A DNA stretch of 35,022 bases from an uncultured Eubacterium sp. (lineage in GTDB: Bacteria; Bacillota; Clostridia; Peptostreptococcales; Anaerovoracaceae): NCBI GenBank assembly GCA_946555345.1, contig CAMNSS010000024.1, forward strand, positions 1 to 35,022. The letters are read 5' to 3'. The position numbers were made by a program, and so were the translations under genes. Shown piece by piece: positions 1 to 35,022 of this stretch. A model generated the notes under the pieces. That model was not told where the DNA came from and ran no database searches. It worked only from the letters and a program-made list of their open reading frames with translations. Each line of letters opens with the position of its first letter. The first letter of the stretch is position 1.

Positions 1-55
1 CGATCGTCCCGATATTGATATGCGGCTTATTTCTTTCAAATTTCTGTTTTGCCAT
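1..55 (-). CDS. tuf: Elongation factor Tu, 5' end only (cut by window edge)
   Basis: The first 18 codons read MAKQKFERNKPHINIGTI, the characteristic N-terminus of bacterial EF-Tu, the GTPase that delivers aminoacyl-tRNA to the ribosome. The ATG at 53-55 is preceded by an AGAGGAG ribosome binding site. The gene runs off the left edge, so the G domain and the rest cannot be seen. It lies 114 bp downstream of fusA and is the last visible gene of the str operon (rpsL-rpsG-fusA-tuf), the usual bacterial order. Confidence 0.93.
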   Translation of the reverse strand, partial: MAKQKFERNKPHINIGTI

Positions 56-169
56 CTTAATTTATTCTCCTCTCATACGCTTGGCCGCCAAAGGCAGCCG
101 TTCAGGTTGTCCCCTTACTTTCCCATATATCCGGCTGCCGTAAACAGCCCCCTGGAATTTTCACAAGAA

Positions 170-2236
170 TTACTTGTTAATCGAATCAATCAAACTATCC
201 GGTAATTTTTCAAAATGGTCAAACTGCATGACATAAACGCCTCTGCCCTGCGTCCTGGAACGAAGATCCGTCGCATATCCGAACATTTCAGAAAGCGGCA
301 CATAACCCCTTACGGCTACCGCACCATTGTTCATGTCAGATCCTTCGATCCTGCCCCTTCTCGAACTGATATCACCGATTACATCGCCCATATATTCCTC
401 AGGCACTGTAACCTCAACCTTGAAGATCGGTTCAAGCAACACAGGGTTCGCCTTCTTGGCGGCCTCACGGAATGCCATGGATGCAGCGATTTTGAACGCC
501 ATTTCAGAAGAGTCAACTTCGTGGTACGAACCATCGTACAGCTCAACGCCTACATCAACCACTTGGTATCCTGCCATCGGGCCTGTCTGCATCGCTTCTT
601 TGATTCCTTCTTCGATCTTCGGAATATATTCCTTCGGAATCGCACCGCCGACGATGGAATTTTTAAATTCAAAGCCTTCGCCCGGCTCTCTCGGATACAG
701 CTTGATCTTGACATGGCCGTATTGACCGCGCCCGCCGGACTGCTTCGCATATTTGTGGTCTACATCGGCCATGCCGGTAATCGTTTCCTTGTAGGAAACC
801 TGCGGCTTGCCTACGTTTGCTTCCACCTTAAACTCCCGCAGAAGCCTGTCTACGATGATTTCCAAGTGAAGCTCGCCCATACCAGCGATGATCGTCTGCC
901 CGGTATCTTCATTCGTATAGGTCTTAAACGTCGGGTCTTCTTCCGCCAGCTTCGCCAGCGCAATGCCCATCTTTTCCTGTCCGGCCTTCGTTTTCGGTTC
1001 AATGGCAATCTCGATTACCGGATCAGGAAATTCCATTGATTCCAATATGATATCTTTCTTCTCGTCACAGAGCGTATCCCCTGTCGTAGTAACTTTCAGT
1101 CCTACTGCTGCTGCGATGTCGCCCGAATATACCATGTCGATATCTTCTCTTTTATTGGCATGCATCTGAAGGATTCGTCCTACTCTCTCCTTCTTTTCCT
1201 TCGTGGAATTGTAGACATAAGAGCCTGATGCCAGCGTCCCCGAATAAACGCGGAAGAATGCCAGCTTGCCCACATAAGGGTCAGCCATGATCTTGAAGGC
1301 TAAGGCTGAGAATGGACCTTTATCATCCGCAGGACGTTCCTCTTCCTCGCCCGTTCCCGGAATAACCCCCTTGATCGGCGGGATATCCACTGGCGACGGC
1401 ATATAGTCAACGACTGCGTCGAGCATCATCTGAACCCCTTTGTTTCGATAAGCTGAACCGCACGTCACAGGGATCATCTGCCCGGCAATGGTAGCCGTCC
1501 TGATCGCATTTTTAATTTCCTCCTCGGTCATTTCTTCCCCTTCGAGGAATTTCATCATCAGTTCTTCATCCAGCTCCGCAACCGATTCAAGCAGCTTCTC
1601 GCGCCATTCACCAGCTTCTGCTTTCAGCTCATCAGGGATCTCAACCCTCTCATATTCTTTGCCAAGGTCATCCTTGTATATCTCTGCCTTCATTTCTACT
1701 AAGTCAACGATCCCGACAAAAGAGTCCTCTTTGCCAATCGGAAGCTGAATCGGCACTGCATTCGCCTTCAGCCTGTCCTTGACCATATCTACGACTCGAT
1801 AGAAATCTGCTCCAAGGATGTCCATTTTATTTACAAAGATCATACGTGGGACGCCATACTTCTCGGCCTGCCGCCAAACGGTCTCCGACTGTGGCTCAAC
1901 GCCGCCCTTTGCACAAAGCACGGTAACAGCGCCGTCCAAAACCCGGAGGGAACGTTCTACTTCAACCGTAAAGTCCACGTGTCCCGGTGTATCGATGATA
2001 TTAATTCTAGTGTCTTTCCATTGGGCTGTAGTAGCAGCAGAGGTAATTGTGATGCCACGTTCCTGCTCCTGCTCCATCCAGTCCATGGTCGCTGCACCTT
2101 CATGCGTCTCGCCCAGCTTATGGGTTCTTCCGGTATAGAACAAGATTCTTTCTGTGGTCGTCGTTTTTCCGGCGTCTATATGCGCCATTATGCCAATATT
2201 TCTAGTCTTTTCTAACGGAAAACTTCTATTTGACAT
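170..2236 (-). CDS. fusA: Elongation factor G
   Basis: This 688-residue protein is EF-G, the GTPase that drives ribosomal translocation and, with RRF, ribosome recycling. The G1 motif AHIDAGKT is at residues 18-25, DTPGHVDF at 82-89 and NKMD at 136-139, followed by the usual EF-G domains II-V to the family's normal length. An in-frame extension of 43 codons upstream exists, but the ATG at 2234-2236 ([10 protein letters not shown]) has an AGGAGGA site five bases away and matches the family N-terminus, so I start there. It sits between rpsG (143 bp upstream) and tuf (114 bp downstream), probably all on one transcript from the rpsL promoter. Nothing in the sequence is degenerate. Identification is secure. 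Confidence 0.98.
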
Positions 2237-2379
2237 ATTATCCTCCTTTCTGCTTTTAATATTTAGTAGCATATAAAAACCATTTACGGCTAAGCGGCAG
2301 AATCCGCAAGAACGCCATATGCCCCAAGCATAAATAACGCACGGACACAGTCCGCACCGCCGCATCCAGGTTTAACAAG

Positions 2380-2904
<525 letters not shown>

Positions 2905-3021
2905 TCAAATGAACGACTACGATTATTGTGCGCGTGGTGCGCATTGATAATTCATCTTATGCCGCAGTCTCCCGATGCATTTGGATTTATATATCAAAGG
3001 CACTTTCAAATTTACCGATTA

Positions 3022-3435
3022 CTACTTCTTAGGTCTCTTTGCCCCATACTTGGAACGAGCCTGTCTTCTGTCTGCAACGCCGGCAGTATCGAGCGTTCCC
3101 CTAACGATGTGGTATCTTACGCCTGGGAGGTCTTTTACCCTTCCGCCCCTGATGAGTACAACACTGTGTTCCTGGAGGTTATGGCCGATTCCCGGAATAT
3201 ATGCTGTTACTTCGATACCATTCGTCAAACGAACCCTGGCTACTTTTCTCAAAGCCGAATTTGGCTTCTTCGGCGTAACCGTCTTCACAGAAGTGCAAAC
3301 GCCTCTTTTTTGCGGTGAGTTAACATTGGTCGCAACCCGTTTCAAGGAATTGATTCCCCTGTTGAGCGCAGGCGCTGTTGACTTCTTTTCACTGCTGGTT
3401 CTGCCCTGACGTACTAATTGGTTAATTGTAGGCAT
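3022..3435 (-). CDS. rpsL: 30S ribosomal protein S12
   Basis: S12 (137 residues) sits at the decoding centre and controls translational accuracy. The loop [11 protein letters not shown] and the later [12 protein letters not shown] loop hold the lysines whose mutation commonly confers streptomycin resistance; both regions look wild type. The ATG at 3433-3435 follows AAAGGAGAAAAAGG. It is the first gene of the str operon, preceded by a clear promoter at about 3501-3530. The L7Ae-family gene (ybxF/rplGB) often found between rpoC and rpsL in Bacillota is absent. Confidence 0.98.
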
Positions 3436-3500
3436 CCTTTTTCTCCTTTCTTCAAAACTAGCGTTAGCTTTGAGCCGTTAAAAACCCAAAGCCAACAATT

Positions 3501-3530
3501 ATTTTATCATGCTTTTCACTATGATGTCAA
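3501..3530 (-). promoter_or_regulatory. Sigma-A-type promoter of the rpsL-rpsG-fusA-tuf operon
   Basis: On the minus strand TTGACA (3525-3530) is followed after 18 bp by TAAAAT (3501-3506), 66 bp before the rpsL start. The -35 is a perfect consensus match. It implies that the str operon is transcribed independently of rpoBC, from which it is separated by about 370 bp. Confidence 0.85.
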
Positions 3531-3587
3531 CATCAATTATCCCCGGTTTTCCGCTTGTTTCCATATCCCTGCGGATGCGCTCCAAGT

Positions 3588-3776
3588 GCTGGATACGTAC
3601 TGGCTGAAAGCTCGGCGGGCGCAATCCAAACGCTGGGAGAACGCTTAACCAAATGCGGCCCGGATGCTGGGAAAGCGCTTAGTTAAACGCCATCCAAACA
3701 CGGGGAGGATGCTCGGCAGGTGCGGCCTGAACGCTGGAAAAGCGCTAAAACAGGCGCTGGCCGGGCGTCAAGCGCC
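3588..3776. repeat. Degenerate ~34-bp tandem repeats between rpoC and rpsL
   Basis: Blocks at 3631-3664, 3665-3698, 3699-3731 and from 3732 each begin with a variant of CGCTGGGAAAGCGC and run about 33-34 bp; a looser copy lies at 3588-3630. The copies are clearly related but diverged. On the minus strand the stretch 3753-3776 can pair GGCGCT with AGCGCC followed by TGTTTT, so it may act as a weak rpoC terminator. I see no credible gene in 3436-3805 besides these repeats and the rpsL promoter. Confidence 0.6.
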
Positions 3777-3805
3777 GGCTGAATGCGCCGGGCAAATCCA
3801 ATATC

Positions 3806-6800
3806 CTATTCGTCCATTTCAACAATTTCAATGTCTCCGCCAGCTTCCATGCCTGCGGCAAATTCCTCCGCAATCGCAAGGTCGCCTGCCGTTCCCATAG
3901 CTGGTGCGATTTCCTCAATGTCGTCGTCCTCTTCTTCCTCCAGCTCCAGCTCGCGCTGCATCTGCCTGTATGCTTCAATGAGAGCCGTATTCACGCCGTA
4001 ATCGAGGTCGATGGACCTGTACTTCTTCATGCCTGTTCCGGCAGGAATCAGTTTACCGATGATGACGTTTTCTTTCAAGCCTTGCAGCTTATCGTTCTTG
4101 CCCTTGATCGCAGCGTCCGTCAGGACCCTCGTCGTTTCTTGGAAAGAGGCTGCAGACAAGAATGAGCTGGTTGCCAAGGACGCCTTGGTGATTCCCAGAA
4201 GCAGCCGTTCAGCATCCGCAGGCTGCTTGCCTTCCGCAATCGCAGCTTCGTTGGCTTCTTCGATTTCCACTTTGCTGTACTGGCCGCCCGGCAAAAGACC
4301 CGTTTCGCCCGGATCATTTACCTTCATCTTGGATAGCATCTGTCCGACGATTACTTCGATATGCTTGTCGTTGATGTCTACACCCTGCTGCTTATATACG
4401 CGCTGTACTTCTTTCAGCAGGTACTGGTATACGCCTTCTACGCCGTTGAGCCGCAGGATATCCTTCGGGTCGAGCGGTCCTCTCGTGATATTGTCGCCGG
4501 CGAGGACGTATTCGCCCTCCGTCACACAGATACGCGCACCGTAAGGGATTTCATAGACCCGTTCTTCCTCGCCCCTGACCTTAACCTGCGTTTTGTTATC
4601 CATGGTAGGCTCAATGGCTACGACCGTCCCATCCGCTTCGCAAATCACGGCAAGACCCTTTGGCTTTCTCGCTTCAAACAGCTCTTCAACCCTTGGCAGA
4701 CCGTGCGTGATATCAGAACCGGCAACACCGCCCGTATGGAATGTTCTCATGGTCAGCTGCGTACCCGGCTCGCCGATGGACTGGGCGGCTGTGATGCCGA
4801 CCGCCTCGCCGATATTAACGCTTTCCCCTGTCGCCAGGTTTCTGCCGTAGCACTTGGCACATACGCCCGTCTTGCTGTGGCAGGTCATAACCGAACGGAT
4901 CGCCACGGACTCAATTCCTGCCGCCTCAATCTCCTCGGCTTTATCCTCTGTAATTTCACAATCCTGCTCGACGATCACGTGTCCCGTCTCAGGATGGCAG
5001 ATATCCAAAAGCGCAGTCCTTCCCACGATACGCTCTTTCAGCTTTTCGATCACTTCCTTGCCGTCGGTAAAGGCCTTTACTTCAATTCCTTCATCCGTGC
5101 CGCAGTCATCTTCCCTGACGATGACATTGTGGGAAACGTCGACCAGCCTTCTCGTCAGATATCCTGAGTCGGCGGTCCGCAGCGCCGTATCGGCAAGCCC
5201 TTTTCGCGCGCCGTTCGTGGAAATAAAGTATTCCAATACGGAAAGCCCCTCACGGAAGTTCGCCTTGATCGGAACCTCTACCGTCTTACCGGTCGCATTC
5301 GCCATCAGGCCCCGCATTCCGCCGATCTGCCTGATCTGGTTCTTGCTTCCCCTTGCGCCTGAATGCGCCATGATAAACAAGTTGTTGAGCGAATCAAGGG
5401 ACTCCATCAGTGCATCCGCTACATCATCGGTCGTCTTGTTCCAGATTTCGATAACCTTCTCATACCGCTCCGCATCGGACATAAGTCCCCGCCTGTATGC
5501 CATCTCGTATTTATCTACGGTTTTTTCCGTCTCTTCGATGATCGTCTTCTTCGCCTCTGGGATTTCCATGTCGGAAATGCTGATGGTGATCGCCGCAATC
5601 GTGGAATAATGGAAACCCATATCCTTGATATAGTCGAGCATAATGGCTGTTTCCGTATTGCCATGCTGCCTGTAGCATCTGTCGATGATCTGCCCCAGCT
5701 TCTTCTTGTCGCACAGGAAATCGACCTCCAATGAATACGGGTCAGCGATTCTATCTTCTACATATCCTAAATCCTGCGGGATATTCTGGTTGAAAATAAA
5801 ACGCCCTACCGTCGATTCTACCAGCTTTCCCCTGGTGTCGTATTCGTCGGCATACATTCTCACTTTGACCCTGGCGTGCAGTCCTACCATGCCGGTCTGG
5901 TATGCCATGAGCATTTCGGCAATATCGGTAAATACCTTGCCGTCGCCCTTTTCGGCAGGAGAGTTCCGTTTGCCTTCTTCCTGCCCAGGATGCGTCAGGT
6001 AATAGCTGCCCAGGATCATATCCTGCGTCGGCGTCGTAATCGGAGAACCGTCCTTCGGCGCTAAGATGTTATTGACGGAAAGCATCAAAAATCTCGCTTC
6101 TGCCTGTGCTTCCACGGAAAGCGGCACGTGAACGGCCATCTGATCGCCGTCAAAGTCCGCATTAAATGCGGTACAAGCCAGCGGATGCAGCTTGATCGCC
6201 TTACCCTCTACCAAAACCGGCTCGAACGCCTGGATGCCCAGCCTGTGCAGGGTCGGCGCACGGTTGAGCATAACCGGGTGTTCCTTGATCACGCCTTCCA
6301 GCACGTCCCAGACCTCCGGCCTTACCTTCTCTACCATTCGCTTCGCGCTCTTGATATTGTGCGCGTTGCCGTTTTCCACCAGCTTCTTCATGATAAATGG
6401 CTTGAACAGCTCGAGCGCCATTTTCTTCGGCAGCCCGCACTGATAGAATTTCAGCTCCGGCCCGACAACGATTACGGAACGCCCCGAATAATCGACACGC
6501 TTTCCCAGCAGGTTCTGCCTGAACCTGCCCTGCTTTCCCTTGAGCATATCCGACAGGGATTTCAGCGGCCTTGACCCAGGACCGGTGACCGGCTTTCCCC
6601 TTCTGCCGTTATCGATTAACGCATCTACAGCCTCCTGCAGCATACGTTTTTCATTTCTGACGATAATGTCAGGAGCGCCCAGCTCTAAAAGCCTGTTGAG
6701 CCTGTTGTTACGGTTGATCACGCGCCTGTAAAGATCGTTCAAATCGGACGTGGCAAACCTGCCGCCGTCCAGCTGCACCATCGGCCGCAAATCCGGCGGA

Positions 6801-7513
6801 ATGACCGGAATGACTTCCAGCACCATCCATTCAGGCCTGTTGCCCGATACACGGAGCGCTTCTATCACTTCAAGCCGCCTGACAATCCGGATCTTTTTCT
6901 GGCCCGTTGCGCCCGTCAGCTTGCTGCGCAGCTCTTCCGAAAGCGCATCCAGGTCGATGTGCATCAAAAGCTCCCGCACGGCTTCTGCGCCCATCCCTGC
7001 CTTGAATTTATTCGCCGGGTTATCCTTCGCTTCCCGGTACTGGTCTTCCGTCAAGATTTCCTTGTACGCAAATTCCGTATTGCCCGGGTCGGTCACGATG
7101 AAATTCGCAAAATAAAGGATTTTTTCCAGTACGCGCGGCGAAATGTCGAGGACAAGCCCCATCCTAGACGGGATTCCCTTGAAATACCAGATATGGGAAA
7201 CAGGCGACGCCAGCTTGATATGCCCCATCCGTTCCCTTCTTACCTTGGCTTTCGTCACCTCTACGCCGCATTTGTCGCAGACGATGCCCTTGTACCTGAT
7301 CCTTTTGTATTTTCCACAATGGCACTCCCAGTCCTTGGTCGGTCCGAAAATCCTTTCGCAGAAAAGACCGTCCTTTTCCGGTTTGAGCGTCCTGTAATTT
7401 ATCGTTTCGGGTTTCGTAACTTCTCCATGGGACCAAGTCATAATCTTGTCCGTGGATGCCAGGCCGATCTGTAGAGACTCGAAATTGTTCAATTCATAAT
7501 TGTTATTATCCAT
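3806..7513 (-). CDS. rpoC: DNA-directed RNA polymerase subunit beta'
   Basis: This 1235-residue protein is the RNA polymerase beta' subunit. The N-terminal zinc ribbon uses C64, C66, C79 and C82, the catalytic Mg2+ motif NADFDGD is at 451-457, and the second zinc site includes the later [11 protein letters not shown] stretch. No inserted domain or frameshift is visible, and the length is normal for Bacillota. The ATG at 7511-7513 follows AGGGG. It ends in an acidic tail of roughly 45 residues (a run of Glu/Asp, then Ala/Gly/Glu), longer than in many relatives. It lies 20 bp downstream of rpoB and is evidently co-transcribed with it. Confidence 0.98.
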
Positions 7514-7533
7514 CTGTCACTTCCCCTTTCTGA

Positions 7534-10500
7534 TTATTCCTCGACAGGTTCGATTTCGATACCCTCTAAATCAACCTCTTCAAAATCATCTGGCTCTAAA
7601 TCCTCTTCCGCAAAGTCAGCCTCCTCGTCAAAATCAGCTTCTTCATCGAAGCCAGCATCTCCATCCGCAGCGTCACCGCCCTCGTCTTCTCCTGGCTCCA
7701 TTTCCAGCTCGACATCCACCATGTCTTCAATGGCAGGGATGCCCTCGATCTCGCTCGTTTCCTTGATCTGGATTTCCTCGTTGTCTTCCGTCAGTACCTT
7801 CACATCGAGGCACAAGCTCTGCATTTCCTTGATCAGGACCTTAAACGATTCCGGGATGCCCGGTTCAGGAATGTTCTCGCCCTTTACGATCGCCTCATAC
7901 GTCTTGACGCGTCCCACGATGTCATCGGACTTCACCGTCAAGATCTCCTGGAGCGTATAGGCAGCGCCGTAAGCCTCCAGCGCCCAAACTTCCATTTCCC
8001 CGAAACGCTGCCCGCCAAACTGCGCTTTGCCGCCCAGAGGCTGCTGCGTTACCAGCGAATACGGGCCCGTGCTTCTGGCATGGATCTTATCATCAACCAA
8101 ATGGTGAAGCTTCAGCATATACATATAGCCTACCGTGACAGGATTGTCGAAATATTCTCCCGTCCTGCCATCCCGCAGCCGCAGCTTGCCGCTTTCATCG
8201 AAGCCGCTCTCATTGAGCAGTTGTATGATGTCCCTTTCGTTTGCGCCATCGAATACCGGCGTTGCGATATACCAGTCCTTATTCTTAGCGGCAAGCCCCA
8301 GATGCACCTCCAGCACCTGCCCTACGTTCATTCGGGACGGCACGCCCAGAGGGTTTAACATCACCTGGAGTGGCTGTCCGTTTTCCAAGAACGGCATATC
8401 CTCTTCCGGCAGGATGCGGGAAATAACGCCTTTGTTCCCATGCCTTCCCGCCATCTTATCGCCGACGCTGATCTTCCGCTTCGTTGCGATATAGCATCGC
8501 ACTAATTTATTCACGCCAGGCGGCAGTTCGTCGCCGTTTTCCCTGGAGAAGATCTTAACGTCAACGACGATGCCTGTCTCCCCATGCGGCACGCGCAAGG
8601 AAGTATCCCTTACTTCCCTCGCCTTTTCCCCGAAAATTGCACGCAACAGACGTTCCTCAGCCGTCAGTTCCGTCTCGCCTTTCGGCGTTACCTTTCCGAC
8701 CAGGATATCAGAGGAATTTACCTCCGCGCCCTTCCTGATGATGCCTTCTTCGTCCAGGTCCTTTAACGCATCCTCGCTCACGTTCGGGATATCCCGCGTG
8801 ATCTCTTCCGGACCCAGCTTCGTATCCCTGGCTTCCGCTTCGTATTTTTCAATATGGATGGACGTCAAAACGTCTTCCATGATCAGTCTTTCATTGAGGA
8901 TGATCGCATCCTCGTAGTTGTAGCCTTCCCAGGTCATGAAGCCGATGAGAAGGTTCTTGCCCAAGGCGACTTCCCCGTTTTCCGTAGACGGCCCGTCTGC
9001 AATAACCTCACCCGCGTCTACGTGTTCGCCATTATAGACGATCGGACGCTGGTTGATGCAAGTCCCTTGGTTGGAACGCTTAAATTTCAGGAGCTTATAT
9101 TCATCCTTGCCTTCCCCGTCGTCCCGCAACACGACGATTTTATCCGCATCGATAAAATCGACTGTCCCGGAATGCTTGGCGATAATCACAACGCCGGAAT
9201 CCCGGGCGGCCTTGTATTCCATGCCCGTTCCGACGATCGGCGCTTCCGTCACCATGAGCGGAACGGCCTGGCGCTGCATGTTAGAACCCATGAGCGCTCT
9301 GTTTGCATCGTCGTTTTCCAGGAACGGAATCATAGCCGTCGCAACGGATACGACCTGCTTCGGCGAAACGTCCATATAGTCCACGGCTTCCCGCGGCACG
9401 AGGTCGATATCGCCGCCTTTCCCCCTGGCAGCAACCTTCAAGTTCGCAAAATGCCCTTCGGAATCAAGCGGTTCGTTTGCCTGCGCCACGATCTTATCCT
9501 CTTCATCGTCAGCAGTCAGGTAGTGGATTTCTTCCGTAACCCTTCCCGTCGCCTTGTCAACGACCCGATAAGGCGTTTCGATGAATCCATACTGATTGAT
9601 GATACCATAAGTCGTCAGCGAACCGATCAAGCCGATGTTCGGGCCTTCTGGCGTCTCGATCGGACACATCCTGCCATAATGGGAATGGTGTACGTCCCTG
9701 ACCTCAAATCCTGCCCTTTCCCTGGAAAGACCGCCAGGACCGAGCGCAGAAAGCCTTCTCTTGTGCGTCAGTTCCGCCAGCGGGTTGGTCTGGTCCATGA
9801 ACTGGGAAAGCTGCGAACTGCCGAAGAATTCCTTGACCGCAGCCGTAACCGGCCTGATGTTCATCAGCCCCTGCGGCGTTACTTCCGCCGTATCCTGCGT
9901 CGTCATCCGCTCCTTGATCGTTCGTTCCATTCTGGAAAGGCCGATCCTGATCTGGTTCTGCAAAAGCTCGCCTACCGTCCGAAGCCGCCTGTTCCCCAGA
10001 TGGTCGATATCATCGACATTTCCGATCCCGTAATTCAAATTCAAAAGATAGCTGACGGATGCAATCACGTCCGCAACTAAAATATGCTTCGGTGAAAGCT
10101 CGTTTTTCCGCAAGACAAGCGCTTCCCGGATCGATTCCGGATCGTCGTTTTCCTCCAAAATTTCCATCAGCACAGGATAATATACCTTGTCTGCAACATT
10201 GATCCCCGAAAGATCAAATTCAATATATGTCTTTAAATCGACGAAACGGTTTCCGATTACCTTGGTCGTCTCGTTTTCATCCCATGCGCTCTGCACCATG
10301 ACAAACTCAACGCCTGCGTTCTCGATCTGCTGTGCAAGCGTTTTATCGATCTTCTGTCCCTTTTCAGCCAAAAGCTCGCCCGTGTTCGGATCGATCACGG
10401 AATCAGCGGCAACTGCGCCTGCGATACGGTTGAAAAGCCCCAGCTTTTTATTGTATTTATATCTCCCGACCTTCGCCAAGTCATACCGCTTCGGATCGAA

Positions 10501-11274
10501 AAACATGGAGTTGAACAGTGACTGTGCGCTTTCCAGCGTCGGCGGCTCTCCCGGCCTCAGCTTCTTATAGATTTCCTTGAGGCCTTCTTCGAAGTTCGTC
10601 GTCGTATCCTTATCCAGCGTTTTGAGCAGCCTTGGTTCTTCCCCGAATATATCTATAATTTCCTGGTTGCTCCCCATGCCCAATGCGCGCAGCAGGGTCG
10701 TAACCGGCTGTTTCCTGGTTCTGTCCACCCTGACCGAAATAATTTCATTAGAGTCCGTTTCATATTCAAGCCAAGCGCCCCTGTTTGGTATAACCGTCGT
10801 GAAAAACAGGTTTTTACCCGATTTATCTATCTCTTTCTCGTAGTAAGGTCCTGGGGAACGGACAAGCTGCGTTACCACAACCCTTTCCGCTCCATTATAA
10901 ATAAAAGTACCTTTTTCGGTCATGAGCGGAAAATCTCCCATGAACACTTCCTGCTCCTTCACTTCGCCGGTACTCTTATTGACGAGCCTAACCTTCACTT
11001 TAAGCGGAGCTGCATAGGTCACATCCCTCTCCTTGCATTCCTCCTGCTCATACTTCGGAGGATCTGTAAGGGAGTAATCGATAAATTCAAGAACGAGATT
11101 ATCTGCATAATCCTTAATCGGTGAAATATCCTCAAAAACTTCGCGAAGACCTTCCCTCACAAACCACTCATACGAATTTGTCTGAATCTGAATCAGGTTT
11201 GGCATTTCTGCCACTTCGTTGATCTTGGAAAAGGTCATTCGTTCTTTTTTACCTAATTTTACCGGATTTGGCAT
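7534..11274 (-). CDS. rpoB: DNA-directed RNA polymerase subunit beta
   Basis: This is the beta subunit (1246 residues from the chosen start). The rifampicin pocket is intact and looks wild type ([12 protein letters not shown], then [14 protein letters not shown]). Three in-frame starts are possible (GTG 11283, ATG 11280, ATG 11274); AAGGAG lies 8 bases before the third, which gives [12 protein letters not shown], so I choose it. The C-terminus carries about 60 very acidic residues with short repeats (DEEADF twice), an extension beyond the conserved core. Unusually, the gene upstream is not rplL but a peptidase gene 658 bp away; rpoB therefore has its own promoter. Confidence 0.98.
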
Positions 11275-11323
11275 AGTCATCACTCCTTATATATTAACAG
11301 TTACATTCGCAGGGCAGTTTAAT

Positions 11324-11352
11324 ATAATATCACAGACCTGTCAAACCGTCAA
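11324..11352 (-). promoter_or_regulatory. Strong promoter of rpoBC
   Basis: On the minus strand TTGACG (11347-11352), a 17-bp spacer and TATTAT (11324-11329) form a good sigma-A promoter 50 bp before the rpoB ATG. Just upstream of the -35 (about 11360-11390) the DNA is a long A/T run, including TTTTTTCAA and TTGAAAAAA, resembling an UP element. This supports rpoBC being transcribed separately from rplJL. Confidence 0.82.
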
Positions 11353-11390
11353 GGGGTTTTGGAATTTTTTTCAATTTTTTTTGAAAAAAC

Positions 11391-11410
11391 AAAGCGCCCG
11401 CCCGGGCGGA
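11391..11410 (-). terminator. Possible terminator after the M28 peptidase gene
   Basis: The perfect 12-bp palindrome CCGCCCGGGCGG (11398-11409) is followed on the minus strand by GCGCTTTGTTTTTT. The stem is short with a tight loop, so this is only a likely terminator. It lies 520 bp past the peptidase stop and just before the rpoB promoter. Confidence 0.45.
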
Positions 11411-11932
11411 AAAGCGATGCGCCGAGGCGTACTGTGCCAGATACCGAGGTGCATTTTGCAAAACAAGGGCAGATGCAGCAAAGGCGGGAAGCCCTTTCCC
11501 AGGAGGGAAAACCCCTGCGGCAATGCGCGGCAATGCACAGGATGCACCCAAACGCCAAAACGGTGCGCCAGGCGCAGCTTCTAAAAAACAGATTGAAATC
11601 TCATGAAGTACGGATGTTAAAACGCAGGAAGCTAAGGGGGCAGACCCCAACCCCCGCAGGCTTTGCGAAAAAAGATCAGATGCCCCGGGTACTACAGGGA
11701 TATCCAGCCGGTATCCCGCGCCCCAAGGCATCCGCATTCTCAATGAGCCTCATATATCCGGCCGCCTGCAATGAAGATAAAATTAAAACGCCAATTCTGC
11801 TTTCATCTTATCGTTTCCTTTATGCTTCGTGCTGCCGCTAGCCTTCGCTTCCTCAAAGCCTGCAACTTTGTGCAAGTTTAATCCTGTTTGCTCTGTTTTC
11901 ATCCGGTTCACGTTGTTTTGGCCCGGTTTACG
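11411..11932. other. 520-bp intergenic stretch without a recognisable gene
   Basis: Open frames exist on both strands (up to 160 codons) but none has a convincing ribosome binding site, a family resemblance or a natural composition. The DNA is locally repetitive (GGCAATGCGC variants near 11520-11540, a G/C-rich block at about 11635-11660). No RNA gene was recognised. Confidence 0.5.
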
Positions 11933-13999
11933 TTACTCGCTGTACGATTCCATCATCGCAATCAATTCAGCCAGCGCAGTCTTTTCATGTGCAACTGCCG
12001 CTGCAAGGTATTCTTGCTGCTGTGCTTTCAGTTCCTTTAATGCAGCGATTTCAGCCGTCACATCAGGAGACTCTTCTTCGTACTTTTCGCAAAGGCTTCT
12101 CGTAACGTCACCAGCATCGCAATGCCTGTACTCGACCCTGCCGTCGCCCCATGTTCCTTCCCGCTTATCCCAAAGCTGATCCATGAAATACTGGCAGACC
12201 TCCTCGTCAAAGTACATATCATACCATGCCCAGTCTACAGCCCACAGGTAATCATCGACTGCCGTTACCACATCGCCGTCCTCCAGCGCTTTAATCGTAC
12301 CGTTCAGCGCTTTAATATTGTTCTGGTACTGTTCCGTCGGGAATACCACTTCCAAGTTGTAGTCGATGCGCAGGAAGCCGTCCTGGATTGCCTTAAACAG
12401 CGTATACAGATCATCGTTCATCTGCGCTGCCGCTTCCGCATCACCCGATTTTTCCACGTCTGCCATCTTTGCTTCTAAATCCTTCGCAGCGGTTTTCGCA
12501 TCGGCGATCAGGTTCATCAGCTCTTCATCCTTTACTTGCTTGGTATTGATGGACTCTTCCAATGCCTCGAACCTGTCCGTAAAGGACATCGGGCGTACTG
12601 CTGCTGCATCCAGATCCTGGACGATTTTTCCAAACACCTTATGATTGACTAGAAGCGCATCCTCATCCAGCTTGCCGCCTTCATAGGAATCCATGTTGCT
12701 ATGATACATTCCATCATAGTAAAAGCATTCTTCCCCATGGGTCGCCACGATCGATGGAATGCCAACTGCCGTCCATTGAAAATCCTCCGTTCCTGTTCCC
12801 GCAGGCGACTTGTAGATCCAGTCGTATCCGCTGTCCTTGGTGACAGCCTTCCCGCTCTTCTTGACGAAATCAAGGATTTCATGGGAGGTTGAAATACCAT
12901 AGCCCTTCTCCTCCACGATCGGATAATCCCCATCGATGTTCACGACAGCAAAAGCGTTTTCCGCCCATTCCGGGTGGACAGTCACGATTTGCTCATAAGC
13001 ACCGGTTGCCCAGTCGTATTCATTGCCGCTCTTGCCAAATTCTTCCGAACCGTGGGCAACGATCCGGATCGTTTTATCAGGCTCGTATCCGCTATCGATG
13101 AGCGCTTTCGCAATTCCCAGCGTTGTAGCGATTCCCGATGCATTGTCGTAAATGGAATGGTAGTAGCCGTCATAATGGCCGATCATGTAAATGACCTCAT
13201 CGGTCTTGCCTGGGATTTCGCCCCAGATATTATGGCTCGTGGCATCCTCTGTGATGGCCGTATCTGCATTGAAAGTAACGGTGATTTCACCTTCGCCGGA
13301 TGCTTTGATCGCTTTTTGCAATGCTTTGGAATCCTTCTGGCTGATGGCGAAAGCCGGTGCGTCTGCCGGTCCGCAGATATCCTGGCATCCGATCCTGTTT
13401 TCATTTTCCGTAACCATCTCCGTCATTGCGATCACGCCTAACGCACCCTTGACCTGCGCCTGCTTTGCCGGATAATTGATCCACCATTCCTCATCCTGGT
13501 TGATGTCGATCAGAACCAGTTTGCCCGTCACATCGACGCCTTCATAATCCGCCGCTGTGCCCTTTCCAAGATATACGAGGGGAACTTCCTGGTTCTCAGC
13601 CGTTAACTCCGTCGCATACCCGCCTAAATCGATGGTTTTTTCCTTTCCCTTGGCATTGGCATAGGTGATGTTTGCCCCGCCAAAAGTCCAGCCGTCAACG
13701 GTCACGGCATCCGCTGTTATGTTGGAAAGGCCAATCTCTTCCATCACTCCTTTGATGTACTCTCCGGCCGCCTGCTCTGCCGGAGAGGCTGCCGAACGGT
13801 TTCCGGTAGCCGGGTCATCGCCAAATTCACTGATCGTCTGCATTACTTTTTTTGTAAATTCCGTGTCGATGCTCTGGTCAAATTTGCTTTCCGTTGCGGC
13901 CGATTCTTCCTTCTCTTCGCCGCCGCTACAGCCGGACAATGCAAAGGTCATCGACAATGCCAGCACAAGAGAAAGCATCAAGCATAATAACTTCTTCAT
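11933..13999 (-). CDS. Secreted lipoprotein, M28-family metallo-aminopeptidase
   Basis: The 688-residue product begins with a signal peptide ending in the lipobox LSGC (C24), so it should be anchored to the outer face of the membrane. Residues about 100-250 resemble a protease-associated (PA) domain. An M28 zinc peptidase domain follows, with likely ligands and catalytic residues H275 (GHYDG), D285 (YDNASG), E319/E320 (HGSEE), D356 (NIDGD) and H443 (MYHSN). The last 230 residues are a helical, Glu/Ala/Lys-rich extension that I do not recognise. M28 enzymes usually remove N-terminal residues from peptides; a role in peptide scavenging is inferred. It has its own promoter (14037-14065) and an AGGAGG site. 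Its place between rpoB and rplL is unusual. Confidence 0.9.
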   Translation of the reverse strand: MKKLLCLMLSLVLALSMTFALSGCSGGEEKEESAATESKFDQSIDTEFTKKVMQTISEFGDDPATGNRSAASPAEQAAGEYIKGVMEEIGLSNITADAVTVDGWTFGGANITYANAKGKEKTIDLGGYATELTAENQEVPLVYLGKGTAADYEGVDVTGKLVLIDINQDEEWWINYPAKQAQVKGALGVIAMTEMVTENENRIGCQDICGPADAPAFAISQKDSKALQKAIKASGEGEITVTFNADTAITEDATSHNIWGEIPGKTDEVIYMIGHYDGYYHSIYDNASGIATTLGIAKALIDSGYEPDKTIRIVAHGSEEFGKSGNEYDWATGAYEQIVTVHPEWAENAFAVVNIDGDYPIVEEKGYGISTSHEILDFVKKSGKAVTKDSGYDWIYKSPAGTGTEDFQWTAVGIPSIVATHGEECFYYDGMYHSNMDSYEGGKLDEDALLVNHKVFGKIVQDLDAAAVRPMSFTDRFEALEESINTKQVKDEELMNLIADAKTAAKDLEAKMADVEKSGDAEAAAQMNDDLYTLFKAIQDGFLRIDYNLEVVFPTEQYQNNIKALNGTIKALEDGDVVTAVDDYLWAVDWAWYDMYFDEEVCQYFMDQLWDKREGTWGDGRVEYRHCDAGDVTRSLCEKYEEESPDVTAEIAALKELKAQQQEYLAAAVAHEKTALAELIAMMESYSE

Positions 14000-14036
14000 G
14001 ATAATGTCTTACCTCCTAAAATGATTGATATGCTAT

Positions 14037-14065
14037 ATATTATCATATTTTTCTGAAAATATCAA
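14037..14065 (-). promoter_or_regulatory. Likely promoter of the M28 peptidase gene
   Basis: On the minus strand TTGATA (14060-14065) and TAATAT (14037-14042) are separated by 17 bp; an overlapping TGATAAT is an alternative -10. The start codon lies 38 bp downstream. Confidence 0.6.
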
Positions 14066-14097
14066 TTAAATTCCTGGAAATGGCAAGGCAAATCAAT

Positions 14098-14151
14098 TAC
14101 CGCCCCTGTGCTTTATGATGCATAAGATGCATCGAATGCACAGGAGCGGTA
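14098..14151 (-). terminator. Long stem-loop after the DUF134-NifX gene
   Basis: TACCGCCCCTGTGC (14098-14111) pairs with GCACAGGAGCGGTA (14138-14151) with one mismatch, and the loop itself holds a second hairpin built from GATGCAT/ATGCATC. The downstream minus-strand sequence AATTGATTTG is only weakly U-rich. It lies about 110 bp past the stop, consistent with a terminator or an mRNA-end-stabilising structure. Confidence 0.5.
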
Positions 14152-14259
14152 TTTCGTCAATACATTTTAAAGCTTTCAATTTTAACGGTGGCGCTCATGG
14201 ACGCCGCAACTGCCGCCGCCATGAACGCCACGAAAACATAACTGCGATAACTTTTGATC

Positions 14260-15063
14260 CTAATGGCCACATTTATGGGAACCGCAGCCTCCAGAGCCAT
14301 GGCCATCGTGAGAGCCGCAGCCGCCATGACCGTGATCGCCGTGATGCTCCCCATGATGATTGCACATCACATCAGGATTAAATTGCAGCTTTCCCGCTAT
14401 AAAGTCGGAAACCGCCTGATCCGGATCACCCGATACGCCGCCATACAGTTCAATGCCTGCTTCCGCCAGCGCCTGTTTCGCACCGCCGCCGATTCCGCCG
14501 CAGATCAACACATCTGCGTCGATATCCTGCAGCACGCCAGCTAACGCCCCGTGCCCTTTTCCATTGGTATCCACGATTTCACTGCTGATGATCTTTCCAT
14601 TCTCCGCCTCATAAACCTTAAACTGTTTCGTGTGTCCAAAGTGCTGAAAAACTGCTCCATTTTCATACGTAACCGCTATTTTCATAACCATTCCATCCTT
14701 TCCTTTTCTTTCTTTTTTGCCACGCCGCCTATGGCGTTTGCATCCGCCGCAGCCGCAAACTTCTTCTGCCCCGTCGCATAACCGATATCTTCCGCCTTCG
14801 ATCCGGATGGAAAATCCAGATACCAGGGCATCTGCAATTTTCTTTCTTGCGGATAAATAAATCTGTTGTACGGTCGTCCGCGCAACACCCATATATGCGC
14901 TGCATTCTTCTTGGGAAAAGCCTTCCTTATCGATCAGCCTGATCGCTTCATATTCATCAACCGTCAAGATAATCCTATGCTCTCCCGCATCCCCGCTTGC
15001 CGCAATAAATTCATTGTTTTCCGGCAGCTGGCATACCTTTCTGTATTTTACTGGCCTTGGCAC
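14260..15063 (-). CDS. DUF134 helix-turn-helix protein fused to a NifX/NifB-type (DiNase) domain
   Basis: Residues 1-100 are a DUF134 domain (start MPRPVKYRKV, a sigma-70-region-4-like helix-turn-helix around GFSQEECSAYMGVARTTVQQ). Residues 127-235 are a dinitrogenase iron-molybdenum cofactor biosynthesis-type domain (KIAVTYENGAVFQHFGHT onward, with ICGGIGGGAKQAL). A basic linker with CGCGGC joins them. The C-terminus is an extreme His/Gly/Cys tail (HHGEHHGDHGHGG, then GGCGSH repeats) expected to bind metal. The start is GTG (15061-15063) after AGGGAGGAAAAGCA. The architecture suggests a metal- or cofactor-sensing regulator; the ligand is unknown. No nif genes are visible, so a nitrogenase role is not supported here. 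Confidence 0.88.
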   Translation of the reverse strand: MPRPVKYRKVCQLPENNEFIAASGDAGEHRIILTVDEYEAIRLIDKEGFSQEECSAYMGVARTTVQQIYLSARKKIADALVSGFSIRIEGGRYRLCDGAEEVCGCGGCKRHRRRGKKERKGKDGMVMKIAVTYENGAVFQHFGHTKQFKVYEAENGKIISSEIVDTNGKGHGALAGVLQDIDADVLICGGIGGGAKQALAEAGIELYGGVSGDPDQAVSDFIAGKLQFNPDVMCNHHGEHHGDHGHGGCGSHDGHGSGGCGSHKCGH

Positions 15064-15080
15064 TGCTTTTCCTCCCTGAA

Positions 15081-15133
15081 ATTAATATCATATGCCATTT
15101 ACAAGATTATTATACATCGATTAATGTCATATG
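15081..15133. promoter_or_regulatory. Paired operator-like direct repeats around the DUF134-NifX promoter
   Basis: ATTAATATCATATG (15081-15094) and ATTAATGTCATATG (15120-15133) are the same 14-mer with one change, 39 bp apart. One overlaps the -35/spacer, the other lies just downstream of the -10, so a bound protein would straddle the promoter. Autoregulation by the DUF134 domain is an inference. Confidence 0.6.
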
Positions 15134-15137
15134 TCAA
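15109..15137 (-). promoter_or_regulatory. Consensus promoter of the DUF134-NifX gene
   Basis: On the minus strand TTGACA (15132-15137), exactly 17 bp, then TATAAT (15109-15114): a perfect sigma-A consensus, 46 bp before the GTG start. A promoter this strong is probably held down by a repressor. Confidence 0.88.
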
Positions 15138-15223
15138 TAATGATGTTCCCTGCATTGCTTACGAATTTTCACCGGAAACGAAACCCGCACCGCTAAGTTT
15201 TTTAATAACGAGACGGCCGCTAT

Positions 15224-15317
15224 GGTTGTCTCAGGACACACCGCCGAAAATTAGGGTTGTCTCAGGTGATACTGCCAAAAAGTGCGCTTATTCCAGGACG
15301 CATTGCCAGAAGCAATG
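15224..15317. repeat. Three degenerate 31-bp tandem repeats
   Basis: Units at 15224-15254 and 15255-15285 share GGTTGTCTCAGG followed by a CGCC/TGCC-AAAA core; a third, more diverged unit (GCTTATTCCAGGACGCATTGCC) runs from 15286 to about 15317. The remaining intergenic DNA (15318-15737) shows no gene I can support; its second half is A/T-rich. Confidence 0.65.
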
Positions 15318-15737
15318 AGCGCATCGTTTGCGATTTTCATTCTTGCCCAAATCATCGCCCAAGAACAAGCCCGATCGTTTTCGCAAAGCGTCAGCAAAAC
15401 CGGAAGCACGCATGGATTGGAGGCACACATGAATTGGAAAAATTTTGTAAACTCTGCAGGAATGAAAGTTTTTGCCTCATTTATACAGATTTTTTGTGCT
15501 ACCTTTTAATTATTTTAACCTTGTGAATGAAAACCAAGGCTTTTTCAGCAATTTAAAAGCAAAACCAGCAAACAAATCAAATGTTTTTCGTAAAAAAGCA
15601 AATAAGTACATTTTTTGCTTGCGCCGCTTGCGGTTCAGTTTTGCAATTCCATAAACGCTGTATTTTTGAAGGAAAATAGTAAACTATACAGAGTTCGCCG
15701 AATTTGACGGATTTGCCATACAGCCAATACGGCATAA

Positions 15738-15766
15738 AACGCCCCGCAGCAGAGCTGCGGGGCGTT
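15738..15766 (-). terminator. Intrinsic terminator of the aminotransferase gene
   Basis: AACGCCCCGCAGC and its complement GCTGCGGGGCGTT form a 12-13-bp G/C-rich stem with a short loop, followed on the minus strand by TTTTAT. It lies about 97 bp downstream of the aminotransferase stop. Confidence 0.85.
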
Positions 15767-15862
15767 AGATCCTAAAAATTAAATGCTCCATTCTTTCAAA
15801 CTGCACCGTAAATGCATTGCTCCAGCATTCGCTCCTTTTTCTGCAATCGGCGCAATAACCGT

Positions 15863-17062
15863 TTACTCCTGCATCTTCCTGATTTCCCCCATCAACGCCT
15901 TGAAAGCAGGCACGGAACGGACGATGGTGTCATATGCTACGCAGTAAGCGATCCTTACATAACCCGGACAGGCGAAGCTCGTTCCCGGAACGACGAGGAT
16001 ATTATGCTTCTTTGCCATTTTGCAAAACGCACCTTCATCTTCCAGCGGCGATTTCACAAAGAGATAAAATGCACCCGCTGGGAAAATGCATTCATACCCA
16101 ATTTCGGTCAAGCCATCATAGAGCGCTTTCCTGTTTCTGTCGTATGCATCAATGTCCGTCGTACAATCGATGCACCTTGCCGCCACCCTTTGAATCAGCG
16201 TCGGCGCATTAACATACCCCAGCACACGATTGGCGATGTTTGCCGCCTGCACGGCATTGTCAAAGTCGGCAAGTTCCGAAGGAATCACCAGGTAACCGAT
16301 GCGCTCGCCCGGAAGGGAAAGGCTCTTGCTCCACGAATAGCCTACCACGGTATTATCGTAAAATTTTGTCACATAAGGCACGTTGACTCCATCATATGCC
16401 AGTTCCCTATATGGCTCATCGGAAATGATGTATATTTCGCGTCCCATTTCCTGCGACTTTTCGGACAATACCTTTGCTAGCGCCTTGATTGTCTCTTCCG
16501 AATAAACGACGCCAGTAGGATTGTTCGGCGAATTGATGATCACTGCCCTCGTCTTTTCCGAAATCATTTCCGCCATTTTTTTGATATTCGGCTGAAACGT
16601 TTCCGTATCGGCGGGAACAGCCCGAAGAACTGCACCGTGGTTTGCCGCATAGTTTCCATACTCAACGAAATACGGCGCAAATGCGAGGATTTCTTCACCG
16701 GGATCGACCAAAGTCTTGATCGCCACATTGAGTCCCGATGCCGCACCCACCGTCATGATGATATTTTGTGCCGTAAAGGACGTCCCGTGAAGCTTGTTCA
16801 AATGTTCCGCCACAGTCTGCCGCACATCCTCATACCCACTATTGCTCTGATTATATCCATGAACCATCAAGGAATCCTCTTCCCGCACGATATCGCAAAT
16901 GGCTTGATTGACCTCCGCCGGAGCAGGCACGCTCGGATTTCCCAAGCTAAAATCGTAAACGTTTTCTTTCCCATATTTTTCGGCTAAACGCGCGCCTTCC
17001 TCGAACATGGCGCGGATCGCCGAATTACCTTCTACATAAGGCATCATGTTTTTTGCTGTCAT
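15863..17062 (-). CDS. Class I/II PLP-dependent aminotransferase
   Basis: The 399-residue protein has fold-type I aminotransferase features: the substrate-side motif SLGNPSVPAP, the SPNNPTGVVYS stretch, the SDEPYREL motif whose Asp/Tyr contact the cofactor, and the PLP lysine in SWSKSLSLPGERIGY. The C-terminal arginine that binds the substrate carboxylate is probably the one in GYVRIAY. It most resembles AspC-like enzymes of Clostridia that transaminate aspartate or other amino acids; the exact substrate cannot be read from sequence. I start at the ATG 17060-17062 (MTAKNMMPYV), preceded by AAAGGATAGG, rather than at an in-frame ATG 39 bases upstream. It is flanked by terminators on both sides and appears to be monocistronic. 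Confidence 0.92.
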   Translation of the reverse strand: MTAKNMMPYVEGNSAIRAMFEEGARLAEKYGKENVYDFSLGNPSVPAPAEVNQAICDIVREEDSLMVHGYNQSNSGYEDVRQTVAEHLNKLHGTSFTAQNIIMTVGAASGLNVAIKTLVDPGEEILAFAPYFVEYGNYAANHGAVLRAVPADTETFQPNIKKMAEMISEKTRAVIINSPNNPTGVVYSEETIKALAKVLSEKSQEMGREIYIISDEPYRELAYDGVNVPYVTKFYDNTVVGYSWSKSLSLPGERIGYLVIPSELADFDNAVQAANIANRVLGYVNAPTLIQRVAARCIDCTTDIDAYDRNRKALYDGLTEIGYECIFPAGAFYLFVKSPLEDEGAFCKMAKKHNILVVPGTSFACPGYVRIAYCVAYDTIVRSVPAFKALMGEIRKMQE

Positions 17063-17099
17063 TGTCCTATCCTTTCTGCAACGAATACCGAATATGTGC

Positions 17100-17108
17100 A
17101 TTATACCA
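17100..17108 (-). promoter_or_regulatory. Extended -10 promoter of the aminotransferase gene
   Basis: On the minus strand TGGTATAAT (17100-17108) is an extended -10 element. No good -35 lies 17 bp upstream, as is usual for this promoter class. The ATG is 37 bp downstream. Confidence 0.6.
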
Positions 17109-17300
17109 CTTTTCTGCGTTCTGCGGTAGCCCGTTCAAAACGCTATTTTCCGTTCAATGTGGCATGGCGGGAAAATTCCCGCATGACAATAGCAGTAGCT
17201 AGATTGGGGATTCTAATTTGAACGATTCCAGCTATGAATGACATCTCTCCCTTTGAAATATGCCTTGAAGGTTCATTGAACTCGCATTCCAGGGCTATAT

Positions 17301-17454
17301 GTTCTGCGTTTCACCGTTTGGGCAAGCATTACAGGACAAAACGATGAAAACCGCTTAACAAGTTGCACAAGAAGCTCAGAATTGTCTTTATTGCAGGGCT
17401 GCGCACGCTGCGTTTCACCGTTTTGCATCTTAATGGCGGCCGGAACGGTGAAAC
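17301..17454. repeat. Repeated CTGCGTTTCACCGTTT motif with an inverted copy
   Basis: TCTGCGTTTCACCGTTT occurs at about 17303-17319 and again, nearly identical, at 17408-17424; the second copy forms a perfect 11-bp inverted repeat with AACGGTGAAAC at 17444-17454. I see no gene in the surrounding 17109-17706 region. Confidence 0.55.
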
Positions 17455-17514
17455 TATGATGAAATTCCCGGGAAACTGCATGGCTGGCAATCATGCAATT
17501 CTTCCCTGCCGCAC

Positions 17515-17557
17515 ACAAAAAAGCCATCGCATTAATTGCTTAATGTGATGGCTTTCT
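17515..17557 (-). terminator. Strong intrinsic terminator downstream of rplL
   Basis: On the minus strand AAGCCATCACATTAA, loop GCAA, TTAATGCGATGGCTT and then TTTTTT form a textbook terminator with a 15-bp stem containing one mismatch. It stands between rplL and the aminotransferase gene, closing the ribosomal-protein operon before rpoB is reached. The plus strand also has a T-rich tail (TTTCTT), so it may work both ways. Confidence 0.88.
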
Positions 17558-17706
17558 TACGTCCCGCACATATTACTGTGCCGCTACTTTTCATCGTAAA
17601 TACGATTGCAAACCCTATCCCGCTTTCGCAGGAATTTCGTTGCGGCTTACGCCCGTAATCCCGTGCCGGGCAATCGGCAGGCTCTCCGCCGATCTTATTG
17701 CAAGGC

Positions 17707-18072
17707 TTATTTCAGTTCTACAACTGCGCCAACTTCTTCCAGCTGAGCCTTGTAGCCTTCTGCCTCTGCCTTCTCGCAGCCTTCCTTCACGTTGGAAGGA
17801 GCGCCGTCAACGACTTCTTTTGCTTCCTTAAGGCCCAGACCGGTGATTTCTCTTACTGCCTTGATAACCTTGATCTTTTCTGCGCCAACTTCCTTCAGGA
17901 CAACCGTAAATTCAGTTTGTTCTTCTTCTTCAGCTGCTGCGCCGCCTGCTGCCTGCATCACAACGCCTGCTGCTGCGGATACGCCAAACTCTTCTTCACA
18001 AGCCTTAACCAGCTCGTTTAATTCCAAAACCGACATCTCTTTTATCGCTTCGATGATTTGATCTTTGTTCAT
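17707..18072 (-). CDS. rplL: 50S ribosomal protein L7/L12
   Basis: This 121-residue acidic protein is L7/L12, the stalk protein that recruits translation GTPases. The N-terminal dimerisation helices are followed by an Ala/Gly/Glu hinge (about residues 34-53) and the C-terminal domain with [15 protein letters not shown]. Length and composition are normal. The ATG at 18070-18072 follows AAAGGAGAAATAAA. It is 267 bp from rplJ, a much wider gap than usual, and is followed by a terminator instead of rpoB. Confidence 0.97.
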
Positions 18073-18339
18073 TTTATTTCTCCTTTATACAAAATTTAAT
18101 TACGTAATGGGAAAGTTCTCTTCGATGCGCCTTAACGCTTTAGTGCCTTCATTCGGGGCATCCGAGGGTTTTTATTGCGTCTCACGCCGCGCTTCTTATG
18201 CCCCGGCACGCTCTCACCCACTTACGCTTTTCACTGCATCTTCGCCACGCTTCCAGCGTCCGCATTCAGTCTCTGCTTCGGCCTTTAGCGTGCTTCCCTT
18301 ATGCATTACTGCGCCTCTAGCGCTTCCATCACGCCGCTT
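18073..18339. other. Expanded rplJ-rplL spacer with degenerate repeats
   Basis: The spacer is 267 bp where most bacteria have a few tens. On the minus strand, blocks of about 33-40 bp start with GCG and contain GGAAGCG and CAGTAA/CAGTGAA (compare the block right after the rplJ stop with the one near 18240). I see no gene or convincing terminator in it. Confidence 0.5.
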
Positions 18340-18831
18340 TTACGCTTCCTTGCTTTCCGCGATCTGCTGCAAAACTCTTGCAAAGTTTGTGACAGGGGAC
18401 TGGATGCTTCCCATAAATTTGGATATGAGCGTTTCCCTCGATGGGATGGATGCAATCTGCTTGATGCTATCCTTGTCGTAGTACGTGCCTTCGACGATAC
18501 CACCCTTAAATTCCATCTTGTTGTATGCTTTGATCGATTCGTTCAGCACTCTTGCAGGCGCTGTCGCATCGTCATAGCTGAAGGCAAATCCACTTGGACC
18601 TTCCAGGATGTCTGCCAGTGCTTCATACTCAGTGCCGGCAATCGCCCGCTTCACAAGCGTATTCTTGTAAACGGTATAGTCTACGTTCGCTTCACGAAGC
18701 TTTTTTCTCATACCGTCTGCTTCTGCCACGGTAATGCCGATATAGTCGATGACTACTGCGGATTCAGCTCGTTCAAATTTATCTTTGATTTCGTCAATAA
18801 TGACTTGTTTTTGCTGATACGCTGCTTTCAT
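18340..18831 (-). CDS. rplJ: 50S ribosomal protein L10
   Basis: L10 (163 residues) anchors L7/L12 dimers to the ribosome. The N-terminal RNA-binding domain (ending near NTLVKRAI and the GPSGFAFS motif) and the C-terminal helix that carries L7/L12 are both present. The ATG follows AAAGGAG. It is preceded by an L10 leader with a terminator-like hairpin, so its synthesis is likely autoregulated by L10 or the L10-L12 complex. Confidence 0.97.
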   Translation of the reverse strand: MKAAYQQKQVIIDEIKDKFERAESAVVIDYIGITVAEADGMRKKLREANVDYTVYKNTLVKRAIAGTEYEALADILEGPSGFAFSYDDATAPARVLNESIKAYNKMEFKGGIVEGTYYDKDSIKQIASIPSRETLISKFMGSIQSPVTNFARVLQQIAESKEA

Positions 18832-18885
18832 TATTGCGCATTCTCCTTTCTGAATATTTGTACAGGTACGCTATAAATAGTTCCA

Positions 18886-18996
18886 TGAAAAAGCCTTGCT
18901 GTATGAAAAAGACAACAAGGCACATATATTTACATTGTACCTCGGCGAGGTTATCTTTTAAAGCTTCCTTGTGAAAACTCCTCGCTGTCTACGGTT
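18886..18996 (-). promoter_or_regulatory. Ribosomal L10 leader with attenuator hairpin
   Basis: On the minus strand the sequence CCGTAGACAGC (18984-18994), then AAGGAAGCTTTAAAAG and CCTCGCCGAGG, matches the conserved core of the Bacillota L10 leader, an mRNA mimic of the L10 binding site on 23S rRNA. About 20 bp later GCCTTGTTG and CAGCAAGGC (18893-18921) form a stem followed by TTTTT, an intrinsic terminator. L10 binding would favour termination before rplJ. Core and terminator are seen directly; the mechanism is known for the family. Confidence 0.85.
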
Positions 18997-19015
18997 CGTT
19001 ATTTTCTTGTCCGTT

Positions 19016-19717
19016 TTAATTTTGAATCAGCTTCATCGGATTGATCTTTACGCCAGGTCCCATCGTAGAAGCAACCGTTACGCTTCGCAGGTACTGACCC
19101 TTTGCCGAGGACGGCTTCGCCTTGATGATCGCTCCCATCAGTGCGTTGAAGTTATCTGCCAGCTTCTCTGCCCCGAAAGATACCTTTCCGATCGGCGTAT
19201 GGATAATGTTCGTCTTATCGAGACGATACTCAACCTTACCAGCCTTGGTTTCCTGGATCGCTTTGGCAACGTCCATCGTAACCGTGCCGGATTTCGGATT
19301 TGGCATCAATCCCTTTGGACCTAAAATTTTACCCAGTCTTCCGACAACGCTCATCATGTCAGGTGTCGCAATCACAACGTCGAAGTCAAACCAGCCTTCG
19401 CCCTGAATCTTCTGAGCCATTTCTTCAGCCCCTACAAAATCAGCGCCAGCTTCTTCTGCCTCCGTTGCTTTCGGTCCTTTGGCAAATACCAAAACCTTCT
19501 TCGTTTTACCGATTCCGTGCGGAAGAACGATCGCACCCCTGACCTGCTGGTCGGCATGCCTTCCGTCAACGCCCAGTCTCGTATGGAGTTCTACTGTTTC
19601 ATCGAACTTCGCCTTGGAATTCTTAACGATGATTTCCATAGCCTGCTCGACATCGTGAAGCTCCGTTTTGTCATACGCAGCTACTGCTGCTTTGTAATTC
19701 TTGCCTCTCTTTGGCAT
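19016..19717 (-). CDS. rplA: 50S ribosomal protein L1
   Basis: The 233-residue protein is L1, of the mobile stalk at the E site. It begins MPKRGKNYK and holds the signature region around [20 protein letters not shown]. The length is normal. The ATG follows AGGAGGTAAACGAA. In many bacteria L1 represses the rplK-rplA mRNA. It sits 122 bp downstream of rplK. Confidence 0.98.
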
Positions 19718-19839
19718 TTCGTTTACCTCCTTGTGGTTCTAACGGCCTTTCACCTGTCCTCGCATCCCTCGCAGTTTCCTGCGCGGACAGCGGCGGCAGA
19801 TGCAATTTTACACAACTGCTTTAGCGGCCTCCCACTTCA

Positions 19840-20265
19840 TTAATCCTCAATAACGATTCCCATGCTTCTTGCAGTGCCTTTGATCATTTCTGTCGCTGCT
19901 TCAATGCTGCCTGCATTGAGATCCGGCATCTTGATCTTGGCAATTTCCTCTGCCTGCGCATAGGTTAATGTAGCCACCTTATTCTTGTTTGGCTCGCCTG
20001 ATGCTGTATCGATTCCTGCTGCTTTTTTCAGCAATACTGCCGCAGGCGGCGTCTTCGTGATAAACGAAAACGAATGGTCTGCATAAACAGTAATCACAAC
20101 AGGAATGATCATGCCCGGCTGATCCTGTGTCTTCGCATTGAACTGCTTACAGAAATCCATGATATTCACACCATGCTGTCCTAAAGCAGGACCTACAGGA
20201 GGCGCTGGGTTCGCATTGCCGGCTGGAATCTGAAGCTTAATATAACCTGCAATCTTCTTAGCCAT
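19840..20265 (-). CDS. rplK: 50S ribosomal protein L11
   Basis: L11 (141 residues) binds the GTPase-associated region of 23S rRNA. The N-terminal [19 protein letters not shown] segment is diagnostic. An in-frame ATG lies 7 codons upstream, but the ATG at 20263-20265 ([11 protein letters not shown]) has AAAGGAG at the right distance and matches the family. It is 54 bp downstream of nusG. Confidence 0.98.
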
Positions 20266-20319
20266 CTTTTTTCTCCTTTCTTTCATATTCCCTTACAGGG
20301 TCGGACTGAACCAGATCTG

Positions 20320-20892
20320 CTACATCTTGTCCACTTGTGCAAAATCCAGTTCTACAGGTGTATCTCTTCCGAACATGGATACCTTGGCCTTGAGTGTCTG
20401 TTTTTCCATGTTGACCTCTTCGACAACTCCCATGAAGTTTTCAAACGGTCCATTGATCACCTTCACCGTATCGCCAATGTCCACATCCAGGTCGATGTAA
20501 ATCTTTTCAATTCCCATCCGCCTCACTTCTTCTACCGTGAGCGGGACAGGGTCGGAACCATGCCCGACAAATCCCGTGACGCCTTGCGTATTTCTCACAA
20601 GATACCACGATTCGTTGGTCACGATCATCTTAACAAGAACGTATCCCGGGAACATTTTTCTGGTCTTCACCTTCCGTTGCCCGTTCTTTACTTCTACTCT
20701 GTCTTCCGTAGGCACAATTACGTCAAGTATAAGATCCTGCATACCCCTGTTCTCAACGATCTTCTCGATATTAACCTTCACCTTGTTTTCATGACCGGAA
20801 TAAGTATGCACCACATACCACTTGGCTTCCCCGTCGCCCCGAAGGCCCTCCAGTCCCTCCAGGTCTAATTTTTTCTTTTCGCTATTTTCCAT
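20320..20892 (-). CDS. nusG: Transcription termination/antitermination factor NusG
   Basis: The 190-residue protein has an N-terminal NGN domain (KWYVVHTYSGHENKVK, later FPGYVLVKM) that binds RNA polymerase and a C-terminal KOW domain (DTVKVINGPFENFMG). A short polar extension (about 22 residues) precedes the NGN domain. I start at ATG 20890-20892, preceded by TTGAGGG; an upstream in-frame ATG would overlap the end of secE. The order rpmG-secE-nusG-rplK is standard. Confidence 0.96.
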   Translation of the reverse strand: MENSEKKKLDLEGLEGLRGDGEAKWYVVHTYSGHENKVKVNIEKIVENRGMQDLILDVIVPTEDRVEVKNGQRKVKTRKMFPGYVLVKMIVTNESWYLVRNTQGVTGFVGHGSDPVPLTVEEVRRMGIEKIYIDLDVDIGDTVKVINGPFENFMGVVEEVNMEKQTLKAKVSMFGRDTPVELDFAQVDKM

Positions 20893-20909
20893 TGTACCCT
20901 CAAGCTCCC

Positions 20910-21182
20910 TTAAAAACATACAGCCTTTATAGCGGCCAGAACGCCCGTATCAACTGCCCAGAATACAACTGCAAAAGCTGCACAGGTAATAAGCACTACC
21001 GCTGTAAAAGATCCCAGTTCTTTTCTGGTCGGCCATACGACTTTCTTCATTTCCAGCTTAACGCCCTTGAAATACTCCCGCAGGCTTCCCTTTTTTTTCT
21101 TCTTTTTCGGAGCGGCCGCAGCTGCTGCATTAAGCCTTTTTCTGGTTGAGGTTGTGGCTTTTTCCTTTGACGTCTTTGCCAT
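20910..21182 (-). CDS. secE: Preprotein translocase subunit SecE
   Basis: The 90-residue protein is SecE, which clamps SecY in the membrane. It has one transmembrane segment near the C-terminus (about residues 58-82) preceded by the conserved amphipathic KGVKLEMKKVVWPTRKEL. The first 30 residues form a low-complexity Ala/Lys-rich extension (AAAAAAPKKKKKKG). Confidence 0.95.
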   Translation of the reverse strand: MAKTSKEKATTSTRKRLNAAAAAAPKKKKKKGSLREYFKGVKLEMKKVVWPTRKELGSFTAVVLITCAAFAVVFWAVDTGVLAAIKAVCF

Positions 21183-21196
21183 AATCTTAAACTCCC

Positions 21197-21346
21197 CTAT
21201 TTCGTTTCCTTATGAACCGTGTGCTTCCTGCAGAATTTGCAATACTTGCTCATTTCGATACGGTCAGGATCATTTTTTTTATTCTTAACCGTATTGTAAT
21301 TTCTCTGCTTACATTCCGTGCATGCAAGTGTAACCTTTACTCTCAT
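21197..21346 (-). CDS. rpmG: 50S ribosomal protein L33
   Basis: This 49-residue protein starts [17 protein letters not shown] and ends with [14 protein letters not shown]. The two CxxC pairs make it the zinc-binding (C+) form of L33. The ATG at 21344-21346 has GGAGGACATAAAAA upstream. It is the first gene of the rpmG-secE-nusG-rplKA unit and lies directly behind a consensus promoter. Confidence 0.96.
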
Positions 21347-21425
21347 TTTTTATGTCCTCCGTTTAACTCAAAGTAAGAGCAGTGACTGCCCTCTTCCTTA
21401 ATTATTTTCATAAAGTTGCTAAATA

Positions 21426-21454
21426 ATTGTATATGAACACGCTGTCAATGTCAA
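21426..21454 (-). promoter_or_regulatory. Promoter of rpmG-secE-nusG-rplK-rplA
   Basis: On the minus strand TTGACA (21449-21454), 17 bp, TACAAT (21426-21431). A second TTGACA begins immediately after the first, making a tandem TTGACATTGACA. Downstream, in the leader, GCAGTCACTGC is a small near-palindrome. Confidence 0.85.
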
Positions 21455-21485
21455 GATGCAAATCGTAAAGATGTCCATAAATTTG

Positions 21486-21520
21486 CAAAAAATATGCGGA
21501 CAGCTCCCTGTCCGCATATT
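21486..21520 (-). terminator. Intrinsic terminator of the ech operon
   Basis: On the minus strand AATATGCGGACAG, a 4-base loop and CTGTCCGCATATT form a perfect 13-bp stem followed by TTTTGC. It lies about 30 bp past the echF stop, cleanly separating the hydrogenase operon from rpmG. Confidence 0.92.
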
Positions 21521-21549
21521 CGCAATTCGATACGTTCATACATCTAGGA

Positions 21550-22458
21550 TTACTCAGTAGCCGCGGTTTCCTCCCCGGTCTTTTCAGAATCCTTGCCAGA
21601 GCCCTTTGCCGCCGCATCCGGCGTTTTCCCCGCCGCATCATCAGCCGCCTTTTCTGCCGGAGCATCAGCTTCTTTCTCCGCCGCAGCGCCGATTGACAAG
21701 CACTTTTTCGGGCATTTGTCCACGCAAGCGCCGCACTTTACACAAAGTTCTTCGTCAACTTCCCAGAGTTTTTCCTTGCGGTCAACCTTGAGGGCGTCAA
21801 CAGGACATTCCTTTGCGCAAAGACCGCAGTATACGCATTCATCCTCGTTGCAGGAAAGCTTCTCGCTGCCAGCAGCATCCTCTGATGCGCCACCAACTGC
21901 ATCTCCTGCCGCATCACCCATGGACAAGCATTTCTTCGGACACTTTTCGACACAAGCGCCGCATTTTGCACAAAGCTCCTTGTCAACCTCCCAGCGTTTT
22001 TCTTTTCTGTCAACTTTCAGCGCATCGGCAGGACACACTTTCGCACAAAGGCCGCAGTATACGCATTCATCCTTGTTGCAAGCCAAATCACCGCCGCCTG
22101 CTGCGCCTTTCGATTCCTTCTCCGGAATCGTGTAAGTATCGACTACCTTTTCTGCCTGTGGCTCGGTATACTGCTTGTTCATCGCCAGGCACTTCTTCGG
22201 ACATGCCTGGACGCATTCCCCACACTGGATACACTGCATCCTATGTATGGTCCATGTACCTGGACCTCGGTCTACTTCAAGCGCATCCGCCGGGCATCTC
22301 TTGGCGCAAATTCCACAAGCGATACATTTGTCGATTTCAATGTCGATGCTTCCCCTGGTTCTTTCCTGCCATTCCCTCTCCACGGCCGGGTACATGAGAG
22401 TTGCCGGCTTTTTGAACATGCTCTTGAATAATACTTTCGCTATTCTAAAAGTTTTCAT
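21550..22458 (-). CDS. echF: Ech hydrogenase EchF-like polyferredoxin subunit with three 2[4Fe-4S] modules
   Basis: Residues 1-110 are a canonical EchF: a short amphipathic N-terminus (MKTFRIAKVLFKSMF) and two 4Fe-4S motifs (C45/48/51/55 and C76/79/82/86). Two further ferredoxin modules follow: C132/135/138/142 with C163/166/169/173, and C208/211/214/218 with C239/242/245/249. That makes motifs for six [4Fe-4S] clusters instead of two. Modules 2 and 3 match at 44 of 51 residues, a recent-looking duplication. Extra cysteines recur after each module (KKC at 90, 177, 253) and before modules 2 and 3 (C127, C203). Linkers and the roughly 50-residue tail are Ala/Gly/Asp/Lys-rich. I start at ATG 22456-22458 (302 residues); an in-frame GTG three codons earlier abuts the echE stop. 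EchF normally passes electrons from ferredoxin to the small subunit; the extra modules are unexplained. Confidence 0.93.
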   Translation of the reverse strand: MKTFRIAKVLFKSMFKKPATLMYPAVEREWQERTRGSIDIEIDKCIACGICAKRCPADALEVDRGPGTWTIHRMQCIQCGECVQACPKKCLAMNKQYTEPQAEKVVDTYTIPEKESKGAAGGGDLACNKDECVYCGLCAKVCPADALKVDRKEKRWEVDKELCAKCGACVEKCPKKCLSMGDAAGDAVGGASEDAAGSEKLSCNEDECVYCGLCAKECPVDALKVDRKEKLWEVDEELCVKCGACVDKCPKKCLSIGAAAEKEADAPAEKAADDAAGKTPDAAAKGSGKDSEKTGEETAATE

Positions 22459-22467
22459 CACTCTCAC

Positions 22468-23550
22468 CTACCTTTCCGTACAACTGATACAAGGGTCGAT
22501 CGTCAGGATCAGGATCGGCACATCCGCCAAATCACAGCCCTCCAGCGTTTTCACCAACGCAGGGATATTCATGTTGGTCGGCGTCCTGACACGCATCCTC
22601 TGCAAGAATTTCGAGTTTGCGCCCTTTGCATAATAGAACGCCTCGCCTCTTGGCTGTTCCATCCTCGTGATGTATTCCCCTTCTACGTTGCCCTTCACTG
22701 CGACGCTGACAGGACCATCAGGAATCTGGCTTACCGCCTTGGTGATCAGCTCGATGGACTGGAACACTTCCCCGATCCTTACCTTGCATCTCGCATAACA
22801 ATCGCCGCCCGTCTCGATCACCGGTTCAAAATCCAATTTGTCGTATACGCCATGGCTATTGGTCATTCTCATGTCCTGGAACACGCCAGAACCCCTCGCA
22901 ACGGGACCTACGGCACATAACGCTTCCGCATCCTCCTTCGTGAGTACACCAACGCCAACCATCCTGTTTTTCACGGAATCATCTTCCAGGAAAACATCCG
23001 TTAATTCCTTGATTTCAGGTTTGAGTTCTTTCAGTGTTTCTACGATTTCCTTCAAGGTATCGTTATCAATATCTTTATTGAGCCCGCCTACCTTGCATAT
23101 GGAAAAGATAACCCTGCCGCCTGTCGTTTTTTCCAGGATATCGAGAATCGTTTCCCGCAATCTCCAGCAATGGTTGAACAAGCTTTCAAATCCAAACGCA
23201 TCCGCCAAAAGCCCCAGCCAGAGAAGGTGGCTGTGAAGCCTCGACAACTCGTGCAGGATCGTTCGCAGGTATTCAGCCCTCTCAGGCACTTTGACATTCA
23301 TCGCGCCTTCGATGGACGCCGCTGCGCCCCAGCCGTGCCCAAAACTGCAAATACCGCAAATACGTTCTATTACATATACCATCTGGGTATAGTCCCTTTT
23401 TTCCACCAGCTTTTCCAGTCCTCTATGGATAAATCCGATAGATGGAATCGCTTCCACGACTGTTTCATCCTCAATCACCAGATCGAGATGAACAGGTTCC
23501 GGAAGTACCGGATGCTGCGGACCGAAAGGAATTATCGTTCTTTTCGCCAT
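22468..23550 (-). CDS. echE: Ech-type [NiFe] hydrogenase large subunit
   Basis: The 360-residue protein belongs to the group 4 membrane-bound [NiFe] hydrogenase large subunits, related to NuoD. Both nickel-binding motifs are intact: RICGIC (C65, C68) and DPCISC (C354, C357). That separates it from complex I NuoD, which has lost them. The protein ends three residues after the last cysteine (CTER), with no C-terminal peptide for a maturation protease to remove, as reported for some Ech/Coo enzymes. The ATG follows GGAAGG. The stop is 9 bp from the echF ATG. No hyp maturation genes are in the window. Confidence 0.95.
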   Translation of the reverse strand: MAKRTIIPFGPQHPVLPEPVHLDLVIEDETVVEAIPSIGFIHRGLEKLVEKRDYTQMVYVIERICGICSFGHGWGAAASIEGAMNVKVPERAEYLRTILHELSRLHSHLLWLGLLADAFGFESLFNHCWRLRETILDILEKTTGGRVIFSICKVGGLNKDIDNDTLKEIVETLKELKPEIKELTDVFLEDDSVKNRMVGVGVLTKEDAEALCAVGPVARGSGVFQDMRMTNSHGVYDKLDFEPVIETGGDCYARCKVRIGEVFQSIELITKAVSQIPDGPVSVAVKGNVEGEYITRMEQPRGEAFYYAKGANSKFLQRMRVRTPTNMNIPALVKTLEGCDLADVPILILTIDPCISCTER

Positions 23551-23568
23551 ATCAATTACCTTCCTTTC

Positions 23569-23928
23569 CTATTTCTTCGGACTCCATGGAGCAGGTTCGG
23601 AAACCTTGAAGAAGTTGCCCTGGTAATCTAATGCCATATGCACAAACTTCACACCGAACAGGTCGTGCATTTCGTTTTCATAGATAAATGCCGGCCAGTA
23701 ATCTCCGGTAATACTCTCAACTTCCTCCTCCGGGGAAATAACCAATCTTAAATTCGTAAGCTGATGCGCCTTGTCAAATGAATAGATAATTTCGATCTTA
23801 TCACCAACGACCGTGGCGCACGCCTGTGCAAACCGATATCCATCAGACTTTAAATTTTTAACCTTTGTTAAAAGCTGGGAAACCTCAACAGGTGTAAAGT
23901 TCTGCTTCACATCTACTCTCTCACTCAT
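23569..23928 (-). CDS. echD: Ech hydrogenase subunit EchD (NuoC-like)
   Basis: This 119-residue soluble subunit is related to the 30-kDa NuoC subunit of complex I, seen in the C-terminal stretch HDLFGVKFVHMALDYQG and the PAPWSP ending. It supports the interface between the large and small subunits and carries no cofactor motif. An in-frame extension upstream lies inside echC. The ATG at 23926-23928 (MSERVDVKQNF) overlaps the echC stop by 8 bases and has a GGAGGG-type site, so translational coupling is likely. Confidence 0.9.
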   Translation of the reverse strand: MSERVDVKQNFTPVEVSQLLTKVKNLKSDGYRFAQACATVVGDKIEIIYSFDKAHQLTNLRLVISPEEEVESITGDYWPAFIYENEMHDLFGVKFVHMALDYQGNFFKVSEPAPWSPKK

Positions 23929-24505
23929 CTGTTTTCCCTCCTTCTTCTGTTTTTTCAGCCTGATCAGCCTCTGCCTTCTCATCCAGGGCCTCCGGCTTTG
24001 CTTCAGGAGCTTCGGATTCGGCCTTCTCTTCAGCCGCTTCCGCCTTTTCCGCAGGAGCCTCCGCCGGAGCGTCAACTCCCTTGACCATCTTGTCCCGCTT
24101 TTCCTGGAGAACTGCAAGGCCCTTTACAACGCCATCGATGATGGCCTCCGGCCTTGCGGCGCAGCCCGGAACATAAACATCTACAGGAATGACCGTATCC
24201 ACGCCGCCCATGATATTGTAGCACTGCTTGAATACGCCTCCTGAACATGCACAGATTCCCACGGCAACGACAACCTTCGGTTCAGGCATTTGTTCATAAA
24301 TCTGCTTTACGACATCTTTATTCTGTTCATTCACAGAACCCGTAACCAAAAATACGTCGGCATGTTTCGGGTTTCCTGTATTGATGATGCCAAACCGTTC
24401 CACATCGTACATCGGTGTAAGGCATGCCAGGACTTCAATATCGCACCCGTTACAGCTCGATCCGTCATAATGAATGACCCATGGTGATTTCGCTATATAT
24501 GACAT
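23921..24505 (-). CDS. echC: Ech hydrogenase small subunit EchC with acidic C-terminal tail
   Basis: The first 143 residues are a NuoB-like small subunit that holds the proximal [4Fe-4S] cluster: SCNGCD (C18, C21), GICACSGG (C85) and VPGCAARPE (C115). Residues 144-194 are a low-complexity tail almost entirely of Ala, Glu, Lys, Pro and Asp (EAPAEKAEAAEEKAESEAPE and onward), about 50 residues beyond the normal end of the family. The tail is encoded just before and into the echD start. The ATG follows GGAGGTGTAGAA. Core assignment is secure; the tail has no known role. Confidence 0.94.
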   Translation of the reverse strand: MSYIAKSPWVIHYDGSSCNGCDIEVLACLTPMYDVERFGIINTGNPKHADVFLVTGSVNEQNKDVVKQIYEQMPEPKVVVAVGICACSGGVFKQCYNIMGGVDTVIPVDVYVPGCAARPEAIIDGVVKGLAVLQEKRDKMVKGVDAPAEAPAEKAEAAEEKAESEAPEAKPEALDEKAEADQAEKTEEGGKTDE

Positions 24506-24517
24506 TTCTACACCTCC

Positions 24518-25387
24518 TTATACGATCAGATAAAGCACGAATATATTGATAACGCCAAAAACGAGGGAAACGATCCAGGCTGCTTTAAATGCAAACTGCC
24601 ATTTCATTCTCGCAAAACTGTTATCAATCAGCACTTCAAAGAAATAAGTTACAATACATACGATCACGCCAACCACAGCGCCCCATACAGTTCCGTTGGC
24701 AAAGAACAGGAACACGAAGCCCAGCAACATTACGTTTTCATACCAGTGGGAGATTTCAACCAGTCCCAGCGTCTTGCCGGAAAACTCAGTCGTCAGGCCC
24801 TTTACCAGCTCCTGGTGCGCATGATGGGACATGCTCAAATCAAACGGCGATTTTCTGAATTTTATCGTTAATATGAACACAAATCCGATAAATATACCGA
24901 TCAGCGGCAAAAATGGCATGGAAACGCCTGCGATGATGTCCCTTGCTGCAAAGCTGCCGCAGTACATATAGAATCCGATTGCGGTCATCAGTACCATCGG
25001 CTCATAAGCCATCATCTGCAAAAGTTCACGCTCTGCGCCGACCTGCGCATAAGGTGAATTCGATGAATACGCCGCCACGATGAGGAATGCGCTTGCCACG
25101 GTAAGCACGAAGATTACCAGCAGCAGGTCTCCACCCGCAAAGAAGATCACGCCGGATGCAATGACGAAGATCACGAAGATCATCACGTAAAAGTCTTGCA
25201 CCCTCGTTACGGTCTGAGCTTCCTTTTCAAAGAGCTTAAGTACATCGTAGAACGGCTGCAAAACGGGAGGACCTACCCTTCCCTGCATCCTTGCGGAAAG
25301 CTTCCTGTCCAAACCTGCCAAAAAGCCTCCAACCAGAGGCGCTAAAATCAGGTATGCAATTATGGATATCAACATTTTAATTATCAT
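24518..25387 (-). CDS. echB: Ech hydrogenase membrane subunit EchB (NuoH-like)
   Basis: The 289-residue polytopic membrane protein matches the NuoH/EchB family, including the cytoplasmic stretch RMQGRVGPPVLQPFYDVLKL that faces the quinone/hydrogenase interface in complex I-like enzymes. About eight hydrophobic helices are visible. It connects the peripheral arm to the ion-translocating arm. Its ATG overlaps the echA stop by one base (TAATG), with GGGAGG upstream, implying coupled translation. Confidence 0.94.
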   Translation of the reverse strand: MIIKMLISIIAYLILAPLVGGFLAGLDRKLSARMQGRVGPPVLQPFYDVLKLFEKEAQTVTRVQDFYVMIFVIFVIASGVIFFAGGDLLLVIFVLTVASAFLIVAAYSSNSPYAQVGAERELLQMMAYEPMVLMTAIGFYMYCGSFAARDIIAGVSMPFLPLIGIFIGFVFILTIKFRKSPFDLSMSHHAHQELVKGLTTEFSGKTLGLVEISHWYENVMLLGFVFLFFANGTVWGAVVGVIVCIVTYFFEVLIDNSFARMKWQFAFKAAWIVSLVFGVINIFVLYLIV

Positions 25388-27315
25388 TATGCAACACCTC
25401 CCAACAGGCTGACGAGCGTTCCTACCATGAACCCGATTCCGATTACGATCATCGCCGTGGCAATGATGCCGCCGATGAGGTTCATCTTCTTCTCGCCGAA
25501 GTAGCTCTCCATGTGCCAGTTTCTCAGTTTAAACTCCACATCCTTGCCCATCGAGCCCTGATAAGTCAGGTTGTCGCCCTTATTCGCTCCAGCCAAATAA
25601 ATCGGAACGATTTTTTTGTTTGTCTTGCCGAAGAACAAACCTGTAAGCAGTACCAATACTGCGATCATAACGACCATGATAATCATGTTGTCCGCTGAAA
25701 GCACCATCGCCGACAAGCCGCCGAATACGATTTCCAGGTACGGAACTAACATATACATGGAAATCAGCGGGAACATGAGGCAAACGAGGATGGTAAGCGC
25801 CACCAGCGTCGCATGCACGAAGGTTTCTTCCTTATGGACGTTCTGGTCAATCCGCTCTTCACCCGCAACGATGCCTGCGAGCTTGCCCATCCATTTGATC
25901 CAGTAAAATGCTGTTACCGCACTGCCGAAGCAGATGATTGCAACCAGTATCACATTACCGGAATCAACGAATGCAGTCATTGCCGCCCATTTGGAAATCA
26001 GCATTCCAAAAGGTGCGAGGAGCATTCCTGCAATACCGATGATCATGAAGCCTGCCAGCTTTGGCATTCTCACAAACAGGCCGTCCATGTCTTCGATATC
26101 CCTGCTGCCGATATTGTGTTCAGCAGTACCCACGCACAGGAACAGAAGTGACTTCGTTACTGCATGGAAAATGATCAGCATCACGCCTGCCCATACAGCT
26201 TCCGGCGTCCCAATGCCGCCGCAGGCTACGATCAGCCCCAAGTTAGCAATGGTCGAATAAGCCAGCACCCGCTTGGCATTGCTCTGTGATATCGCAGCAA
26301 AAGACGCCATCAGGAACGTAATGCCGCCAACCATGATGGTCATGATTCCGGCGAAATTGCTCATCCCCAGCACAGGCGCTAACTTGATAATCATAAATAC
26401 GCCGGCTTTTACCATTGTAGATGAATGGAGCAGGGCCGATGTCGGCGTCGGCGCTACCATCGCACCCAAAAGCCAGCTGTTAAACGGCATCTGTGCAGCC
26501 TTGGTAATTCCTGCGAATGCAAAGAATACGGCAGGAATCGCCATCAGCTCGCCGTATACGGAACCAAACGTGATCATCTCGCTCAGCTCCAGCGTACCGA
26601 ACGCCTTGCCAAGAATAACGATTCCAATCGCGAAACCCAGTCCGCCCAGCAGGTTCATGATCAGCGCCCGGAATGCATTGTTCGTCGCTTCTTCCGTCTT
26701 GGTAAATCCGATCAGCCAGAATGATGACAGGCTGGTGATTTCCCAGAAGAAATACATCCAGATCATGTTATTCGATGTTACGAGGCCCACCATAGCGCCC
26801 AGGAATATGAACATAACAAAGAAGAACCAAGGCCTTCTGTCAGGCTGGTCATCATGATGATGCTGGAAATCTTTCATATATCCCAATGCATAAACCGTTA
26901 TCAAAGATCCAATAATACCTATGATCAATATCATAATCACGGAAAGTCTGTCCACGTACATATTGTTCTTGATAGCAATGTGATGCCCGTTAGTAAGCTC
27001 GAACCAGATCAAAAGCGGCGTCTGGATCAATGCGAAAAGGGATGCCAGGTATTTCCTGTGCTTGATGCCCATGCAGATGATATAGATCGCAAGCAACGCT
27101 TCTATCACCATCATGACATAATTCACAACCTCAATGTGGACAGGGAAACTCTCCCCGCCCGGCTTGAAATACTGGACGGCCACGGCGATGGAAACAGCGG
27201 CGATCGCCAGTGCGGCAATCTTCACGATCACATCCCGGACCTTATCCGATTTGCTTACTAAAAGAATCAAGGCAATCAGTATTGGGAAAAAGATCAGAAA
27301 TAGTATAGTGCCCAT
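25387..27315 (-). CDS. echA: Ech hydrogenase membrane subunit EchA (NuoL/MrpA-like antiporter)
   Basis: The 642-residue membrane protein is the antiporter-like subunit that moves H+ or Na+ through the membrane. Charged residues typical of the channel are visible in the helices: Glu in FFWEITSLSSFW, Lys in GITKAAQMPFNSW, and the HSSTMVKAGVF segment. It is the first gene of echABCDEF, with an AGGAGG site and its own promoter. The whole operon should couple oxidation of reduced ferredoxin to proton reduction and ion pumping, or the reverse. Confidence 0.95.
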   Translation of the reverse strand: MGTILFLIFFPILIALILLVSKSDKVRDVIVKIAALAIAAVSIAVAVQYFKPGGESFPVHIEVVNYVMMVIEALLAIYIICMGIKHRKYLASLFALIQTPLLIWFELTNGHHIAIKNNMYVDRLSVIMILIIGIIGSLITVYALGYMKDFQHHHDDQPDRRPWFFFVMFIFLGAMVGLVTSNNMIWMYFFWEITSLSSFWLIGFTKTEEATNNAFRALIMNLLGGLGFAIGIVILGKAFGTLELSEMITFGSVYGELMAIPAVFFAFAGITKAAQMPFNSWLLGAMVAPTPTSALLHSSTMVKAGVFMIIKLAPVLGMSNFAGIMTIMVGGITFLMASFAAISQSNAKRVLAYSTIANLGLIVACGGIGTPEAVWAGVMLIIFHAVTKSLLFLCVGTAEHNIGSRDIEDMDGLFVRMPKLAGFMIIGIAGMLLAPFGMLISKWAAMTAFVDSGNVILVAIICFGSAVTAFYWIKWMGKLAGIVAGEERIDQNVHKEETFVHATLVALTILVCLMFPLISMYMLVPYLEIVFGGLSAMVLSADNMIIMVVMIAVLVLLTGLFFGKTNKKIVPIYLAGANKGDNLTYQGSMGKDVEFKLRNWHMESYFGEKKMNLIGGIIATAMIVIGIGFMVGTLVSLLGGVA

Positions 27316-27365
27316 ATAATCCTCCTAATAGTAAATGTAACTGATGAAATAAATTTCTCATAGCT

Positions 27366-27395
27366 ATTATATATATATATGTATGCAAGAATCAA
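27366..27395 (-). promoter_or_regulatory. Promoter of the ech operon
   Basis: On the minus strand TTGATT (27390-27395), 18 bp, TATAAT (27366-27371). The spacer is an alternating TA run (TATATATATA), which can bend or melt easily. The echA ATG is about 50 bp downstream. Confidence 0.78.
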
Positions 27396-27427
27396 CCCCC
27401 AACCAATACACGCAATAGTCTGAAAAC

Positions 27428-27492
27428 TATAATGGCGCAGCAGCATTGCAAAAGCGCGCGAAAACGTTGCGATAACGTGTGGAAACGTTGCG
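27428..27492 (+). promoter_or_regulatory. Leader of the trxB-like gene: -10 and spaced repeats
   Basis: A TATAAT lies at 27428-27433 on the plus strand without a good -35. Downstream, AAACGTTGCG occurs at 27462-27471 and 27483-27492, exactly 21 bp (two helical turns) apart, each around an AACGTT palindrome. AGCAGC and GCTGCT also bracket the region. These may be regulator sites, but no regulator is identified. Confidence 0.45.
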
Positions 27493-27525
27493 GGCGCTGC
27501 TCAAATTCACTGCGGAGGTACCCTT

Positions 27526-28830
27526 TTGGAAAAAGTTTATGACATCATCATCATCGGCGGCGGCACGGCAGGAATGACTGCCGCCATATACGGATGCCGA
27601 TTGGGGAAACGAATCCTCATCATCGAAAAAAAATTTTTTGGCGGCCAGATCATATCCACGCCTGAAATAGAAAACTATCCTGCGTTTCCTTCTGCCAACG
27701 GATACACGTTCGCCACCGGGCTGCATTCACAAATCGAGGCGTTAAACGCAGAACAGGTTTCCGATGAAGTGACCGGGCTAAAACGGGTGGCTGCATCCAG
27801 CGAAATGGCAGACGCAGCACAGGCGAACGCATCCAGCGAGATGATAGGCGCAACGCATGCGGACGCCTCCGGTGGAATGGCAAATCCGGAACAGGCGGAC
27901 ACCGCCGATGATATCAAAAGCGCAAAACAAACAAACGCTTCCGGTTTCTGGCGTATCATATGTAAAAAAAGCCTTTATTCCGCACGGACAGTCATCATCG
28001 CTTCCGGCACGGAAAGCCGCAAATTGGGACTTGCAGGAGAAGATAAGCTCCTGGGCCATGGTATCTCCCATTGCGCTACATGTGACGGCGCGCTTTACAA
28101 AAATCGTACCGTAGCTGTCGTTGGCGGCGGCAATACTGCCCTGGAAGAAGCGCTTTACCTGTCGCTGCTGTGCAGAAAAGTCTACCTGATTCACCGAAGA
28201 TCCGTCTTTACCGGGGATTTGTCCCTGCAACAACGCATCTACAATACCGATAATGTGCAGCTATTGCTGAACAGCCGAATCGTTGCACTGAACGGAAAAG
28301 ACAGGCTGCAATCGGTCGAACTATGCGCCTGCGGACAAAACAGCGCTGCAGACACAAGCAGCGGCACAAACGGAAATGCAAAACGCAATGATTCCGTCAA
28401 TGCGGACACCGCCAACAGCAACATAAGCGGCAATAAACGCAGCGAAACGAACGGCCACGCCGCAAACAATAATGCAAAACGCAATGATCCGATACGGGCG
28501 GGCGTTTTCAACAGCAACGCAAGCGGCAACCGCCCGCTTTCCGAAAACACCACCAGCGGCGTGTCCGAAAATATGGACGGCGGTTCTGCTGAAACGCTGC
28601 AAATAGACGCCCTTTTTGTCGCCATCGGCCAGATTCCACAAAATCAGCCTTTTGCCGGTACCGTCGCCCTTGACCCCCACGGCTACATCATCGCTGGCGA
28701 AGACTGCCATACCGATGCATCCGGCGTGTTCGCCGCTGGCGACTGCCGCACGAAAGATCTCCGGCAGCTCGTCACCGCTGCATCAGACGGAGCTATCGCT
28801 GCAACGGAAGCCATAAAGTATTTGAGATGA
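27526..28830 (+). CDS. Thioredoxin-reductase-like flavoprotein with two low-complexity insertions
   Basis: The catalytic framework is complete: FAD-binding GGGTAG (residues 11-16), redox pair CATC (183-186), NADPH-binding GGGNTA (200-205) with HRR (223-225), and the C-terminal FAD motif GVFAAGDCRT. It is 434 residues against about 305-315 for usual TrxB. The excess is two insertions. Residues 90-137 are four 12-residue repeats (ASSEMADAAQAN type), encoded by 36-bp units. Residues about 268-356 are Asn/Ser/Gly/Lys-rich with an internal duplication. Both fall at positions equivalent to hairpin loops in TrxB, so the fold may tolerate them. The start is TTG at 27526, with GGAGG 7-8 bases upstream. 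It is divergent from the ech operon. It probably transfers electrons from NADPH to a thioredoxin-like partner, which is not in the window. Confidence 0.88.
   Translation: MEKVYDIIIIGGGTAGMTAAIYGCRLGKRILIIEKKFFGGQIISTPEIENYPAFPSANGYTFATGLHSQIEALNAEQVSDEVTGLKRVAASSEMADAAQANASSEMIGATHADASGGMANPEQADTADDIKSAKQTNASGFWRIICKKSLYSARTVIIASGTESRKLGLAGEDKLLGHGISHCATCDGALYKNRTVAVVGGGNTALEEALYLSLLCRKVYLIHRRSVFTGDLSLQQRIYNTDNVQLLLNSRIVALNGKDRLQSVELCACGQNSAADTSSGTNGNAKRNDSVNADTANSNISGNKRSETNGHAANNNAKRNDPIRAGVFNSNASGNRPLSENTTSGVSENMDGGSAETLQIDALFVAIGQIPQNQPFAGTVALDPHGYIIAGEDCHTDASGVFAAGDCRTKDLRQLVTAASDGAIAATEAIKYLR
27793..27936 (+). repeat. In-frame array of four degenerate 36-bp repeats
   Basis: Units at 27793-27828, 27829-27864, 27865-27900 and 27901-27936 keep the reading frame; the first two share GCATCCAGCGA and differ mainly in their second half, while the fourth is the most diverged. 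Each encodes 12 residues of the trxB-like protein. Confidence 0.85.
28375..28488 (+). repeat. In-frame duplication in the second insertion of the trxB-like gene
   Basis: AATGCAAAACGCAATGAT is present exactly at 28375-28392 and 28471-28488, 96 bp (32 codons) apart, followed in both copies by a diverged AACAGCAAC-AAGCGGCAA segment. Confidence 0.75.
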
Positions 28831-28995
28831 CCACGCCAGCCCCATGGCGGCATCCATTACCTGCGCACACCCAGAACTTTCACCGATTGCCTGGTTGATA
28901 ACTGTGACCGCCGCCTTAGCTCCGTTACCCGCGCAGTTCCAGGACTTTCACCTGTTAGAATGCACCCACGCTAAGCCAGCCAAACCAAATAACAA

Positions 28996-29028
28996 CAGCC
29001 TCCGGATCATCAGAGGCTGTCGCTTTTT
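28996..29028 (+). terminator. Terminator of the trxB-like gene
   Basis: CAGCCTC (28996-29002) pairs with GAGGCTG (29013-29019) and is followed on the plus strand by TCGCTTTTT. It lies 165 bp past the stop and sits between two convergent genes. Confidence 0.65.
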
Positions 29029-29080
29029 CCCATCAGCAATACGCTTTCCTGCTTGCCGATGTCATTTCTTTTCTCGATTT

Positions 29081-30631
29081 TTACTGATTAATTGGCGGGA
29101 AAGTCTCCTCAAACGTCTTCTCATCATGACCCAGCGTATTGACATCCCGCAGCTTGCCCTGCGACTTGGCGATCTTGTAACCGATCATCGGCAGGATAAC
29201 AGCGGCACACGCCACGGAGAAGATCACGATTCCGCCGCCTGCATTGCCCTCTGGATCGATGATATCGCCAAATGCCAGCATGATCAGGCAGATGAGCTGT
29301 GCGATCATCGCAAACCACGGAATCCATGACATTCCTGGTTTTACCCTGGCCTTCAGAACCTTGTCAGGGTCATATCCGTTCGCCTTGAGCTTGCTTCTGA
29401 AACGCTTCTGGGAAGCGATGATGCCTACCCATGCCAGCGTTCCCGTAAAGCCCGACAAGGACAAGAGCGTTCCGTACAGGCTTGCAAACATCCCAGTCAG
29501 CTCTGAAATCAGTCCCAGTACCAGGACGATCCACATGAACAGCAATGTAAACAATACGGCATTCTTCGGATTTCCGTTTTTATTGACCTTAGAAAGGAAC
29601 TTCGGCGCAAGGCCTTCGACAGAAAGACCATATAAGCATCTTACCGTTCCATAGAAGCCTGTATTCGCACAACTGAACGCCGCTACGAATACGATGGCAA
29701 GAAATACGATCGCCAGCGTATCAAATCCATATGCCTTCATGACGTCGGAGAATACCGGCGTCGCATCTGTTGCCAGAGCCGTAGGGAACAGCAACAGTAC
29801 CAGCAGGATCGGAACCAGATACAGCCCGACGATACGATATGTAACGCTCCTGCACGCTCTCGGCACGGACTCTTCCGGGTTCTGTGATTCAGCAGCGGCA
29901 AGACCAACGATTTCCGTCCCTTGGAAAGTAACGAGAACGACTACCATCAGAACCAGGCAAATGGCAAATCCATTCGGGAACATGATGTTATATGCGCTGT
30001 CTCCGCTGAAATTAATGCCAAAGCCCTTGAATCCATCTTCAACTGCGCCCAGGACCGCACTGTCAGGCGTACCCCAGATGCCTACCCAGATACCAAAGCC
30101 GACGAGAATAAAGATGATGATAACGATAACTTTAGTGATCGCCAGCCCTGATTCAATCTTAGCGAAAATATCAACTGCACACAGGTTGATAAGGGTGAGC
30201 GCCGCCAATGCGCCGAGGGCAAATGCCACATAGGCCACCGGACTGTTATTGCCTGTCAGCTCTTGCAGGATAAAGGACACCGCAATGGCCTCCGACGGAC
30301 AATAGCACACCCAGTTGAACCAGAAAGACCAGCCCATGCCGACCGACATTGTCGGTCCAAGAAATTCATTGGTATACGCAACGAACGATCCCTTCCGCGG
30401 CAGATTTACCAGCAGTTCCGCATAAGCGATCATCAGGCCGAATACGATAAGGCCCACGATAGCGAACGCAAGGAAGACCGCAGGACCCATTACCTGGATA
30501 CACCAGCCAACGCCTAGGAAATAACACGATCCGATTACACCGCCAAGGCCGATAAAGGCTACCTGCCAGCCTTTAATACCTCGTTTCAATTCTGTTGATT
30601 CGGAAGCAACAACATTTTTTTCTTCTGACAT
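29081..30631 (-). CDS. APC-superfamily amino-acid permease
   Basis: The 516-residue protein has about twelve hydrophobic segments and the first-helix signature GLGGVIGSCYFLG of amino acid/polyamine/organocation transporters. It would take up an amino acid by cation symport or exchange; the substrate cannot be told from sequence. The N-terminus is short and polar; the C-terminus ends in a charged cytoplasmic segment. The ATG follows AAAAGGAGGTAGTT. A consensus promoter and an imperfect palindrome lie upstream, so it appears to be a single-gene unit under regulation. Confidence 0.92.
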   Translation of the reverse strand: MSEEKNVVASESTELKRGIKGWQVAFIGLGGVIGSCYFLGVGWCIQVMGPAVFLAFAIVGLIVFGLMIAYAELLVNLPRKGSFVAYTNEFLGPTMSVGMGWSFWFNWVCYCPSEAIAVSFILQELTGNNSPVAYVAFALGALAALTLINLCAVDIFAKIESGLAITKVIVIIIFILVGFGIWVGIWGTPDSAVLGAVEDGFKGFGINFSGDSAYNIMFPNGFAICLVLMVVVLVTFQGTEIVGLAAAESQNPEESVPRACRSVTYRIVGLYLVPILLVLLLFPTALATDATPVFSDVMKAYGFDTLAIVFLAIVFVAAFSCANTGFYGTVRCLYGLSVEGLAPKFLSKVNKNGNPKNAVLFTLLFMWIVLVLGLISELTGMFASLYGTLLSLSGFTGTLAWVGIIASQKRFRSKLKANGYDPDKVLKARVKPGMSWIPWFAMIAQLICLIMLAFGDIIDPEGNAGGGIVIFSVACAAVILPMIGYKIAKSQGKLRDVNTLGHDEKTFEETFPPINQ

Positions 30632-30676
30632 AACTACCTCCTTTTCAAAATTATCATATAATTCCTTTTCCCTGTC

Positions 30677-30702
30677 ATTTCAAAAAATGAATTTTCTGAA
30701 AT
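30677..30702. promoter_or_regulatory. Imperfect palindrome between promoter and permease gene
   Basis: ATTTCA (30677-30682) and TGAAAT (30697-30702) form the outer arms of a 26-bp A/T-rich imperfect palindrome (inner AAAAA/TTTTC). It lies just downstream of the -10, a position suited to a repressor operator. No regulator is identified. Confidence 0.45.
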
Positions 30703-30717
30703 TTTTGGGTATACTAA

Positions 30718-30746
30718 ATTATATGTTTTTAGAATCTCCCTGTCAA
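30718..30746 (-). promoter_or_regulatory. Consensus promoter of the APC permease gene
   Basis: On the minus strand TTGACA (30741-30746), 17 bp, TATAAT (30718-30723): a perfect sigma-A consensus, about 87 bp before the ATG. Confidence 0.88.
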
Positions 30747-30798
30747 CGCCTTGCGGAAAAGTTCTTATTTATGAGTATCAGGTGTATCAAAAGAGAGA

Positions 30799-31068
30799 CT
30801 ACACGTTAAAAAATATTAAAATTCCAATCACTCCAGGAATTCCCAACAGCCCCGCAATCACGGCGGTAATAATATTTACCGGTAAAAAAATCTCAAAATT
30901 ATTACATAACAAGTGCAATATAACTAAAGCTACACCGCCTAGAACACTGTTCACCAATACTTTCAGGATAATTTTCAAAGGTATCAGCAGCCACTTGCCG
31001 AAAAAGTAAATCAACATCAGGCATGCGGTATAAATCAAAAATATGCCGACTTCCATTCCAAAATCCAT
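30799..31068 (-). CDS. bofA: BofA-family protein (pro-sigma-K processing inhibitor)
   Basis: The 89-residue membrane protein has two hydrophobic segments and the BofA pattern KIILKVLVNSVLGG ... NIITAVIAGLLGIPGV. In Bacillus BofA inhibits the SpoIVFB protease and so times sigma-K activation in late sporulation. I start at ATG 31066-31068 (MDFGMEV), which has AGGAGGG five bases upstream, rather than nine codons earlier. It lies downstream of dnaX-ybaB-recR, as in Bacillus, although the intervening yaaL gene is missing. It supports a spore-forming lineage; no other sporulation gene is visible. Confidence 0.88.
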   Translation of the reverse strand: MDFGMEVGIFLIYTACLMLIYFFGKWLLIPLKIILKVLVNSVLGGVALVILHLLCNNFEIFLPVNIITAVIAGLLGIPGVIGILIFFNV

Positions 31069-31320
31069 GAATCCCTCCTGTAAAACCTTCCACACTATGC
31101 AAAACTCAAAAACGACAGAATGAGAAATTTCTATTTCATATGCTGTCCGAAAGAAGCGCGGCTTTTCAATATACTTGTTTGAAACCGCCTAAGCGCCATC
31201 GGAAATCCGAGATAAGCATCGAAATCACTATGCCGGAAACCTGCGGCAAGCGGCAAGGCCGCTACATCGGAAACCCGGGACAAACGCCACGCTCGCTATA
31301 AACGAATATTTCCTGCACGA

Positions 31321-31353
31321 CAAAAATAAGGGATGATAAAACTATCATCCCTT
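31321..31353 (-). terminator. Terminator of the dnaX-ybaB-recR unit
   Basis: AAGGGATGATA (31328-31338) pairs perfectly with TATCATCCCTT (31343-31353) through a 4-base loop, followed on the minus strand by ATTTTTG. It lies about 360 bp past the recR stop. Confidence 0.85.
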
Positions 31354-31439
31354 CATTATATTTCGTATTGCCGCTTTTTATGACAAGCCCGCAGATCATG
31401 TGCGGCGGATATGCCATGCGCATTCGATGCATCAAATGG

Positions 31440-31650
31440 ATCAATGCGAAAAACAAGGCCAGCAAAGCTAGATAGCAAAATGGAGCTGGCAAAACAAGAC
31501 CGCTGAGATCGGCAAAGCCAGAGCCGCTGGCAGAATCAAGCCAGCAGGACCAGACGGCAAATGCGAAGCCAAGCCAGCAAAAATGCGCCGACGAGCCGCA
31601 CCGCCATTTTGCCAGCACATCGCAATCGGCAGATGCAAATTGTATCACAG
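31440..31650. repeat. Low-complexity GCCAGC/GGCAAA-rich intergenic DNA
   Basis: Variants of GCCAGC, GCTGGC and GGCAAA recur roughly every 25-30 bp. An open frame crosses it on the minus strand but also runs through the terminator and lacks a ribosome binding site. The rest of 31069-31709 holds no recognisable gene. Confidence 0.5.
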
Positions 31651-31709
31651 TTTGTCCAGCAGTACCGGCCAGCTAAACCGCTATTCGCCAGCCGCACCAA
31701 AAAAACAAA

Positions 31710-32309
31710 TTATAGCTGCCGCCTGCCTTCCACCGCCTTCAAAAGCGTCACCTCGTCCGCATACTCCAAATCCCCGCCGACTGGAATGCCGTGCGCGATC
31801 CTGGATACCGTAATCCCCGAAGGCTTGATCAGCCTGGCGATATACATGGCCGTCGCCTCGCCTTCAATATTCGGGTTCGTCGCGATAATCAGCTCCTTCA
31901 CCGCTTCATCCTGAAGCCTTACGATCAAGCTTTTGAGATTGATATCATCCGGCCCGATGCCGTCCATCGGGGAAATGCAGCCGTGAAGCACATGGTAATA
32001 CCCGCGGTACTCCCTGATTTTTTCCATTGCGACCACATCTTTTGGGCTTTCAACCACGCAAATCAGGCTTCTGTCCCTGCTTCCATCCGCACAAATGGCG
32101 CATGGGTCAGTATCGGTGAGGTTGCCGCACACGGAACAATACTGCATCGAAGTTTTTGCCGTCCGAATCGCATCCGCCAACGCCAACGCTTCCGCATCCT
32201 CCATCGACAAAATGTGAAAAGCAAGCCGCTGAGCCGTTTTCCCGCCGATCCCCGGAAGCCTGGAAAGTTCATTGATCAATTTGTTTAAAGGCTTTGCATA
32301 ATACTTCAT
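31710..32309 (-). CDS. recR: Recombination protein RecR
   Basis: The 199-residue protein has the helix-hairpin-helix [15 protein letters not shown], a zinc finger (C58, C61, C70, C73) and a Toprim domain ([14 protein letters not shown]). RecR acts with RecO/RecF in loading RecA at gaps. An ATG four codons upstream (MGRP) is possible, but [12 protein letters not shown] aligns with known RecR starts and has a GGGG site; the choice is not certain. It follows ybaB by only a few bases. Confidence 0.96.
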
Positions 32310-32322
32310 GGGACGCCCCATT

Positions 32323-32676
32323 TTACAGGCCCGGTATGCCGAGTCCCGCTGTCAGCTTGCCCATTTCATTCTGTGAGATTTCTTCCATCTGCCGTAACGC
32401 TTCATTTGCCGCAGCCAAAATCAAATCTTGCAGCATTTCCACGTCATCGGGATCTACCACTTCCGGTTTAATCTGAATATCCTTTATTTCTTTCTTGCCC
32501 GATACGACAACGCTCACTGCGCCGCCGCCTGATGTCGCAGTCGTTTCCATCTCGTCAATTTCCGCTTGCACCGCATCCATCTTTCTCTGCATCGCCTGCA
32601 TTTGCTGCATCTGCTTCTGCATATTCCCCATGCCCGGCGCTTTCGGTTTTTTCCCGGCTTTCATTCCTCTTCCCAT
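32323..32676 (-). CDS. ybaB: YbaB/EbfC-family nucleoid-associated protein
   Basis: The 117-residue protein has a Met/Gln-rich N-terminal helix ([18 protein letters not shown]) and the YbaB core ending in [17 protein letters not shown]. Members bind DNA as dimers and are nearly always encoded between dnaX and recR, as here. The ATG follows AAGGAGACTAAAACA. Confidence 0.96.
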
Positions 32677-32697
32677 TGTTTTAGTCTCCTTCGGTAT

Positions 32698-34494
32698 TTA
32701 TTGTATTTCGATATTGATTCCCAGCAGTTCTTCCGCACTGCGGGTTATTTCCTCAATGCTCTGCTCTCCCTGCATGGATTTCTTCCCGCCTGCCGAAACC
32801 AGTTTCATGGTTCTCTGTTTTCCAGTATGCTTTTCCATAAGGGTTTCCAGAAGCTTCCGGTTTAATTCCGCAAGCTCCTTCATTGATGCGGAGGTCATTT
32901 CTATCGTAAAAGAATCATCTCCTATTTCAACCAGCCGCCCGCTGCTGCCGATCATATAAAAGCTTCCCTTTGCGGCTTCCCCATCTTCAAATACGGCGTT
33001 CCATATTTCATCGAGGTCGTAGGCTTGTACTGCCATATCAGATGCACCGGATGTATCAAGCGCATCAACTATGCCAGGGCTGCCAGGCGTTCCAGGTGCG
33101 TTTTGCGCATCTGGTGCGCTCGGGGCATCTGACATATAATTCGGATTCGTCAAATTAGGCGCGCCCGGGGCATTTGACGCACTCGACAAACCAGTCAGAC
33201 CCAGCGCACCAGGTATCCCTGACCCATCCGGCATCTGCACCGTTGCAGCTGCACCCTGATCAGAAGAAATAGTTCCTTTTTGCTCCTGGCCGGCTGAGAC
33301 CTTCCCGCCCTGCCGCATCTGAACCCGCACAGACGGATTTCCTGCCACCATTGCCGCCTGTGCGTTGTTTTCCGCCATTCTTGCAGCCTGCGCATTGCCC
33401 GCCGCCACTGCGGACAAACCAGAAGACAGCTTTACGATCACCAGCTCCAGCAATATCCTCGGCTGGGTGGACCATTTCGCTTCCCGCATCGTTTCGGAAA
33501 TTTCCAAAATTCCCCTGTTGATATCATAAAGCTCTATGCTCTCGCCCTGTTTTCTGATGCGGTCGATGTTTTCAACCGACATATTTACCACTTCCTGCGG
33601 GTTTTTCATGAATTTCGTCATCAGGAGATTCCTGTAATGGTTGACCCAATCCCGCATAAACTGCCGCACATCCTTGCCGTCGGAGAGGACGCGGTCTAAG
33701 AGAACCAGCGCATCGGCAGTTTTGCCCCGGCGCACGAAATCGGTCAGCTCCACAAACGTTTCCTCCCCCGATGCACCTAAAAATTCCAAGACATCCTTCG
33801 GCTCAATCTTGCGGTCGCCGCCCGCCGTGCACTGCTCCAGGATGCTGAGCCCGTCCCGTACAGAACCATCGGCATTGGCAGCTATGATCCGCAAAGCATC
33901 CTCGGACACATCGATTCCTTTTTTCCGGCAAATATCAGCCATGCCGCCGATCAGGACGCCTTCCGGCACACGCCTGAAATCGAGCCTCATGCACCTGGAT
34001 AAAATCGTAGCAGGCAAAGACTGCGGTTCGGTCGTCGCCAAGATGAACACGACGTATTCCGGCGGCTCTTCCAGCGTTTTTAAAAGCGCATTCGACGCAC
34101 CGGAAGAGAGCATATGAACCTCGTCTATGATATAAACCTTTTTCCTGCCAAGAACAGGCGGATACTTTACCGTTTCCCGCAATTCCCGGATGTTGTCCAC
34201 ACCGTTATTGGAAGCTGCGTCTATTTCCACCACATCGATGAAGCTGCCCGCCTTGATCGCCTGGCAAGCGCTGCACACGCCGCACGGCTTCTGCCCTTCC
34301 GAAGTGCAATTAAGTCCCTTTGCCAAGATCCTCGCCGTCGTCGTCTTTCCCGTTCCCCTCGTACCGCAAAACAAGTATGCATGGCTGGCGCTATCCGTAT
34401 TGATTTGGTTTTTCAAAATTTTTACGATATGATCCTGTCCCAGAATTTCATCGAACACCTCCGGGCGGTATGTCCTGTATAAAGCCGTATACAT
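32698..34494 (-). CDS. dnaX: DNA polymerase III subunit gamma/tau
   Basis: The 598-residue clamp-loader subunit has Walker A GTRGTGKT (44-51), a zinc module (C63, C71, C74, C77), Walker B with DEVH (124-127) and the ATTEP sensor region. Residues about 363-487 are a low-complexity linker rich in Ala, Gly, Pro, Asn and Ser, with NAQAARMAEN directly repeated as NAQAAMVAGN (367-386). A conserved-looking C-terminal domain follows. I start at ATG 34492-34494 (MYTALYRTYRP, GGAGG upstream); the longer open frame would run back into the SRP RNA. No obvious frameshift slippery heptamer was found. Confidence 0.97.
   Translation of the reverse strand: MYTALYRTYRPEVFDEILGQDHIVKILKNQINTDSASHAYLFCGTRGTGKTTTARILAKGLNCTSEGQKPCGVCSACQAIKAGSFIDVVEIDAASNNGVDNIRELRETVKYPPVLGRKKVYIIDEVHMLSSGASNALLKTLEEPPEYVVFILATTEPQSLPATILSRCMRLDFRRVPEGVLIGGMADICRKKGIDVSEDALRIIAANADGSVRDGLSILEQCTAGGDRKIEPKDVLEFLGASGEETFVELTDFVRRGKTADALVLLDRVLSDGKDVRQFMRDWVNHYRNLLMTKFMKNPQEVVNMSVENIDRIRKQGESIELYDINRGILEISETMREAKWSTQPRILLELVIVKLSSGLSAVAAGNAQAARMAENNAQAAMVAGNPSVRVQMRQGGKVSAGQEQKGTISSDQGAAATVQMPDGSGIPGALGLTGLSSASNAPGAPNLTNPNYMSDAPSAPDAQNAPGTPGSPGIVDALDTSGASDMAVQAYDLDEIWNAVFEDGEAAKGSFYMIGSSGRLVEIGDDSFTIEMTSASMKELAELNRKLLETLMEKHTGKQRTMKLVSAGGKKSMQGEQSIEEITRSAEELLGINIEIQ
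33337..33396 (-). repeat. Two 30-bp in-frame tandem units in dnaX
   Basis: Adjacent 30-bp units encode NAQAARMAEN and NAQAAMVAGN in the gamma/tau linker. This matches the unit size seen in other repeats of the window. Confidence 0.6.
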
Positions 34495-34520
34495 TCCCAC
34501 AATCCTCCAAATGTGCAGAA

Positions 34521-34678
34521 AAATTGCCCTTTGAAAGCTCCGCAGGCATAGGAGAAGGCTGATCTGCGGCACATAAGAGCTTCCGCTTATTGCTGCTTCC
34601 TTCCGGACCTGACAAGGTTCACGGCGTCTTATTGCGCAGGACCCAAACCATGCGAGCGGAACCATCAAAAGGCAATTT
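34521..34678 (-). ncRNA. ffs: Bacterial signal recognition particle RNA (4.5S-like)
   Basis: On the minus strand the conserved Ffh-binding hairpin reads GTCAGGTCCGGAAGGAAGC (within 34592-34613). Flanking arms pair along a rod: AATAAGA with TCTTAT, GUUCCGC with GCGGAGC (34656-34662 and 34537-34543), and at the ends AAATTGCCTTTTGA with TCAAAGGGCAATTT (34665-34678 and 34521-34534, one mismatch). The 3' end runs into TTTTT, so transcription probably stops there. The whole is about 158 nt: longer than a minimal 4.5S RNA, but with no Alu-domain sequence at its 5' end. It lies just upstream of dnaX, as in Bacillus. Confidence 0.92.
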
Positions 34679-34689
34679 CATACTATTTC

Positions 34690-34718
34690 ATTATATTATT
34701 TTTCGTTACAGCCGTCAA
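34690..34718 (-). promoter_or_regulatory. Promoter of the SRP RNA gene
   Basis: On the minus strand TTGACG (34713-34718), 17 bp, TATAAT (34690-34695). Transcription should start near 34683, just before the 5' arm of the RNA rod. Confidence 0.88.
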
Positions 34719-34748
34719 GGATTTAATGTGAAAAGGGCAGGATATGCC

Positions 34749-34780
34749 GCATTCTCCATATTATGAAAAAAGGAGAATGC
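34749..34780. repeat. Perfect 9-bp inverted repeat upstream of the SRP promoter
   Basis: GCATTCTCC (34749-34757) and GGAGAATGC (34772-34780) flank a 14-base loop. No T-run follows on the minus strand, so terminator function for the gene to the right is uncertain; the T-run lies inside the loop. Confidence 0.5.
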
Positions 34781-34901
34781 AATCGTTAAGCATGGACGAG
34801 CGCATAATCATGCACGCAAAGATGCACATCATGATAGGATTGGCTGAATTGGATCGGAGCAAGAATGCAGGGAATTGATTATAGATGCAAGTTCATCTAA
34901 A

Positions 34902-35022
34902 TTACAGCAAATAATTATTTTCCCGGTTTGCAATCTGTAAGCCAGCTAATTTGTAGGTTGCATATCCTCCCATAACCAGCGGCTCTGATTTGCAAATTTC
35001 CTCTGCTTCTTCACGGCTCTCT
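34902..35022 (-). CDS. Probable YciI-family protein, C-terminal 39 residues only
   Basis: The minus-strand frame entering from the right edge reads ESREEAEEICKSEPLVMGGY and continues for 19 more residues to TAA (34902-34904). The pattern of SREEAEE, then a Pro-containing turn, then a GY-Y strand resembles the end of YCII-domain proteins, small ferredoxin-like-fold proteins of mostly unknown function. The start and most of the gene lie outside the window, so both the family and the reading frame are tentative. Confidence 0.5.
   Translation of the reverse strand, partial: ESREEAEEICKSEPLVMGGYATYKLAGLQIANRENNYLL

Follow-up and report, generated by a model that had tools for sequence, protein, structure and literature searches.

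An Ech hydrogenase with three ferredoxin-type modules in EchF, and the changing module number among its relatives

EchF, the electron-input subunit of the Ech hydrogenase of a gut bacterium, here carries three ferredoxin-type modules, and related EchF proteins carry between one and five. We put at about 0.5 the probability that EchF grew into a flexible electron-input arm, the added modules probably being copies of its own ferredoxin module. Within the searched data, multi-module EchF is confined to one bacterial family and one apparently separate case.

Few relatives of respiratory complex I are as simple as the Ech hydrogenases, which are also important for H2 in the gut and the rumen; the EchF of M. 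barkeri has two clusters. For T. kivui, an EchF-like subunit with two 4Fe-4S clusters has been described (PMC4320612), and purified T. kivui Ech2 is reported to contain 34.2 +/- 12.2 Fe per complex, oxidise reduced ferredoxin, make H2 and pump ions (PMC9356269). The protein analysed here shares with characterised EchF and with MbhN/NuoI-type subunits the same core module A, the operon and the electron-entry place in a group 4 [NiFe] hydrogenase, but has two further modules, and its relatives have up to four. A polyferredoxin beside an energy-converting hydrogenase is a known idea, because the methanogen Eha and Ehb operons are reported to encode separate polyferredoxins with 6, 10 and 14 clusters (PMC3087415). 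In the open-licence PMC literature we found no multi-module EchF, nor any bacterial series in which such modules are fused to EchF in graded number.

The echF gene and its operon

The window, that is, the whole stretch of DNA that was analysed (35,022 nucleotides), holds a complete echABCDEF operon, with EchA to EchF homologues in order from 27315 to 21550 and echF last. Its features are as follows.

25387..27315, minus strand: echA, NuoL/Mrp antiporter-like membrane subunit (family matches)
24518..25387, minus strand: echB, NuoH-like membrane subunit (family matches)
23921..24505, minus strand: echC, NuoB-like small subunit with a Cys-free Ala/Glu/Lys tail (family matches)
23569..23928, minus strand: echD, NuoC-like; likely ATG start at 23928 inside a longer ORF, picked by inspection
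22468..23550, minus strand: echE, [NiFe]-hydrogenase large-subunit homologue with CGIC and DPCISC (family matches)
21550..22458, minus strand: echF, 302 aa, modules A-B-B (each of 2x[4Fe-4S] type) followed by 45 low-complexity residues
22351..22458, minus strand: EchF N-terminal segment, a short helix at residues 4-15 (model, low to moderate confidence) and KPATLMYP...ERTRG
22171..22350, minus strand: module A, the EchF core common to single-module EchF, resembling NuoI- and MbhN-type sequences
22087..22170, minus strand: linker 1, whose first part, YTEPQAEKVVD, is conserved EchF core; pLDDT below 50 at residues 117-121
21916..22086, minus strand: module B1, first added ferredoxin module (sequence comparison and model)
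21859..21915, minus strand: linker 2, Ala/Gly/Asp-rich, predicted disordered; pLDDT below 50 at residues 184-196
21688..21858, minus strand: module B2, second added ferredoxin module (sequence comparison and model)
21553..21687, minus strand: Ala/Lys/Glu/Asp-rich C-terminal tail, predicted disordered (model)

The six genes (two for membrane and four for soluble, complex I-like subunits) are those of an Ech-type enzyme. Ni-binding CxxC motifs at both ends of the large subunit are the rule for Ech-type [NiFe] hydrogenases, and EchE has them intact at its N terminus (CGIC) and C terminus (DPCISC). The sequence-only reading was thus right to call this an Ech hydrogenase operon, and its term 'polyferredoxin-type Ech' is a fair name as far as sequence goes. 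The ATG at 22458 gives EchF its 302 aa, and an alternative GTG start lies at 22467. Both cluster motifs of the EchF core are present, together with its conserved flanks; module A, aligned with 25 other EchF cores (26 rows), shows 19 invariant columns. The usual two-cluster limit is exceeded, with six motifs in the window and two to ten in relatives; because the rest of the subunit fits, we regard the protein as a variant EchF, not a standard one.

Six complete CxxCxxCxxxCP motifs start at residues 45, 76, 132, 163, 208 and 239 and form three pairs, that is, three ferredoxin-type modules, and Pfam Fer4 matches six stretches, in line with the earlier count of modules and motifs. Among 20,000 shuffled versions of the protein, none reached two such motifs. 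Within modules two and three, the stretches 22080-21928 and 21852-21700 agree in 44 of 51 residues, an earlier figure that was reproduced on recomputation, and in 123 of 153 DNA positions. The C-terminal tail is reduced to two residues in the close relatives L009 and L010.

That a two-cluster EchF and a separate ferredoxin gene were merged by an assembly or frame error is vanishingly improbable. Although MAGs or uncultured bins are the source of 40 of 44 titled loci, three modules recur in separately assembled species (L009 and L010, both with 91% EchE identity to the window) and in an isolate-type record, Anaerovorax odorimutans SL.3.17 (L052, not a MAG); the other four titled loci include L052 and A. 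odorimutans DSM 5092 (L027), which has one module. No stop or shift lies between the modules of the window, and its repeats differ at 30 of 153 DNA positions. Assembly error, which the sequence-only reading had named as a danger to its own claim, is excluded by the separate assemblies and the isolate-type record; the two-cluster EchF in other strains that it had also named does exist among relatives, but in none of the 28 readable members of the window's own clade. In three-module L019, L039 and L040, which have kin with four modules, a search of three frames and 600 bases around and after the stop (with two N near the L039 gene) found no further motif beyond those of EchF itself.

By inspection, apparent secE, nusG and ribosomal protein genes follow the operon directly (21182-17707), and secE/nusG-like frames also stand directly after ech in L009, L010, L019, L022, L039 and L040. 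On the other side lies a thioredoxin reductase-like ORF (27526-28830, by inspection) with long internal Ala/Asn/Ser-rich stretches. The Ala/Glu/Lys-rich, Cys-free tail of EchC (about 50 residues, 23921-24070) varies in length among relatives; no clear rule ties its length to module number, and it is also long in single-module L115 and L119.

Module number among relatives and the history of the added modules

A pattern-based scan for EchE in one genome per species (84,980 species), which reaches close relatives only, gave 44 loci, and EchE was matched in 99 of 296 family genomes (E <= 1e-60) and 35 of 391 class genomes (E <= 1e-110). An EchF frame was sought after EchE in 172 loci, 144 of them distinct; nine distinct loci without an EchF frame (contig ends, or distant hydrogenases of about 40% identity) and six further loci with EchE below 55% identity were left out, giving a set of 129 EchF. 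Module number in this set runs from one to five, with 66 single-module proteins (three cut by contig ends) and 63 multi-module ones. The architectures are A (66), AB (31), ABB (9), ABC (7), ABBC (14) and ABBBC (2), frames cut by contig ends being taken as read (L017, L042 and L045 as A, L015 as AB) and a long loop in the second module of L131, L134, L144 and L145 being counted within two modules. The two proteins with five modules, L011 and L012, have ten cluster motifs.

The sequence-only reading had proposed counting modules in homologues and mapping them on a tree. On an EchE tree of 126 rows (three short EchE excluded; quick method, SH-aLRT, 36 of 121 inner branches below 80), one module is found in 62 rows, two in 29, three in 15, four in 14 and five in 2, with 4 unknown because of cut frames, and parsimony needs at least 20 changes of module number, against a mean of 54.3 with shuffled labels. 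The window and 29 others share one branch (SH-aLRT 99), and all 28 members with a known count, some of them close kin, have three to five modules; a species near the window is Candidatus Allocopromorpha excrementigallinarum (L014). This variation from one to five, together with the acidic terminal modules of some relatives, is a wider pattern than the single case first observed.

Outside the family, EchE was found in 33 genomes of other families of the class; of the 28 fetched, 27 have a single-module EchF and one (L123) has three modules. The added modules of L123 sit beside A modules in a module tree of few columns, which suggests a separate origin. At the level of the phylum, the EchF core was matched in 59 of 398 genomes (E <= 1e-20); leaving aside the window's own frame of 305 aa, every one of the 60 matches (58 genomes) is in a frame of 106-170 aa, which corresponds to a single module.

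Several relatives show further variation at the ends of EchF. A hydrophobic stretch precedes the usual start in L018-L020, L022, L025, L029, L031-L037, L039, L040, L043 and L061 (by eye, with unsure start codons), and in this subclade it is perhaps a membrane anchor. The EchF of L058 (2597-3787) and L075 have an additional C-terminal region past the last module; in L058 the Pfam matches are confined to Fer4-type families.

Between B1 and B2 of the window we counted 24 synonymous differences in 31.5 sites, which is near saturation, and 10 differences in 130.5 nonsynonymous sites. The near-saturated synonymous sites and the DNA differences speak against a recent or artefactual copy, and the pair reads as an old duplication kept under constraint. 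Inside one protein B1 and B2 share on average 81.5% identity (24 proteins with at least two B modules, L123 left out), B1 shares 81.4% across species, B2 71.1%, and B1 shares 73.2% with the B2 of other species; for L141, whose third module has a longer spacing, the gap-free comparison makes the identities too low. These values point to partly lineage-specific duplication or exchange of B modules.

None of the 113 extra modules in the 63 multi-module EchF of the 129 has a broken motif, even by a loose search with one Cys replaced. For close species pairs the added modules gave dN/dS of 0.01-0.17 (where computable and non-zero) and module A of the same pairs values up to 0.07, several pairwise comparisons, including all with the window, being saturated; since the upper values differ in this way, constraint on the added modules may be a little weaker than on the core. 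The intact motifs and the low dN/dS support selection to keep the modules; the sequence-only reading had taken the duplication as a sign of selection for more clusters. They also weigh against the idea that slippage or unequal exchange adds and removes modules whose clusters are tolerated but useless. The number changes on the EchE tree, the module pairs that are most alike within one protein and the freely varying linkers all fit such an idea, yet the 28 readable members of the window's clade without exception keep at least three modules, and iron and sulfur can be reasoned to be costly; we consider it very unlikely. Module number looks like a property of a tunable electron-collecting arm, and because it shifts often, even between three and four among close kin, its precise value may be of little consequence.

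Two kinds of added module and their possible donors

Modules were classed by position and by the spacing between their two motifs, without use of charge: in B modules this spacing is that of the EchF core, and in C modules, which are last and stand third or later, it is the 19-20 found in free ferredoxin. The rule is imperfect, as the third module of L058 is classed as C but fell outside the C clade in a first module tree. Net charge without cofactors averages +1.2 in A modules (-3 to 5, n=129), +0.4 in B modules (-4 to 4, n=90) and -8.9 in C modules (-11 to -5, n=23), with no overlap between B and C, and is -7 in the free ferredoxin of the window's own genome. Since B modules are near neutral and free ferredoxin is acidic, they fit the part of an acceptor or relay rather than that of a ferredoxin mimic. 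The window's A-B-B protein contains no C module. Compared with clostridial 2[4Fe-4S] ferredoxin, its modules have the same size and eight Cys, but the B modules differ in charge and in their EchF spacing; the C modules of relatives share both the spacing and the acidity.

The recurring extra cysteines of the earlier reading were upheld in part. The Cys of CNxDEC before a module genuinely sets B modules apart: 81 of 90 have it, compared with 1 of 129 cores and 2 of 23 C modules. A Cys within five residues after the last ligand (KKC) does not: it already occurs in 124 of 129 cores, including those of single-module EchF, and is invariant across the 26-row core alignment, while 41 of the 90 B modules and 2 of the 23 C modules have it.

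A tree of 77 rows and 56 columns was built from all 23 C modules, 29 of the 90 B modules, 14 of the 129 A modules, ten free ferredoxins of the genus and one RnfB piece. The C modules and the ten free ferredoxins lie on one side of a branch with SH-aLRT 98, a value from 56 columns in which shared acidity may pull rows together, and C modules have a mean identity of 39.8% with free ferredoxin and 38.5% with B modules. Recruitment of the C modules from a free ferredoxin is a fair guess, kept at that strength because of the few columns, the pull of acidity and the closeness of the two identities. Relatives with a terminal C module appear to carry a captive ferredoxin-like unit.

A small free ferredoxin gene was found in 41 of 49 genus genomes (E <= 1e-15, frames of 58-120 aa), and in one more (G698) it fell just past the threshold (1.1e-15). 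In seven genus genomes, among them multi-module G003 and G004 (89% and 91% complete), no such ferredoxin gene was found. Loss of free ferredoxin where EchF is long is therefore no rule, as 41 of the 49 keep the gene, and the arm would mostly work beside a diffusible donor.

It is rather unlikely that the modules form a direct docking arm, binding to and being reduced by PFOR or bifurcating complexes and so bypassing free ferredoxin, with the C module of C-tailed relatives as the captive ferredoxin that docks. Such docking would suit the acidity of the 23 C modules and their grouping with free ferredoxins, as well as the result for G003 and G004; in single-module L026 echF is followed by an apparent pyruvate:ferredoxin oxidoreductase gene (by inspection), and the fused ferredoxin-like domain of CarE is described as a proposed adaptor for its partner (PMC5861303). 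However, the window EchF has no such C module, no donor gene was recognised by inspection beside its ech genes, most genus genomes have a free ferredoxin, and C modules are hardly closer to it than to B modules. A bolder form of the idea, which we hold to be unlikely, is that this Ech family builds its own tethered ferredoxin chain, with relays copied from EchF and often a captive acidic ferredoxin at the end that docks on ferredoxin-reducing enzymes. If so, Ech could run with little need of diffusible ferredoxin, and evolution would set capture rate or reach by changing the number of modules.

Compensation for a missing Rnf complex by multi-module EchF was considered and dropped, as there was no significant association with lack of RnfC. 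In a family sample of 73 genomes, with the Rnf-positive list and the locus-to-genome table compiled by hand, 11 multi-module genomes had Rnf and 32 lacked it, and 13 single-module genomes had it and 17 lacked it (Fisher p 0.13; 0.15 at completeness >=85 and 0.29 at >=90; all uncorrected for kinship); seven genomes with weak RnfC (E 1e-60 to 1e-72), contig-cut loci, L171 and the second Ech of G075 were left out. At completeness >=85 the ABBC (6) and ABC (4) genomes, which are close kin and from each of which one weak-RnfC genome was dropped, were all without a strong RnfC match. RnfC at E <= 1e-60 is absent from the draft genomes of L018, L022, L023, L025, L031, L032, L061 and L089 (86-98% complete), so that Ech may be a main ion pump there.

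Predicted fold, likeness to RnfB and proposed working

An AlphaFold2 model of the window EchF (33-row alignment, a single chain without cofactors or partners) has a mean pLDDT of 76.6 and a pTM of 0.55 and consists of three ferredoxin-like units with block-mean pLDDT mostly 81-94. Values below 50 at residues 117-121 and 184-196, between the modules, agree with the flexible linkers proposed earlier, here as a prediction, and the tail is of low confidence at residues 259-279 and 281-299. The model of five-module L011, also a single chain, gives a similar picture at lower confidence (mean pLDDT 75.3, pTM 0.38).

In Foldseek the window model matched the FwdF polyferredoxin best, followed by RnfB and NuoI/FHL-type structures, with low whole-chain TM-scores; among PDB sequence matches MvhB was best, with FwdF and RnfB also on top. 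The RnfB model TIGR01944 scored 97.5 against a cut-off of 68.7, and other generic ferredoxin-type models, such as NuoI, EFR1 and PorD, were also above their own cut-offs, whereas the scores for methanogen polyferredoxins were far below the curated cut-offs (VhuB 79.4 against 600 bits, FwdF 105.6 against 375). EhaP, EhaQ, EhbK, MvhB and FwdF resemble the window protein in their tandem [4Fe-4S] units, and some are encoded in energy-converting hydrogenase operons (PMC3087415); they are separate archaeal proteins, whereas the window's modules belong to the same chain as the core input subunit, in an Ech of bacteria.

The closest functional parallel is RnfB. The number of fused ferredoxin modules in RnfB is reported to differ among species (PMC9588780), and its C-terminal domain is described as having two to seven clusters and taking electrons from ferredoxin (PMC12174285). 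Judged from these accounts, RnfB and the window EchF would both be ferredoxin-accepting subunits of a membrane ion pump with a variable number of fused modules and flexible parts, a likeness joined by the sequence and fold matches of the window EchF to solved RnfB. The complex is a different one, and by inspection the window EchF has no N-terminal membrane anchor, small single-cluster domain or rnf neighbours, and so is not itself an RnfB. By this analogy, the arm of the window EchF most likely works like RnfB's ferredoxin array.

On this proposal each module would hold two [4Fe-4S] clusters, and reduced soluble ferredoxin, possibly along with ferredoxin-reducing enzymes, would give electrons to any of the tethered modules. 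Electrons would move along the chain by transient contact to core module A, and from there through EchC to the [NiFe] site of EchE, which forms H2 while ions are pumped. The extra modules would let electrons enter at more points close to the membrane complex, would extend the reach and, being near neutral, could accept electrons from acidic ferredoxin for delivery to the core. The added clusters might instead serve as an electron store, four of them buffering electrons for the two-electron [NiFe] site. Four extra predicted one-electron sites by the enzyme, and the ten motifs of L011 and L012, would suit a store, but the few electrons held per complex can be reasoned to be small against the soluble ferredoxin pool, which most genus genomes retain, and we find this distinctly unlikely.

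If the input-arm reading is right, arms that grew in Ech as well as in Rnf would indicate that the two complexes share a solution. The natural series of one to five input modules on similar enzymes would allow the effect of tethered ferredoxins on electron delivery to be measured, a question common to RnfB and polyferredoxins.

The genome of the window also encodes, by inspection, an RnfB-type protein (in L002), an apparent bifurcating [FeFe] hydrogenase (in L008) and the free ferredoxin (in L004); RnfC lies about 3 kb from RnfB. A second RnfB-like frame of 432 aa in the same genome (L007:895-2193) has six cluster motifs.
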